From IMG/VR virus record IMGVR_UViG_3300026478_000318, positions 1-52,330 of that record: a stretch of 52,330 bases of DNA. One strand, 5' to 3'. Below are positions 1-52,330 of the stretch, one piece after another (position 1 is the stretch's first letter; the number at the start of each line of letters is the position of its first letter). Below the pieces are notes generated by a model, which was given only the letters and a program-made list of their open reading frames with translations, was not told the origin of the DNA and made no database searches. The DNA comes from a virus. A program made the translations under genes and the position numbers.

Positions 1-1
1 A

Positions 2-28
2 TAGGGGTGGCTATTATGCACACCCCTA
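2..28 (-). terminator. Hairpin terminator candidate at the left edge
   Basis: A perfect 8-bp inverted repeat (TAGGGGTG at 2-9, CACCCCTA at 21-28) with an 11-base loop follows the stop of the last gene by about 15 bases. On the minus strand it lies where the transcript from the gene at 44-325 should end. The downstream T-tract that would complete an intrinsic terminator lies beyond the window, so only the stem is seen. Confidence 0.6.
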
Positions 29-43
29 CTCTATAGTTAAGTC

Positions 44-325
44 TTACTTGACCTTAAGTGAGTTACCGCCACCGCTAGACTTCTTTGCAGGTGCCTTCTT
101 AACTGTAGCCTTCTTAACTGCAGCATCAACTTCTGCTACATCTGGAAGGCGACCAAACGCTGTGTCATTTGGATTAATTGCTCTCAAACCAACTGGTGCG
201 ATTGCAGCAAGTAGTGAGTATGCCAATGTCTTAGGGTCTGTTACCCCAGACATGTATAGTGCCAATGCTGCACCAAGAACTGATCGTCCGTATGAGGCAA
301 GCATTGCTTTTACTTTTGCGTCCAT
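44..325 (-). CDS. Small membrane-associated protein, possible holin-type, with basic tail
   Basis: A 93-residue protein. Residues 8-50 hold two apolar segments (around LGAALALYMSG and YSLLAAIAPVG). The C-terminus is rich in Lys, Ala and Pro (KKATVKKAPAKKSSGGG), so it may bind nucleic acid or the inner membrane face. The start at 325 is set by an AGGAGG motif about 7 bases upstream, inside the end of the XapX gene. I recall similar short proteins in freshwater actinophages, but no function is established. It is the last gene before the hairpin at 2-28. A minor holin or a structural peptide are the main alternatives. Confidence 0.7.
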   Translation of the reverse strand: MDAKVKAMLASYGRSVLGAALALYMSGVTDPKTLAYSLLAAIAPVGLRAINPNDTAFGRLPDVAEVDAAVKKATVKKAPAKKSSGGGNSLKVK

Positions 326-336
326 TTATTTTCCTC

Positions 337-495
337 CTAGGATATGAACCTTGTTATGACATCGAAACCGAGCCATAATCCAATTATACCAGCAACGCCA
401 GCAAATACTGGTGGGGCTGGAACTGGAAGTTTAAAGGCTGCAAATACAACTCCACAGCCAAAACCTGTTAATACTGAAAATATAATCTCTTTCAT
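337..495 (-). CDS. XapX-domain small membrane protein
   Basis: A 52-residue protein. It has two apolar helices flanking the motif KLPVPAPPVFAGV (residues 22-34), which is the signature of the XapX/DUF1427 family, small two-helix membrane proteins of unknown role found in cellular genomes. The start at 495 follows AAAGGAG at a good distance, and its ATGA overlaps the stop of the upstream zinc-ribbon gene. The stop overlaps the AGGAGG of the next gene. Length is normal for the family. Seen: two helices and the PVPAP core. Known: the family name. Its function in a phage is not known. Confidence 0.75.
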   Translation of the reverse strand: MKEIIFSVLTGFGCGVVFAAFKLPVPAPPVFAGVAGIIGLWLGFDVITRFIS

Positions 496-689
496 TTTTC
501 TCCTTTGTTAAAATCTGGATGATCTATAGGTGTTGCTACTGTTACCAATGTTCCACATTTAGCACATTCGCCATCTAGGGTGTATAAACCTAACTCATAA
601 TCAACTGGATCAATTTTTACACTAACCTTTAATAAATCATATCCACATTGTGGACAATTTGCTGTTGGTATTCCTCTAGCATTAATCAT
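492..689 (-). CDS. Zinc-ribbon protein
   Basis: A 65-residue protein with two Cys pairs, CPQC near residues 12-15 and CAKC near residues 42-45, the layout of a rubredoxin-like zinc ribbon. The longer frame upstream of residue 1 (to 785) overlaps the preceding gene by about 100 bases and has no Cys pair, so the ATG at 689, eight bases inside the end of the upstream gene, is preferred. The ribosome binding site is weak (AGGAC). Probably a small DNA-, RNA- or protein-binding factor. The exact partner cannot be told from sequence. Confidence 0.75.
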   Translation of the reverse strand: MINARGIPTANCPQCGYDLLKVSVKIDPVDYELGLYTLDGECAKCGTLVTVATPIDHPDFNKGEK

Positions 690-1053
690 TTGGTATGTCC
701 TGCGGATAAACTGATTGTAATTTTTCAAATGCTTTTTTAATTCTAGGAACAGACATGTCGTTTGGGTGTAGTAAATCAAATTCAATATCAGATTTAAATT
801 CTAACAATGCCTTATGCATATCTTCAATATACTTATAAGCAATATCCCTTGTATCATTTAAAAATGTTATAAGGTGTTGTTGTTCTACAGAAAGTTCTTC
901 ATTTCCAAACTTATCTTTAAACTTTTCAATGTCTTGAATTGCTTGTGTTAAAATAAGAAGTAGTTGCAAATTTTTATTTTTTAATCTTATAATAAGAATG
1001 CTAATAGCACTTACAAATAAAACAGAACCGAAAAATAATAAAAATTCAAGCAT
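682..1053 (-). CDS. Single-pass membrane protein with helical cytoplasmic tail
   Basis: A 123-residue protein starting MLEFLL. Residues 1-22 form one transmembrane helix (LLFFGSVLFVSAISILII). The rest is charged and helix-prone, likely a short coiled coil. The start at 1053 is chosen because AGGAGA lies just upstream; an in-frame ATG at 1065 would precede that site. It overlaps the end of the glycosylase gene by eight bases. No family is recognised. The layout (N-terminal anchor plus helical tail) resembles spanin- or membrane-scaffold-type phage proteins, but nothing in the sequence proves that role. Confidence 0.7.
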   Translation of the reverse strand: MLEFLLFFGSVLFVSAISILIIRLKNKNLQLLLILTQAIQDIEKFKDKFGNEELSVEQQHLITFLNDTRDIAYKYIEDMHKALLEFKSDIEFDLLHPNDMSVPRIKKAFEKLQSVYPQDIPND

Positions 1054-1531
1054 TTCTCTCCTCATGTGTTACCCAATAATAATTACAGCCAACACAGCAA
1101 GGTGAATTATAGATGCTATGCTTTGCATATGCATAACGAGCATAAAAAAGCGGATCTTTATCAAATAGTCTTGCTTTATGTGTGGTAGTAATACGCATCA
1201 TTTTTGTATGGTCTCCAAACCACTTTGGCATATCTGTACCCCATACATTGCTATATCCTGATTCTAATGCCTGAATGTTTGCTTCATTGGTGTCTGTCTT
1301 GATACCACGCTTCTTGGCCTCAGAGATCATTGTATTAGCATATGTACGCAAAGAATACTCATGACCTTTCCACATAAGAACGGCAGGGTGGTTGCGCCAT
1401 CCGCCTGTAGGAGATGCGCCAGATAACACTTTAAGTATTTGATACGCTTCTAATATTTGTTTATTGAGTCGCTTAGAGTCAAGTGCTTGAGCGGACTCAG
1501 CCATATTAAAGTGTGGGAAAAAGGTTTGCAT
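1046..1531 (-). CDS. Pyrimidine dimer DNA glycosylase family protein
   Basis: A 161-residue protein. It starts MQTFFPHFNMAESAQALD, continues with RLNKQ and a GWRNHPAVLMWKGHE block (about residues 43-58), all hallmarks of the pyrimidine dimer DNA glycosylase family (Pyr_excise, MSMEG_6572-like), which is common in Actinobacteria. The family is thought to nick DNA at UV-induced thymine dimers in base excision repair, which suits a phage of sunlit water. The length is typical. A TTGACA-17-TATACT promoter sits inside the upstream small gene with a leader of about 36 bases and a GAGGAA ribosome site. The C-terminal Cys pair (SPCCVGC) is an extra feature of unknown meaning. Confidence 0.85.
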   Translation of the reverse strand: MQTFFPHFNMAESAQALDSKRLNKQILEAYQILKVLSGASPTGGWRNHPAVLMWKGHEYSLRTYANTMISEAKKRGIKTDTNEANIQALESGYSNVWGTDMPKWFGDHTKMMRITTTHKARLFDKDPLFYARYAYAKHSIYNSPCCVGCNYYWVTHEERNA

Positions 1532-1677
1532 TAAAATAGTTCCTCTTCATCGTCGTCAGATATATCAAGTATATCTAAATCACTTAATTTTGTCAACTGT
1601 GCAGCAGCATATATAAATAAAGTGGCGCCTAAAGTTAAGATTAGACCTATAGTAATTTTTATTTTTTTATTTAACAT
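1531..1677 (-). CDS. 48-residue membrane peptide with acidic tail
   Basis: A short gene missed by a 60-codon cutoff. It translates to a 48-residue peptide: a basic start (MLNKKIKI), one transmembrane helix (residues 8-26), and a very acidic end (DISDDDEEELF). It fills the 136-base gap exactly: its ATG lies eight bases inside the end of the upstream gene and its stop forms TAATG with the next gene. That exact fit is the main evidence that it is real. No family recognised. The acidic C-terminus should face the cytoplasm by the positive-inside rule only if the helix is inverted, so topology is uncertain. Confidence 0.7.
   Translation of the reverse strand: MLNKKIKITIGLILTLGATLFIYAAAQLTKLSDLDILDISDDDEEELF
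1568..1596 (-). promoter_or_regulatory. Sigma-70-type promoter for the glycosylase gene
   Basis: TTGACA (1596-1591) and TATACT (1573-1568) are separated by exactly 17 bases. The site lies within the 48-residue membrane-peptide gene and would give a leader of about 30 bases to the glycosylase ATG at 1531. Being inside coding sequence, it could be chance, but both boxes are close to consensus. Confidence 0.55.
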
Positions 1678-1915
1678 TATCTTTTCCACCTTCACGTACT
1701 AATAAAACAATGGCACCATTATCTTCTAAAGCCTTTTTGACTCGTACCATGTACTCTACAGCCTGACGTTTTTCTTCATCAAGCAAGGACATAAATTGTT
1801 TTTCTGGAGCCCGAACTGTAATAAAATGATCGTTATCAATTACATCTAGGAAAAATCCTCTGGGTGCAAAATGATCCAATGATCTGAAGGCCCTACGCAT
1901 AGCATCTGTATACAT
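1667..1915 (-). CDS. Conserved-looking hypothetical protein
   Basis: An 82-residue soluble protein without recognised family. It has a mixed start (MYTDAMRRAFRSLDHFAPRGFFLDVIDN), then a charged helix (LLDEEKRQAVEYMVRVKKALED) and a beta-like end (AIVLLVREGG). No signal peptide, Cys pair or catalytic motif is visible. It is locked in the operon: TAATG overlap with the upstream gene at 1915 and an eight-base overlap with the downstream peptide gene. I infer a small accessory protein expressed with WhiB. Sure that it is coding, not what it does. Confidence 0.65.
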   Translation of the reverse strand: MYTDAMRRAFRSLDHFAPRGFFLDVIDNDHFITVRAPEKQFMSLLDEEKRQAVEYMVRVKKALEDNGAIVLLVREGGKDNVK

Positions 1916-2121
1916 TATTCAAAATCCATTTGCTTTTCAAACATTGCGTTAATGCCATCTTCTATTTCATCTAATGATCTTGTGTCATGATTTTTACATA
2001 CTGGCCTTATGGCATAACCATCTGCCTCTATGTTAATTGCAAAACCATCGCAATAGTAACACTTAGACATAATTTCTTTATTTCTTTTTCGTATCATATC
2101 TAGGTATTCTTTGTTATTCAT
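1915..2121 (-). CDS. Small zinc-finger-like protein
   Basis: A 68-residue protein with CYYC near residues 21-24 and a later C-x2-H (CKNH, residues 42-45), which together could bind one zinc. The N-terminus is basic and helical (EYLDMIRKRNKEIM), the C-terminus acidic. Its ATGA overlaps the WhiB stop, so the two are probably translated together. No family is recognised with confidence. A DNA- or protein-binding accessory of WhiB is possible but not shown. Confidence 0.65.
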   Translation of the reverse strand: MNNKEYLDMIRKRNKEIMSKCYYCDGFAINIEADGYAIRPVCKNHDTRSLDEIEDGINAMFEKQMDFE

Positions 2122-2411
2122 TTTGAACCCTCGTCCATTGTTAATCTTCTCCAGGTATTACCCCAGTCAGACTCTGACTTATGGCTATTAAATTCTTTAG
2201 AGACAGTTCCTTCTTCTAAGTATATACCGCCCCAGACCCCATACTCTTTACTTGAAACACCAACAGCAAAGCATGTTTTCATGACAGAACAATTAAAACA
2301 AACAGAATCTATTGCTGGCCTTAATAACTCTTCTTCTTCATATTTATCAAAGAATAAGTTAGTATCATAATCTAAACAAGACGCTTGATCTTTCCATTTA
2401 AGTTTGTGCAT
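2118..2411 (-). CDS. WhiB-family iron-sulfur transcription factor
   Basis: A 97-residue protein with the four WhiB cysteines C12, C38, C41 and C47 (C-x25-C-x2-C-x5-C) and the turn motif GVWGG at 58-62. WhiB proteins bind a [4Fe-4S] cluster and pair with the principal sigma factor; they occur only in Actinobacteria and their phages, so this gene fixes the host phylum. In mycobacteriophage TM4 a WhiB protein alters septation and superinfection. The frame extends to 2462, but that would overlap the upstream gene by 65 bases; the ATG at 2411 starts just before the first conserved Cys. The ribosome site there is weak. The basic C-terminus (SESDWGNTWRRL) could contact DNA. Confidence 0.9.
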   Translation of the reverse strand: MHKLKWKDQASCLDYDTNLFFDKYEEEELLRPAIDSVCFNCSVMKTCFAVGVSSKEYGVWGGIYLEEGTVSKEFNSHKSESDWGNTWRRLTMDEGSK

Positions 2412-2622
2412 ATCCCGATACGAGCCCCTCTGGAATATGCCAGCCATCTCTGTTAGGCTCAAACCTTTTTGTCATATACCAATTACCTTTAAAGTAAATG
2501 CCATACTTAGAAGTCTTAGCCTTGTCTGATTTATATCGATTGACAACTGTCCACCCATCCCAAACCAGACTTCTATTTTTTGCAACGATACTTTCCATCT
2601 CTTCTAGTGTTTTGACTATCAT
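2398..2622 (-). CDS. Hypothetical protein
   Basis: A 74-residue protein (MIVKTLEEMESIVAKNRS...). AGGAGAAAAATG places the start at 2622; an in-frame codon at 2655 would overlap the upstream gene and precede that ribosome site. It is rich in aromatic and basic residues (WDGWTVVNRYKSD, YFKGNWYMTKRFEPN), as in small DNA-binding or RNA-binding beta proteins. No family recognised. It ends 14 bases inside the WhiB gene, so it is in the same operon. Confidence 0.65.
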   Translation of the reverse strand: MIVKTLEEMESIVAKNRSLVWDGWTVVNRYKSDKAKTSKYGIYFKGNWYMTKRFEPNRDGWHIPEGLVSGYAQT

Positions 2623-2629
2623 TTTTCTC

Positions 2630-2980
2630 CTAGTAACTAAATGTTCCAACTTCAATATTATTTAATTTTGCCTCTGATACTAACTTAGAGTATCTTTCAC
2701 CTGGATTTGATAAGTAAGTAAAATAGTTGAAATCAGAAATGTTTTCAGAAATCCACTCTGGAGCAACCTTATACATCTTAATCTTCTTACCACGTGACTT
2801 CATTCCCTTTTCAGAAACGTTTACAAACTCCATAACCATAGAGTTTATATTTGCTGGGCCAGCAGTGTAGATGTAGAAATACTCATCACTGTCTGGCATT
2901 GTGGAAAGAGCAACACCCATAGCACGGAGAAAAACCTTGTAGTCATTAAAACCACTAGTTCCTTGTACTCCCACTATCAT
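2630..2980 (-). CDS. Rossmann-like hypothetical protein, possible SLOG-type fold
   Basis: A 116-residue protein opening with a beta strand and glycine-rich turn (MIVGVQGTSGFNDYKVF), then a helix, then a second strand with YIYTAGPANINSMVMEF, and ends FNYFTYLSNPGERYSKLVSEAK. This alternation and the early GVQGT turn suggest a small Rossmann-like nucleotide-binding fold of the SLOG/DUF2493 kind. That is inference from the pattern only. GAAGGGA precedes the ATG at 2980, and it overlaps the upstream gene by 26 bases. I recall similar proteins in actinophages without known function. Confidence 0.65.
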   Translation of the reverse strand: MIVGVQGTSGFNDYKVFLRAMGVALSTMPDSDEYFYIYTAGPANINSMVMEFVNVSEKGMKSRGKKIKMYKVAPEWISENISDFNYFTYLSNPGERYSKLVSEAKLNNIEVGTFSY

Positions 2981-3380
2981 TAGAATTCCCTTCTCGTAAT
3001 CTATCTATAATAAACATCATCTTATCCAATTGTACCTTATTCATGACCATTGTGTCAACTCTTCTGGTAGTATCTTTGTCAACACCATCGCCCATAACGT
3101 CTGCGGTATAAAAAATATTATCCTTGATCCAGTAGGCTTGATCTTCCATAACTATGACCCTGATATTTGTCTTAGAACTGTGTATCTTGGACTGAGTTTG
3201 TTTTTCTGGCTTTGTAAGTTTATCATGGAGATTAAGCACGTGATTTATTTGATGCTTATGGCTTTGGCTAGGCTTAAACTGCCTTGTCCTAAATTGACCA
3301 AAAATATTAAAGGTTTCTTGTAGTTTTGTTATTCCATAAAATAACAAAAGTGCAGACAGATAACCTATTAAATATTTCAT
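2955..3380 (-). CDS. Membrane-anchored hypothetical protein
   Basis: A 141-residue protein with one N-terminal transmembrane helix (YLIGYLSALLLFYGI, residues 3-17), a basic polar linker (residues 30-75, many Lys, Gln, His) and a C-terminal domain of about 60 residues (VIVMEDQAYWIKDNIFYTA onward). The linker looks disordered. GGTGAT precedes the ATG at 3380 and a TATAAT lies at 3402-3397. No family is recognised; I recall the C-terminal part from other actinophages. It would place a small soluble domain at the membrane. Confidence 0.65.
   Translation of the reverse strand: MKYLIGYLSALLLFYGITKLQETFNIFGQFRTRQFKPSQSHKHQINHVLNLHDKLTKPEKQTQSKIHSSKTNIRVIVMEDQAYWIKDNIFYTADVMGDGVDKDTTRRVDTMVMNKVQLDKMMFIIDRLREGNSNDSGSTRN
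3029..3058 (-). promoter_or_regulatory. Possible internal promoter
   Basis: TTGACA (3058-3053) and TACAAT (3034-3029) with an 18-base spacer lie inside the gene at 2955-3380 and about 48 bases before the ATG at 2980. Location in coding sequence and the weaker -10 make this only a candidate for separate expression of the genes leading to WhiB. Confidence 0.35.
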
Positions 3381-3405
3381 AGCATCACCATGATTAATTA
3401 TACTA

Positions 3406-3714
3406 CTATCTTAAAAGAGTTCTCTTAGCCTCATTTAGGGTATGTAAAAGATCTTCGTCAAGAGACTTAATAAGTTCCTCGTCAAAAGCCTTGTCAGTTA
3501 ACGTAACGATTGGATTTTCTTCAGTGACATCCATAGAAACCATATTAAGTTCCCACAACTGCATCATCTGCATTGAGAACAAACTGTTTACTGCTGACTG
3601 CAACTCTGGGTAAAGATCCCCAAGTTTCTCTGTAAAATTATATAAAATTTCTCCAGATTCGTCTACGCCAACTACTTCTAGTGCACCGCTTGATATTAAA
3701 TCGTCTATCTCCAT
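3406..3714 (-). CDS. Hypothetical protein, paralogue of the gene at 3716-3940
   Basis: A 102-residue acidic protein. Residues 5-50 match the neighbour at 3716-3940 in pattern: LI..G.(L/I)E....D..GE..Y....KL....P, followed by a helix. This indicates a tandem duplication of one small domain. The present copy has an extra acidic C-terminal helix (DEELIKSLDEDLLHTLNEAKRTLL). AGAGG lies just before the ATG at 3714 and there is one base between the two genes. No known family. Could be a small virion or regulatory protein. Confidence 0.65.
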   Translation of the reverse strand: MEIDDLISSGALEVVGVDESGEILYNFTEKLGDLYPELQSAVNSLFSMQMMQLWELNMVSMDVTEENPIVTLTDKAFDEELIKSLDEDLLHTLNEAKRTLLR

Positions 3715-3715
3715 A

Positions 3716-3940
3716 TTATCCTCTTATTCTCCAAGTCATCGCTTTAGGGCCGATTTGACCCAAGACAAAAAGGTGATGACTAAATTGATCTTCCAACTCT
3801 TTATACATTGTTGGAGCAATTTCCTGTAACTTATCGTTTACTTTATAATATGTTTCGCCAGTACTTAAATCAATATCTGATATTTCAATACCGCCTTGCA
3901 AAATTAAATGTTCAATAAGTGAACTGGTTCTTGCATCCAT
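3716..3940 (-). CDS. Hypothetical protein, shorter paralogue of the gene at 3406-3714
   Basis: A 74-residue protein. It shares the domain pattern of its downstream neighbour (IEHLILQGGIEISDIDLSTG, then YYKVNDKLQEIAP), but ends soon after with a basic tail (MTWRIRG) instead of an acidic helix. So the pair differ mainly in charge at the C-terminus. It starts one base after the stop of the thermonuclease region (TAA then ATG) and has only a weak ribosome site, suggesting translational coupling. Function unknown. Confidence 0.65.
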   Translation of the reverse strand: MDARTSSLIEHLILQGGIEISDIDLSTGETYYKVNDKLQEIAPTMYKELEDQFSHHLFVLGQIGPKAMTWRIRG

Positions 3941-4357
3941 TTACTTTGCTTTCTTTTTAGCAATTTCTCTTTGTTTAGCCAATGCATTAAAATCTTTTAC
4001 CTTGGTATCCCCAAGATATCCCCATGCATATCCATCTTCAATCATTTGATCATTTAAAGATACTGTATTATTATCGACGTAAATCCAACCAAGAATGCGA
4101 CCATATTTTTCAGATGAATCCATTTTCTCAGTTTTAATAACAACAGACTTTGCATCCTTAAGTTGCTTCTTGAGATATTCTTTAGCCTCTAAACCAAGGG
4201 CCTTCTCATTAAGATCCTTTGTGCGTGATTCAGGGGTATCAATACCAGCCAATCTTACACGAGATGCGAAGAGGATATCAAACCCTAAATCAATAAGAAC
4301 GTCAATAGTGTCTCCATCTACTACGCCCTCTACTTTTCTTACATAATATTCATACAT
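3941..4357 (-). CDS. Staphylococcal-nuclease-like thermonuclease
   Basis: A 138-residue protein with the thermonuclease (SNase) signature in order: VVDGDT (residues 12-17), RLAGIDTPES (35-44), KYGR (84-87) and GYAWGYL near 108-114. The active-site Arg, Asp and Glu (R35, D40, E43, R87) are all present. SNases cut single- and double-stranded DNA and RNA in a calcium-dependent way. There is no signal peptide, so it should act in the cytoplasm, for example in host DNA or RNA breakdown or nucleotide salvage. The Lys-rich end (REIAKKKAK) may bind nucleic acid. It begins in a TAATG overlap with the gene upstream. Confidence 0.9.
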   Translation of the reverse strand: MYEYYVRKVEGVVDGDTIDVLIDLGFDILFASRVRLAGIDTPESRTKDLNEKALGLEAKEYLKKQLKDAKSVVIKTEKMDSSEKYGRILGWIYVDNNTVSLNDQMIEDGYAWGYLGDTKVKDFNALAKQREIAKKKAK

Positions 4358-4596
4358 TAATTTTTACTTTCTTTAAGACGATCTCTTTCGTCAACTATCT
4401 CTATCATAAATTTCATCATAGCATCATACCCAATAGCATTATCCATAGCAGCATTATAGTGATGTGCACAAAATAATAGTTCTCCAGTATTGCCAATAAC
4501 CTTTACGTATGCCTGTGCTCCGCAACGATCACAACGATCTGTTGCATCAAGCAGCCATACCTGTGTATTTTCTTTTTCTTCTAGCATACTAAACAT
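4357..4596 (-). CDS. DUF7455-like zinc-binding protein
   Basis: A 79-residue protein. The block LLDATDRCDRCGAQAYVKV followed by GELLFCAHHYNAA matches the DUF7455 pattern known from Actinobacteria and their phages: a C-x2-C and C-x2-H zinc site. The chosen ATG at 4596 has AAGAAGG upstream and starts one base after the FmdB-like stop; the longer frame to 4638 would overlap that gene. Function of the family is unknown. Together with WhiB this supports an actinobacterial host. Confidence 0.8.
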   Translation of the reverse strand: MFSMLEEKENTQVWLLDATDRCDRCGAQAYVKVIGNTGELLFCAHHYNAAMDNAIGYDAMMKFMIEIVDERDRLKESKN

Positions 4597-4597
4597 A

Positions 4598-4783
4598 TTA
4601 TACCTTCTTATTGTCTGTTTGATAAAATCCAGAGCCATTGAATGTGACTCCTACATTAGAGTATACACGAACTAATGGCTTATTGCAAGCATCACATTCA
4701 TACCCTGGATCATTTTCTGACATAGATCTTACTTTGTTATATCGTTTGGCACATGCCATACAGTCGTACTCGTATGTTGGCAT
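4598..4783 (-). CDS. FmdB-family zinc ribbon protein
   Basis: A 61-residue protein starting MPTYEYDCMACAKRYNKV, with CMAC (8-11) and CDAC (30-33), the diagnostic layout of the FmdB/CxxC-CxxC zinc ribbon family. The end SNVGVTFNGSGFYQTDN is also typical. Members are small regulators of unclear targets found in bacteria and many actinophages. The start forms TAATG with the upstream 36-residue peptide gene. Confidence 0.85.
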   Translation of the reverse strand: MPTYEYDCMACAKRYNKVRSMSENDPGYECDACNKPLVRVYSNVGVTFNGSGFYQTDNKKV

Positions 4784-4893
4784 TATTTCTTCTTCTTTTT
4801 AGCCTTAACCTGCCATACTGGAAGATTGACATTATCGCCAGACCATTCATAACCAAGCAACTTAACGACAAATCTAATGATCTTAATACGCAT
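4783..4893 (-). CDS. 36-residue basic peptide
   Basis: A short gene below common length cutoffs. It encodes MRIKIIRFVVKLLGYEWSG, then a few residues and a terminal run of lysines (KAKKKKK). It exactly fills the gap between DUF2061 and FmdB genes: TAATG overlaps at both ends and GGAG eight bases before the start. The fit to the operon is the main support. It has an amphipathic N-terminus and a strongly basic end, so it may bind membrane or nucleic acid. Function unknown. Confidence 0.65.
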   Translation of the reverse strand: MRIKIIRFVVKLLGYEWSGDNVNLPVWQVKAKKKKK

Positions 4894-5111
4894 TACTTAA
4901 CTCCTTTTCCAAACTTAGCCCAAACTCTTTCGTGTATAAAATATCCAAGTGCTTCCCAGGCAATATAACCTAATGCACCAAGGCTTGCGTATTCATAATC
5001 TACCTCACCAGTAATCTTCCATGTTACAAGAGAAATAATACCAGCCACGCCTACAAGGTGAAACGTTTCCCAACTAAGGGTTTTGAGCAGTGTTCTTTTT
5101 GTTGATTCCAT
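4893..5111 (-). CDS. DUF2061-family small membrane protein
   Basis: A 72-residue protein with two transmembrane segments (HLVGVAGIISLVTWKITG and YASLGALGYIAWEALGYFI) ending in HERVWAKFG, the hallmark of DUF2061, small bacterial inner membrane proteins of unknown role. A GGAGG lies five bases before the ATG at 5111. A second in-frame ATG at 5123 sits five bases after a TGCTATAAT box, so a leaderless 76-residue form is also possible. It opens a block of small genes downstream of a promoter. Confidence 0.8.
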   Translation of the reverse strand: MESTKRTLLKTLSWETFHLVGVAGIISLVTWKITGEVDYEYASLGALGYIAWEALGYFIHERVWAKFGKGVK

Positions 5112-5128
5112 AATTACCTCCATAATAT

Positions 5129-5137
5129 ATTATAGCA
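5129..5137 (-). promoter_or_regulatory. Extended -10 promoter
   Basis: TGCTATAAT (5137-5129) lies in the gap between the protease gene and the DUF2061 gene. No good -35 is seen, as expected for an extended -10 promoter. It lies five bases before the ATG at 5123 and 17 bases before the one at 5111. Confidence 0.6.
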
Positions 5138-5174
5138 TTGAAAGGCAGTTTTTAGTCATGCCTAGGACAGTTAA

Positions 5175-6014
5175 TTATCTAATAAAAGGATATGTTAATA
5201 TTTTACTAAATTGAGAAATAAAATCTAGTACATTTGTTGTTTTGTTTTTAACATATAAAGACGCTGCAACAACAGTTGATAAAGAAGTGCCAGTAATTGT
5301 GGCTGTTGTACCGTTGTATCGAACAATATCCATACTTGCAACTGACAATACGTCTAGCCCTGGACCGCTATTTGTTAGTGGCGCAATAATTCCACTAGGT
5401 GTTGCTGCTCCTACACCAATAGCCCCATTAACACAAGACGGAAATCCAACTAGATCCTTCTTACCATCATTTCCAGTTGCAATAAATGATGGAATGTTTT
5501 GATTATTTAGTGATGTAATTCCATTAATTACAACAGAATCTGTTGTACATGACTTTAGATTATTAGCAGAAATACTTGACTGACTAATAGAAACTGCGTC
5601 TACACTAAATCGTGAAGCATTTTTTGACACCCAATCAATAGCCTGAGATAGAGCCTGTGGAGTGTTAGTTGAATTACCAGCATCAGTAATATTTGCAATT
5701 CGTACAAAAACAACCTTCATATTTGGATTAGTTTGTAATGCTGCACTTACCATATGATGTCCATGATATGTTGCATTAAGCATAGAGGTTGGCCAAAGAT
5801 TTGAATTTGCTGATCCTGAACCTTCCATAAAATTTGTTTTATTTGGACAAGATCTATTCTGCGTAAAGCATGCTTCATAGATTACAGAAGTAACCTTCTT
5901 TGAATCAATTGCTGTGTCAATAATAGCAATGACTGGCTCATCTGCTGCTTGTGCAACCTGAAGTGGTGCAAAAATAGTTGTAATTGATAGTAGTGTTATT
6001 AGTAGTTTTTTCAT
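5175..6014 (-). CDS. Secreted subtilisin-like serine protease (S8)
   Basis: A 279-residue protein. Residues 1-23 are a classical signal peptide (MKKLLITLLSITTIFAPLQV, cut near AQA-AD). The S8 catalytic set follows: Asp33 in IIDTAID, His84 in HGHHMVSA (compare HGTHVAG), Asn182 in ATGND, Ser244 in TGTSLS. Paired cysteines fit an exported protein. There is no inhibitory prodomain between signal and catalytic domain, and the C-terminal part after Ser244 is short. AAAGGA precedes the ATG at 6014; the frame further upstream overlaps the next gene and hides the signal peptide. Being exported, it should cut proteins outside the membrane: host surface proteins, or neighbours encoded here. Target unknown. 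Confidence 0.85.
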   Translation of the reverse strand: MKKLLITLLSITTIFAPLQVAQAADEPVIAIIDTAIDSKKVTSVIYEACFTQNRSCPNKTNFMEGSGSANSNLWPTSMLNATYHGHHMVSAALQTNPNMKVVFVRIANITDAGNSTNTPQALSQAIDWVSKNASRFSVDAVSISQSSISANNLKSCTTDSVVINGITSLNNQNIPSFIATGNDGKKDLVGFPSCVNGAIGVGAATPSGIIAPLTNSGPGLDVLSVASMDIVRYNGTTATITGTSLSTVVAASLYVKNKTTNVLDFISQFSKILTYPFIR

Positions 6015-6028
6015 TTTTTTCCTTTTTG

Positions 6029-6232
6029 TTAGATGAATATTCTTACAACGTGTTCGCATGGGTCGCCTCCTGCTTCCCATTCTTCTATTTCTTCTTCACT
6101 CATATACTCATAGCCACCGTCATGTGTGTGACAATAAGGATCGCTGATCCAGCCTCTTTCGATACCGTTTTGCAACCAAATACCAAACTCTTGCTCCTCT
6201 GGAGACAAGTCTTCCATACCCATATGATTCAT
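6029..6232 (-). CDS. Acidic conserved hypothetical protein, leaderless start
   Basis: A 67-residue acidic protein. Core features are FGIWLQNGIERGWISDPYC, a GG turn, an acidic helix (MSEEEIEEWEAGGDP) and a C-x2-H end (CEHVVRIF). I recall this arrangement from actinophages, without function. Two cysteines and several histidines could bind a metal. The ATG at 6232 lies six bases after a TATACT -10 box and has no ribosome binding site, so it is likely read from a leaderless mRNA. Confidence 0.7.
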   Translation of the reverse strand: MNHMGMEDLSPEEQEFGIWLQNGIERGWISDPYCHTHDGGYEYMSEEEIEEWEAGGDPCEHVVRIFI

Positions 6233-6238
6233 ATCTTT

Positions 6239-6267
6239 AGTATACCCTTAAATACTTACAATGTCAA
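6239..6267 (-). promoter_or_regulatory. Consensus sigma-70 promoter giving a leaderless mRNA
   Basis: TTGACA (6267-6262), 17 bases, TATACT (6244-6239), then six bases to the ATG at 6232. The -35 box lies in the last codons of the proteasome-like gene. The expected transcription start coincides with the ATG. Confidence 0.75.
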
Positions 6268-6778
6268 TTGGCCCCATACAGGACGGGCTAAATTTAATTG
6301 CTGCACTTACAGCAGAATGCACACGATTTCTTGCATTTTTTTGTTTATCAGTTGCATACAAAGCGCCATAGGCATACTCTGCTCCTGACCCCATTGCAAG
6401 ATACGGTAGTGTATATTTAGATAAAGACATATCAGCAGAACTATGCTCATAGATTTCTCCACGAACAGCGATGATCAAGCCAAGGTCTCCATCTTTAGAT
6501 GTGTCTACCCAGAACTCATTATAAAAATCTCTTAGTTCTTTGACAAATTTAGTTTGCATAAACTTATCTGTATCTTTAATAGTAGGTGCAGTTGGTTTAA
6601 AGTTATAACGGATTCTTTCTCCGTCCATGGCTCCTGCATATCCAATTAGATATGGACCAATCTTCCAGACTTTGGGTGCATCAAGTGCTAAGATCGTGCC
6701 ATCGTCAGAGGCACCACGATCTCCAGCCATCCAGATTTTACTTGTTGAACTATCACGAACAACAGCAATACAGGTCAT
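6248..6778 (-). CDS. Proteasome-like Ntn hydrolase (20S beta / HslV fold)
   Basis: A 176-residue protein. After removal of Met1, Thr2 would be the N-terminal nucleophile (MTCIAVVRD). MAGDRG supplies Asp20 and DAPKVWKIG supplies Lys36, matching the Thr1/Asp17/Lys33 triad of HslV and proteasome beta subunits with a two-residue shift. GSGAEYAYGALYA at 130-142 matches the family motif GSG..YA..A. The size equals HslV. There is no propeptide. No HslU or other AAA+ partner is in the window, so it may work alone, with a host ATPase, or as an Anbu-like ring. Upstream is a strong promoter with a leader and an AGAGAGG site. It is cytoplasmic by sequence. Confidence 0.8.
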   Translation of the reverse strand: MTCIAVVRDSSTSKIWMAGDRGASDDGTILALDAPKVWKIGPYLIGYAGAMDGERIRYNFKPTAPTIKDTDKFMQTKFVKELRDFYNEFWVDTSKDGDLGLIIAVRGEIYEHSSADMSLSKYTLPYLAMGSGAEYAYGALYATDKQKNARNRVHSAVSAAIKFSPSCMGPIDIVSI

Positions 6779-6804
6779 TGCACACCTCTCTATCTTTATT
6801 AATT

Positions 6805-6833
6805 AGTATAGCATTCAACGAAAAATCTGTCAA
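6805..6833 (-). promoter_or_regulatory. Consensus promoter for the proteasome-like gene
   Basis: TTGACA (6833-6828), 17 bases, TATACT (6810-6805) with TGC directly before the -10. All three elements match the sigma-70 consensus. It lies in the 57-base gap before the ATG at 6778. Confidence 0.8.
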
Positions 6834-6835
6834 TT

Positions 6836-7432
6836 CTATCTGGCAAGATTTTTCCAATAATGTGGTATAAAGATTTTATTTCCTTCTGTTACTGAGGTGA
6901 CACCGTGAAAATATGGCACTTTAGATGGGAATAATACAATGCTGCCTGCTTCTGGTTTAATTTGAACCCCTTGATTTTCCCAATATATTTCTCCACCAAC
7001 GTAATTATCATTTAAATAAACAACAAAAGAATATTCTAAATCTGGATTTTGTTCATTCCAGTCTACGTGTGGGCCCATGTCTTCATGGGTAGCATATTCA
7101 TTAATCACAAAATCTTTGCCAAAATCTACATGAGCATCTGAAATGTTTAAAATCTTTGCATACTCTGTAGCAGTTTTCTTCATGGCATCAGAAATAGTTT
7201 CAATAATATATTCGCTATTCCCTGGCCTTAATGGATTGCTACTACCTTTAACAAATCGTCTTTTGCCATAGATATGATCTCCGTCTCCAGAAACCCAATC
7301 TACCCATGGAGTAATTACATCGTGAACAGATTCATCATTTTGAGCAACATCTAATGCATCTAATAATGCTTGAGGGTTTTCAATTGCTTGTGTAAAATAA
7401 ACTATTTGATCTTCTAGTTTATGAACTTCCAT
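6836..7432 (-). CDS. 2-oxoglutarate/Fe(II) oxygenase, prolyl-hydroxylase-like
   Basis: A 198-residue protein. The iron triad is visible: His122 and Asp124 in GPHVDWNE and His176 in YFHGV. Lys186 in EGNKIFIPHYW is well placed to bind 2-oxoglutarate where most relatives use Arg or Lys. The strand pattern SFVVYLNDNYVGGEIYW and GSIVLFPS is typical of the P4H-like double-stranded beta helix. Such enzymes are common in aquatic phages, where they may hydroxylate protein side chains or nucleotides. No signal peptide. A short AGGATA site precedes the ATG at 7432. Substrate unknown. Confidence 0.85.
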   Translation of the reverse strand: MEVHKLEDQIVYFTQAIENPQALLDALDVAQNDESVHDVITPWVDWVSGDGDHIYGKRRFVKGSSNPLRPGNSEYIIETISDAMKKTATEYAKILNISDAHVDFGKDFVINEYATHEDMGPHVDWNEQNPDLEYSFVVYLNDNYVGGEIYWENQGVQIKPEAGSIVLFPSKVPYFHGVTSVTEGNKIFIPHYWKNLAR

Positions 7433-7443
7433 AAATATCCTAT

Positions 7444-8088
7444 CTATAAAATTTCTTGTTTACATGCTGGGCAAGTTTTAGGTTTCTTAGCAGACTTTGT
7501 TGTAGGCGCTGCAGCCTTCGCTGGCTCTGTTGGTTTTGCAGTAGATGCCTTAAACTTAGGTCTACCAAATCCTACAATTGAAACCTGTACTCCTGCTTTG
7601 TTTTTCTTATAAGCACGAAGTTTCTTGCAGGCTTCTCCACCATTTCTTTGACTTCCCTTTTTACCATCTCCAGTTGTATTACCTTCAATGCACCAAACAG
7701 TTCCGTCTTCGTTATCTTCAATAACAATTCCAACGTGAGAAATTCTATCGACGCCATCTGAGGGGAAATCAAAATAGGCGATATCTCCTGGCTCTGGATC
7801 TGCAAGATCTCCATCAATCCACGAGTTAGCCTTCTTAAATGCTGCTGCCCCACCTGGAGTATAAACAGTATTTGGAACCTTTACTCCTGCTTCATTTGCA
7901 CACCAGTTTACAAAAGAACCACACCAAGGCTGAAAGTTAGCCTTAGTATATGCTCCATACTTTGTTTCATTGTCTTTAGGGCCTTCAATATATCCTACTT
8001 GAGATTTAGCAACTTGAATTAAACGTGCTGCTGTTCCTGCTGGAGCCTTTGCTGTCTCTGCTGGTACTGGAAAATCATCTTGTGCCAT
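7444..8088 (-). CDS. Endolysin with CHAP amidase/peptidase domain
   Basis: A 214-residue protein. A CHAP domain covers about residues 20-150, with the catalytic Cys56 in PWCGSFVNW and His118 in ISHVGIV. The tail is Ala/Pro/Lys rich (residues 165-205), like a flexible wall-binding linker, and ends in CPACKQEIL, a possible half zinc site. CHAP enzymes cut peptidoglycan crosslinks or the amide bond. There is no signal peptide, so release needs a holin; the membrane proteins encoded just upstream are candidates. AAGGA precedes the start at 8088. Confidence 0.85.
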   Translation of the reverse strand: MAQDDFPVPAETAKAPAGTAARLIQVAKSQVGYIEGPKDNETKYGAYTKANFQPWCGSFVNWCANEAGVKVPNTVYTPGGAAAFKKANSWIDGDLADPEPGDIAYFDFPSDGVDRISHVGIVIEDNEDGTVWCIEGNTTGDGKKGSQRNGGEACKKLRAYKKNKAGVQVSIVGFGRPKFKASTAKPTEPAKAAAPTTKSAKKPKTCPACKQEIL

Positions 8089-8090
8089 AA

Positions 8091-8534
8091 TTAATCCTTA
8101 TCCCAATCTGTATCAACAGGCTGCTCTGCTGGCATTGCACCGTCTGGTTTTGCTTCCAATCGTGCTCTAACTGCATCTGCCTCTACATCAGCCTTTAATT
8201 CATTGATTGCTAGTTCTGATTCAAGTTTCTTGTCTGCTTGTGTATTCTTAGCATCCATCTCTTTATTAGATAGTTGTGCTGCCATTACATCTTTGGCACC
8301 AGACTGTCCAATTAATAAACCTGCTAATGTTCCTGTAATAAATGTTGCTACAGATCCAAGAACGTTGAAGAACATCTTATCATTTTCTGATTGTGCTCCA
8401 ACTGGTTGTGTAACAAACAACAAACCATATAAAATTCCTAGCGCTGTAAATAATAAAATTCCACCTAATGTGCAGCCTAATATAAACTTTAATCTAGCAT
8501 CTAGTTCTGCAGGTGTTAATCTTTGTTTAGCCAT
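8091..8534 (-). CDS. Holin-like membrane protein with charged tail
   Basis: A 147-residue protein with two transmembrane segments (FILGCTLGGILLFTALGILYGLLF at 17-40 and FFNVLGSVATFITGTLAGLLIGQ at 55-77), then a long charged coiled-coil tail (residues 80-147). Position directly before the endolysin suggests a holin or a lysis accessory protein. The unusually long helical tail is atypical for a minimal holin. It overlaps the end of the lipoprotein gene by eight bases. Confidence 0.65.
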   Translation of the reverse strand: MAKQRLTPAELDARLKFILGCTLGGILLFTALGILYGLLFVTQPVGAQSENDKMFFNVLGSVATFITGTLAGLLIGQSGAKDVMAAQLSNKEMDAKNTQADKKLESELAINELKADVEADAVRARLEAKPDGAMPAEQPVDTDWDKD

Positions 8535-8742
8535 TGTTTTTTCCGTTCTGATATTCTTCCCATACTGTCTTACCTACTAGATCTCTTGAACAAGATCCAG
8601 ACGGTTCGCATATTGGAGGATTGCATTCCTTTGCTTCCCAATTTGCTGGGTCTTGACAAGGATAGCGATATCCACCTTGATACCCGCAGCCAGCAAGACT
8701 TAATACAAGTATACACGATAAAGCGGTATGACGAATTTTCAT
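8527..8742 (-). CDS. Small lipoprotein, leaderless start
   Basis: A 71-residue protein with a lipoprotein signal: MKIRHTALSCILVLSLAGC, with lipobox LAGC and lipidation at Cys19. The mature part is short and has five further cysteines (CQDP, ECNPPICEPSGSCS), suggesting disulfides outside the membrane. In the lysis cluster it could be an outer-face spanin-like or superinfection-immunity lipoprotein; neither is proven. The ATG at 8742 lies six bases after TGGTATAAT and has no ribosome site, so a leaderless transcript is likely. Confidence 0.75.
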   Translation of the reverse strand: MKIRHTALSCILVLSLAGCGYQGGYRYPCQDPANWEAKECNPPICEPSGSCSRDLVGKTVWEEYQNGKNNG

Positions 8743-8748
8743 AACAGC

Positions 8749-8757
8749 ATTATACCA
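8749..8757 (-). promoter_or_regulatory. Extended -10 promoter, leaderless
   Basis: TGGTATAAT (8757-8749) lies six bases before the lipoprotein ATG at 8742. No -35 match is evident. Confidence 0.6.
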
Positions 8758-8759
8758 AT

Positions 8760-8984
8760 TTATTCGTCATCTTTTTTAGAGCCTTTGGCCCCAAAATATC
8801 CACCAATAATACCAATTAGACCACCAAGGGCGGTTTGAACAAGGGTCATGACTTCTGCTGAGACCTCTACTGGCTCACCTGTCTTTTGAGTCTCAAGGGC
8901 AGCAGTAACATAATCTCCAACAATGGCAGTAATAATGGCAAGTCCTACCATTACAGATAGTGTAAAAATAACTTTATCTTTCAT
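8760..8984 (-). CDS. Holin-like small membrane protein
   Basis: A 74-residue protein with two transmembrane segments (VIFTLSVMVGLAIITAIVGDY and MTLVQTALGGLIGIIGGYFGA) and a charged C-terminus (KGSKKDDE), the class II holin layout. GGAGT precedes the ATG at 8984. It sits in a run of membrane genes upstream of the endolysin. Confidence 0.65.
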   Translation of the reverse strand: MKDKVIFTLSVMVGLAIITAIVGDYVTAALETQKTGEPVEVSAEVMTLVQTALGGLIGIIGGYFGAKGSKKDDE

Positions 8985-8987
8985 TTT

Positions 8988-9197
8988 TTACTCCTTTTCT
9001 TCTCTTAGTGGAATTGTTATAAGCCAAAGAGCAATTGATATTAGGGTCGCTATACCAACTACCTGCTGTGCTGTACCTGTAAGGGTAAGCCAAGCAATGA
9101 AGAAACCAAGTATGGTGAAGATCTGGGCTATACTTTCAATAACTGCAGCCTTGAACCACTTCAAGAGTCCTTTAACTATATTCTTAATCATGTTCAT
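8988..9197 (-). CDS. Holin-like small membrane protein
   Basis: A 69-residue protein with a basic amphipathic N-terminus (MIKNIVKGLLKWFK), two transmembrane helices (QIFTILGFFIAWLTLTG and VVGIATLISIALWLITI) and a charged end (PLREEKE). AGGAGG seven bases before the ATG at 9197 gives strong initiation. It starts one base after the stop of the PA14 protein gene. Together with 8760-8984 it could make a holin/antiholin pair. Confidence 0.65.
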   Translation of the reverse strand: MNMIKNIVKGLLKWFKAAVIESIAQIFTILGFFIAWLTLTGTAQQVVGIATLISIALWLITIPLREEKE

Positions 9198-9198
9198 A

Positions 9199-11247
9199 TT
9201 ATAACCTCCTTAGTGACATAACTGAACCAACAATGTTTCCTACCAAAATAACAGGGACAACAACCTCTTGAACTTTCTCTCTTTGGTCATCTGTCATATC
9301 TTTACCCCATTCTGTAGGGTTTAAAACTTTACCTAAATCTATATCTAATAATGTTCCAAGTGGATCTGCTAAAAATGCTTCTGTTTGTACTTCTGTAATA
9401 GCGTCTGCCAGTGTGTATGGCATTGCCGCATCCCCTGCTTCTTTTGCTCTATCTTTAAACTCAACAAATGCGGTAGCAATGGCAGGATCAGATTTCATAG
9501 CCTCAGCAATCTTTTCAACTTCAGATGATTTAATACCTAATTCCTGTGCAACTTCAGCCTTAGCCTCTGTAGTTAAAGCCTTAAGAGTTTGGCTAACTGC
9601 TGCTACTTGTTCTGGTGTTAGTGTAACTAATTTATTATCTTTACTTGTAAGGTTAGCAATAACTCCAGATAAATCTTCTGTTGTTCCCGTTCCTTTTTCA
9701 GGTACCAATGCTGCCAATTCTTCATCTTTAATTACTGGTTTTTCTTCAGGTGCAGGCGTTGGTTCTACCGTTGGTTCTGGTCCAGGTGTTGGTTCAGGTG
9801 TAGGTTCTTCTGTTGGTTCAGCAGTAGGCTCTGTAGTAGGTTCAGGTTCTGGATCTTTTGTTGGCTCTACAGTTGGTTCAGGTGTAGGTTCTGAACTTGG
9901 TTCTGGTGTAGGATCAATAGTAGGCTCAACCGAAGGCTCTGGACTTGGCTCTGGGCTTGACTCTGGTGTTGCAATTATTGTAGGCTCTGGCGTTGGTTGA
10001 TTTGCTGCAGCGTTGGCTGCTGCTTGAGCAATAGCAATTTGTATTTCTCTTTCTTTCTGTTCTTCATAATAATCCCAGGCATCCTGTATTGCATTATTCA
10101 TATCAGTTATTGATTGATTATATGCTGAGATTGTATTATTTTTTGCAGATAAAGAAGTTGTGAGGTTTTCTTCTGCAGTTGTTAGGTTTTGCTCTGCAGT
10201 TGTTAGGTTTTGTTGTAATGTTGTGAGGTTTTGAACTGCTTGATTATACGCAGATAATTTATTATTATAAAGATTTTGTGCTGAGTCTCTTGTTGCAAGT
10301 GCTTCGTTATAAGCATCTATTTGCGACTGATTTGCAACTGCACCTGAAGAGAATGTGTTTAAATTACAACTAAAGCCTACTCCCCATCCACCAGTATAAT
10401 CACATCCAGCACCAGTCCAACCTCCAGGAATTGCCCATCCAAGATGATAAGATCCTGGACCTCCACCGTTATACCACCATATTTCTACATCTAAAGTTTT
10501 ATCTTGACTAACATCATATACTGGAGAATATGCACTCCATCTAACTCCTTGCTCTACCCAGTTGTTAATAGCAAGTTGTCCATTAACGTACATTTTAAAA
10601 CCATCATCTGTATAACCTGCAAAATAAGTTGATGTCCAATGTGAAGGAACTGTAATAGTTCCAGTAAACTTTACAACAATATTTTCATATCTGTTTCCAC
10701 AAACTGGCAATTGCATTGAATTTGAATTCCATGTACCAGAACAAATCACTGAGTCTGGTGTTGCTATGCTTGGCCATGTCCTTACCAAATTATAAACAGT
10801 ATATGAAAGCCCCTGACCACTGGCTGACTGCATATTGGCCTGTGTTGTCTGTACATTTAGGTTTGCCACATCAAGGGCATCCTGAGCATTATTTTTATCT
10901 GTTAGGGCTATAGCAACTGTAAGTGTTTGTGCATCTACTGCTGACTGGGCTAAGTTCTTTTCTTGAACTGCCGTGGATTTTGCAGTAACCGCATCATCAT
11001 ATGCAAGCAAGGCGCTGTCCATATTTTGTTTTGCTTGAACAGCATAATTATATTTATTTTCTGCTATACCTATAAGATTATTGAATTCGTCTTTATAGTT
11101 AAGATCCTCTACGCTGTCTTTAAGGTCTTCTAGTTCTTGGGCAGCAACTACTAAGGGGTCATCAGAATGAGCGTCTGTAGGGGCTATTAGAAGCCAACTG
11201 AAGGCTAAGGTTATTGATGCTAGTAGTCTGGTTAATTTGTTAATGAT
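9199..11247 (-). CDS. Secreted PA14-domain, Pro-rich, C-terminally anchored surface protein; non-ATG start
   Basis: The open frame extends upstream of the first ATG-type codon (11022) and there encodes a signal peptide (INKLTRLLASITLAFSWLL). No ATG, GTG or TTG lies in frame before it; GGAGG lies eight bases before an ATC (11247) and 11 before an ATT (11244), so I place a rare start there (682 residues). Order: signal peptide; helical coiled coil; PA14-like beta domain (FAGYTDDGFKMYVNGQ, then AINNW) of about 150 residues with four Cys; heptad coiled coil (QNLTTAEQNLTTAEENL); about 85 residues of PEP/TPEPS repeats; a helical domain; a C-terminal apolar helix (VVVPVILVGNIVGSVMSL) and RRL. PA14 domains bind sugars. 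It should sit on the host surface. A sequencing error at the start codon is the alternative. Confidence 0.75.
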   Translation of the reverse strand: MINKLTRLLASITLAFSWLLIAPTDAHSDDPLVVAAQELEDLKDSVEDLNYKDEFNNLIGIAENKYNYAVQAKQNMDSALLAYDDAVTAKSTAVQEKNLAQSAVDAQTLTVAIALTDKNNAQDALDVANLNVQTTQANMQSASGQGLSYTVYNLVRTWPSIATPDSVICSGTWNSNSMQLPVCGNRYENIVVKFTGTITVPSHWTSTYFAGYTDDGFKMYVNGQLAINNWVEQGVRWSAYSPVYDVSQDKTLDVEIWWYNGGGPGSYHLGWAIPGGWTGAGCDYTGGWGVGFSCNLNTFSSGAVANQSQIDAYNEALATRDSAQNLYNNKLSAYNQAVQNLTTLQQNLTTAEQNLTTAEENLTTSLSAKNNTISAYNQSITDMNNAIQDAWDYYEEQKEREIQIAIAQAAANAAANQPTPEPTIIATPESSPEPSPEPSVEPTIDPTPEPSSEPTPEPTVEPTKDPEPEPTTEPTAEPTEEPTPEPTPGPEPTVEPTPAPEEKPVIKDEELAALVPEKGTGTTEDLSGVIANLTSKDNKLVTLTPEQVAAVSQTLKALTTEAKAEVAQELGIKSSEVEKIAEAMKSDPAIATAFVEFKDRAKEAGDAAMPYTLADAITEVQTEAFLADPLGTLLDIDLGKVLNPTEWGKDMTDDQREKVQEVVVPVILVGNIVGSVMSLRRL
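9749..10000 (-). repeat. Degenerate Pro-Thr-Glu coding repeat
   Basis: An imperfect tandem repeat encoding PEPTPEPS-type units within the PA14 protein. On the plus strand it reads as repeated GGTTCTGG/GTAGG units. Such repeats form stiff extended spacers in wall-crossing surface proteins and can change length by slippage. Confidence 0.75.
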
Positions 11248-11255
11248 CCTTTCTG

Positions 11256-11260
11256 CCTCC
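11256..11260 (-). promoter_or_regulatory. Ribosome binding site that decides a non-ATG start
   Basis: GGAGG on the minus strand, eight bases upstream of the ATC at 11247. The codons that follow give a clean signal peptide. The nearest ATG codons upstream (around 11278-11273) are in another frame and reach a stop after 13 codons. Confidence 0.6.
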
Positions 11261-11274
11261 GTACAGTCAGCATC

Positions 11275-11283
11275 ATTATACCA
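11275..11283 (-). promoter_or_regulatory. Extended -10 promoter for the PA14 protein
   Basis: TGGTATAAT (11283-11275) follows the stop of the cupin-like gene. The predicted start of transcription near 11268 lies downstream of the two ATGs, leaving GGAGG and the ATC/ATT codons as the first initiation signals. Confidence 0.55.
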
Positions 11284-11288
11284 TTTTA

Positions 11289-11894
11289 TTAAATAAAGTT
11301 TGTATTGAATTGCAAGGAGGCTCGTGGAGCAGTCACTTCTATTTGATGATACATGCCTTTAGGAAAGAACACAAAGTCACCTGGATTCATTTCAATAACT
11401 TCTTTATATGTGGGTGGTTCTGGTTCCATTAATGAGGTGTCTGAAAATACCCATGTGGTTTGACCTTGGCACTGTAATGAAAACGCTGCCCAATCATCTT
11501 TATGGCTTAAATTTTTATATGGACCTACACATATTTTAGGGCCAGATAATGCGAGATTAAATGTTGTTTTTCTATTAATAGTTTCAATCATATCAAAGAT
11601 GATCGGAAAATGCTTTTCAAACCTTTCATATTTATCATCTGCACCGCCTAAAGCATTGATATATAAATCAGCACCAACTATTACTGTTCCATTTAATGTT
11701 TCTTTATTTCGAGCAACTTCTTGGGCTAGTGCCATATTAGTAGGCTCTTGCCATTCTTGATAAATACAGTTTAAAAAATCAAACCAAGACGGCAGGTGCT
11801 CTTCGTTTATAAAGTTTTTAAATATATATGGTTTAAAGTTTTTGTTAGAATCTCTAACAATATGTAAAAAATCTTTTAAGTCGTAATTTATCAT
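11289..11894 (-). CDS. Cupin / JmjC-like oxygenase, leaderless start
   Basis: A 201-residue protein. A double-stranded beta helix is suggested by LSHKDDWAAFSLQCQGQTTW (His131, Asp133 or Asp134) and DFVFFPKGMYHQIEV (His183), an H-x-D...H iron site as in JmjC/cupin hydroxylases. GPKICVGPY precedes it. It may be a protein or small-molecule hydroxylase. It lies directly after the terminator of the surface-protein gene; its ATG at 11894 is six bases after TGGTAAAAT and lacks a ribosome site. It is a second oxygenase-like gene in the same accessory block as the one at 6836-7432, but not its close relative by motif. Confidence 0.7.
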   Translation of the reverse strand: MINYDLKDFLHIVRDSNKNFKPYIFKNFINEEHLPSWFDFLNCIYQEWQEPTNMALAQEVARNKETLNGTVIVGADLYINALGGADDKYERFEKHFPIIFDMIETINRKTTFNLALSGPKICVGPYKNLSHKDDWAAFSLQCQGQTTWVFSDTSLMEPEPPTYKEVIEMNPGDFVFFPKGMYHQIEVTAPRASLQFNTNFI

Positions 11895-11900
11895 AATATC

Positions 11901-11909
11901 ATTTTACCA
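11901..11909 (-). promoter_or_regulatory. Extended -10 promoter behind a terminator, leaderless
   Basis: TGGTAAAAT (11909-11901), six bases before the ATG at 11894 and four bases after the T-run of the terminator at 11913-11941. Confidence 0.5.
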
Positions 11910-11912
11910 TAC

Positions 11913-11941
11913 AAAAAGGGGAGCAGGTTTCCCCACTCCCC
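11913..11941 (-). terminator. Rho-independent terminator after the surface-protein gene
   Basis: GGGGAG (11941-11936) pairs with CTCCCC (11923-11918). The inner bases can extend the stem to about ten pairs with a GAAA-type loop. A run of five T (11917-11913) follows on the minus strand. It lies 16 bases after the stop of the gene at 11957. Confidence 0.85.
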
Positions 11942-11956
11942 CAGTTGTTGGATTGA

Positions 11957-13093
11957 CTACTTAAGTAAAGTAACCTTAGCCTTTGGATTCTTTGCATTCC
12001 ACTTTACAGCGAGTGCATTGAATGCCTTCTTGATTGCAGCAAGAGTAGCAGCATTATCTGCCTTCAACTTAGCAATTTCTGCATCCTTAGCAGCAAGCGC
12101 TGCATTAGTAGCAAGTGTTGCAGTTACAGAATCAGCCTTTACCTTAGCAAGTTCAGCCTTAACTGCAACTAGTTCTGTATCGGAAGCCAACTTTGCATCA
12201 GCAAGAGCCTTTGCAGAAGCAACCTTCTCAGCAGCAAGTGCAGCATCTGCTACAGCCTTAGCAGCAACTGCTGCATCTGCAATAGCCTTCTGTGCTGCAA
12301 GTTCAGACAATAGATCACGAACTGAGATTGTCTTAACTACGCTTGAGGTTACTGTGTTGAATCCTGTAACAACAGAAGCAATATCAGATGAGTTAGTAAC
12401 AGATACAACAAGTGTTGAAGAACCTGTTGTTGGAAGCGTTACCTTAAAATCTGCCTGACCAAAGTTGGTTAGGGTTGCACCAGTTGTAGCAGTAGTTGTA
12501 TCAAGAGTTCCACCAACAACGAGTGCTGTTAGACCCTTACCTGATACCTTGTTACCAAATACGTCTGTTGCGGTTACTGTTGCAGTTACAACGCTTGAAG
12601 TTGTTCCAGCATCAGCAGATGAAAGTGCAAGAGTATTAATCTTTCCTGCAGTTCCCTGTACATAATAAGTTAGTGTTGTTCCACCGTTTGTAATAGCAAC
12701 TGTACCAATTGCTGTTGTCTTTGTGTAGACATAAAATGTTGCGGTTGTTCCTGTTCCAGTTGCAATTGTCAAAGATGATGATCCTGATGATGCAGATACT
12801 GGTGCAGCAGATGTGTGCAATGCAGAAACAATTGTTGCGTTAGTTGCTGATACTGAAACGTTTGTTCCTGTATCAACTGTTGCAACAAACTTTAGTGCAT
12901 CAGCAGCATCGATTGTGTTGTCTGCTGGGACTGGCAATGAAGCAGGTGTAGCAATTGCAGATGCTGTTGTATTAGCAGTTCCGTCAAGTGATACAGCGAC
13001 TGTCATTACGGCTGCGCTTGCAGGCGAAGCCACGATTGTTGCGGTAGTCATGGCTGCAACCACGGCTAGAGCGATTTTCTTAAATGAATTCAT
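11957..13093 (-). CDS. Secreted Ig-like/coiled-coil surface protein resembling host surface-layer proteins
   Basis: A 378-residue protein. Residues 1-27 are a signal peptide (MNSFKKIALAVVAAMTTATI, cut after SPASA-A). Residues 28-240 are rich in Thr, Ser, Val, Ala and Gly in beta patterns typical of Ig-like modules. Residues 255-350 form an Ala-rich coiled coil (AAKAVADAALAAEK and similar). The end is basic (WNAKNPKAKVTLLK). No cysteine is seen. AGGAGA just before the second ATG (13093) sets the start. I recall abundant surface proteins with this plan in acI Actinobacteria; likely captured from a host. It has its own consensus-like promoter and a strong terminator, so high separate expression is likely. 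Role may be coat mimicry, superinfection block or virion decoration. Confidence 0.75.
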   Translation of the reverse strand: MNSFKKIALAVVAAMTTATIVASPASAAVMTVAVSLDGTANTTASAIATPASLPVPADNTIDAADALKFVATVDTGTNVSVSATNATIVSALHTSAAPVSASSGSSSLTIATGTGTTATFYVYTKTTAIGTVAITNGGTTLTYYVQGTAGKINTLALSSADAGTTSSVVTATVTATDVFGNKVSGKGLTALVVGGTLDTTTATTGATLTNFGQADFKVTLPTTGSSTLVVSVTNSSDIASVVTGFNTVTSSVVKTISVRDLLSELAAQKAIADAAVAAKAVADAALAAEKVASAKALADAKLASDTELVAVKAELAKVKADSVTATLATNAALAAKDAEIAKLKADNAATLAAIKKAFNALAVKWNAKNPKAKVTLLK

Positions 13094-13114
13094 TATTCTC
13101 CTCGTATTCATTGT

Positions 13115-14890
13115 TTATATTGTTTTTATTCTATCCAAGAAGTTGTTTATTTCTTCTATTTGGCTAGGTTTATATTGTATCACATTAGCAGGTAATGTGT
13201 CAATTTGTTTAGGTCTATCCCTGAAAGTATGGACCTCTACCTCAAGGTTTTGATTTTTAGGGGTATGAGAAATGGCTCCAAAGATGGATCCACATACGGC
13301 ATCCGCCAAGTCTTTAGATTTTTTGCGTGGGTGATCTACCTTGTCATTTTTCATAATTTTAAGTTCTGTCAATTCTTCAAATAAAAGTTCGATTGCTGGC
13401 ATTATAAGTCTTTCCTCATAAACCAACATTGCCATATCCTCATAATGTTTCTTGGCTACTGAGACTGTCTCCGTTCTCATTCCCACAGCCTGCAATTCAT
13501 TTTGAATATCAAATGATTGCCAACGGTCAAAGGTTACTAGCCCTATGTTAAATCCAAGCCTTCTAAGATTTTGAATCCATTGCTTTACCTCTGATAAATT
13601 AACTGGACCCTCTACCTTTGGTTCCCACCATGCTACTGCATCTACTACAACGATAGGTGATATTTGTTCGTAATCTTTGATTACCTGAACATTAACCCAC
13701 TTCTCAACATGTGCAATTGCAACAGCACACTTGTCATGTTTTTGTGCAAGGTCAGCATGAACAAAATATATTTTTTCTGGGTCAGGTACAAAATTTTCTT
13801 CAAATCTTCTAAAGGTATCTAAGGGATTTCTAATACTCATACATGATCTTACTTTATCTGCCTGCTTAAAAAATGCATCTGATGCAAATGTTGGTACACA
13901 AGCAAAACGCATCATGGCGTCGCCAAGGTCTGTCATAAAAGCAATCTTAAAATCATCAATCTTTCTAGTAGGATTTACTTCCCATGTTGGTCGTTTAATT
14001 GCAAAAACTCCAGGATACTTGTAAGATTTTATGTGGTCTTCATCCCAAGAAATATCAAACCAGTTATCTTTGTCATCTTCTGGCAACAATGGATTAACAA
14101 TAAACCTATGTGTCTTATTTACTACTTCTTTTTCAGCAATTACTGCGTCATACCGCTCAGAAATAAAGTCACCGTTATAGCGTGGGAAAGAAAGAAGAAC
14201 TACTTTACCAAGATCTGGGAAACGAGAATCTACAGAACCACGGAAGGCTTTATAGATGTTATCAGCAGTCTTTCCTTGCTCATTACCTGTTGCTACCTCT
14301 GATGCAAAGCCAGAGATCTCATCAAGAACTGCAAGCAAAAGGTTCAATCCCTCGTGAGATTCTCTTTCAGAGTGACCAGAGTAAACTGTAATTGATTTAT
14401 CAAAACCAATTGAGTCTACCTTTGCTTCATACTTTCCAGCAAACCATGGAGACTTTTCAATCTTAGTTTTGAATCCTTTAAAGAAAACATTCTTGGCCTG
14501 TTGAGCGTTAATAGCAACGTTAATAAGGTCTATGGCATCGCCACTGGGCTTACCGAAATATCTTGCTGGGTCCTTAAGGCATAATAACTTATACACAATG
14601 TAAGCACAAGCAACAGTAGAAGTAAAATCTTTTCCACTACCCTTGCCAAGTTGGAGGATAATTTCATTTTTTGTATATTTTTCAAAATATCTTGCTCCTT
14701 CTTCTTCACCCATAATCTGCTGAAGATCTTCTTTACGATATATTTGACTCATAGCCTCTACAATGTCATATTGAATTGTAGAAAGTCCTGGCTGTCCTAA
14801 ATAGTCTGGAGATTCAACAAATGTTTTAGCATCTACAGGTGTTTCTTCAAAATGATTATCTTTTAATGCCTCAAGAAAATCATCAAACAT
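13115..14890 (-). CDS. terL: Terminase large subunit
   Basis: A 591-residue protein. The ATPase part has a Walker A-like loop LGKGSGKDFTS (about residues 81-91) and Walker B LLLAVLDEISGF. The nuclease part has FVHADLAQKHD, an inner acidic position in TFDRWQSFD, and SKDLADAVCGS near the end, the RNase H-like acidic residues. It cuts concatemeric DNA and powers packaging through the portal. The ATG at 14890 overlaps the small terminase stop; a TTG at 14899 in the same frame is possible. It is 35 kb from the portal gene, unlike the usual terminase-portal pairing. Confidence 0.9.
   Translation of the reverse strand: MFDDFLEALKDNHFEETPVDAKTFVESPDYLGQPGLSTIQYDIVEAMSQIYRKEDLQQIMGEEEGARYFEKYTKNEIILQLGKGSGKDFTSTVACAYIVYKLLCLKDPARYFGKPSGDAIDLINVAINAQQAKNVFFKGFKTKIEKSPWFAGKYEAKVDSIGFDKSITVYSGHSERESHEGLNLLLAVLDEISGFASEVATGNEQGKTADNIYKAFRGSVDSRFPDLGKVVLLSFPRYNGDFISERYDAVIAEKEVVNKTHRFIVNPLLPEDDKDNWFDISWDEDHIKSYKYPGVFAIKRPTWEVNPTRKIDDFKIAFMTDLGDAMMRFACVPTFASDAFFKQADKVRSCMSIRNPLDTFRRFEENFVPDPEKIYFVHADLAQKHDKCAVAIAHVEKWVNVQVIKDYEQISPIVVVDAVAWWEPKVEGPVNLSEVKQWIQNLRRLGFNIGLVTFDRWQSFDIQNELQAVGMRTETVSVAKKHYEDMAMLVYEERLIMPAIELLFEELTELKIMKNDKVDHPRKKSKDLADAVCGSIFGAISHTPKNQNLEVEVHTFRDRPKQIDTLPANVIQYKPSQIEEINNFLDRIKTI
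13174..13203 (-). promoter_or_regulatory. Promoter for the surface-protein gene
   Basis: TTGACA (13203-13198), 18 bases, TACAAT (13179-13174), with TGA before the -10 (extended -10). It lies inside the last codons of the large terminase gene and gives a leader of about 75 bases. Confidence 0.7.
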
Positions 14891-15416
14891 CGTGGACAAT
14901 TGTTATCACTTCATCTCTTTTTGAGATTTCAGACAGTCGCCTCATAATCTCATCTCTAATTTCAGGATACTCTGATGCAATATCACGAAGAATAGCCATA
15001 AGAACTTCCTGTTTCTTTTCAATCTGAATCATCTCTTCAGCAAGTTCTTTATTTTCTAACAAGCCTGCTTTTTGAAGCATATCAATTCTTTTAGACTCAA
15101 TATCCATAACCAACTTAATGGCTTGAGTTTTTGCACCTAGGTTATTTGTTAAAGAAGCCTCATCGATAACTTCATATGATTTTGAAATTAATTTATTATA
15201 GTGAGTGTCTGCAACAGCAAGTGCTTCTTTGGCACGTGCACGGATAGCGTCGTTGGCAGAAGCCATGACCTTCCATTCATTAATATGCTGTACAACACGA
15301 TTTCTAGGAATAGATAAATCTTTAGAAATTTTTGTTGCATCATTACCCTTAAGATATTCGCTGACAACAACATTTATCTCATCAAGGTGCTTGACTAAAT
15401 CTTCTTCAGTTGACAA
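14883..15416 (-). CDS. terS: Terminase small subunit (putative)
   Basis: A 177-residue helical protein just upstream of the large subunit with an eight-base overlap. Residues 25-50 form a helix-turn-helix (DATKISKDLSIPRNRVVQHI), followed by long helices for oligomer formation. This is the layout of small terminases that recognise the packaging site. AGGAGG at 15431-15426 is nine bases from a TTG codon at 15416, which is therefore chosen over a GTG at 15437 that lies before the ribosome site. A different DNA-binding protein is possible but position argues for TerS. Confidence 0.75.
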   Translation of the reverse strand: MSTEEDLVKHLDEINVVVSEYLKGNDATKISKDLSIPRNRVVQHINEWKVMASANDAIRARAKEALAVADTHYNKLISKSYEVIDEASLTNNLGAKTQAIKLVMDIESKRIDMLQKAGLLENKELAEEMIQIEKKQEVLMAILRDIASEYPEIRDEIMRRLSEISKRDEVITIVHDV

Positions 15417-15768
15417 GTTGATAATCCTCCTGCACACCTAAATCTTTATTCTTTGCTATCTTAAGTAAAACTAAATACCCAATTAAATCGTCGATATCAT
15501 TGTCTCCTGGATAATCAGTTCCTTTCATAAGTCTATTTAATTTATCATCAATACGAACATGCAATTGCTCTCTTGGTCCCGCTTTTGAAAATATACGAAC
15601 AGGTTCAAGGGCTGAATTGCCGTATGCAATATTCTTCTTTATTAACATATGTGCAATCTCATGACATGAATGCCAGATTTCTTTTCCTGCCTCTGTTCCT
15701 ACAGTAAGTAGGTATAACTCTTCACACTTAAAATTTTGTGAATCTGGAAATACAGGATCTAGTTTCAT
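15406..15768 (-). CDS. MazG/DUF1599-like (Nmad1-type) protein
   Basis: A 120-residue all-helical protein. The stretch HEIAHMLIKKNIAYGNSALE, then RIDDKLNRLMKG and DDLIGYLVLLKIA, matches the DUF1599/nucleotide-modification-associated family, relatives of MazG-type NTP pyrophosphohydrolases. Acidic residues for metal binding lie in the IDDKL and DNDIDDLIGY helices. Such proteins may clean or adjust nucleotide pools. It sits between a methyltransferase-like gene (ATGA overlap at 15768) and the terminase. Confidence 0.75.
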   Translation of the reverse strand: MKLDPVFPDSQNFKCEELYLLTVGTEAGKEIWHSCHEIAHMLIKKNIAYGNSALEPVRIFSKAGPREQLHVRIDDKLNRLMKGTDYPGDNDIDDLIGYLVLLKIAKNKDLGVQEDYQLVN

Positions 15769-16346
15769 AAAGCCTCCACTCTAAAATAGTTCTTATATAC
15801 TTCATATGGTATCACATTTGGGTCTACCCACCAGTCTTCGTGATAGTATCTTCTAACCAAAGAATAGCCCAAAGAGTGCAAAATTTCTCGTTGTGTGTCA
15901 CGCATTGATATATTTTTAAACTCAACAAGTGCATCGTGCTCAAAGGTAATAATAGAAAAGCGATAGGTATTTAATGGCAAGGCAATTAGGCCTAGTAGGG
16001 AAAGGTTTGGATTACCAACTGATCTACCAGCCTTATCATAGCCAGCATCTATGTCTACCTGTAAGTAGTCTATCTGTTTTGGAAAATTATTTTCTTCAAA
16101 ATATTTAACATAATTAAATTTAGTTGCATCACCCAACACGCAAGGGTTCTTTCTATTTTCTGTAATCTCTTTATGCCACTCTGGAACAATCTCAAAAGAG
16201 ACACCATTCCAGTCATGATCTTTTTCTAAATTATAAGTATTACTGCCTTGCTCAGAATGAAATGCACCCAACTCAACATAATATCCGTTTTTCTTTTGGT
16301 CTAAAATATTAAGTACAAAATCTTCTTGTGATGTATTTTTACGCAT
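15765..16346 (-). CDS. FkbM-like methyltransferase
   Basis: A 193-residue protein with a short SAM-binding fold: motif I is YYVELGAFHSEQGSNTY (residues 22-38), followed by GVSFEIVPEWH (acidic strand 2) and IDYLQVDIDAGYD (motif IV), as in Methyltransf_21/FkbM proteins. The set and length fit a minimal FkbM domain without extra modules. FkbM members methylate sugars, metabolites or lipids. In this place it might act on nucleotides or a surface glycan; substrate unknown. It starts in a TAATG overlap with the HTH gene. Confidence 0.75.
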   Translation of the reverse strand: MRKNTSQEDFVLNILDQKKNGYYVELGAFHSEQGSNTYNLEKDHDWNGVSFEIVPEWHKEITENRKNPCVLGDATKFNYVKYFEENNFPKQIDYLQVDIDAGYDKAGRSVGNPNLSLLGLIALPLNTYRFSIITFEHDALVEFKNISMRDTQREILHSLGYSLVRRYYHEDWWVDPNVIPYEVYKNYFRVEAL

Positions 16347-16501
16347 TATCGTTTTGACTTTCTTAACTTAAATTTAGCAAGATATACATAAATGGTTTCC
16401 ACAGTTACACCACATTCCTTTGCTATCTCTTCTGCAGACTTCTTGTCAACATGGTATCTTTTTTTAAGCCATGCTTCGTTTGTATATAGTTTAGCACCCA
16501 T
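16346..16501 (-). CDS. 51-residue helix-turn-helix protein
   Basis: A short gene under usual cutoffs. It encodes a 51-residue basic protein with a helix-turn-helix at residues 21-45 (KSAEEIAKECGVTVETIYVY). AAGGAG precedes the ATG at 16501, and the stop forms TAATG with the methyltransferase gene, filling the gap exactly. Likely DNA-binding, perhaps a homing-endonuclease-like remnant or a small regulator of the recombination block. Confidence 0.75.
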   Translation of the reverse strand: MGAKLYTNEAWLKKRYHVDKKSAEEIAKECGVTVETIYVYLAKFKLRKSKR

Positions 16502-16503
16502 AA

Positions 16504-17118
16504 CTACTCCTTGTCAACTCCTACAGCCTTATGCCAGTTGTTAATAGCCCAGTGGCCTATACCGCAAGCATCTGCTACGTCATTATCTGTTATTTTTTTA
16601 TCATATATAACATCAAGCAATTTTATAGTCCTTTGTTTTCTAAACTCTCTTTCATATGACTTATACCAAGAATCTGATTTTCCAGGATTTACAGATCTAA
16701 TTTGAATCTGTTCTTCTTTAGTTAATCTTTTATTTCCTAAATAATTTTGCCAGGTTATAGGTGAAACTTTGCCAATAACCTTAATTCCAGATGACCCAGC
16801 CCCACCTAAGATTGCTCCTTGAATAAGGGCAAGATCTGCAGCAGTTTTAGGACTATTCATAAAAACTGTATGTTCAATTACAACTGCTTCTACTAAATTA
16901 TAATAATCAAACAAGGCTTTTGATTTTTTACAAGCATCAATAATTTTTTCATAAACATCTCTGCCATTAAAATTTATTTTTCCATAGCAGTCTAACTTTT
17001 TATATGAGTATATTGCAAAGGCAAGATTATTTGTACTAGCATCAATAGAACATACAACTCCAGGAATTGAAGATGGAGTGTTATGTAAATATCTACTTTC
17101 CTCGTTTGCTTTTGTCAT
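16504..17118 (-). CDS. RuvC-like Holliday junction resolvase
   Basis: A 204-residue protein with the RNase H-like acidic residues of phage RuvC relatives: Asp26 in CSIDASTNN, Glu82 in AVVIEHTVF and Asp180/Asp183 in TDNDVADACGIGHWA. It should resolve branched DNA before packaging. The Lys/Arg-rich region at 128-165 fits DNA contact. It follows Cas4-like, RecA and polymerase genes in one operon. It overlaps the zinc protein gene by 26 bases. Confidence 0.85.
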   Translation of the reverse strand: MTKANEESRYLHNTPSSIPGVVCSIDASTNNLAFAIYSYKKLDCYGKINFNGRDVYEKIIDACKKSKALFDYYNLVEAVVIEHTVFMNSPKTAADLALIQGAILGGAGSSGIKVIGKVSPITWQNYLGNKRLTKEEQIQIRSVNPGKSDSWYKSYEREFRKQRTIKLLDVIYDKKITDNDVADACGIGHWAINNWHKAVGVDKE

Positions 17119-17389
17119 TAGATAGTCCTTTAATTTGTTTTAATGCCTTTTTAACATCTAGAGGATTTACATTGCATTTATTACATAATGGCTCATCATT
17201 ATATATAGACAGTTTTTCTCCACACTGCCTGCAAACTCTGTTTTTGCCTTTACGCTTTTGTCTTCTAGTTTGTATATATCGTTGTGCTATTTTTTCTTTA
17301 GTTGCGTCTTCTCTACATGTTTCAGAACAATAAATTTGATAAGAAACACTTGATTCAAATTGATGATCGCACCATTTACAATTCTTCAT
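17093..17389 (-). CDS. Double zinc-ribbon basic protein
   Basis: A 98-residue protein with two zinc sites: CKWC with CSETC in the first 25 residues, and CRQC with CNKC at about residues 53-72. The middle is strongly basic (RYIQTRRQKRKGKNR). This fits a small DNA- or RNA-binding protein. It overlaps both neighbours (Cas4-like and RuvC-like genes), so a role in recombination is likely by context. No defined family recognised. Confidence 0.75.
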   Translation of the reverse strand: MKNCKWCDHQFESSVSYQIYCSETCREDATKEKIAQRYIQTRRQKRKGKNRVCRQCGEKLSIYNDEPLCNKCNVNPLDVKKALKQIKGLSNDKSKRGK

Positions 17390-18233
17390 CTTGCAGTAAC
17401 TCCAGAGGTTTAATTTTAATTACCCCTGTCTCTGCTTCAGCACATGCTTTTTGAATTGGACAATTCTTGCATATCTTGGAATTAGATCTATATGGCTTCT
17501 GTGGAAGTTGTTGATCTTTCCAAGTTTTATATACTTCTTTCATCCAATCAAAAGCCTGGTCTACCCACCGACGGTAATGATCGTTTACTACTACTGGTAA
17601 AGTTAGCAACTCATGATTATTTTTATTTTCATAAATCAGTACACCCTTGCCAACTTTCCAAACCTTCATATAAATAAGCAACTGCATAAGATGTCCCATC
17701 TTAGGCTTTTTGCTATTCTTTTTATATTCAAATCCTTCATTAGAAATTGTCTTAATTTCTCCAACAACACGCTCATCATTAATATTAAGCATTACATCGC
17801 CATAGCCATCAAAAGGAGGATCTTCTGTTTTCACTCTAAATTCCATTGCTGGATGTGTTTGTTTATTATATTTTCTTGGAAGCGGATCCATTTCCATTGT
17901 AGTATCCAATAGACCAGAAGCCTCGATTGCTCCCTGAATTCTTTCGTGACCTAAAGTTCCATTGGTTCTATTTGCTACACCGTGTGCATCTGAGTTATCA
18001 TGATGTACTTGACCATCAAATGCAAGATACCAATATCTTGGACATTCTCCATGATTATATGTTAGTGTAGAGGCTGAGAAATTACTTTTTTTGCTAAACC
18101 TTGGCTTAGTTTGAACCATATATCCAGATTCTATCTTTTCAATAAGCCCATCTGCAAAACTATAGTCTTCACTAGTTTCTCGTTTTGTTTCAGTCTTTTT
18201 GACCATAACTTGTTTTAATAAATTTTTTGTCAT
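17376..18233 (-). CDS. Cas4-like PD-(D/E)XK exonuclease with iron-sulfur site
   Basis: A 285-residue protein. Order: a Cys near the N-terminal half (GECPRYWYLAF), GHERIQG (motif I helix), FDGYGDVML (Asp), VVGEIKT (the E-x-K), HLMQLLIYMKVWK (the QxxxY-like motif IV helix), and C-terminal CKNCPIQKAC. The single early Cys plus three late Cys fit the [4Fe-4S] clamp of Cas4/AddB-type nucleases. It probably resects DNA ends for recombination with RecA. No CRISPR array or other Cas gene is present, so it is a solo Cas4. Confidence 0.85.
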   Translation of the reverse strand: MTKNLLKQVMVKKTETKRETSEDYSFADGLIEKIESGYMVQTKPRFSKKSNFSASTLTYNHGECPRYWYLAFDGQVHHDNSDAHGVANRTNGTLGHERIQGAIEASGLLDTTMEMDPLPRKYNKQTHPAMEFRVKTEDPPFDGYGDVMLNINDERVVGEIKTISNEGFEYKKNSKKPKMGHLMQLLIYMKVWKVGKGVLIYENKNNHELLTLPVVVNDHYRRWVDQAFDWMKEVYKTWKDQQLPQKPYRSNSKICKNCPIQKACAEAETGVIKIKPLELLQDEEL

Positions 18234-18267
18234 TGTTATCCTTTGTTTGTACTAAGTATATCAGATA

Positions 18268-18573
18268 TCAGCGAGTGATGTATTTGAGAGCAGACACTAA
18301 GTTATTAATTGATTCTGCTGCTGTATAGTAAAGATTCTTCTTTCCTCTGTCTGACTTGTCCACATTAGCCATCCATGTTGCCTTGAAGGCCATCTTTGCT
18401 GCAATGGCCTGTAGCCTTACAATTTCTACCGTAGCCACGTTCATGGGGATGTCTGGCTTGATAATAATCTTAGCAATAAAGGTCAAGGCTGTTGTTAATT
18501 CCTCGTCCTCCATATATTCTGCTATTTCTGACAAACCATTTACCATCTCAAGTGTTGTATTATTCTGTTCCAT
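18268..18573 (-). CDS. Hypothetical all-helical protein
   Basis: A 101-residue protein predicted all-helical (MVNGLSEIAEYMEDEEL, then IVRLQAIAAKMAFKATWMAN, then SINNLVSALKYITR). Basic patch KSDRGKKN in the middle. It overlaps the upstream nuclease-like gene by 14 bases. I recall similar proteins in actinophage replication operons; no function established. Confidence 0.65.
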   Translation of the reverse strand: MEQNNTTLEMVNGLSEIAEYMEDEELTTALTFIAKIIIKPDIPMNVATVEIVRLQAIAAKMAFKATWMANVDKSDRGKKNLYYTAAESINNLVSALKYITR

Positions 18574-18850
18574 TATTCACCATCTGTTCTAGTAGTTCTA
18601 ACTCTATTATAGCAAGCCTTACCTTCTTGCTTCCCTCGCCCAAGACAACAAATATGGCTGGGTCATTACCATTTCTAATTGCGTCTGTGACTGCCTTAGC
18701 CCACACATCTTGGTTTAATGTAAAAGATTTTGAGTTTTCTTTAAAGTCTACTGTAAAATTTTGCCATGTTGCATCACCCTTTTTGGTATTTCTACCAGAA
18801 TTTTTGTGCTGCTTGGCACCAATCCTTTTACTCTCGTTCTTTTCGCTCAT
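18560..18850 (-). CDS. Possible PD-(D/E)XK nuclease-like protein
   Basis: A 96-residue protein. HKNSGRNTKKGDATWQNF, then TVDFKENSKSF gives a GD...D-x-K pattern compatible with a minimal PD-(D/E)XK site (Asp near 26, then VDFK), and AIFVVLGEGSKKVRLAII supplies the last strands. Small enzymes with this plan include archaeal-type resolvases. Position between RecA and the Cas4-like gene supports a recombination role. The motif match is by eye only. Confidence 0.5.
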   Translation of the reverse strand: MSEKNESKRIGAKQHKNSGRNTKKGDATWQNFTVDFKENSKSFTLNQDVWAKAVTDAIRNGNDPAIFVVLGEGSKKVRLAIIELELLEQMVNNGTE

Positions 18851-19019
18851 TAACCTTTTTCTTTCCGTAGCCGACCTTAAATAACTGTACTTCAGATAAA
18901 TGTTTTTCAGAACACATCCAGGTTGCCATGCCAGTGGACAGATACACTCTTATTGTTTTTACTTCTTGTTTACAAACCTTACAAGGAAACTTGCCCTCAT
19001 AAACAGAATATTTATTCAC
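18828..19019 (-). CDS. Zinc-finger protein
   Basis: A 63-residue protein with CKVC (residues 13-16) and C-x3-H (CSEKH) at 36-40, one zinc site, and a basic end (KVGYGKKKVNERKERE). It overlaps both RecA and the nuclease-like gene. Likely a DNA-binding accessory of recombination; specific role unknown. Confidence 0.7.
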   Translation of the reverse strand: MNKYSVYEGKFPCKVCKQEVKTIRVYLSTGMATWMCSEKHLSEVQLFKVGYGKKKVNERKERE

Positions 19020-20025
19020 TGATTTTATTCTTAATCATAGTTTGAAGATCAAGATCCTCTCGTACTCTTGCTATAAATGCTTCTCTACCCTGAACCTTTG
19101 TACCGTCTTCGAGTTGATACCATGCTCCAGTTCTGTTTATGATGCCAAGTGATTCAGCAGTGTCACAAAGATCACCGATAGAATCAATGCCCACAGAATC
19201 GCCTCTAAAATAGAAATCATATTCACCAGACTGAAAAGCAGGAGAAGTTTTCGAAAACTGGAGTTCCCATCTAACCTTTCTACCAACCTTTTCTTCAATA
19301 GCCTTGTCACCAACATATATTTTTCCCTTCAATGCTTGATTATCTGATTCTGACGAAAATAGTTTAACAACAGTCGAGGAATAAAACTTAGTAGCCTGAC
19401 CACCTGTAGGCTGCTGGCTAGTATACATAGCATTAATATTATTGCGAGACTGGCTAATAAGGATAAGCAAAGTAGGCTTAACTTTATTGTTAGCATAATT
19501 AAGCATTTTCCATGCGTTGCTAAAATCACGAGATTCTGCACCAATTTGCTTTGTGTTTTCAAGTTGCTTAAGTTCCTCTGAATCCTTTTCGAAATATATC
19601 GCTGGTAACAGAGAAGTAATCGAATCAACAACAATGATATCAACTCCTGCCTCTATAAGATTAACTCCGACGTCAACCATTTCATTGATTGTTCTTGCTT
19701 GTGAAACAATCAGTTTAGATGTATCTACACCCAACTTTTCTGCCCATGCTTTATCGTATGACATTTCTGCATCAATCCATGCACAGATCTTGCCTTCTTG
19801 CTGTGCAAGTGCTATGGTTTGAAGACATAAAGAAGATTTAGCGCTTGACTTACTACCCCAAACCAAAACCTGTCTTCCATAAGGCAAGCCTCCGTTTAGA
19901 GCACGGTTAAGTCCAAAACTTGGTGTTGATGCATATTCTGTTTTTGGAACCTCATCTCCAACCAATATACTTTTTCTTAACTTAGGATTTAATTGTTTTA
20001 ATACATCTTCTACGCTAACTGACAC
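19012..20025 (-). CDS. recA: RecA-family recombinase, divergent
   Basis: A 337-residue protein. Walker A at residues 57-65 reads GSKSSAKSS, where the usual second Gly is Ala. Walker B is DIIVVDSITSLLP. LILISQSRNN and GGQATKFYSSTVVKL match the RecA core after it. N- and C-terminal domains of bacterial RecA are shortened or different, as in phage UvsX/RecA types. It drives strand exchange in repair and in replication-linked recombination. The start is GTG at 20025 with GGAGG six bases upstream; it overlaps the polymerase stop by 11 bases. Confidence 0.9.
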   Translation of the reverse strand: MSVSVEDVLKQLNPKLRKSILVGDEVPKTEYASTPSFGLNRALNGGLPYGRQVLVWGSKSSAKSSLCLQTIALAQQEGKICAWIDAEMSYDKAWAEKLGVDTSKLIVSQARTINEMVDVGVNLIEAGVDIIVVDSITSLLPAIYFEKDSEELKQLENTKQIGAESRDFSNAWKMLNYANNKVKPTLLILISQSRNNINAMYTSQQPTGGQATKFYSSTVVKLFSSESDNQALKGKIYVGDKAIEEKVGRKVRWELQFSKTSPAFQSGEYDFYFRGDSVGIDSIGDLCDTAESLGIINRTGAWYQLEDGTKVQGREAFIARVREDLDLQTMIKNKISE

Positions 20026-23000
20026 TTACGTCCTCCAATATCACAGTTCCCTCTTTGGTTTTGCCTAATTCAAAATTATAGGCATGACCTTCTTCAATTT
20101 TCATATATGCTTTAGCAAATGCTGTAGGAAATACAGTAACAGAGTGTAGATCTCTAGATGTATCTGCCAAAGTTAGTGAAGCCATTTTTTTACCTGCTTT
20201 AGTTATTCTTGGTTTAAATGATACCACAAATAACTCTTCGTCTTTATACGGAAGCATTCTATAGTTTAAAAACTTAATAAGTGCAGAATCAGACCCTTTG
20301 ATTTCATCTACAGGAACAGCAGACACAATTCGATTATCAGTACAGAGTGCAATATAACTTCGTCCAGCCTCAATTGTAGTTTGTTCTTCATCAAATACAC
20401 CTATGCTTCCTGTTTTATCTAAAATCTCAACACGAGACCAACCCTTGCCACGCTTAATACCCTTAACCATACCCATTAAAATAAAGGATCCCTTTTCTTC
20501 AAACTCTTCAACTGGATTTATGAAAGCATGAAAATGTGATGGAACTGTTTGGGTAAATTCTGGTAGGCCAAGGTACTCGTAAAGATTTTCACGAATTTCA
20601 TCATCATTCCTTGGATTATCTGGAAATGTTGCAGCACCAATAATTCTTAATGCCTCTAACGCTCTACTGTTGACTCCATTACCTTTTGTAAATGTAAAGG
20701 TTTTAACTTCCTCGAAAGACTTAAAAGGTCGTGCCGATATATATCGTTCTGCAATCTTATCAGAGATAAACTTGATCCCCGACAATCCAAACCGAATACC
20801 TTTACCCTCAATTTTAAAATCAATATCCGAATCGTTAATGTGAGGTAGTTTAATGCTAATCCCCATTCTTTTCGCTTCAATAAGATATTCAGTTCTCGCA
20901 TCTTTGTCCCTTTCATTTTTTAATAACGAGTACATAAACTCAATTGGATAATAATATTTTAGCCACGCCGTCCAATACGAGAGCGTAGAGTAAGCAACCG
21001 CATGAGACTTGTTGAACGAATAACCCGCATGCGCCTCAAAGTCATGCCATAAATCACGAGCCTGATTAGGGCTAACATACTTAGAAGCACCATCAACGAA
21101 CCTATCACGAAATACATCAAACTCCCTCGCATCCTTTTTCTTACCAATAATCTTACGAACCTTATCAGCCTCAGACCAAGACATTCCACCTAGTTCTACG
21201 CAAGCCTGCATAACCTGTTCTTGATATAGGATACATCCATAGGTCTCTTCAGTAAATGGCTTCATTGTTTGATGTAGATAGTTTACTGCCTGTCTACCGT
21301 GCTTTCTCTCAATATAATCTTTTCCGATAGTATTCATAGCACCTGGACGAACCAAAGCGTTTGAAGCAGAAAGTTCTGCTAAATTTTTTACACCCATCTT
21401 AATAAGAAGATTTGTATATGGGGTTGCTTCACATTGAAACACACCCTTTGTATATCCCTCAGAAAGCATCTGATATACCTTTTGATCTTCCATATCGATC
21501 TTAAGCAAATCGATTTCAGTGCCTTCTCGTTCCTTAATTATTTTAATGGTGTCATTAATAACACTTAATGTTTTAAGTCCAAGTGCGTCGATTTTGATGA
21601 GACCAATTTTTTCTGCTTCTTCCATATCAACTGCCACAACAGGAATACGCTCATCGGAACCAGGAGAATTACGTGTCTCCAACGGTGCGTACCTAAAAAT
21701 AGGATTTTTGCTAGTGACAACACCAGCAGCGTGTATACCAGTACCTCTAATACGACCACGAAGTTGTTCCCCATATTGTTCCACCTCTGGATATTTCTCT
21801 CTAAACCATGCAGTTGTTTTTGAGGTGCAATACTCATCCCAAGTATCTACCAACTTTAACACCTTATTAACATCTACCAACGGGATATTTAGTGCACGAG
21901 CAACATCTCGTACCACACCTTTATCTTTAAATTCTAAGAATGTAGCAATAGAAGCAACATGCTTATATTGTCTTACAAGATAATCTTTGACTTCATCACG
22001 ACGAGAGTCTTGAATATCAGTATCAATATCTGGAAAGTCATTACGTTCAGGATTAATAAAACGGAAAAAGAGTAGTCCGTGTTGAATTGGATCAATATCT
22101 GTAATGCCTAGAGCATAACATAACAATGATCCTGCTGCAGAACCACGTCCAGGACCAACCATGATGCCTTCTTTCTTTGCCCAAGCAATCATGCTTTGAA
22201 CAACAAGGAAGTATGGTCCAAACTTTTTATCTTTAATGACGGTTAACTCTTCATTAAGTCTATCTAGATATTTTTGATTTGTATCAAGTCCCTTTTCAGC
22301 CAAACCTGCGAGAGCCAAATCCTCTAGTTGTTTATCTGGATTTTTATATTGAACTGGAAGTAAATTTAAATTATCTTTGATATCATAGTCTTCAATTTTA
22401 TTTGCAAGATCAATTGTATTTTCATAAATATCTGTTCTCCATACTGCTTGCTTCTCCATAGCAGCCTGAATCTCTTCATATGAAAGTAGATGAATATCAA
22501 ACTTATTAAATGACATTTGTCTATCTTCACCGTATAGGTAGTCAAGGCGTTTCATTAAACTGCCCTGTTTTTTAGACTTATCGTATGTTGCGTCTTTTTG
22601 AATTTTGTTTGAGTAGGTATTTAGAATAAGTTTTAACTCTTGAATTTCTTTTTGTGACGGATCTACATGGTGGCAGTCTGGAGTAACAATTGGCTTAACC
22701 TTAAACTCATCAGCAAGTAAAAGAATATTGCGATTAATAGACTCATCGTTATGTGGCATTACTTCAAGATAATAGTCGTCGCCAAACTCTTCTTTAAACC
22801 ACTTGATATATTTCTTTGCCATGCCAAGTTCGCCAAGTTCGATTGACTTAGCGATAATTCCACTAGGGCATGCTGACGAAACAATAATGCCTTCTTTATA
22901 TTTTGATAATATTTCAAAATCAATTCTAGGCTTTTTGTAATAACCTTCAGTCCATGCAAGTTCGTTTAGTTTGTTTAGGTTTTCTAAACCTACCTGATTC

Positions 23001-23293
23001 TTGGCTAGAAGAATTATATGGTTGTACACCATGTCTAATGGGGTAGTGCGATCTTCTTTGTCTCTTCTATCAAAGCGATCCTCACACATATAACCTTCTA
23101 TGCCAAGAATAGGCTTAATACCATTTGCTTTTGCAACACGATACATCTCTCTGTGTCCAGAAAGGGAACCGTGATCTGTAATCGCTATTGCAGGCATACC
23201 CAATTTAACGGCACGATCTACATATTCAGAAGGTATTCCAATACCGTCAAATAATGAGAAGTGAGTATGTAAGTGTAATGGTACGTAATTCAT
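20015..23293 (-). CDS. dnaE: DNA polymerase III alpha subunit (DnaE-type)
   Basis: A 1092-residue protein. Residues 1-200 are a PHP domain (YVPLHLHTHFSLFDG, ITDHGSLSGH). The polymerase core has GPGRGSAAGSLLCYALGI, the two-aspartate motif FPDIDTDIQDSRRDE, the third Asp in LIKIDALGLKT, and RPGAMNTIGKDYI. GYSFNKSHAVAYS follows. The C-terminus has an OB-like segment (ILMGMVKGIKRGKGWSRVEI). Length is near bacterial DnaE (about 1160). It is a C-family polymerase encoded by the phage, giving it its own replicase core. No separate clamp, clamp loader or proofreading subunit is in the window, so host factors may assist. Confidence 0.95.
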   Translation of the reverse strand: MNYVPLHLHTHFSLFDGIGIPSEYVDRAVKLGMPAIAITDHGSLSGHREMYRVAKANGIKPILGIEGYMCEDRFDRRDKEDRTTPLDMVYNHIILLAKNQVGLENLNKLNELAWTEGYYKKPRIDFEILSKYKEGIIVSSACPSGIIAKSIELGELGMAKKYIKWFKEEFGDDYYLEVMPHNDESINRNILLLADEFKVKPIVTPDCHHVDPSQKEIQELKLILNTYSNKIQKDATYDKSKKQGSLMKRLDYLYGEDRQMSFNKFDIHLLSYEEIQAAMEKQAVWRTDIYENTIDLANKIEDYDIKDNLNLLPVQYKNPDKQLEDLALAGLAEKGLDTNQKYLDRLNEELTVIKDKKFGPYFLVVQSMIAWAKKEGIMVGPGRGSAAGSLLCYALGITDIDPIQHGLLFFRFINPERNDFPDIDTDIQDSRRDEVKDYLVRQYKHVASIATFLEFKDKGVVRDVARALNIPLVDVNKVLKLVDTWDEYCTSKTTAWFREKYPEVEQYGEQLRGRIRGTGIHAAGVVTSKNPIFRYAPLETRNSPGSDERIPVVAVDMEEAEKIGLIKIDALGLKTLSVINDTIKIIKEREGTEIDLLKIDMEDQKVYQMLSEGYTKGVFQCEATPYTNLLIKMGVKNLAELSASNALVRPGAMNTIGKDYIERKHGRQAVNYLHQTMKPFTEETYGCILYQEQVMQACVELGGMSWSEADKVRKIIGKKKDAREFDVFRDRFVDGASKYVSPNQARDLWHDFEAHAGYSFNKSHAVAYSTLSYWTAWLKYYYPIEFMYSLLKNERDKDARTEYLIEAKRMGISIKLPHINDSDIDFKIEGKGIRFGLSGIKFISDKIAERYISARPFKSFEEVKTFTFTKGNGVNSRALEALRIIGAATFPDNPRNDDEIRENLYEYLGLPEFTQTVPSHFHAFINPVEEFEEKGSFILMGMVKGIKRGKGWSRVEILDKTGSIGVFDEEQTTIEAGRSYIALCTDNRIVSAVPVDEIKGSDSALIKFLNYRMLPYKDEELFVVSFKPRITKAGKKMASLTLADTSRDLHSVTVFPTAFAKAYMKIEEGHAYNFELGKTKEGTVILEDVSVS

Positions 23294-23296
23294 CTA

Positions 23297-23959
23297 CTAC
23301 CAGTCGATATTCGTCGCTGAAGTAGCAGAAGGTGAATCAAATCCAAGATAGAATGCTTCCTGTTCAGCATATGGAACACGACGCAATGCCTTCTCTAGTG
23401 GATATGGCTCAATGCCTTCCCAATTGAATGGCTCCTTATCTGGAGCAGAAGGAATTAAAGTGTATGATGTTTCAGTACCCTGACCATTACGCTTTAACTT
23501 CCAGGTGATGTTTGAGATGCTTCCTGTTTCAAGAGCATACTCACGAATAGTGTTAAATGAAGATTGCTTGCTAACACCCATAGACCAAATAGCAACATAA
23601 GGCTTTTCCTCAATGCCATCGTCTACTAGAACGTTGCAATAGAAACGAAGACGACCACGCCATCCACTGTTACCCTTTGGATCTTTGCGGTACATTTCTT
23701 CAGCCCAGTCACGACCTTCTGTATCTAAAGTATCTACAGCCTTACGCTTGTAGTCCTTTGGATTTGTGTGTTCCTTTACAACAAGTGCAAGACCACGCTT
23801 TTCATTATAGTTTGCAGAGTCTTCATCCAATTCTTCAATGAATCGAATCTTTACTGCTTGTCCATCAGCCAACTTAAGCCAACGAACCTTTGGCCCAGTT
23901 TCATCTGTTTTCTTATCGAGCAGGGCATTGATATTTTTTAGTCCCTTAATAACGCTCAT
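23297..23959 (-). CDS. Single-stranded DNA-binding protein, phage gp32-like (putative)
   Basis: A 220-residue protein just before the polymerase gene. KVRWLKLADGQAVKIRFIEEL begins a beta-rich core; WRGRLRFYCNVLVDDG and KPYVAIWSMG, then ITWKLKRNGQG look like OB-fold strands. The N-terminus (MSVIKGLKNINALLDKK) resembles phage SSB starts. The C-terminus is not strongly acidic, ending in an Ile-Asp-Trp. It would coat single strands at the fork. A promoter with TTGACA lies upstream and AAAGGAG precedes the ATG. Confidence 0.75.
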   Translation of the reverse strand: MSVIKGLKNINALLDKKTDETGPKVRWLKLADGQAVKIRFIEELDEDSANYNEKRGLALVVKEHTNPKDYKRKAVDTLDTEGRDWAEEMYRKDPKGNSGWRGRLRFYCNVLVDDGIEEKPYVAIWSMGVSKQSSFNTIREYALETGSISNITWKLKRNGQGTETSYTLIPSAPDKEPFNWEGIEPYPLEKALRRVPYAEQEAFYLGFDSPSATSATNIDW

Positions 23960-23979
23960 AGTTTTCTCCTTTGTTTATC

Positions 23980-24924
23980 CTAGTTTAGCATAGACACTAT
24001 TGATTTGTCAAACTGATATTCTAGTTCTTTTATTGACTTATCGTCCATATCGCCTATGTCTTTATATTGTTTGTCTAAATTAATTACAGTAACAATTCCA
24101 CCCAGTCTTTCAACAATTCTGTCTTTCATGTTACCGCCAGCCTCATCATTATCAGCAATAACAATTATATCACTGAAGTACTTTTGAAGCAAGTCTATTT
24201 GTTTAGAAGATACGTTGGCTCCCAGCGTAGCAACGGCAGGAAAGCCAACCTGATCTAATCTTATGGCATCAAATGATGATTCTACAACGTATACCTTGGA
24301 TGCCGTCTTAACTCTATTTAAATTAAATAATAACTTTGATTTAGGAAGTTTGGTTGTATTCTTAAAGTCTTTACCTTCAACGGATCTTGCTACGAACCCA
24401 ACGCACAAGCCTTCATGATTTTGTACTGGAATTGTAATCATGTCCTGGTTTTCAGAATACCCTAATTTAAATTTAACTACGGAGTCTTTGGTTAGTTTAC
24501 GTTTAATAAAATATTCTTTTGCTCTATCTGAAACAAGGGCTTGCTCGTGTAGTCTTTGAACAATAGAAGCATCAAACTCTGGCCACTCTTCTTTATCTAC
24601 TAACTTATTGTTGACTTCAGATAAAATATCAGTTTCAACTTCTTTGCTCTTAATAAATCTAATAGATTCAAAATATGTCCTATTAGAAAAATGCATTACC
24701 AACTCAATAAGGTCAGCAGTCTTACTACATGAAAAACAGAAAAACAATCCAGTGTATTTATTTATTTCAGCAGCAGGGGTGCGGTGGTTTGAATGAAAAG
24801 GACAAAAAACAATATATTCTGATTCTGCTTCTTTTTCTACAGTTACGCCAGACCCTGCGAGTACTCGTTTAACTTGGCTGGCTGTGTATATATTGGTTTG
24901 ATTCCGTCTATCCCTATTATCCAT
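23980..24924 (-). CDS. DNA primase, DnaG-type
   Basis: A 314-residue protein. Residues 40-75 are a CHC2-like zinc finger (FCPFHSNHRTPAAEI, then FFCFSCSKTADLIE). The TOPRIM domain has YVVESSFDAIRLDQVG (Glu) and IVIADNDEAGG (Asp-x-Asp), metal-binding residues for primer synthesis. It is shorter than cellular DnaG, lacking the C-terminal helicase-binding domain. It overlaps the upstream gene by 82 bases in another frame; no later in-frame start precedes the zinc finger, so the overlap seems real. Confidence 0.9.
   Translation of the reverse strand: MDNRDRRNQTNIYTASQVKRVLAGSGVTVEKEAESEYIVFCPFHSNHRTPAAEINKYTGLFFCFSCSKTADLIELVMHFSNRTYFESIRFIKSKEVETDILSEVNNKLVDKEEWPEFDASIVQRLHEQALVSDRAKEYFIKRKLTKDSVVKFKLGYSENQDMITIPVQNHEGLCVGFVARSVEGKDFKNTTKLPKSKLLFNLNRVKTASKVYVVESSFDAIRLDQVGFPAVATLGANVSSKQIDLLQKYFSDIIVIADNDEAGGNMKDRIVERLGGIVTVINLDKQYKDIGDMDDKSIKELEYQFDKSIVSMLN
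23982..24011 (-). promoter_or_regulatory. Promoter before the single-strand binding protein
   Basis: TTGACA (24011-24006), 18 bases, TAAACT (23987-23982) with TGC before the -10. It overlaps the end of the primase gene and gives a short leader with AAAGGAG. A separate promoter would raise this protein over the primase, as expected for a stoichiometric coat. Confidence 0.55.
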
Positions 24925-25169
24925 TCTGCTCTTTTTCTCCCTATATATATTCCGTATACGCTTAATGTAAATTCAAAGTAATTTTTTTGTTCGTTGTATG
25001 ATAATGTAAAGTGTGGATCAATGTCAAGTCTTGGAGCATAGCCTGATAGTCGCATCTCAGATACCAAGAGTTTGGTATATTCTTGCTGCAATCTATAGAT
25101 AGCGGAGTCATCAATGATGATCCCGTCTAATCCAAACCTTTTTATAGGTTTGTGATGAAATAACTCCAT
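24843..25169 (-). CDS. Hypothetical protein between helicase and primase
   Basis: A 108-residue protein. It has beta-rich segments (FTLSYNEQKNYFEFTLSVYG) and RLDIDPHFTLS. No motif recognised. Position between DnaB and primase hints at a replication accessory. Its ATG at 25169 is seven bases after TATAAT with no ribosome site, so it may be leaderless. Its end overlaps the primase by 82 bases, a sign of tight packing. Confidence 0.65.
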   Translation of the reverse strand: MELFHHKPIKRFGLDGIIIDDSAIYRLQQEYTKLLVSEMRLSGYAPRLDIDPHFTLSYNEQKNYFEFTLSVYGIYIGRKRAEWIIGIDGIKPIYTQPAKLNEYSQGLA

Positions 25170-25176
25170 GTGGCAT

Positions 25177-25182
25177 ATTATA
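25177..25182 (-). promoter_or_regulatory. -10 box, possible leaderless start
   Basis: TATAAT (25182-25177) lies seven bases before the ATG at 25169 and overlaps the DnaB stop. There is no TGn extension and no clear -35, so this is weaker than the others. Confidence 0.4.
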
Positions 25183-26404
25183 CTGACTTATCTTCATAAT
25201 CTTTATATCTGTAGTATCCTTTGTCAAAATCAGCCTGAACCAAGAATTCTCCCATAAAACCATTGCGATTCTTACGGAATACACATTCTATAATGTCACT
25301 ATTGTTTCCACGACCAAGTGCTAAAACCCAGTCTGCATCGTAGGCTATCTGACGTGACCAGGCTGTTTGACCAAGAGTTGGCACGGTTTCAAGTTTTGTA
25401 ACATCATCAGGTGTAGCAGATGAAATGGCAATAATTGGAACCTCTTCAGCAATAGCCATCAACTTTAATTCACGAGAAAGATTCTTCATGCGGATTGTTT
25501 CATTGTCTGACTTTTGGTTTGGACTCATCAACTGTAAGTAGTCAACGATAACAAAGTCTGGCTTATATTGATCAATCTTTCCACGTAAGACTAATGGAGT
25601 GATATCTCCACCAGTATCATTAGAGATGATATGAAACTCTGGCTTACCCTTAACACTCTTTGTATGCCAATCCTTAAGCATATCCATTTCGATTTGTCCC
25701 GCACTTAATTTTCTATGCGACCATAGGCCTTCACCCATAATTGCAAACACACGATTACGGACCTCTACCTCTGACATTTCAAGACTGATGATCATTGGGC
25801 TACGACCCTGTTTCCAAGCCTGTACAGCGAAATAGAGAGACAACCATGACTTTCCTATGCCTGGATATGCAAGGAACACTCCCAACTGCCCTGGCATGAT
25901 TCCAGAAGGTAAGTAGTTGTCAAATCCTGGAAGACCAGTTTTAATGCCTAGTGCTCCAGCCTCCTGTTGCTTCTTTAAGTTTTCAAAATATGCAACAGCA
26001 GAGTCTAAATCTGTTACATCAATATCACGAATGGCTGCTGTGTTTTTTCTAAGTTCAGCAGTCTTTGTAATCAGAGATTCTAGTGCATCTAATCCTTGTC
26101 CACCCTGAACATCTGTTGCTGCAGATCTAATAATATCCTTAAGGCTATTTGTTAAATATTCTGCCTGTAATTCTTCAAGGTGATGCTTTGTAGCACCAAC
26201 TCCACTTATGGGTTCAAAGTCTCTAAACTTTTCTACAACTAGTTCTGTTGGTGGAACAGTGGCATTAGCCTCATAGTATTTTCTAATAAACTGCCAAACA
26301 TCGACATGCGTTGTGAGAATGTTTTCAACGTTTGCTTGCAGTAAAACGTGTGCTTGCTTATCTTTAAGAACGGCTGAAATCAACTTTGATTCTGTATTAT
26401 TCAC
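25178..26404 (-). CDS. dnaB: Replicative DnaB-like helicase
   Basis: A 408-residue protein. The N-terminal half is helical (a DnaB N-domain-like region); the RecA-like core begins near residue 150. Walker A is AYPGIGKSW (residues 179-187), Walker B is FVIVDYLQLMSPN, followed by the arginine-finger region (VFRKNRNG) of the DnaB C-domain. It unwinds the fork ahead of the polymerase. The preceding short gene may be its loader (overlap of eight bases). Shorter than E. coli DnaB (471), as usual for phage. Confidence 0.9.
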   Translation of the reverse strand: MNNTESKLISAVLKDKQAHVLLQANVENILTTHVDVWQFIRKYYEANATVPPTELVVEKFRDFEPISGVGATKHHLEELQAEYLTNSLKDIIRSAATDVQGGQGLDALESLITKTAELRKNTAAIRDIDVTDLDSAVAYFENLKKQQEAGALGIKTGLPGFDNYLPSGIMPGQLGVFLAYPGIGKSWLSLYFAVQAWKQGRSPMIISLEMSEVEVRNRVFAIMGEGLWSHRKLSAGQIEMDMLKDWHTKSVKGKPEFHIISNDTGGDITPLVLRGKIDQYKPDFVIVDYLQLMSPNQKSDNETIRMKNLSRELKLMAIAEEVPIIAISSATPDDVTKLETVPTLGQTAWSRQIAYDADWVLALGRGNNSDIIECVFRKNRNGFMGEFLVQADFDKGYYRYKDYEDKSV

Positions 26405-26705
26405 TCAACCACTCCTTAGCCATTTGTCTACGCTTCTGTCTTTCTTCTAAATCTTTTTGATATTGTGCTTTTGCTTCTAGTATATCATGTGCCATATAAG
26501 CAAAATTATTCCATGTAGGATTTTGTGATACCTCAAAATAATACTCAAGTAATTCATAACAAACATCTAAGCCATATGACTCAATTAAGGCATCGGCAGA
26601 CCATTGTTCAATCCACTTATTGTATTGTGGCTTCTGTCCTAGTTTAAACTTATAGTGTTTATCAAACCTACTCAACAGAGCCATACGCTGCTGTTTTTCT
26701 GTCAC
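26397..26705 (-). CDS. Hypothetical protein upstream of DnaB, possible helicase loader
   Basis: A 102-residue all-helical basic protein (RFDKHYKFKLGQKPQYN; EYYFEVSQNPTWNNF; EAKAQYQKDLEERQKRRQM). The placement directly before and overlapping DnaB is where many phages keep a loader such as G40P gp39. No ATPase motif is seen, which fits the small ATPase-free loaders. Start is GTG at 26705 with GAAGAAGG upstream. Confidence 0.55.
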   Translation of the reverse strand: MTEKQQRMALLSRFDKHYKFKLGQKPQYNKWIEQWSADALIESYGLDVCYELLEYYFEVSQNPTWNNFAYMAHDILEAKAQYQKDLEERQKRRQMAKEWLSE

Positions 26706-26706
26706 A

Positions 26707-26913
26707 CTAGTTGCCTTCTTCTAGTTCGACCTTTGCTTCTGAAATTTTGAGAGCAAGTTTATCTTCAACAAACTTGTATACACGTTCAAAAGCCTGATCT
26801 GTATTTTCTCCATCACGCTTTGAATCGATTACACCTAAATCTAATCTTAACGATTGAAAATTTCCAAGGTTAAGTGTATAGCCAAGTGTTACTGATACTT
26901 TTGTATCTTCCAT
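26707..26913 (-). CDS. Hypothetical protein
   Basis: A 68-residue protein. YTLNLGNFQSLRLDLGV is followed by a charged helix (DQAFERVYKFVEDKLALKI). I recall this small beta-then-helix protein in replication regions of varied phages; function unknown. It is the first gene after the promoter at 26986-27014 and so heads the helicase-primase operon. Confidence 0.65.
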   Translation of the reverse strand: MEDTKVSVTLGYTLNLGNFQSLRLDLGVIDSKRDGENTDQAFERVYKFVEDKLALKISEAKVELEEGN

Positions 26914-26927
26914 TTCATACCCTTCGT

Positions 26928-27470
26928 TTATATTGATTCAGACCAAATAGGTATAAATCTACCGTCTTCAGTCTTCGTATATGTCAGTATACCATCTCCC
27001 ATTCTGCGTGTCAACTCAGCCTTACTGGGAGTGATATCATTTGTTATTAGATTATCTTTTCTTGGTCTGCCTATATGATAGGTTGCTAATATATCACGAA
27101 TATCTCTTACCTGTGATTCAGAATAGTATGAGCGTACTTGCCATCCACGCTCTCCACCTTTTTGTGATCCTGTTGGGAAAGGTATTACGCCACGCTTCAT
27201 TAATGATGGCATATATTTTTTATGCCTATTAACCAGATCAGCCGTCTCTCCTACAGTATAAGCACGTTCTCTTTTATTTTTAAAATCATTAATTAAACAA
27301 CTTTCAATTCTATCTTTGTTAATATTATAAACAGACATAATGCCATTTGATTTGTTATAATGATGAATCCGAACTAGGTCCCCATTAAGAAACCACACTT
27401 TTTTATTTCCAGGTATTACAGGGGCGTTATTATAGTCTTCGCTCGTTCTATTTCCTTTTTTAACAGCCAT
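26928..27470 (-). CDS. Winged-helix/MerR-like DNA-binding protein (putative)
   Basis: A 180-residue basic protein. AYTVGETADLVNRHKKYMPS resembles the recognition start of MerR/excisionase winged helices, followed by RGVIPFPTG and YYSESQVRDIRDIL (helix 3-4 of MerR-like folds). The N-terminal third is a separate beta-like segment (VWFLNGDLVRIHHYN). It may regulate the replication operon, whose promoter lies in its own 3-prime end. GGAAGG precedes the ATG at 27470. It overlaps the zinc protein gene by 55 bases. Confidence 0.65.
   Translation of the reverse strand: MAVKKGNRTSEDYNNAPVIPGNKKVWFLNGDLVRIHHYNKSNGIMSVYNINKDRIESCLINDFKNKRERAYTVGETADLVNRHKKYMPSLMKRGVIPFPTGSQKGGERGWQVRSYYSESQVRDIRDILATYHIGRPRKDNLITNDITPSKAELTRRMGDGILTYTKTEDGRFIPIWSESI
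26986..27014 (-). promoter_or_regulatory. Consensus promoter heading the replication operon
   Basis: TTGACA (27014-27009), 17 bases, TATACT (26991-26986), with TGG just before the -10. It lies within the end of the regulator gene at 26928 and about 70 bases upstream of the ATG at 26913. Confidence 0.65.
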
Positions 27471-27607
27471 CGACCTTCCTCCGAATCAGACGGCGGATGA
27501 AAAAACTTTCTTGATCCACAGTAAAAGCAATAAGTCTCTAAATGAGACATTGAGGTAAACACTCTGTCCACAAACATTCTTCTTGAGCATTTTTTACAAC
27601 TTATCAT
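27416..27607 (-). CDS. Zinc-finger protein
   Basis: A 63-residue protein with CKKC (residues 4-7) and CFYC (27-30), a single zinc ribbon, then a helical end. It marks the change from tail to DNA metabolism genes. TAATG overlap with the tail gene upstream. No family assigned. Confidence 0.65.
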   Translation of the reverse strand: MISCKKCSRRMFVDRVFTSMSHLETYCFYCGSRKFFHPPSDSEEGRWLLKKEIERAKTIITPL

Positions 27608-28050
27608 TAATTAGGTATGCCGATGATAATAAGATTAACACCGATTGATACATCTCCACCAGAATTAAAATTAACTACACCGTCTACCTTGGAAGTTGTT
27701 ATTGACTTTAAAACAACAGACACATTTTTACCTGCTTCTGTTCCACCAATGTTCACTGGGCTTGCAGTAACAATTGGAACAAACTTAAAGTCTGCAGGAA
27801 AGTTATAGGTAAATGGTTGCTGACTACCAACGCTCTGGTTGGAACTCTTTACTACGTCTACATATCCACCAATAAATCGTGTTTCTGACGCCTTAGCATT
27901 TTGCTGAACACCGTTCTGTACGTCTACTGTAACGTACCTATAAATTGCTGGAGAGACCTGTACTGCGACTTCATTGACAGCATTTGCTATCTGATAAATA
28001 TAAGATACATCAAGCGGTTGCCCTAGTTCTGGTAGTGGTATTTTTGCCAT
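27607..28050 (-). CDS. Tail appendage/fibre tip protein (putative)
   Basis: A 147-residue beta-rich protein. The N-terminal helix (YIYQIANAVNEVAVQV) is followed by FIGGYVDVVKSSNQSV and FKFVPIVTASPVNIGG, then repeats of short strands, resembling H-type lectin or receptor-binding tips found at the end of actinophage tail operons. A TGATATAAT box and AGGAGG lie before the ATG. It may bind host glycans; assignment by context and composition only. Confidence 0.6.
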   Translation of the reverse strand: MAKIPLPELGQPLDVSYIYQIANAVNEVAVQVSPAIYRYVTVDVQNGVQQNAKASETRFIGGYVDVVKSSNQSVGSQQPFTYNFPADFKFVPIVTASPVNIGGTEAGKNVSVVLKSITTSKVDGVVNFNSGGDVSIGVNLIIIGIPN

Positions 28051-28065
28051 TATTCCTCCTGTCTA

Positions 28066-28074
28066 ATTATATCA
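28066..28074 (-). promoter_or_regulatory. Extended -10 promoter
   Basis: TGATATAAT (28074-28066), inside the stop region of the upstream tail gene, 15 bases before the ATG at 28050 with AGGAGG between. Same 11-base string (TGATATAATTA) as at 42801. Confidence 0.5.
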
Positions 28075-28507
28075 GACTGCCCTCATTTTCAAAAAGTATT
28101 GCGTCTGCAAACCTTTCTAGCGGGATAGTCTTTACTTGAACTGCAATATGTGCATACTCTTTATCTGCTGAATATACGATGGAATAGTTTGTTTGATTTG
28201 TTTTACTATAATACTGCCACCCAGCATTATTCCACTTAATATATATGTAATACTCTTCTATGTTTGTTTGTGGTTGCCACGCCAAATTAATAACTCTATT
28301 TGAAGTATCAATAATCATGCTATTTAAAATTTCACTTGGCGTATCTTCTGCTATAATTTTATAAGTTGGGGACCAGTGTGATGTTCTATTTTTGTCTTCA
28401 GAAATAAATCTATACTTTAAAACATACTGTCTATTGTCTCCAAAAAATCCAGGCAGTTTAGATTTTGGAATAATAATTTTTTTAATACCACGATCTGGGG
28501 TAGGCAT
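28067..28507 (-). CDS. Fibronectin type III-like tail protein (putative)
   Basis: A 146-residue protein. YVLKYRFISEDKNRTSHWSP, then VINLAWQPQTNIEEYYIYIKWN and YAHIAVQVKTIP form the strand pattern of a fibronectin type III-like module. Such domains are common in phage tail appendages. It lies in the run of tail fibre genes; TAATG overlap at its start. Specific role unknown. Confidence 0.65.
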   Translation of the reverse strand: MPTPDRGIKKIIIPKSKLPGFFGDNRQYVLKYRFISEDKNRTSHWSPTYKIIAEDTPSEILNSMIIDTSNRVINLAWQPQTNIEEYYIYIKWNNAGWQYYSKTNQTNYSIVYSADKEYAHIAVQVKTIPLERFADAILFENEGSLI

Positions 28508-29628
28508 TATTGCACATCCATAGCAAATCTAAACTCAATATAGTTGGTTGTATTTGCTGCCTTAACAATAGTTTCAGCATTAGTATTTTTTAGTACTGTA
28601 TATCCAGTCAAACCGTATACTGGATTTGTTGTTGAAATATTCTCAAAACGAATTGCATCTAGACCAATATAAAAGTCATCTGAAGGTACTGAAGCATTAA
28701 TCACCGTTGAATATATTTTTACAATACTAACATTGTTCCATGTAAAGCCTGTGCTCTTGTGTAACTCTTGTAATTCTTTTGTTACTATATAATATCTGTT
28801 ATTGGCAAAATCATAATCATCAGCAGACATGATTACTTCAAATCTTGCCCACTCTCCAGAGCCTGGCTGATCGCTTTCTGCAAACTCTAATAATATTCTG
28901 ACTTCATCTGGAACAATAGAAGGGTCTGGATCTTTATTGATAATACTAAATCCTAATTTAATTTGATCTGTAGGGGCATTTTTGTTAAAATCTAAACCAG
29001 TTCCAAGTAAGTGGATATGATTTGTATTTGTACCAATTTCTAACTGATTAGTTCCAGAAACAGTTAGCGAGGATGTATCTCCTCTCATCATAACGATGTT
29101 ATTAAAAAATCTAGCACGTTCATATCTAGCAATGCGTTCAGCATTTGTAAATAATCTATTATCAGAGTTTGTTTGGAAGACAAGATCTGTTTGGTTAATC
29201 ACGTTATCATTTGCTACGCCGTCTAGCGGTTCATAAATTACTGGAAGCGCTACTGCTGTTTCTGCTGTATGATATTCCCAGTTTTCATTTACAGTAAAAG
29301 CAAACAAAGAACGACTGTCATATGCTCCAGCAGATGGGTTTGCACCAGCAGAGAAAACTCCTACTTCAGAAATCTCATATCTTTCATCTGTTGGTAGTTC
29401 GGCTGTTAAAACAATTTTATTGGTGCCGTCGTCATTTACATAGCCTCGTGATGTAATTGGAACACGAAACATTTCAAAGTCTAATGCCTTTATGTCAGAG
29501 TAGTCTCCAAATGCCTGATTGGTTCCAAGTGGTTTGGCACCGCAGCCCACAGCAATGTATGATGCATAAGCAGGTGCCTGACCTATGAGATATTTTGCTA
29601 AGATATTTTTGCCTGTATTTGTTATCAT
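28507..29628 (-). CDS. Tail fibre/collar-type protein
   Basis: A 373-residue protein starting MITNTGKNILAKYLIGQAPA, with VGCGAKPL nearby, an N-terminus often seen in phage fibre proteins attached to the baseplate or tip (I recall it from actinophages). The middle and end are beta-rich, including a carbohydrate-binding-like segment (WARFEVIMSADDYDFANNRY). Its ATGA overlaps the gene upstream. Probable receptor-binding apparatus. Confidence 0.7.
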   Translation of the reverse strand: MITNTGKNILAKYLIGQAPAYASYIAVGCGAKPLGTNQAFGDYSDIKALDFEMFRVPITSRGYVNDDGTNKIVLTAELPTDERYEISEVGVFSAGANPSAGAYDSRSLFAFTVNENWEYHTAETAVALPVIYEPLDGVANDNVINQTDLVFQTNSDNRLFTNAERIARYERARFFNNIVMMRGDTSSLTVSGTNQLEIGTNTNHIHLLGTGLDFNKNAPTDQIKLGFSIINKDPDPSIVPDEVRILLEFAESDQPGSGEWARFEVIMSADDYDFANNRYYIVTKELQELHKSTGFTWNNVSIVKIYSTVINASVPSDDFYIGLDAIRFENISTTNPVYGLTGYTVLKNTNAETIVKAANTTNYIEFRFAMDVQ

Positions 29629-30128
29629 GGTATCACTCCGTATATTGTATCATCTAGTATGGATCCGTCTGAGATTATTGAAACCTCTACCTGCTCGTCG
29701 CTGGCCATATTAATAACATTAATGACTAAATCTCCAGTGTCTGGATCAATATAGACTATAGAGCAGTCTGGGCCAGTCCCACATTCTGGGATTTTGTTGG
29801 CAAAGTTAATAGGAAACTTTTTAAAATAATTAATATCAATATCTTGCAATCCTAAAATATTTTGTGGGTTATACTGAAAATATACGTTGCTTAAATTTTT
29901 AATAGGCTGATAAATAACATTTTGTCCATTAACAATATCTGATCTAACAATATTAATTAGTTCTTGACCACCTATATTTTCAAAAATTAAATCTGTCATT
30001 ACCTCAATAGGGACAGACTCATTATCAAATAAAATGATATCTGGTGTTGCTGGCTTTACATCTGTTACTAAAACCTTATCTGGCACAACAACTTTTGGTA
30101 GGTTAGGAGTTGGGTTAACGTTTGCCAT
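29625..30128 (-). CDS. Minor tail protein (hypothetical)
   Basis: A 167-residue protein starting MANVNPTPNLPKVVVPD. It is beta-rich with a Pro-rich N-terminus (possible attachment extension) and CGTGPDC, a likely disulfide or turn. GAGGTATAAAATG sets the start at 30128, two bases after the stop of the tail-tip gene. No family is recognised. By place it is a structural link between tip and fibres. Confidence 0.6.
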   Translation of the reverse strand: MANVNPTPNLPKVVVPDKVLVTDVKPATPDIILFDNESVPIEVMTDLIFENIGGQELINIVRSDIVNGQNVIYQPIKNLSNVYFQYNPQNILGLQDIDINYFKKFPINFANKIPECGTGPDCSIVYIDPDTGDLVINVINMASDEQVEVSIISDGSILDDTIYGVIP

Positions 30129-30129
30129 T

Positions 30130-33100
30130 TTATACCTCACTCAGGTAAAGGGTCATTTCTGGACCATCTACGCTTCTAGAATAATCAATATTATATACTA
30201 CAAACTTTGAGTCTGATGCAGCAATCACATCTTTGCCGAGTTCATTTTGATAGTTAATATTGACAATATCTCCAAGTTGAATTATTGGCGTACTAAAAAT
30301 TGACACGCCAACATTTCTTCTAGGCTTCATTATCTTTTTAATTATCCAAGACATCAGATCCTTGGCGTCGTCCTCTGTTTGTAAATATTGTGGGTCAAGC
30401 ACAAACTCTTTTTTACCGTAGGTAAGTCTGCTTGTTTTGATTTTGTCATAGTCTTGCTCAGAACGTAACGGAGAAACAATCAAACCATTTTTATCAATTT
30501 CTGGATCTGAGAAATTACTATTCTTAGCAAAATAGTTATCAACACTTAATTCATTAGTAGACTGCTGGGTAAATGTTATGCCCTGAATTCTAAGATAATT
30601 TCCACTCGTCTCATCTAAATTTAAGATTGTATCTGTTGAGTTAAAGATAAGGAATTCTGCCCCGTAGGAGCCCGCTCTAAAGCCAGAGACCACATACCCC
30701 TTAATTCTGTTAAAAGTCGGTGATAACTGGGCGTAAAGGGCTGGATAGGCCTTATCGTACCTAACCTTGAGGTATGCTGCCTCTCTCATGATAGTTCCAA
30801 ATTCATCAAAATAAATGTTAAATTTTGGAGGCTGATTTGTGCTTACCCCTGAAAGATATGTTGTTTGAACTACACCGCTCATTGCATATTTTCTAAATGA
30901 CTCATTGGCATTTATTTCATCATCGCCAAATGCTGCCCCTATAGGTGTGTCAAGGGCAAAGACTGTATTTTGACTATAGTTGTTGGTAAGGGCATAAATA
31001 TTTTCAAACATACACTTTGCTCCACCACGAACAAATAGTGCCATATTATTATAAATTGGAAGTGGCTTTGTATCGTCTACTACCTCAACTAATTTGTTAT
31101 TAATATAAAGATAGAACCTACGAGTTGATCCAATATCTTGATACTCCACGGCAAGATCATAGACGGTAGGATTTTCTTCTCCAACAAGTCTATACTGTCC
31201 AGTAAACTTACCGTCATCGACAATAATGTTTGCAAGTCCTCCCCAAAGTTTAATTGGCACTGCTTTCCCAGATGAGTCTGAATAAATTTTATAAAATATA
31301 ACATTATGCAAAATATCTGCAGACGTAGAATATTCACTTACGTTTCTTTCAGTTAATGCAATAATCTCAAAATAATATCCAACATTTGTAGATGGATTAA
31401 CCATAACTGCTAGACCGCCAGAGCCTCCTCCAATATTTAAACTTTGGTTAGGTTGAGATCCAGACAAAACATAATATGGGGTTGAATTAATTGCAGTCTG
31501 TCCTCTTGTGTCGCTTGATTCAATTTTACCAATAATTCGCATTCTTGTACCAAAATGCTTAAACTTATTATCTAATGCTTTATACTGATATGATATAAAG
31601 TCGATTGGTGTTTCTGTGGTGCTAAATGACGGCCCACTCATTACTAATGCTGAGGATTGCACAGAGCCTGTTTGTGTAGCCTTTAATGTATTATTTTGAA
31701 CTTCATTTGTATAAGATGTAGACAAAAAGTTTTTAATAATTCCGCTTCTTGTATTTTCTTGTGCACGTGTATTATTTACTCCTGCTGCACCAGTTGATAG
31801 TGAAAGTGTTGCAATGCTATCATTATTTAAAATATCTCCATCTACCAAACCAAATAAATGTTTTGACTGCATAGTCATTCCACGAACATATGAGTTATTA
31901 GACCAGTAACTATCTAAGCCAGCCTTATGTTCTAATATCGGCGTCGAGAACTGTCCACGTCCATGTCTTGCTACCTCGCCATTCTTCATAACGGTTATGC
32001 CATTAATCTCTTCATACTTAGGCTCAGTATAAATTCTTACAAGCCCTGTAGGGTAAATTTTTCCATTGAATGGCAACTTAGACATATAGTATTGATACTC
32101 TTGGTTGCTGCTTATCCAAACATTTCCTACAGCACCTACTATCTCTGTAGAGTAATCTACCTTGCCATTTGAATCAACCCTCGTAACAACTTTTTCTCCG
32201 CCTGGAAGATTATACTGAAGCGCATCAAACCTAATAATTTCTCCATTAGCATATAAATATCCTGAATGTCTACCTAGCCAATAAACAGCCTCACCAAGGT
32301 CAATAATATTATTAACAAGTTTATGATTAATGACAGAAGGTACAGATGCTGAAATGTTTGAGTTAAGTGGTATAGCAGATAAACTATATGTTGATTGACT
32401 TGCCATTTCTTGATTAATAGATCTTAGCGACTGTTCTCCAGTTACTTCCCAAAGTAGTGCTGGCTTATAAATCCAATTTTTAGCAGCAGCATCATTATCA
32501 ATCATGGTTGCCTGCTTTAAACTTCCATATGACCTTTGAATATGTCGGTTGGTATAGTTAATTTTCCCATCATTAAATACATTTTTATCTGTTGATGCAA
32601 TGTCAATAATATTAGTTAACTTAATATTTGTATTTTGATTTTCAATAACTCCAGTGTCAACAAAATCATTTGTTCCATATAGCGTAAAGTCAACAGATCT
32701 ATCTTCATTTTCTGGTAACATATAATTTTTACTCATCATAACAAAGTTATTATATTCATCAAAAAACATTGCTGTTTGGGTAGAAATTGCTAAATCATTT
32801 AAAACATCTGCAACAGTTTTGTCTGGAGCAATATAAAAATATGGAATAATTAATTCTTTTTCTTTATCAATTCTTTTGAAAGAATAATTTGAAAAACCAA
32901 CTGAGTCCAACAATAGGGATACAGCATAACTTAGTGATACATTTGTTACAAGCATTTCTGGTGCTTTAATAGATTCAAAATAAAAATATAAATCTCTAAG
33001 TTCAAGAGTTACTTTTCTTTCCATAGGTGAGTAACTAGGGAAACCTTCAGAGTATAAGGTTTTAAGCGGAACCAAATAATCGTATCCGTTAACATTTACA

Positions 33101-34524
33101 ATAATGTCATAAAACTTAATTTGTATATTATTTGATAAATAATCATTAACTAAACTTGTTGTATTGTTATCATTAAACGCATCGTCATAATCAAACAACG
33201 TTAGGCTACCAACTGAAGCCAACAACTGTCCTACTGGCAAACCACTTGTTCCAAGGTCTGATGCTATTTTTTGTATATTTAAAGAAACAACCTTTTCTGA
33301 GATATCGGCTACTAGGCGGGGAGAGATCTCAATAAGATCAAATGTAGAGTTAACTTTGTTCATAGTATCAACTACAACTCTTATACCCCTGATATTTTCA
33401 AACTCTCTAAAAATTTGTTTGCCGTCTGTTGAGGATATAAAATGGACTGGATCTGTTAGATCTGTCACAAAGTTAGTTAATCTATTAACAGTTTCTTCTT
33501 CTAGATACCACCCATATTCTGGCTTAAATGTCTCCCATGCGTTGTCTACCCAAATATGGTATACGCCTAAATCACTATCATTTGCCTTGATAAGATATGC
33601 ATAACCATTAATTGCTTTGTCTGGTAGAAAAGACTCATTTGTGTATTCTTCTGCTCTAATAAAAATGTCTCTATATTTGTTTGGTACTTTAAGTCCGTAG
33701 GCCAACTCTACATATCCGTCGTGCTTGATAACCTCTGTTCCATCACTTCTTTTAGAAGAAGAGTTAAAACTAATAATGTCTACCCAGTTATTTTCTTTTA
33801 GGTATTGTACTCTCCACTTTGAGGGAGTTGTTCTATTTAGATCACCATACAAATGATCTGAAAATGTTCCAGCAGAATTTGAAAACGGCCCAAGGTCTAC
33901 AGACCCGACATTGGTTTGCATCTTTAAAACAATTCTATTTGCAGGTACTGGATTATTATATACAACAAATGGGCATGCATCATCAATAAAATATTGACCA
34001 TTATTTAATAAGTTAGCAATTCCTCTTGTTGTACCCTCTTCTTTTCTATACGATGTCCAGTATTTAAACTTATCGTTTTTATCTGCCATGTAGTATCTTG
34101 GTCTATTAGACATGTTAAGGTTTGCATGGTGCAGCCTTTTGCCTGGGAAATATGTTGCCTTATTGATTCCAGATCTTGGTCTAAATTTTTTAAAACAATC
34201 TTCAAGAGAATAAAGCATTTTATTTTTTGTATTTTGTGCAAGCAAAAACCATGGTTCTTGATTATCTGCTGGATCAATGCCTCCGTCAACCCTTACATCT
34301 GAGTCTGTTGCATTAGTATAGAAGTTTCCAATATCATTTACATCAAACGTATTAGGAATAATTTTATATTTACTGCCATCTGAATCTGTTGGTCTGTATC
34401 TATAATTGCCTATCTTAAAAATATTATTAGCAACATTCATATTCCACTCAGCAATTACTGCTGCCTGTGTTTTAACTGTACTAGATGATTCTAGATGAGA
34501 TTTTAATTCGTCATTCTGAAACAT
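30130..34524 (-). CDS. Large tail-tip / minor tail protein
   Basis: A 1464-residue protein. By position after tape measure and distal tail genes it is the tail tip hub or central fibre. The N-terminal part (about 1-700) has beta segments, including LLDSVGFSNYSFKRID and VADVLNDLAISTQTAMFFDEYN, which recall gp27-like hub domains. The region near 950-1180 has a lectin/LamG-like composition (YYFEIIALTERN; YLYINNKLVEVVDD). The end returns to DDAKDLMSWIIKKIMKP, VGVSIFSTPIIQLGDIVNI, as in actinophage minor tail proteins. It likely contacts the host and opens the tail. Confidence 0.75.
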   Translation of the reverse strand: MFQNDELKSHLESSSTVKTQAAVIAEWNMNVANNIFKIGNYRYRPTDSDGSKYKIIPNTFDVNDIGNFYTNATDSDVRVDGGIDPADNQEPWFLLAQNTKNKMLYSLEDCFKKFRPRSGINKATYFPGKRLHHANLNMSNRPRYYMADKNDKFKYWTSYRKEEGTTRGIANLLNNGQYFIDDACPFVVYNNPVPANRIVLKMQTNVGSVDLGPFSNSAGTFSDHLYGDLNRTTPSKWRVQYLKENNWVDIISFNSSSKRSDGTEVIKHDGYVELAYGLKVPNKYRDIFIRAEEYTNESFLPDKAINGYAYLIKANDSDLGVYHIWVDNAWETFKPEYGWYLEEETVNRLTNFVTDLTDPVHFISSTDGKQIFREFENIRGIRVVVDTMNKVNSTFDLIEISPRLVADISEKVVSLNIQKIASDLGTSGLPVGQLLASVGSLTLFDYDDAFNDNNTTSLVNDYLSNNIQIKFYDIIVNVNGYDYLVPLKTLYSEGFPSYSPMERKVTLELRDLYFYFESIKAPEMLVTNVSLSYAVSLLLDSVGFSNYSFKRIDKEKELIIPYFYIAPDKTVADVLNDLAISTQTAMFFDEYNNFVMMSKNYMLPENEDRSVDFTLYGTNDFVDTGVIENQNTNIKLTNIIDIASTDKNVFNDGKINYTNRHIQRSYGSLKQATMIDNDAAAKNWIYKPALLWEVTGEQSLRSINQEMASQSTYSLSAIPLNSNISASVPSVINHKLVNNIIDLGEAVYWLGRHSGYLYANGEIIRFDALQYNLPGGEKVVTRVDSNGKVDYSTEIVGAVGNVWISSNQEYQYYMSKLPFNGKIYPTGLVRIYTEPKYEEINGITVMKNGEVARHGRGQFSTPILEHKAGLDSYWSNNSYVRGMTMQSKHLFGLVDGDILNNDSIATLSLSTGAAGVNNTRAQENTRSGIIKNFLSTSYTNEVQNNTLKATQTGSVQSSALVMSGPSFSTTETPIDFISYQYKALDNKFKHFGTRMRIIGKIESSDTRGQTAINSTPYYVLSGSQPNQSLNIGGGSGGLAVMVNPSTNVGYYFEIIALTERNVSEYSTSADILHNVIFYKIYSDSSGKAVPIKLWGGLANIIVDDGKFTGQYRLVGEENPTVYDLAVEYQDIGSTRRFYLYINNKLVEVVDDTKPLPIYNNMALFVRGGAKCMFENIYALTNNYSQNTVFALDTPIGAAFGDDEINANESFRKYAMSGVVQTTYLSGVSTNQPPKFNIYFDEFGTIMREAAYLKVRYDKAYPALYAQLSPTFNRIKGYVVSGFRAGSYGAEFLIFNSTDTILNLDETSGNYLRIQGITFTQQSTNELSVDNYFAKNSNFSDPEIDKNGLIVSPLRSEQDYDKIKTSRLTYGKKEFVLDPQYLQTEDDAKDLMSWIIKKIMKPRRNVGVSIFSTPIIQLGDIVNINYQNELGKDVIAASDSKFVVYNIDYSRSVDGPEMTLYLSEV

Positions 34525-35165
34525 TATACCTCTTCCAAAGTAACTGATATGTTCCAGAAATCAAAGTTACTGCTTCCTCTTTTTACAACTGAATAATTAA
34601 AGTTTGCAAAATACATCTGAATAAGTTGATTGTATTGATTAAGATGTGCATATGCATTTGAATCTTTTCCAAAGTTAGAATATTTATCGTATGCTAAATA
34701 AACCCAGAATGGGCCCTGATGATTTTCATACCAGTCTAGTAGTTCTACTCCTCCTGCTCCACCATCAGTTGTGTATTCAGTATTATTGTCATTGGCATGT
34801 GGTGAGATACCAGTTGTGGCATTAAACTCAGGCACTGAAAAATAAGATCTAGATGGCAACATATCCCACGAAACATTAAGTTGTAACTTATCAGCAATAT
34901 GATAAGATCTCATTCTTCCATTAATCATTCTTTCTCTTTTTTCAAGTCGTGTGGGAGTAAAGTCAATCGGAGATCTGTTATTATCAGATAAAACTAAAAA
35001 TTGATTATATAGAGATGTGTCGGTTTCTGATCCAGGGTCTTGTCCAACTTCTAATCCATTAGGTACATAAAGACCATCTACAAGTGTGCCAGAGTTATCT
35101 GACCAAAGCATTGCTTGTGGTCTAGCATATTTCTTTCTACCTGTCATATAACTTGAAGTTGACAT
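34524..35165 (-). CDS. Distal tail-like protein
   Basis: A 213-residue protein directly after the tape measure (TAATG overlap at its start). Aromatic-rich and mostly beta: LQLNVSWDMLPSRSYF, WYENHQGPFWVYLAYDKYS and FDFWNISVTLEEV at the end. The position and the final strand pattern fit the Dit-type ring that links tail tube and tip. I cannot recognise the family by motif, so the call rests mainly on synteny. Confidence 0.65.
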   Translation of the reverse strand: MSTSSYMTGRKKYARPQAMLWSDNSGTLVDGLYVPNGLEVGQDPGSETDTSLYNQFLVLSDNNRSPIDFTPTRLEKRERMINGRMRSYHIADKLQLNVSWDMLPSRSYFSVPEFNATTGISPHANDNNTEYTTDGGAGGVELLDWYENHQGPFWVYLAYDKYSNFGKDSNAYAHLNQYNQLIQMYFANFNYSVVKRGSSNFDFWNISVTLEEV

Positions 35166-38100
35166 TAAATTTTAGCCCCTCTTAATCTCTTTGACTCAAC
35201 CTGACGAAGTTGTGTCATAACAGTATTTGCTATCTCATTTGGATTAGCATCTGATTTAACATTAACTGTTAGGTTATAATTATACAGGCTGTCTCCGTTA
35301 TAGTTACCAGCATTTATAGCCTTCATCTTCTCTAAGCCGTATGAACTTACTGCATATTTACTCATTACAAATTCACCTGGAGTTAACATTGCAGGTACGG
35401 TATCGGTTCCTCTTGGAATAAAGCCACCACTTGATCTATAGTAAGACTCTATTCTTTCTGCCTTTGTTGCAGCCTCTGCCTGCTTTAATCTTTGTAATGC
35501 TGCAGCCTGTGCTTCTGCTGCTGCCTGCTGTGCTGCATAGGCAATAGCCTGGCCAGTATAACGTGCAGATGACATAACGCCAGATACTCCACCTAGGGCT
35601 GCTGTTGCTTCCTTATCTGCTAATAAACTTGAAGCCATATTGTTTGCAATGCTGCTTGGTGTTAAATCTGTTTTTTCATGATCTCTAACTGCCTGAAGGA
35701 ATTTATCCACTTCTGATTTTACTAAAACATTTGTTTCATCAATATTACCTGGATTAATATTAAGATTAGGATTAGATGTTGGACCAGGAGTAGGTGTTGG
35801 AGTTGGAGTTGGGGTAGGAGTTGGAGTAGGAGTTTTTGCTGTTATTCTTGATGTTCCTGATGACGAGTTATATGCTGCTAATGCTGCACTTGCATTCTTA
35901 ATTGCTGTTGTTACTGCATCCCAAGCAGTTTTAATGCTTAATGTTCCAGTGGCAATTGCATCTAAGTCAACAATCATTGTGTCAAAATAATCATTTGTAG
36001 CAGTTACAGCAGCACTGATAAGATCCCATTCATCTTTTGTTAATCCAGATTCTGTCTTAATATTTACCAGTGCTGCCGACAAATCATCGTTATATGTTGT
36101 TATGATTGTATTTAGTGTTGCTAATTCATCTTGCTTAGTCTTAACAATATCTTGTGCTGATTTAAGTGTAGTATTTTCAATAGTATAAATCTTGTCTTGT
36201 TTTTCAATAATCATTGCCTGTAGTTCATCTTTGGTCTTTAGTACTGTTACTGTCTTGCCTTCGGCATCAAGGATATTGACAGAAGCCTGTAGTGATGCTA
36301 ACTTTGCTTTTCTTTCAAGTTCAAGTCTATTCTTTTGTTCGCTTAAAGCAGCCTTTTGAGAATCAATAGATTGTTGTGCAGCAGAGGCCCTCATCTCTTG
36401 TGCAATTTGTGCAGCAGCAGCAATATCTCCACTGCTCAAAGCACTTGCTAAAGTAGTTTGTCTCTTTTGATTTTCTGCAATGTTTCTATTAAGTTCTTGT
36501 ACCTTGTCAAGGGCATTAATTTGATTATCGATGGCTTCATTACGCTTATCATATTCAGCATTAATAGTATCTTCTTGTCTAGTAATAAGTTCTATGCCAC
36601 GACTGTATTGATCAATATATTCTTGTTCTTTGTTTATTTCCTCTTGAATAGCATCGACTGCATCTTGTGCTGCCTCTACTTCTCTTTCTTTAGGCTTAAT
36701 TCTGTTTTGCTCAAATTCGGCAGGAGACATACCTTGCTTTTCAACAAACTGCTTATATTTTTCTAACTTAATTGTTGCTTCTTGGTAGGCAAAGAAGTCG
36801 TCCATCTTATTTGCCTGAGTTTCTGAATCCTGCTCTGCCTCAAATCTTGCAGCCTTAAGTGCCTTGGCCAACTCTAATGTTGATCCTTGAGCCTTCTTTG
36901 CACCATCAATAAACTTTTTAAAGTCAACACTATTAACATCTTCGGCTGCAATTGCTGCTGCAATTCCTGCGTCATTAACAAGTTCTAATGCTTGTGAAGC
37001 ACTTAATCCAGCAGTGCGTAGTTTTGTATATGCCTTATACTGATTATCTGCACTAGTTACAACCTGTTGCATTTGATCATTAAACTTACCAAGTTCTACT
37101 TCTTTTGTAAATCTTTGAATAGCATTTCCAAGATCTCCAAAAACAACCTTTCCATCTTTACCAATTGAATATAGTCTTGAACCAAATGTCTTTAGTTGAG
37201 TTGAGTCTAGGCCATTAACAATATCAATAAAGCCTTGTGTTGCACCTGCTGCACGAAGCATTTGGTCCATTCCAGTAAAGCCAGTCATATCTGTCTTTAG
37301 TACCTTCAAGAATTCTGAAAGTCCGCCAGATGCATTTATTGATTCTTTTCTAAATTGCTTTAATTGCTGTAACAAACCTTCTAAGAATGAATATGGGTCT
37401 TTGCCAGAACTATCTCCGCCAAGATCTTTCTTTCCATCTTCACCCTTCTTATCTGGAGTTACCTTCGTAGACTCGTCATATTCTTTTTGTAACTTATTAG
37501 CCTCTTGTCTTACCTTAGAAATTGCTGCTGCATATCTTGATAAGCCACGAGCCTCTACACCTCTTGCTGCTGCATCGTTATATGCAGCCTGAGCAGCAGT
37601 TAACTTTTCCTGAATAAGAGATAACTTAATCATTAAATCTAGTGTCTTTGATATACCTGTAAGGTTAGCAACAAAGTTATATCTTGCTGTAATATCTTTC
37701 TTTGCAGCAAGTTCAGTCATAATATTATTTAGTTGAATAATTTCTGCTGGAGACAAACCACCCTTAGCATAAGAAATTAATACTTGACTTCTTATATTCT
37801 TAGGTAATTGATTTAAAATAATCTCCTTAAGAACCTTGGCTGCTTTTTTATTTGTCTTTTGAAGTGTTGCTAAAACATTATCTGCAAGCCCCTCTAAGAC
37901 CTTTTGAGATTCCTTACCACTTGGATCAACCTTATCTAAGGCTATTACAAGCGCATCAATCTCTGCTTTAACCTTTTCAAATGTACCCATTTGTGTAGCG
38001 TATGCAGCATTATATTCTTTCTGTGTAATAACCCCGTCTGCATATTGTGCATTTAATATTGCTACGGCCTGGCTTTGTTGCTCAATTGCCATAGACAATG

Positions 38101-41100
38101 CGTCTGTTGCAAAGGCTCTATTCTTAGTAACAGTTGCAGTGTCTACATACGCTGTAGTTGTAGTTGTTCTGTTATTTGAATAACTTGTTACTGTTTTTGC
38201 AGCACCTAAAATTCCATCGATTTGTGACTGAATGCTAGTTAAAATATCATCTGTACCACCAGACAAATACTTTAATCTAGCCTCAATTGTTAGTGGCTCT
38301 TTAGTAATATCAACATTATCTTTACCAACAAGCAGTTCTTGTACTCGTGCCTTTAGAGATATCTCACTTACTCCAGCAACCTCTGCTGCAGCCTTAATGT
38401 TTGCTGCGATGTCTTTTGGACCAAGACCAAAGATTGCTGCTCTTTGTGCTACATCTTTTGCTACAGTTCCAACGCTTGCGCCCTGAATCTCTTTACCAGC
38501 AACGCTGTTCTTTGCTGTATAAAGATCTATAAACTTTTGATACTTGGCCTTATCAGCACTAATAAGTTTTTCTGATCCAACTCTATTGAATGATCTCTCT
38601 GCAGGTGTGGCCTTATCTCCTATAAGTTTAGAATATTCTTGAATTGCTGAAAGGCTACCAAACCTTGCCCTTGCTTCTTTCTTTCCAGACTCTTCGAGTT
38701 GTCTTGTATACTCTGCCTGCTTCTTCTTAAGCCACATAAATCCTGCAGCAACAGCAGCAACAATACCAACAGCAGCACCCATTGGTGTCATAAGCATTGG
38801 TAGTGCCATTGCCAAACCTTGAATACCCATAATTACTGGCATAGCCTTTTGTGCTATTTGTCCAAATGGTCCAGGTATCATAGATGCAGCAATACCAACG
38901 CTAGTTAATGCCATAGATACGCCATTTAACTTATTCATCATTGGCTGCATGCTTGTTCTTGTTCCCGCCATCTTATCTGATAGGGCAGAATATTTATCTC
39001 TTGCCTTACTAAATAGTGTTGGTTTCTTTGGCATTGTAGGCATACCTAAGAAAGTCTTTGTGCTAGGTCTTGGGGCTGAACCTGCTGCGCTTCCTGGAAT
39101 AATCAATCCAGATGCAGTTACTGTTTCATTTGCTAATCTTGTTGCAGCATCCCTAACAGCATTTTCTCTACTTTGCATTCCTACAATGAGGCCGTTTGCA
39201 ATGTCTTCTCCTACAGGAATAGTTCTTCTTGATGGAGATTGTGTTTGTGCTTCTTGCTTTACTGCATTAACTAGTGCATCTACTTCTGCTTTAGCCATTG
39301 GAACATAGGTAGACTGCGCCCTTAGTGTACCCAAAGATTGTGCAACTTCTATTTGTGATCGTGAGCCAACTCCTGCTGGTGCTGGCATACCAAGTTGTGC
39401 TCTTGCATCAGAGGCAGCAATCGTTGCTGTTGCCTGTGCAGCAAAGTTTGGACTAGCCTTCTTTAACATTTCTGTATCTGCAAGCATTTGTCTTAAAATA
39501 TTTGCTTGAATGTGTAACTCATCTTCAGTCAATGCAATATTTTTTGTAATCTTACTTGCAATTGTTACCTTTTCTGCCTCTGTAATATTTGCCTGATTTA
39601 ATAAATCTAAGAATAATTGTTGAGTTTTATTTTGCTTAACCGCACCAGTCTTTAGATCTTTTTGGGTAGATAGCAAATTGCTCATCTGATTTTCTACACC
39701 AGACTGTGCTACCCATAGAGCCTCGTCCCAGCCTTCAATAAATTGCTTTTCAACATTAGTAATGTCTACAATGTGAGCACGGTGTACAGAACCTGCCTCT
39801 GTAGCCTTCTTAGCAATTTCTTCTGCAGAAAGATTACTATCTTTATAAAAATCTAGAATAGCCCTTTGTGCTGCATCTGCTGCTGCTTTTGCTCTATCAT
39901 ATTCTTGTGCACCAATGTCACCTCGTGCTGTAACTAAATTCTCTCTTACTGTACCAGACTTTCCAGTTGATGATGCTCTATATGTTGGGGTATATCCTGC
40001 AGCACGTAATGCATCTCCACCCTTTGTACCAAATCCTTGTGTAGCAACAAGTTCTAATTGCTGCTTAAAGTCTTGAATACCTACCTTAAGACCTTCTGCC
40101 ATCTTTTGTCCAAGTCTTGCCAATACTTGCTCAATAATATCTTCTGCGTTTGCAAGTTTAGAAGCAAGAACCTTATCCACTAAGCCCTGTAATTGTAATG
40201 CAGTTGTCTTTGACTGGAATCCAGATCCAGTAAGCGCTCTTTCACCTACAGAAACAACTCCTGTTGCAAAACCAGGAATGTTGTCGGCAATAATTCCACT
40301 AATTAATCCGCCATATTTTTGTGTTTGTTTCTTTGGAATAACAGATTCGCCTGGTGTCAACATTGTTGGAACTGTATCTCTGTTACCACTTCCAGGAACA
40401 ATTGCTACACCCTTATTATATTTACGTGTAGGTCCTGGAGGAAGCATCATTCCTGGATTATTGAATGCAAAACTTTGTGCTGCAGCATTTGCCTTCATAT
40501 ATGCACGTGTTAATGCATCAAGAGCACCTGCTTCTGATGTAAATCTTTGTGTAAGTCTAGCATGTACCTGATCAAGAGATGAGGCAACGGCTTCTGCCTG
40601 CATCTGCTCTTCTGTAAGATAGTTAGTCTGTTCTCCAAGATACTTAGATTGTCCAGTTAACTTTAAATACCCGTTTCTGATTAATCCAAAGAACTTCATT
40701 AAGTTACCAGCGAAGTTAGCAAACAAACCAACCAACATTAAAACTACAGGAGCAACGCCTCCAAGAACTGTCACGATTGTAGCAATAACCTTTTTAGAAT
40801 TATCAGATAAACTATTAAACTTATCGATTAACTTTGTAACTACCTCAATAATTGGTGTAACAACTCTTAAAAATAATTCTCCTACTGGAGCCAGAGACGC
40901 TCTAATTGATTCTACGGCAGCCTTAAATTTAGTTGCAGTGTTTTCTTCAATAGCCCCTAATTCTTTTGTTGCAATTGCTGCAAGATCCTGTGCAGACATC
41001 TGCATAAGTTCCATTGTTCTTTGAGCCTGAGAACCTTCTTTAGCAATATTTTCAAATAATGCTCCAACTCTTGCAAACTGGAACTTACCAAATAGTTGCT

Positions 41101-42415
41101 CAATTACTCTTTGTCTTGCTAAAGGTGTTAGTGTTTTTAATGCTTCTCCGAGTTCGAGAACAGTTCTCATAACATTTCCAGCATTCTTATTAACTAACGC
41201 TTCTAGATCTACACCTACGCTATTAAGCATTTGCTTTGCAGCCTTTGTAGGATTAATGAGAGAACCAAGCGCTGACTTTAATCCGTTTGCTGCCGATGCT
41301 GCATCTACTCCACCTTCCTGCATTGCTGCAAGGAAAACAGACATATCCTTAACATCTCCACCGAGACCTCTAATAATTGGTGCTACTCGTGGAATAGCAT
41401 CTGTTAAATCTTGTAGACTTACAACAGACTGGTTTTCAACTGCGTTAAGGAAGTTAATTGATTCAGAAAGTTGTTCTGTGTTTAACTGGAATGCAGTTTG
41501 TAAAGAAATGGTTGCTCTGAGTGCCTGCTGTTTTTCAACTTCACCAAGAACAGAAAGTCTAGTTGCAGCCCTTACAGTTTCAGTTAACTTTTCACCTTGG
41601 AAACCTGCTGCTGCAGCATCTGCTGCAATAGACATTGTATCTTGAATTGCTACACCATATTTTGTAAATTCATCAGCAAGACCACGAATAACTGTAAGAT
41701 TTGCCTCAGTTTCTGAAGGCATAGTAAACATATCGCCATAAACACGTTTAAATCTAATAACCTGTTGCTCTAGTTCCATGAATACCTTGGATGCTGTAGA
41801 TCCAAAGACAGATAGCGGTAACGTAAAACCAACCATCAACTGACGACCAGCCCACTGTGTGTTCTTACCAAAGTTAACTAGATTTGTGCTGCCCTGCTTT
41901 AATAATTGATTAAATAATTGTTGCTTTTGTGCAGCAATCATTGTCTTTGTTGCAAGATCGTCCATATTAAGTGCTAGAGGTGTTACCGCAATAGCCTTAA
42001 GGGCACCATTTGCATCACGGCCCATCTTAATATATTGTGTTTGTAGCCTTCTTGTTCTTTCTATTGCTACTTTTTCAATTGTTGCAAACTCTGTCTGGAA
42101 TACTCTTCCAAACATTTTAGATGATGCAACACCATACCTAAAGTATTCACGCATTGAGAACTTATTCTTCTCAAGGGAATTAGTAAAAGATTCAGCAGAG
42201 GTTCGGATTGTCTGCATACGGGCAGCAAATTGCCCTGTTGCATTTATCGAATCGACAAACCCCTGCTGTAGATTTCTTTGCGCTATTGCTGCAGAAGCGC
42301 TAGACTTCGCAATCGAACTGTGGAAATTGGATATCTGACGCTGTAAGTTTTTAAGTTCTGCTAACGCTGCAGACGTGTCGATATTAACGCTAATATTAGC
42401 ATTAACATCTGCCAT
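35165..42415 (-). CDS. Tape measure protein
   Basis: A 2416-residue protein, the longest in the window. It has a phage tail tape-measure core (MQEGGVDAASAANGLKSALG with surrounding helices), long coiled coils (about 1-170 and 1700-2150), several apolar helices (ATIVTVLGGVAPVVLMLVGLF; VGIVAAVAAGFMWLKK), a threonine-proline repeat, and two copies of a GG-x-P...GTDTVPAMLTPGE(F/S)V-type motif (about 680-705 and near 2360) typical of these proteins. At about 1.5 angstrom per residue the tail would be near 360 nm. GAGGTGG precedes the ATG. Confidence 0.93.
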   Translation of the reverse strand: MADVNANISVNIDTSAALAELKNLQRQISNFHSSIAKSSASAAIAQRNLQQGFVDSINATGQFAARMQTIRTSAESFTNSLEKNKFSMREYFRYGVASSKMFGRVFQTEFATIEKVAIERTRRLQTQYIKMGRDANGALKAIAVTPLALNMDDLATKTMIAAQKQQLFNQLLKQGSTNLVNFGKNTQWAGRQLMVGFTLPLSVFGSTASKVFMELEQQVIRFKRVYGDMFTMPSETEANLTVIRGLADEFTKYGVAIQDTMSIAADAAAAGFQGEKLTETVRAATRLSVLGEVEKQQALRATISLQTAFQLNTEQLSESINFLNAVENQSVVSLQDLTDAIPRVAPIIRGLGGDVKDMSVFLAAMQEGGVDAASAANGLKSALGSLINPTKAAKQMLNSVGVDLEALVNKNAGNVMRTVLELGEALKTLTPLARQRVIEQLFGKFQFARVGALFENIAKEGSQAQRTMELMQMSAQDLAAIATKELGAIEENTATKFKAAVESIRASLAPVGELFLRVVTPIIEVVTKLIDKFNSLSDNSKKVIATIVTVLGGVAPVVLMLVGLFANFAGNLMKFFGLIRNGYLKLTGQSKYLGEQTNYLTEEQMQAEAVASSLDQVHARLTQRFTSEAGALDALTRAYMKANAAAQSFAFNNPGMMLPPGPTRKYNKGVAIVPGSGNRDTVPTMLTPGESVIPKKQTQKYGGLISGIIADNIPGFATGVVSVGERALTGSGFQSKTTALQLQGLVDKVLASKLANAEDIIEQVLARLGQKMAEGLKVGIQDFKQQLELVATQGFGTKGGDALRAAGYTPTYRASSTGKSGTVRENLVTARGDIGAQEYDRAKAAADAAQRAILDFYKDSNLSAEEIAKKATEAGSVHRAHIVDITNVEKQFIEGWDEALWVAQSGVENQMSNLLSTQKDLKTGAVKQNKTQQLFLDLLNQANITEAEKVTIASKITKNIALTEDELHIQANILRQMLADTEMLKKASPNFAAQATATIAASDARAQLGMPAPAGVGSRSQIEVAQSLGTLRAQSTYVPMAKAEVDALVNAVKQEAQTQSPSRRTIPVGEDIANGLIVGMQSRENAVRDAATRLANETVTASGLIIPGSAAGSAPRPSTKTFLGMPTMPKKPTLFSKARDKYSALSDKMAGTRTSMQPMMNKLNGVSMALTSVGIAASMIPGPFGQIAQKAMPVIMGIQGLAMALPMLMTPMGAAVGIVAAVAAGFMWLKKKQAEYTRQLEESGKKEARARFGSLSAIQEYSKLIGDKATPAERSFNRVGSEKLISADKAKYQKFIDLYTAKNSVAGKEIQGASVGTVAKDVAQRAAIFGLGPKDIAANIKAAAEVAGVSEISLKARVQELLVGKDNVDITKEPLTIEARLKYLSGGTDDILTSIQSQIDGILGAAKTVTSYSNNRTTTTTAYVDTATVTKNRAFATDALSMAIEQQSQAVAILNAQYADGVITQKEYNAAYATQMGTFEKVKAEIDALVIALDKVDPSGKESQKVLEGLADNVLATLQKTNKKAAKVLKEIILNQLPKNIRSQVLISYAKGGLSPAEIIQLNNIMTELAAKKDITARYNFVANLTGISKTLDLMIKLSLIQEKLTAAQAAYNDAAARGVEARGLSRYAAAISKVRQEANKLQKEYDESTKVTPDKKGEDGKKDLGGDSSGKDPYSFLEGLLQQLKQFRKESINASGGLSEFLKVLKTDMTGFTGMDQMLRAAGATQGFIDIVNGLDSTQLKTFGSRLYSIGKDGKVVFGDLGNAIQRFTKEVELGKFNDQMQQVVTSADNQYKAYTKLRTAGLSASQALELVNDAGIAAAIAAEDVNSVDFKKFIDGAKKAQGSTLELAKALKAARFEAEQDSETQANKMDDFFAYQEATIKLEKYKQFVEKQGMSPAEFEQNRIKPKEREVEAAQDAVDAIQEEINKEQEYIDQYSRGIELITRQEDTINAEYDKRNEAIDNQINALDKVQELNRNIAENQKRQTTLASALSSGDIAAAAQIAQEMRASAAQQSIDSQKAALSEQKNRLELERKAKLASLQASVNILDAEGKTVTVLKTKDELQAMIIEKQDKIYTIENTTLKSAQDIVKTKQDELATLNTIITTYNDDLSAALVNIKTESGLTKDEWDLISAAVTATNDYFDTMIVDLDAIATGTLSIKTAWDAVTTAIKNASAALAAYNSSSGTSRITAKTPTPTPTPTPTPTPTPGPTSNPNLNINPGNIDETNVLVKSEVDKFLQAVRDHEKTDLTPSSIANNMASSLLADKEATAALGGVSGVMSSARYTGQAIAYAAQQAAAEAQAAALQRLKQAEAATKAERIESYYRSSGGFIPRGTDTVPAMLTPGEFVMSKYAVSSYGLEKMKAINAGNYNGDSLYNYNLTVNVKSDANPNEIANTVMTQLRQVESKRLRGAKI
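35786..35833 (-). repeat. Thr-Pro dipeptide coding repeat in the tape measure
   Basis: A six-base tandem repeat (ACTCCA-type on the minus strand) encoding about seven to eight Thr-Pro pairs. It separates the coiled-coil body from the C-terminal domain of the tape measure, and may vary in copy number. Confidence 0.8.
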
Positions 42416-42440
42416 TCATTTCCACCTCTTTTTTAGTTAA

Positions 42441-42767
42441 TTAGGCATTTAAATTAGCAAGGCCCAGTGGGTTGTCCTCGCCTAACTTAATTCCCGATGC
42501 AACGTCTACAATCTTGTAAACTGTTGGAAGATCAATATTGGTTTCCAATTTTTCTAAATCTCCCGCTAGATCAGGCTTGTATTGCTGCATAGCAATCTGT
42601 ACGCATTCCATAAGGACTGTCATTGACTTATCGTTGTCTTCTGCAACCTTCTGGATCTTTTCAAAGTTTTTCATAAATTTACGAAGCAGAGCAATATTAA
42701 GTGGCTTGAGTTGTATTTCTGTGCCATCCATCAAGGATACTGTTTGCTTTTCATTTGTTGTCGTCAT
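42441..42767 (-). CDS. Tail assembly chaperone, short form (G-like)
   Basis: A 108-residue protein. It is a clear paralogue of residues 1-110 of the gene at 42815: compare SLMDGTEIQLKPLNIALLRK with TLSGDIIEISPLKIKYMKLF, and DNDKSMTVLMECVQIAMQQY with DNDDSIDILIECAVIAMKQF. It stops where the long form enters its second domain. In most siphophages G and GT come from one gene by ribosomal frameshift; here the short form is a separate gene, with its own TGATATAAT promoter and GGAGG site, just before the tape measure that it should coat. Confidence 0.85.
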   Translation of the reverse strand: MTTTNEKQTVSLMDGTEIQLKPLNIALLRKFMKNFEKIQKVAEDNDKSMTVLMECVQIAMQQYKPDLAGDLEKLETNIDLPTVYKIVDVASGIKLGEDNPLGLANLNA

Positions 42768-42792
42768 TTATTCCTCCGTTATCGACTTCCTA

Positions 42793-42801
42793 ATTATATC
42801 A
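42793..42801 (-). promoter_or_regulatory. Extended -10 promoter between the two chaperones
   Basis: TGATATAAT (42801-42793) in the 47-base gap, 25 bases before the ATG at 42767, with GGAGG between. It would boost the short chaperone and the tape measure over the long chaperone. Confidence 0.55.
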
Positions 42802-42814
42802 CATTGGCTACTTT

Positions 42815-43498
42815 TTAATCTATTTTTTCGTAGTCAATTCCCATGCCGATTCCAAAACCAGCCTGTTGTGCATTAATGCCTTGCAATGCTAGTATATCAT
42901 TAGAGTCCTTAGCCTGCCCCTTACTAAATACCCTGGCCTTAAGATCTTCCCAGGCATTAGACTTGGTTGACTGTTTATCTAGATCCACACCCTGTAATGC
43001 AGCATTAAACTTTTTATTATCGTATTCTAGGTCTCTTTTTGTTGATAGCAATAAGATTAGTTCTGGCATAGATATTGACTCTTCAAGTTCTTCAAAGTTT
43101 TTCCAGATGCCCGTCATAAATACCTCAGCCTCAAGTTTTGGCAAATCCATGGTGTCCCAACTGGATCCGTCATCCTGTTTCTTTATTTTTGATTTCTGTT
43201 CCTGATTATCTTTAACCTTAACATCCGCACAGTACTCTAAAATTTTATATAGGCTTTGCATATCAAAATCTAATTCTAACTCTTCTTTAGTATTATATTT
43301 ATTTGGTCTAAACTGCTTCATGGCTATCACGGCACATTCAATTAAAATATCAATAGAGTCATCATTGTCTTTGGCATGTTTAATATCTTCAAATCTATCC
43401 ATGAATAACTTCATGTATTTTATTTTTAATGGGGATATTTCAATAATATCGCCTGATAAGGTTTCTATCGTTCCCACTTCATATACGTTACGTGCCAT
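42815..43498 (-). CDS. Tail assembly chaperone, long form (GT-like), leaderless start
   Basis: A 227-residue protein starting MARNVYEVGTIETLSG. Residues 1-95 match the short paralogue downstream; residues 96-227 are a charged T-like domain (LPKLEAEVFMTGIWKNFEEL, then PELILLLSTKRDLEYDNKKF, DIL and GINAQQ). The ATG at 43498 is six bases after TGCTATAAT, itself placed behind the terminator of the tail tube gene. There is no ribosome site, so a leaderless mRNA is likely. The in-frame codon at 43528 would lie in the terminator and is rejected. Chaperone of tape measure during tail assembly. Confidence 0.8.
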   Translation of the reverse strand: MARNVYEVGTIETLSGDIIEISPLKIKYMKLFMDRFEDIKHAKDNDDSIDILIECAVIAMKQFRPNKYNTKEELELDFDMQSLYKILEYCADVKVKDNQEQKSKIKKQDDGSSWDTMDLPKLEAEVFMTGIWKNFEELEESISMPELILLLSTKRDLEYDNKKFNAALQGVDLDKQSTKSNAWEDLKARVFSKGQAKDSNDILALQGINAQQAGFGIGMGIDYEKID

Positions 43499-43504
43499 GT
43501 AATC

Positions 43505-43513
43505 ATTATAGCA
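43505..43513 (-). promoter_or_regulatory. Extended -10 promoter behind a terminator, leaderless
   Basis: TGCTATAAT (43513-43505), six bases before the ATG at 43498 and five bases after the T-run of the tail-tube terminator. Stop and restart of transcription occur within about 45 bases. Confidence 0.65.
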
Positions 43514-43518
43514 AACAG

Positions 43519-43543
43519 AAAAACCCAACCATATACGGTTGGG
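43519..43543 (-). terminator. Rho-independent terminator after the tail tube gene
   Basis: CCCAACC (43543-43537), six-base loop, GGTTGGG (43530-43524), then five T (43523-43519) on the minus strand. A textbook intrinsic terminator, 26 bases after the tail tube stop. Confidence 0.9.
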
Positions 43544-43569
43544 CCTTCTGGTATAACAAATTAATGTTA

Positions 43570-44199
43570 TTACGGAGTTGGAGTTACAGTGCGATCAATA
43601 ATCTTACCGTATGATCCGCTATTGTCTTCTGGTAGCAAACGGAATGAAACTTCAAACATTGTTGCTTCATCACGCTTTGCAGACACAGTAACATTTTCAA
43701 TCGAGAGTGCACGATATGCGACATAGATACGTTCTAAGTTAGAACCTTCTTCGCAATCTCCAGTTCCAGGACCGACAGCAACAAGACCACGTTCTACTGG
43801 GCATTCGCCTAGAGAACCTGACTTCATGTTGAATACCTGACCTGCTGTAGTTGTCTTGTCACCTGTTAAATCTCCTGGACCACCTGCGACAGCGATCAAA
43901 AGATTTTCTAGAGTGGCTTCAGCAAATGTGGTATTTAGATTTACCTGCATACCTTGCTTATACAACTTAGCGACGTCAAGAATCTGGTCTACCTGAACTT
44001 CACCAAAATCTGGCTGGAAAACGAGTTCCAAACCATTCATGGTGTAACCAATATTGTCGAAGCCTGCTGTGTCTTCAAGTGTAGCCACATAAGCCTCTCC
44101 AGATACTGGTGCTGGGTTTCCACCAACTGCCAAAGGTCCGTCATAAACGAACACCTGGGCTGCACCCACGATAATATTATTACTATTACCTAGAGCCAT
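43570..44199 (-). CDS. Major tail tube protein (putative)
   Basis: A 209-residue protein starting MALGNSNNIIVGAAQVFVYD. Gly/Asp-rich beta protein with IGYTMNGLELVFQPDFGEVQ and MFEVSFRLLPEDNSGSYG at the end, a plan typical of actinophage major tail subunits. Its isolation between a promoter with leader (AGAGGTG site) and a strong terminator fits a protein made in many copies. The ATG at 44199 is chosen over a GTG at 44208 because of the ribosome site. CysTwo pairs may be structural. Confidence 0.75.
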   Translation of the reverse strand: MALGNSNNIIVGAAQVFVYDGPLAVGGNPAPVSGEAYVATLEDTAGFDNIGYTMNGLELVFQPDFGEVQVDQILDVAKLYKQGMQVNLNTTFAEATLENLLIAVAGGPGDLTGDKTTTAGQVFNMKSGSLGECPVERGLVAVGPGTGDCEEGSNLERIYVAYRALSIENVTVSAKRDEATMFEVSFRLLPEDNSGSYGKIIDRTVTPTP

Positions 44200-44250
44200 A
44201 TATATCACCTCTTTTTTCTATAGAAATAAAGGCGTGTTTCCTCATTGATA

Positions 44251-44259
44251 ATTATAACA
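44251..44259 (-). promoter_or_regulatory. Extended -10 promoter of the tail tube gene
   Basis: TGTTATAAT (44259-44251) in the gap before the tail tube gene. The same CTGTTATAAT string stands before the gene at 46855. Leader about 45 bases with AGAGGTG. Confidence 0.6.
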
Positions 44260-44264
44260 GCCTT

Positions 44265-44816
44265 TTATGAATTGATTGAGCCCACAACATCTTTGTGCTG
44301 ATGGTACTCAAAATCAATTATGATCTTATTCCCGCCAAAGGTGCGGGCTGTGCCAAAATCAATAATATCCCTAGTTTCTTCAAGTTGGTATATTCTAAAT
44401 TTATGAAAATAAAATTTGCAGGTTAATCCTTGTATTTCTCTACCTTTAGTCCAGGCATTGACTTCTGCAGCGCTTTCATCTTCACGGTCCATAAGCCTTA
44501 GCACTGCTTCCTGAATTTTAACCATTGTAATTACTGGATCTTCTCCTTGTGCATAAAAATAGTATAACGCCTGTTCTTGTTTTATATGTGGAAACGGAGA
44601 CCTTCTCATTCGGATTAGCCTATCCCAAGTGGCTGCTACCCCTTGAGTGCTATTATTAAAGTATTCAGTTAAATCAGCAATTGTTGAAGGTGTTGATGGG
44701 AAAAATGGAAAACTTGGAAGACCTGTCAGTTCTGGTACATTATATCTTAAATATTCATTGATCCAAAGCATTGGTGTATTAATGACTCCAGTCGGAATCC
44801 AAATTTCTCCAGCCAT
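44265..44816 (-). CDS. Tail completion/terminator-like protein (putative)
   Basis: A 183-residue protein at the position of the tail terminator gene in siphophages: after head-closure and neck genes, before the tail tube. It has a mixed fold with PHIKQEQALYYFYAQGEDP and QGLTCKFYFHKFRIYQLEETRDIIDFGTA, then a final strand (IIIDFEYHQH). TAATG overlap with the gene upstream. Family not recognised by motif; the call rests on order. Confidence 0.6.
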   Translation of the reverse strand: MAGEIWIPTGVINTPMLWINEYLRYNVPELTGLPSFPFFPSTPSTIADLTEYFNNSTQGVAATWDRLIRMRRSPFPHIKQEQALYYFYAQGEDPVITMVKIQEAVLRLMDREDESAAEVNAWTKGREIQGLTCKFYFHKFRIYQLEETRDIIDFGTARTFGGNKIIIDFEYHQHKDVVGSINS

Positions 44817-45490
44817 TACTTAACCGCCCTTATGTTTGCTACCCAACGGTATCCTGTTTCGACACCCTTGCTTCGTCCCATTTTAGCACCCGATTTAAGA
44901 TTCTTCTTATAGGCTACAGGATTTTCAAAATCTCGTAACATTCCACTCTTTCTTAAAAATGTTTGAGTAAAGTATCGACTAAAAAAGGAATCAAAAACCT
45001 TTTCAAATCCAGCCTGAGTTGCACCACCTGGATTCTCTACAACGACTGGATTCTTGGTAAAAACCTCTTCCCCATCTACCTCAAACTTTAATACATTAGA
45101 ATTTTTTGGCCTAATGACAACAGGCTGACCCTGTTCCATTACACTTGCTTTATTATAAAACGGTTCGCTGGATCCGTTTTTTATAGATGATGATTGTCTA
45201 AATGAAGACTTAAAAGAAAGCCCTATATTACTAACTGTATATTCTATGTCAAATAATCTTGCATCTGGGCTACCTACCTGATACCATTCATAGACATGGT
45301 GTAGTGTTTGTGGTCTTACTCTAGCATTTGAATCTATATATTGTTTTAGTAAATCTACAACATCTTTACCAAGGGCATTTAGAAAAATATTTTTTGCTTT
45401 TTGAGTTCCTTCTAAAAATCCCATAGAGTAATCGATGATATTATTCATCTCTTTTCTAAAAAGATTGCTATCTAGTTTTACCGCTATCAT
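44816..45490 (-). CDS. Neck protein, HK97 gp10-like (putative)
   Basis: A 224-residue protein with helical start (NIIDYSMGFLEGTQKAKNIF), a basic middle (SFKSSFRQSSSIKNGSS) and GYRWVANIRAVK at the end. The order head closure - gp10-like - tail terminator - tail tube is common in HK97-type phages, and this gene holds the gp10 place. The start overlaps the upstream stop (ATGA). Assigned by context more than motif. Confidence 0.6.
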   Translation of the reverse strand: MIAVKLDSNLFRKEMNNIIDYSMGFLEGTQKAKNIFLNALGKDVVDLLKQYIDSNARVRPQTLHHVYEWYQVGSPDARLFDIEYTVSNIGLSFKSSFRQSSSIKNGSSEPFYNKASVMEQGQPVVIRPKNSNVLKFEVDGEEVFTKNPVVVENPGGATQAGFEKVFDSFFSRYFTQTFLRKSGMLRDFENPVAYKKNLKSGAKMGRSKGVETGYRWVANIRAVK

Positions 45491-45933
45491 ATGTCACTTG
45501 CCTGGTTCTCTGACCTACGGATTATTAACTTATAATATTCAGTATTACCAAATGGTCCAGAGAACGGCTCATGAGTTGCTATTTCAAATATAGTTGATTT
45601 ACCAGCCCTTGGCCCCGTGGTCTCTGTATAAATCTCATTACAGTTTTTATCTTTAATGTTAGTAATAATGACGTTTGTGATTGAGTTTCTTGCATCTAAA
45701 CTTGAAATTCTAATATCACTCTTAACTCTTCCTATTAAGATTTTTTCTTGAGTAATATTAACGTTTGGAGTTACTTCTTCTTTAAATGCTGTCCCAGCAG
45801 GAGTAAAAGAGCATGCAATTGTTCTATCTAAAACCCAGGTCTTCTTAACATTGCCGTATGCGCCCTGCTCTACAATTGGATGATAAACATCTGCCAGCAT
45901 AGGAAAAGCGAAGTCTGGTTCCTCGCAAATCAT
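45487..45933 (-). CDS. Head closure/stopper-like protein (putative)
   Basis: A 148-residue beta-rich protein (LADVYHPIVEQGAYG; DRTIACSFTP; SIFEIATHEPFSGPFG; YYKLIIRRSENQ), the make-up of head-tail joining (gp16/SPP1-type or HK97 gp7-like) proteins. It follows the connector gene with TAATG overlap. Confidence is moderate as no diagnostic motif is known to me. Confidence 0.55.
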   Translation of the reverse strand: MICEEPDFAFPMLADVYHPIVEQGAYGNVKKTWVLDRTIACSFTPAGTAFKEEVTPNVNITQEKILIGRVKSDIRISSLDARNSITNVIITNIKDKNCNEIYTETTGPRAGKSTIFEIATHEPFSGPFGNTEYYKLIIRRSENQASDI

Positions 45934-46853
45934 TATAAAACTCCTGGTCTGGTTATTGTATTAACGTATCTTTCTAGAATCTTGTCAACAATAGCATTGC
46001 CAGTTCCAGAAAGGACTGACTTATCAAACTGTATCTTAAACTGATCTGTATTATATGCAGTTATATATCTCTTATAATAATCTAACTTCCCGCACTTAAT
46101 ATCTTCAATTAACATCTTGGTTGCTACGACAACATCAGTTGGAACAACCTTATATCCTACGTCCAAGACAATTGTAAAATCATATCCCTTTGGAAAATCT
46201 CCAACCCTGTATCCAACAAAACCAAGATCTCCAGAACCACCAACTATCTTAGTTGGATTATAGTCCATTCTATTTCTTTCATCTGATGCTGTTGCATTTT
46301 CTGTTCTGTATATTGCAGAATTGTCTAATAAAATATCATATGAATATGCATACGCTGAAGGATCATCAGCATCATATACTAAAACATTGTTCTCATAAAC
46401 CTTTAAAACTCTATTAGAAGCATGCCATAATGAGAAGTAATCAAGTCCTTGTCCCTGTCCATTGATAACAAGTTTATGATTGTAAAAACCATCTCCAACA
46501 ACTGTGTCAATCATTGCTCGTGCAATAATTTCTTGCATCTTATACTCTTCAATTTCAGAAGCAGTTGTTCCATATTCTGATGGATTAACATAAGGTCTGA
46601 TGATATTTAAATTGTCTTCAAGCAAAATATGTTCATGCTCTTCGTCATAAAATCTAATTAAAAAGTTTCTATCAAACTGAACTTTTGATAAAGGAATTTG
46701 ATATATTACTTTACCGTTAGCGTCAGAAGAAAGATTAAACTCTTCGTACGAGTGATCCACCAAATCCTCTACATATACCACATACTCATAATTTGGTATT
46801 GGTAATGACCATGTGGTTATTAAAGGATAAGGTGGAACTCTCAATACTTCCAT
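45933..46853 (-). CDS. Head-tail connector protein (gp6-like, putative)
   Basis: A 306-residue protein. The N-terminal half is beta-rich with Ig-like segments (YVVYVEDLVDHSYEEFNL). The C-terminal half includes VVATKMLIEDIKCGKLDYYK and ILERYVNT, which resemble the helical ring-forming part of adaptor proteins bound under the portal. The ATG at 46853 is preferred to a TTG at 46865 that sits right on the AGGGAG site. Fusion of an Ig-like domain to an adaptor is larger than usual (gp6 about 100). Confidence 0.6.
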   Translation of the reverse strand: MEVLRVPPYPLITTWSLPIPNYEYVVYVEDLVDHSYEEFNLSSDANGKVIYQIPLSKVQFDRNFLIRFYDEEHEHILLEDNLNIIRPYVNPSEYGTTASEIEEYKMQEIIARAMIDTVVGDGFYNHKLVINGQGQGLDYFSLWHASNRVLKVYENNVLVYDADDPSAYAYSYDILLDNSAIYRTENATASDERNRMDYNPTKIVGGSGDLGFVGYRVGDFPKGYDFTIVLDVGYKVVPTDVVVATKMLIEDIKCGKLDYYKRYITAYNTDQFKIQFDKSVLSGTGNAIVDKILERYVNTITRPGVL

Positions 46854-46854
46854 T

Positions 46855-47328
46855 TTATCGACCAAACTCCCTTGCTACCTCTTCTGGTGTAGCAATTCTG
46901 ATGTGGTCACGAGTAGCCCACTTGTCTGCCTCTTCTTGAGTGACAATGTTGTAGCCTCGATTTACTTTACCAACTCCACCCCAACTAACATTTTTAGTTG
47001 AATAGACTGCAACAGTTTTCTTAGCCTTATTAGACTTTACCGATGCCTTCTTTTCTGTCTTTGGTACTGATACTGCGCCAATAACTCCGTTAGCAACAGA
47101 CCCTAAAGCCTGTACTTCATCTAGAGATGACTTTGCAAGATCTGAAGTTGTGATAGCACTTGTTTCTTCTACAGGTGCTGAGATTGAAGCCTCAATATTA
47201 TTTTCTACCGCTACTTCTTCCACCTTAGTTTCTGGCATAGGAGCCTGAACTACTGGTGCCTCTTCCACAACTGATGGAGCGAGAAAGTCTTCTGCTGGCA
47301 TATCATTATTAAAATTATTTTCTTCCAT
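46855..47328 (-). CDS. Virion-associated protein with acidic N-terminus and conserved C-domain
   Basis: A 157-residue protein. Residues 1-100 are low-complexity, acidic, rich in Glu, Val, Pro and Ala (probably disordered). Residues 105-157 are compact: YSTKNVSWGGVGKVNRGYNI, then EEADKWATRDHIR. Short C-terminal modules of this type occur next to capsid genes in actinophages and may decorate the head. The ATG follows AGGAGG and a TGTTATAAT promoter after the capsid terminator. Confidence 0.65.
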   Translation of the reverse strand: MEENNFNNDMPAEDFLAPSVVEEAPVVQAPMPETKVEEVAVENNIEASISAPVEETSAITTSDLAKSSLDEVQALGSVANGVIGAVSVPKTEKKASVKSNKAKKTVAVYSTKNVSWGGVGKVNRGYNIVTQEEADKWATRDHIRIATPEEVAREFGR

Positions 47329-47350
47329 TATTTAACCTCCTATGTGCACT

Positions 47351-47359
47351 ATTATAACA
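47351..47359 (-). promoter_or_regulatory. Extended -10 promoter after the capsid terminator
   Basis: TGTTATAAT (47359-47351), 22 bases before the ATG at 47328, with AGGAGG in the leader. It restarts transcription for the neck and connector genes. Confidence 0.6.
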
Positions 47360-47374
47360 GAATACTAAAGGTAA

Positions 47375-47404
47375 GAGGGGGAGGAGATCAACCCCTGCCC
47401 CCTC
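47375..47404 (-). terminator. Terminator candidate after the major capsid gene
   Basis: GAGGGGG (47404-47398 read on the minus strand) pairs with CCCCCTC (47381-47375), with further AGG/CCT pairing inside. The following tract is only partly T-rich (TTACCTTTAG), so it may attenuate rather than stop transcription. It lies 22 bases after the capsid stop. Confidence 0.7.
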
Positions 47405-47425
47405 TCAAAAGGTACTGACTACAGA

Positions 47426-48568
47426 TTATGCATCTGCTGCAGCATCTGCCCACGCAATTGCGTCTTCTTCTTCCCATTGAATACCGAAGCGGACGAATAC
47501 TGTGTATTCAATTGTGTCCTTCTTCGCCTTGTATTCACGGTTAACGACGATATCACGCTGGAAGCCCCAAACACGGTTCTGTGGGAATGTCAAATCGACA
47601 TATCCTGCAGGGTAGTAAGGAACTTCTTGTACATCGATTCCGAGTACACGTGTTGTACGTGCTCCACCGAATGTCTGTGCAGAACCATCAAGGTATGCCT
47701 GACGATTTGCAGATGTACCAGCAACACGATTACCCATTGCTTCAGCAATAGCATCAGCAAGTGTACCGTTATGCTTTACGATACCAGCAAACACGTCTGT
47801 ACCTGCGTAGAACTTAAGATTGTTCTTAAGTGCACGATACTTACGTGGCATTGCAAGAACGATTTCTTGCATTACTTCTGGTGTCCAAGCGTTGTCAGCA
47901 ACTGTAACGACTGCCTCATGTGAGTCACCGTTATCCTGATGCTTCTTGACAAAGCCCTTCATAATAGAAAGGAAGTTGCCTGTTGATCCATCACCATTGA
48001 TAGCGAGATCTTCGATATCATTAGCAAATGCGTTTGTCATAAGACGAACGAGATGGTCTTCAAGTGCAGCCCCCTCAATATTGTCTTCTAGTGCTTCAGC
48101 AGAAACTTCCCAATCGAGACGAATCTTCTTTGTTGTAAGTTCTACCTTAGTGAATGTTGCACCAGTATTTGTATAATCACCGATACCTTGAGCAGCAGCA
48201 CGGATTACACGCTCACCAACGTTAACTTTTTCAAGTTCCATGGTGTTTGCTCTCATAGTTACACGACGACCATCTTGGGCGAGAACAGTAGCATCCCATA
48301 CATAATCAATGAAACGCTGTGCTTGTTCAGGGCGGAGAATACCGCTTCCAGCCTCACCCGAAGGATTTACTGCGTTAGGTCCTGTTGTCAAACCCAAATT
48401 TGCATTTGGAATATTGCCTAGGACACCGCCTGTTGTGTAGTTGCCAGGTACATTTGAACCTGCATCAGATCCTGATGCAAATGAACCTTGAGGCTGGTAA
48501 AGACCTGGTGTTGTACCACCAAGTTCTCCAGACTCACCTGGCTGATTTTTAATTAACTCTTCCGACAT
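47426..48568 (-). CDS. Major capsid protein, HK97 fold
   Basis: A 380-residue protein. A Gly/Ser/Asn-rich N-terminal arm (residues 1-75) precedes LRPEQAQRFIDYVWDATVL, the start of the conserved core. Then EKVNVGERVIRAAAQG, KIRLDWEVSAEALEDNIEGA and LEDHLVRLMTNAFANDIEDL (spine helix), NGDGSTG, and KFYAGTDVFAGIVKHNGTLA fit the HK97-like coat of many actinophages. The gene follows protease/scaffold in the usual order. GGAGGTGA precedes the ATG at 48568 and a hairpin follows the stop. Confidence 0.9.
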   Translation of the reverse strand: MSEELIKNQPGESGELGGTTPGLYQPQGSFASGSDAGSNVPGNYTTGGVLGNIPNANLGLTTGPNAVNPSGEAGSGILRPEQAQRFIDYVWDATVLAQDGRRVTMRANTMELEKVNVGERVIRAAAQGIGDYTNTGATFTKVELTTKKIRLDWEVSAEALEDNIEGAALEDHLVRLMTNAFANDIEDLAINGDGSTGNFLSIMKGFVKKHQDNGDSHEAVVTVADNAWTPEVMQEIVLAMPRKYRALKNNLKFYAGTDVFAGIVKHNGTLADAIAEAMGNRVAGTSANRQAYLDGSAQTFGGARTTRVLGIDVQEVPYYPAGYVDLTFPQNRVWGFQRDIVVNREYKAKKDTIEYTVFVRFGIQWEEEDAIAWADAAADA

Positions 48569-48594
48569 ATTGTCACCTCCAAGTTTTTCTTTGC

Positions 48595-49206
48595 TTATTT
48601 AAATAAGTCGGCTGTTTTGAGGAAACGTCCGCCCCATAAGGATTTTTCAACCATTTCTGGTTGTTCCTGCACGATCTCGCCTAGATCGCCAGACTTTCGG
48701 AAAGCAGTGTCCGCTTCTACTGCATCTACTCTCTTTCCAAATCTATTTACTTGTTCTGTTGCTGCAGCAATATCTTTGGCAACTGCATCAAGAGAATTTC
48801 TTACTAACTCTGTATCAACCTTTGTAGACTTAAGCATTTCTACTTCTGCCTGCAAAGACTTCACAGTTTCAACTAAATCGCTAAAGGCTGATGTAAGTGT
48901 ATTTTTAACATCCGTAATTGCATCAACAATTACTTCGTCTGACTTCTTTGCCTTTTCTTCTTCTTTCATCTCAGCGTCAGGACCTTCCTTAGAATCTTCT
49001 TCTTCGGTTTCCTTATCTGGATGTGCAGCCTTTTCTGTTTCAGCGACTTCAGTTGTTTCTACAACATCATCTGTCTTTTCAGTTGTTTCATCAACAACTT
49101 CATCTGATTTTTCAGTTTCGACTACAGGAGTTTCGGCAACAGCCTCTGGAGCGATTTCTTCTGCCTTAGCAACTTCGACTTCTTCAGTCTTTGTTTTCTT
49201 TGACAT
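48595..49206 (-). CDS. Nested in-frame scaffolding protein
   Basis: An internal start within the protease gene and in the same frame. AGGAGG (49220-49215) is eight bases before an ATG at 49206, residue 251 of the long protein, and gives a 203-residue acidic, helical scaffold starting MSKKTKTEEVEVAKAEE. The arrangement is that of lambda C/Nu3, where the scaffold is made in large excess from the 3-prime part of the protease gene. It is the strongest ribosome site in this gene. Scaffold is expected to be needed in many more copies than protease. Confidence 0.8.
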   Translation of the reverse strand: MSKKTKTEEVEVAKAEEIAPEAVAETPVVETEKSDEVVDETTEKTDDVVETTEVAETEKAAHPDKETEEEDSKEGPDAEMKEEEKAKKSDEVIVDAITDVKNTLTSAFSDLVETVKSLQAEVEMLKSTKVDTELVRNSLDAVAKDIAAATEQVNRFGKRVDAVEADTAFRKSGDLGEIVQEQPEMVEKSLWGGRFLKTADLFK

Positions 49207-49956
49207 AGGATTTTCCTCCTTTGTTATCTTAGCATCAATGCCTTTAGCACTATCTACTAAGAATTTGACTATATCCATTTTTTCATTATCCGTTTTTTCA
49301 ACGAACCCTATATTTTTCATTTCATTTCCGTTAACTGGACTTGTTACAGATTCTTCTTCTGATACCATAACTAAGCCAGACGCTTCATCATAAAAGACAT
49401 TTTCTAATGCAACATCTTGACCCTTAACAACAGCAACACCATCAACCTTTTCAACTTGCATAATATTTGCAAACTGGTTTGCTGGAGAATCAACTAGTGA
49501 CAATTCTACGAGATCATAATCTTTAATAATTCTAATTGTAGAGTCTGACTTCTCATCATAGCCATCGTCCCACTTATTCATACGGCCACCAATTGAGAAT
49601 CCTGTATATGTACCGTCTAAAACTTTTTCCCATGCATCTTGTGCACCTTTTGAAATATATGCAGATACAAAAACTCCATTGTAAAACTTTTTAGTAGTTG
49701 CATCAAAATATTTATCTTGCTTAAAGTTAACCATTTTACCAACTGCGGATGGCTGATGCATTTCACGAATGTTTCCACGGAATGCAGAAAATGCTTTCAT
49801 AGATGCATCTGCTGTAACTATATCGCCTTGCTTATCAACATTATCAAGAGATGCAAAACCAGAGACGATACGTCTCTCCTTATCAACCTTCGCAAATGGA
49901 AGGGAAAGTCTTACTGAGTCGCCATTGGTATCCCAATGAGCCTTGGATATAGTCAT
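48595..49956 (-). CDS. Prohead protease (S78-like) with C-terminal scaffold domain
   Basis: A 453-residue protein. Residues 1-170 are the protease: IVSGFASLDNVDKQGDIV, His67 in IREMHQPSAVG, Ser121 in TGFSIGGR, and DLVELSLVDSPANQFA, the U35/S78 signature (catalytic His and Ser). From about residue 250 the protein is acidic and helical (Glu, Ala, Val, Thr repeats), then a coiled coil (VKSLQAEVEMLKSTKVDTEL) to about 430, as in scaffolding proteins. A strong ribosome site inside the gene starts a second product (see nested entry). The ATG at 49956 has no ribosome site but has TATAAT ten bases upstream. It trims scaffold and capsid arm in the prohead. Confidence 0.88.
   Translation of the reverse strand: MTISKAHWDTNGDSVRLSLPFAKVDKERRIVSGFASLDNVDKQGDIVTADASMKAFSAFRGNIREMHQPSAVGKMVNFKQDKYFDATTKKFYNGVFVSAYISKGAQDAWEKVLDGTYTGFSIGGRMNKWDDGYDEKSDSTIRIIKDYDLVELSLVDSPANQFANIMQVEKVDGVAVVKGQDVALENVFYDEASGLVMVSEEESVTSPVNGNEMKNIGFVEKTDNEKMDIVKFLVDSAKGIDAKITKEENPMSKKTKTEEVEVAKAEEIAPEAVAETPVVETEKSDEVVDETTEKTDDVVETTEVAETEKAAHPDKETEEEDSKEGPDAEMKEEEKAKKSDEVIVDAITDVKNTLTSAFSDLVETVKSLQAEVEMLKSTKVDTELVRNSLDAVAKDIAAATEQVNRFGKRVDAVEADTAFRKSGDLGEIVQEQPEMVEKSLWGGRFLKTADLFK
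49215..49220 (-). promoter_or_regulatory. Internal ribosome binding site for the nested scaffold
   Basis: AGGAGG (49220-49215) followed by AAAATCCT and then ATG. A full consensus Shine-Dalgarno at ideal spacing inside coding sequence. Confidence 0.8.
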
Positions 49957-50000
49957 ACTAGTATATATTATATAGCCTTTTTACACAAATGTTAATAACT

Positions 50001-50021
50001 TGTGGATAACCCTGTGGATAT
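50001..50021. promoter_or_regulatory. Paired DnaA-box sequences with AT-rich flank
   Basis: On the minus strand TTATCCACA (50009-50001) matches the DnaA box consensus exactly, and ATATCCACA (50021-50013) differs by one base; they are direct repeats three bases apart. They lie in the 64-base gap after the portal stop, followed by an AT-rich tract to the protease ATG (49957-49999). This could be a DnaA-bound origin element or a DnaA-controlled promoter. Confidence 0.5.
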
Positions 50022-51619
50022 CAAGAAGTTGATCTACCTTCACCCTTTGGGTTTCTGCCACTAATTGTAGCAGGACCATCAGACTGGTTGTTTGTTCGTT
50101 CTCCATCCCTCGCCCTATCAGCATTATCGTTTGCTGCTTGCTCTGGCTTAGGATTAAAAGGCTCATCTCCTCCTTCCCTTTGTGGAAGACCTAGAGCAGA
50201 TCTAGCCTCATTTGGAAGCATAACTTGAGTCTTAACGTATCTTTCCAAAATCTGAGACTGTGCGATTTCGTCAGTTAATGTCAACTCATTAAACTTAAGA
50301 ACTAAAATATCTGTTCGTTCTTTAATAATTTTACTTAAGGTTTTTTCTAATTCTTTCTGTGCTGGTCTTGCAACCTGCTCCTTAAATGTACGATCCTGTG
50401 AAAGGGCCGAAGCAATGCCACCCGAATCTCCTCCACCAATTTTTGACAATGGTACCTGATGAGCAATTAAAATATCATCACGATTTTGCTTGCGATATCT
50501 TTCAAATGAACCTTCCTGTACGCCATTCTCAATTGGCTCCATCTTAAATTCAACCTTATTATTATCTGAATCTCCTGGAAGCGGAATATAGAGAGTTCTG
50601 TGTGATTGTCCTTTTAGGTTTGTCTGAAGGAATCTAAACATCTTATCTTCTGCATCGCTAGACAAACGTGCACCCTTTAATGTTACAACATATCTAGGCA
50701 CAGCCTTATTGCTAAAGTAATCAATATTATATTGTGATGCTAACTGATCACCGTATAGTGAATTAATTGCAGACATGATGTCTGGAACACCGTAAAAAGT
50801 ATTTAAAGGTGAGTATTGCTTGAAATGAATAATTTCATTTGGTCTTGGATCCGCAGTAATTGGATTTGGATTCTTAGCACCAAAGTTTCTAAAGTAAACA
50901 ACCTTCTGTCCAATAATCTGAACATATCCATCACGTAGGCGACGTACACGCATTGTAGTTGCAGGGATATGTCCAATATATCCAATTTCTCCACGTGTCG
51001 TTCTACCAATTTCAAGGTATCCGTTTCCGATTGCCTGCATGTCAGTATAAACTTTTGTCATTGTAGTAGTAAAAGAATCATCATTATTTAATGATTCAAG
51101 CCACTGATGCATTTCAATCTTTGCACGTTCAATTCTATTTCTTGCTCTATTAACCTGTTCAGAATCTTGATTTGACTCAAGTCTCAACATGGTGCTAGGA
51201 GATACTTCAAAATCATATCCTAAACCAACTACATTTTCTACCTTTGCATCAATTGCAGCATGGTTTGCAAATGATGTGTCGTAAAAGTTTGCAAGTTCAT
51301 AAACATTCCATGGTGGTGTAATTACATCAAACAAACCATAGGCATTTCTATATACTGTGCCAGGATTTATCTCTTTAGACTTTGCTCCATTAATACCAGT
51401 GCTTTCTGCTCTTGCAGAATCAATGTACCCCTGCATATTTTCTGGTGCTTCTGCTTTTTCGGTTAGCCTATTTGCACGACGCTTAAAGTTATTGTCGAGT
51501 CCTGCATATGTCTTGATCTCTGACCAGTTCTTATTGAATGGATCATCCTGCTTAAACTGATCCATAAAACTTGTTGGGGTATCTATATTTGCACTAATAA
51601 AAACTTGATCTTCGTCCAT
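50021..51619 (-). CDS. Portal protein
   Basis: A 532-residue protein. Core features: WNVYELANFYDTSFANHAAI and NVVGLGYDFEVSP near the start, MQAIGNGYLEIGRTTRGEIG (clip/stem), IIHFKQYSPLNTFYGVPDIM and YNIDYFSNKAVPRYVVTLKG, followed by SKIGGGDSGG and RPAQKELEKTLSKII. These blocks match phage portal proteins of the HK97/PBSX-like superfamily. Twelve copies form the packaging and ejection ring at one capsid vertex. The C-terminal 60 residues are polar and likely disordered. GGAGATG precedes the ATG at 51619 with TAATG overlap upstream. Confidence 0.92.
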   Translation of the reverse strand: MDEDQVFISANIDTPTSFMDQFKQDDPFNKNWSEIKTYAGLDNNFKRRANRLTEKAEAPENMQGYIDSARAESTGINGAKSKEINPGTVYRNAYGLFDVITPPWNVYELANFYDTSFANHAAIDAKVENVVGLGYDFEVSPSTMLRLESNQDSEQVNRARNRIERAKIEMHQWLESLNNDDSFTTTMTKVYTDMQAIGNGYLEIGRTTRGEIGYIGHIPATTMRVRRLRDGYVQIIGQKVVYFRNFGAKNPNPITADPRPNEIIHFKQYSPLNTFYGVPDIMSAINSLYGDQLASQYNIDYFSNKAVPRYVVTLKGARLSSDAEDKMFRFLQTNLKGQSHRTLYIPLPGDSDNNKVEFKMEPIENGVQEGSFERYRKQNRDDILIAHQVPLSKIGGGDSGGIASALSQDRTFKEQVARPAQKELEKTLSKIIKERTDILVLKFNELTLTDEIAQSQILERYVKTQVMLPNEARSALGLPQREGGDEPFNPKPEQAANDNADRARDGERTNNQSDGPATISGRNPKGEGRSTS

Positions 51620-52020
51620 TATTCATCTCCATATTTAGCAATTGTATCTTTTGCTGCCTGAACAGCACCTAGGTCATTTAGGTTTGGAATTAAGCCAGCC
51701 TTCATTCTATCTACTTGCTCAGAATACTCTTCGTCAGTGACTCTACCCATACCAGCGAAAAAATATGCTTCGCCATCTGGCTCTCCATAATATGCTGCTG
51801 CTTGCTTTAATTCTGCAATCTTACCAAGATCACCCTTCATTGAAGGAATATTTAAAATATTTCCTTGACCATCTGTAAACCACTTACCGTTAGCCTTCTT
51901 CCATACGTAGATACCCCAGTCATACTGTTTATCTATTAAAGTTACCTTAGTTTCGCCAATCTGGCCTGGCATGCGTGGCTTTCCGTCTTTACCAAAAAGT
52001 GACTGATCTTTGTTTTTCAT
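51619..52020 (-). CDS. Hypothetical protein upstream of portal, leaderless start
   Basis: A 133-residue protein (MKNKDQSLFGKDGKPRMPGQ...). It is polar with AYFFAGMGRVTDEEYSEQVD and IPNLNDLGAVQAAKDTI. No family is recognised. I recall similar proteins before portal genes in aquatic actinophages. The ATG at 52020 lies seven bases after TGGTATACT and has only a weak GGTGG nearby, so leaderless start is plausible; a GTG at 52026 is in the same frame. Possibly a head assembly or decoration protein. Confidence 0.65.
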   Translation of the reverse strand: MKNKDQSLFGKDGKPRMPGQIGETKVTLIDKQYDWGIYVWKKANGKWFTDGQGNILNIPSMKGDLGKIAELKQAAAYYGEPDGEAYFFAGMGRVTDEEYSEQVDRMKAGLIPNLNDLGAVQAAKDTIAKYGDE

Positions 52021-52025
52021 AACCA

Positions 52026-52047
52026 CCAGTATACCATATTATACTGG
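52026..52047. repeat. Perfect 8-bp inverted repeat over a promoter
   Basis: CCAGTATA (52026-52033), six-base spacer, TATACTGG (52040-52047). The right arm spans the stop of the partial gene and the left arm contains the -10 box of the next, so it could be an operator for a dimeric repressor. No protein partner is known. Confidence 0.45.
52028..52036 (-). promoter_or_regulatory. Extended -10 promoter, leaderless
   Basis: TGGTATACT (52036-52028), seven bases before the ATG at 52020. It overlaps a perfect inverted repeat (52026-52047). Confidence 0.5.
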
Positions 52048-52330
52048 ATCTGAGATTTGTGATTGCCATGTTAGGTCTTTAAATATAGAGTATTCGTACC
52101 CATTGATGCTAAATACACGACTATCGTCAATAATAATTTTATTTGTTCCTGTGTAGGCCTTGTATAGGTCTGATGGATTTACACCGTAGTAACTTACTGA
52201 GGACTGAACAAGTACTCCCTGCCACAAGAAATAGTCGTTCCAGTATTCCCAATCAAATAGTCCATCGGCAGCAAACTTTACTCTTGCCCAAGGTCTCTTA
52301 GTTACAGTCTGAATTGCCTGTAGATTTGTT
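52039..52330 (-). CDS. Partial gene cut by the right edge, hypothetical structural-region protein
   Basis: The frame stays open from 52039 to the window edge, so the true start is outside; at least 96 residues are seen. It reads NLQAIQTVTKRPWARVKFA, then DWEYWNDYFLWQGVLV and YYGVNPSDLYKAYTGTNK. A TTG at 52227 is only an internal codon. The fold looks beta-rich with many aromatics. Family not recognised. It lies upstream of portal, so a head or packaging-region protein is probable. Confidence 0.7.
   Translation of the reverse strand, partial: TNLQAIQTVTKRPWARVKFAADGLFDWEYWNDYFLWQGVLVQSSVSYYGVNPSDLYKAYTGTNKIIIDDSRVFSINGYEYSIFKDLTWQSQISDPV

Follow-up and report, generated by a model that had tools for sequence, protein, structure and literature searches.

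The analyzed DNA, hereafter the window, is a linear contig of 52,330 nt (IMG/VR record IMGVR_UViG_3300026478_000318) and probably represents an incomplete phage genome; related contigs are up to 119 kb long. A gene for a secreted Ig-like surface protein of 378 aa was found at positions 11,957–13,093 (minus strand), a feature defined by its sequence and by a family present in at least 558 viral contigs. It lies 21 bases behind the gene for the terminase large subunit, terL (13,115–14,899, minus strand), which was recognized by homology and by comparison of TerL contigs and is the constant upstream neighbor in this clade. On the downstream side, domain searches revealed an optional cupin/JmjC-type oxygenase gene (11,289–11,894, minus strand), located between the surface gene and a gene for a second secreted surface protein (9,199–11,244, minus strand). 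The latter is predicted by domain search and signal pattern to contain a PA14 domain, a Pro-rich spacer, and a C-terminal hydrophobic segment with RR. None of the start codons ATG, GTG, and TTG occurs in its frame where the signal peptide begins to be encoded, and ATT at 11,244 behind GGAGG is the probable start; the related contigs L024 and L026 show a Leu-type start codon there. Together with a 2OG-Fe(II) oxygenase-type gene (PF13640; 6,836–7,432, minus strand), the cupin/JmjC-type gene is located near this Pro-rich protein, and the two oxygenases could modify it.

The surface gene is next to the PA14 protein gene and the endolysin region, and in contigs L004 and L005, a CHAP gene is directly beside it. 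The head-tail block occupies 28–52 kb of the window, so the surface gene is outside it, beside terL and the lysis region. Two other genes of the window were assigned by eye and had no Pfam matches. One of them (5,175–6,014, minus strand) encodes a signal-peptide protein with subtilisin-like motifs (IIDTAID, HGHH, and GTSLS), relatives of which occur near the surface-protein gene in a second clade described below. The other (6,248–6,778, minus strand) resembles an Ntn-hydrolase/proteasome-type subunit (MTCIAVVRDSSTSKIWMAGDRGAS) and has relatives in both clades.

Phage and host

Terminase, portal, protease, and capsid genes are present in the window. Sequence comparison shows the phage, presumably from freshwater, to be related to Stanwilliamsviridae: its TerL is 54%–57% identical to that of the Streptomyces phages Gilson and Yaboi, and the gene order DnaE-RecA-RuvC-TerL is common to both. 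Freshwater is also the presumed origin of the related contigs, and the phage is probably of a lytic type. Both features of actinophages that were considered, a WhiB gene (2,118–2,462, minus strand) and an actinophage TerL, were found, thus supporting an actinobacterial host; acI in particular may be the host, although WhiB and TerL indicate actinobacteria in general and do not single out acI. The first phages isolated on Nanopelagicales, with genomes of about 39 kb (PMC10202952), seem to be another group, as judged by their description rather than by sequence.

Unlike in the window, TerL of Stanwilliamsviridae is followed by HNH endonuclease, hypothetical, and tRNA genes. No relative of the 378-aa protein was found in these Streptomyces phages, and none behind TerL; therefore, the protein is not generally needed by such phages.

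The surface protein and its parts

The open reading frame counted from its first ATG extends over 11,957–13,111 (minus strand) and encodes 384 aa, the ATG at 13,111 being an in-frame alternative start. Since the Shine-Dalgarno sequence AGGAG is located at 13,098–13,102 (minus strand), the ATG at 13,093 and the 378-aa product are favored; an AAGGAG-type site recurs in relatives. The predicted Sec signal peptide, MNSFKKIALAVVAAMTTATIVASPASA, corresponds to positions 13,013–13,093 (minus strand), with predicted cleavage before AVMT (ASA/A), and leaves a mature protein of about 350 aa. In a rule-based test, the Sec pattern (a positive n-region, a hydrophobic core, and an AxA motif) was found in 176 of 178 distinct family members, the two exceptions being truncated at the 5′ end, and it is kept although ectodomain identity across members drops to 32%–38%.

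The signal peptide is followed by about 240 residues in which Thr, Ser, Ala, and Val are abundant, and then by an Ala-rich helix and a basic tail. The modeled ectodomain comprises Ig-like domain 1 (12,641–13,012, minus strand), a beta sandwich conserved within allele groups, and Ig-like domain 2 (12,317–12,640, minus strand), which is Big_1-like by profile and model and, according to allele comparison, is swapped independently of domain 1. An Ala-rich helical coil of variable length (12,032–12,316, minus strand) leads to a conserved C-terminal tail (11,960–12,031, minus strand) with the consensus FNALAxKWNxxNPKAKVxLVK. The mean net charge is +7 over the last 24 residues and slightly negative over the rest of the mature sequence. 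The signal peptide and the tail remain similar across family members; because the 163 sequences compared had been selected by the tail motif, conservation of the tail is overstated, and a different tail occurs in some members (e.g., L013). Cysteine is absent from 162 of these 163 mature sequences. Neither a lipobox nor a transmembrane anchor was found in the surface protein, so retention on the cell would depend on the tail alone, a possible anchor to the wall or a polymer.

Fold prediction

An AlphaFold run with 17 close relatives gave a pLDDT of only 52.6, and an ectodomain alignment of 55 diverse relatives (A2) was used instead. The resulting model, with a mean pLDDT of 93.9 and a pTM of 0.85, shows a pair of beta sandwiches and, after them, a helix. 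The best Foldseek matches in the PDB were intimin (D0-D1 and D00-D0), invasin, InvD/InvE, and SbsC, with TM scores not exceeding 0.48 and E-values down to 1.9e-7 for intimin and invasin. A profile search of A2 found FdeC (4e9l) at E = 2e-4. The Big_1 profile of Pfam matched one of the 55 relatives (5e-7), and the window protein itself had no Pfam match of any kind. Ig-like display domains are supported by this model, whereas membership in the invasin family is not. In both the phage protein and the Big_1 domains of invasin, intimin, FdeC, InvD, and InvE, tandem Ig-like sandwiches would be displayed extracellularly. Invasin and intimin, however, have an outer-membrane barrel, while the host of the phage is of the Gram-positive type. 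No Pfam domain for such an N-terminal barrel was found in the phage protein, and there is no space for it besides the signal peptide, the two sandwiches, and the coil. The S-layer protein SbsC belongs to a secreted and very abundant class and also contains Ig-like domains, but the similarity of fold is only generic (TM score up to 0.38). The search for S-layer anchors in the phage protein revealed neither SLH nor any other recognized type, although the conserved cationic tail could serve this purpose.

The original prediction of a 378-aa protein with a signal peptide, Ig-like modules, and an Ala-rich coil, made from the DNA of the window alone, is borne out by the reading frame, the near-universal Sec pattern, and the AlphaFold and Foldseek results; the signal-peptide pattern and the Ig-like model also support its view of a secreted, surface-type protein.

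Transcription unit

A sigma-70-type promoter, TTGACA-N18-TACAAT with TG before the −10 element, is located within the 3′ end of terL (13,174–13,203, minus strand), and an intrinsic terminator (11,917–11,942, minus strand), with a stem of 11 pairs, of which 7 are GC, followed by a T-run, lies immediately past the stop codon of the surface gene. Within the 7 kb scanned, this site came closest to the promoter consensus (11 of 12 positions). Since this region contained 17 promoter-like sites compared to 21 expected from shuffled sequences, a single match to the consensus could be due to chance, and conservation was therefore examined at the nucleotide level. A search of 3.0 Mb of related loci for the pattern TTGAC-N19-TACA.T gave 126 occurrences that precede family members by the distance expected, compared to 19 at other places. 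Among 65 distinct upstream sequences, the terL codons over the −10 element were GTG in 63 and CTG in 2, and ATA in all 65. Both GTG and ATA are minority codons in the window, where GTG accounts for about 7% of the Val codons and ATA for about 17% of the Ile codons. The TerL peptide encoded over the promoter occurs in 41 forms (e.g., IDTLPANVIQY, FDLESRNVIQY, LDIGKDNVIQF, and VDKQPDGVIQF). As the promoter bases are fixed while the peptide varies, the bases rather than the amino acids are conserved. Of 47 distinct downstream regions, 45 have a terminator behind the stop codon, and its stems still pair although their sequences differ.

The exact form of the promoter is absent in some relatives, such as L004, L029, and L034, and several of the relatives lacking it carry a weaker TGCACA-17-TAGAAT-like site upstream. 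A second TTGACA-18-TACAAT site in the window is present at 3,029–3,058 (minus strand), upstream of a gene at 2,630–2,980 and of whiB, and L070 and L071 contain a comparable one. Comparison of related loci thus supports a conserved autonomous transcription unit. The TTGACA-18-TACAAT promoter and the strong terminator noted in the original prediction were corroborated by conservation in the upstream and downstream regions compared. Its description of an autonomous cassette set apart from other genes holds for autonomy but not for the upstream side, where the gene follows closely behind terL and takes its promoter from within it.

Codon usage and predicted expression

With a codon-adaptation index of 0.733, the surface gene ranked highest among the 52 genes of the 52,330-nt fragment that were scored, compared with 0.706 for the capsid gene; the reference consisted of the capsid and putative tail-tube genes, each of which was scored against the other alone. 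Lysine is encoded in the surface gene by AAG 26 times and by AAA once. Across 100 distinct loci, the AAG fraction of lysine codons averaged 0.94 in the surface gene versus 0.48 in the adjacent terL and was higher in the surface gene in every locus. Since the lysine measure is independent of amino acid composition, we read this bias as selection for very high translation.

Distribution of the family

Relatives of the surface protein were found in at least 558 IMG/VR contigs, with ectodomain identities down to 32%–38%. The nearest relatives were checked for phage tail or head proteins and proved instead to be secreted copies in related phages, mostly at the same locus. Searches of Pfam, PHROGs, and INPHARED gave no match to the surface protein, and a search of NCBIfam with its ectodomain gave no noteworthy one; one relative matched an unnamed PHROG at E = 0.005. 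No report of the protein was found in the literature, and the family appears to be undescribed in the resources searched.

All 50 TerL contigs that extend 1.4 kb or more past TerL carry the surface gene directly behind it, which makes it a core gene of the clade. This same-place presence rules out an accessory "moron" or a recently inserted cassette. One copy per genome was found in the 16 genomes searched. In a second clade, with TerL only 54%–61% identical, the surface gene occupies another locus away from TerL, usually behind relatives of the window genes at 1,046–1,531 and 6,029–6,232. Eighteen of 80 TerL contigs (L354–L417) end downstream of TerL within 300 bp past terL, at the start of the surface gene, which suggests that allele mosaics break assemblies there.

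Allele exchange

Ectodomain identity only weakly followed that of TerL (rho 0.30 for 80 loci, and 0.10–0.35 over all gene comparisons), whereas TerS closely tracked TerL on the same loci (rho 0.80). The neighboring genes hol69 and CHAP were also weakly correlated with TerL (rho 0.24 and 0.32), so the whole region may recombine. In L004, the ectodomain is 91%–95% identical to that of window-type phages, while TerL is only 53%–56% identical; at the DNA level, identities to the window are 84.7% for the ectodomain and 61.0% for terL. The situation is reversed in L310, with identities of 93%–97% for TerL and 36%–39% for the ectodomain (85.6% and 54.7% to the window in DNA). In some pairs, a TerL identity of 54% goes with an ectodomain identity of 93%–95%. 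A chimeric assembly is an unlikely source of the mismatch in L004, since L005, obtained from another metagenome, has the same arrangement. In 174 of 4,950 pairs, domain 1 was at least 90% identical and domain 2 no more than 60% identical. These sequence comparisons indicate that ectodomain alleles are exchanged among phage lineages and that domains 1 and 2 recombine separately.

The dN/dS ratio was 0.23 for the ectodomain and 0.086 for TerL; substitution within alleles is therefore constrained, and pervasive positive selection was rejected as a simple account. An exclusion role would predict covariation of the ectodomain with the receptor-binding protein; with a candidate for the latter, encoded at 28,507–29,628, the ectodomain may covary weakly beyond TerL (partial rho 0.29, permutation p 0.05, for 20 genomes, 3 of which had doubtful starts). 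Extra inserted segments are present in this candidate protein in L334, L335, and L336 (frames of 465–475 aa).

Possible role

The reading we prefer, with a probability of roughly 0.75, is that the surface protein is secreted and acts at the host surface. We infer secretion itself, attachment to the wall, and an exclusion function. The protein would be produced in great abundance under the control of its own promoter and terminator and exported from the infected cell by the Sec system. The coil and the cationic tail would keep it attached to the cell wall or embedded therein, and the two Ig-like domains would face outward. There it could occupy or hide surface structures used by related phages, leading to superinfection exclusion, and/or prevent new phage particles from adhering to the dying host and its debris. 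Masking of the cell against other phages is plausible, and we give superinfection exclusion or receptor masking, as the mechanism, a little under an even chance.

A known superinfection-exclusion protein of this kind is Llp of phage T5, a small lipoprotein of the periplasm; it jams FhuA and is proposed to prevent re-infection and the loss of progeny on debris (PMC9586334). Llp and the surface protein are both phage-made envelope proteins, export of the surface protein to the envelope being predicted from sequence only. In contrast to Llp, the surface protein is large, has Ig-like domains and no lipobox, and its exclusion role is putative. Exchange of ectodomains at a fixed core locus may occur because phages co-infect and compete, which would fit exclusion systems such as that of T5. 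A more elaborate form of this idea, which we put forward only tentatively, is a phage-specific "identity coat," in which the export signal and the anchor are constant, the swappable Ig-like modules decide which phages can co-infect, and alleles are traded among co-circulating phages.

Alternatively, the protein, released at lysis or exported, could decorate virions or debris, coating phage particles with Ig-like domains. A core gene with codon adaptation at least equal to that of the capsid gene would suit a virion component, and Big-1, tail, and other virion proteins are among the nearest viral fold matches. We nevertheless consider such a role unlikely, since essentially all members have the signal-peptide pattern and secretion before lysis would hinder building the protein into cytoplasmic capsids. 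In addition, the gene is located away from the head-tail block, and sequence searches matched neither a named phage family nor any record of INPHARED.

A role in envelope remodeling or in the timing of lysis, with the protein stabilizing or loosening the wall together with the PA14 protein, the holin-like proteins, and the CHAP endolysin, appears similarly improbable. The position between terL and the lysis genes, adjacent to CHAP in L004 and L005, agrees with it, as do the universal presence in the clade and the cationic tail, which would suit binding to anionic polymers of the wall. A housekeeping lysis factor, however, would not be expected to show strong swapping of alleles and independent exchange of domains, the second clade carries the gene elsewhere, away from TerL, and no catalytic domain is present.

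Still less probable is an S-layer-like coat made by the phage to shield its host cell against grazers or environmental influences. The very high predicted expression and the occurrence of SbsC among the fold matches speak for it, but the S-layer matches are generic Ig folds, known S-layer anchors are absent, and allele exchange among phages suggests a phage–phage conflict. Capture of a host surface protein, mimicking an abundant acI protein, is very improbable: the overall plan resembles that of secreted actinobacterial proteins, as stated in the original prediction, which called the protein host-like, but GTDB, scanned twice (84,980 genomes of bacteria and archaea) by a method that detects only shared short exact peptides, revealed no relative, versus the at least 558 viral contigs found in the same way, and the greatest diversity found is carried by phages. 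The term host-like is thus not supported.

Proteins by which phages alter the host surface are a known kind, to which action of the surface protein at the host surface would add a family that appears to be new, and a large one, without a profile in the copies of Pfam, PHROGs, or NCBIfam searched. Freshwater actinobacteria are among the commonest bacteria of lakes, and phage competition and evasion in them are almost uncharted. A core, codon-optimized secreted protein with exchangeable Ig-like modules offers a testable handle on superinfection control and surface remodeling.
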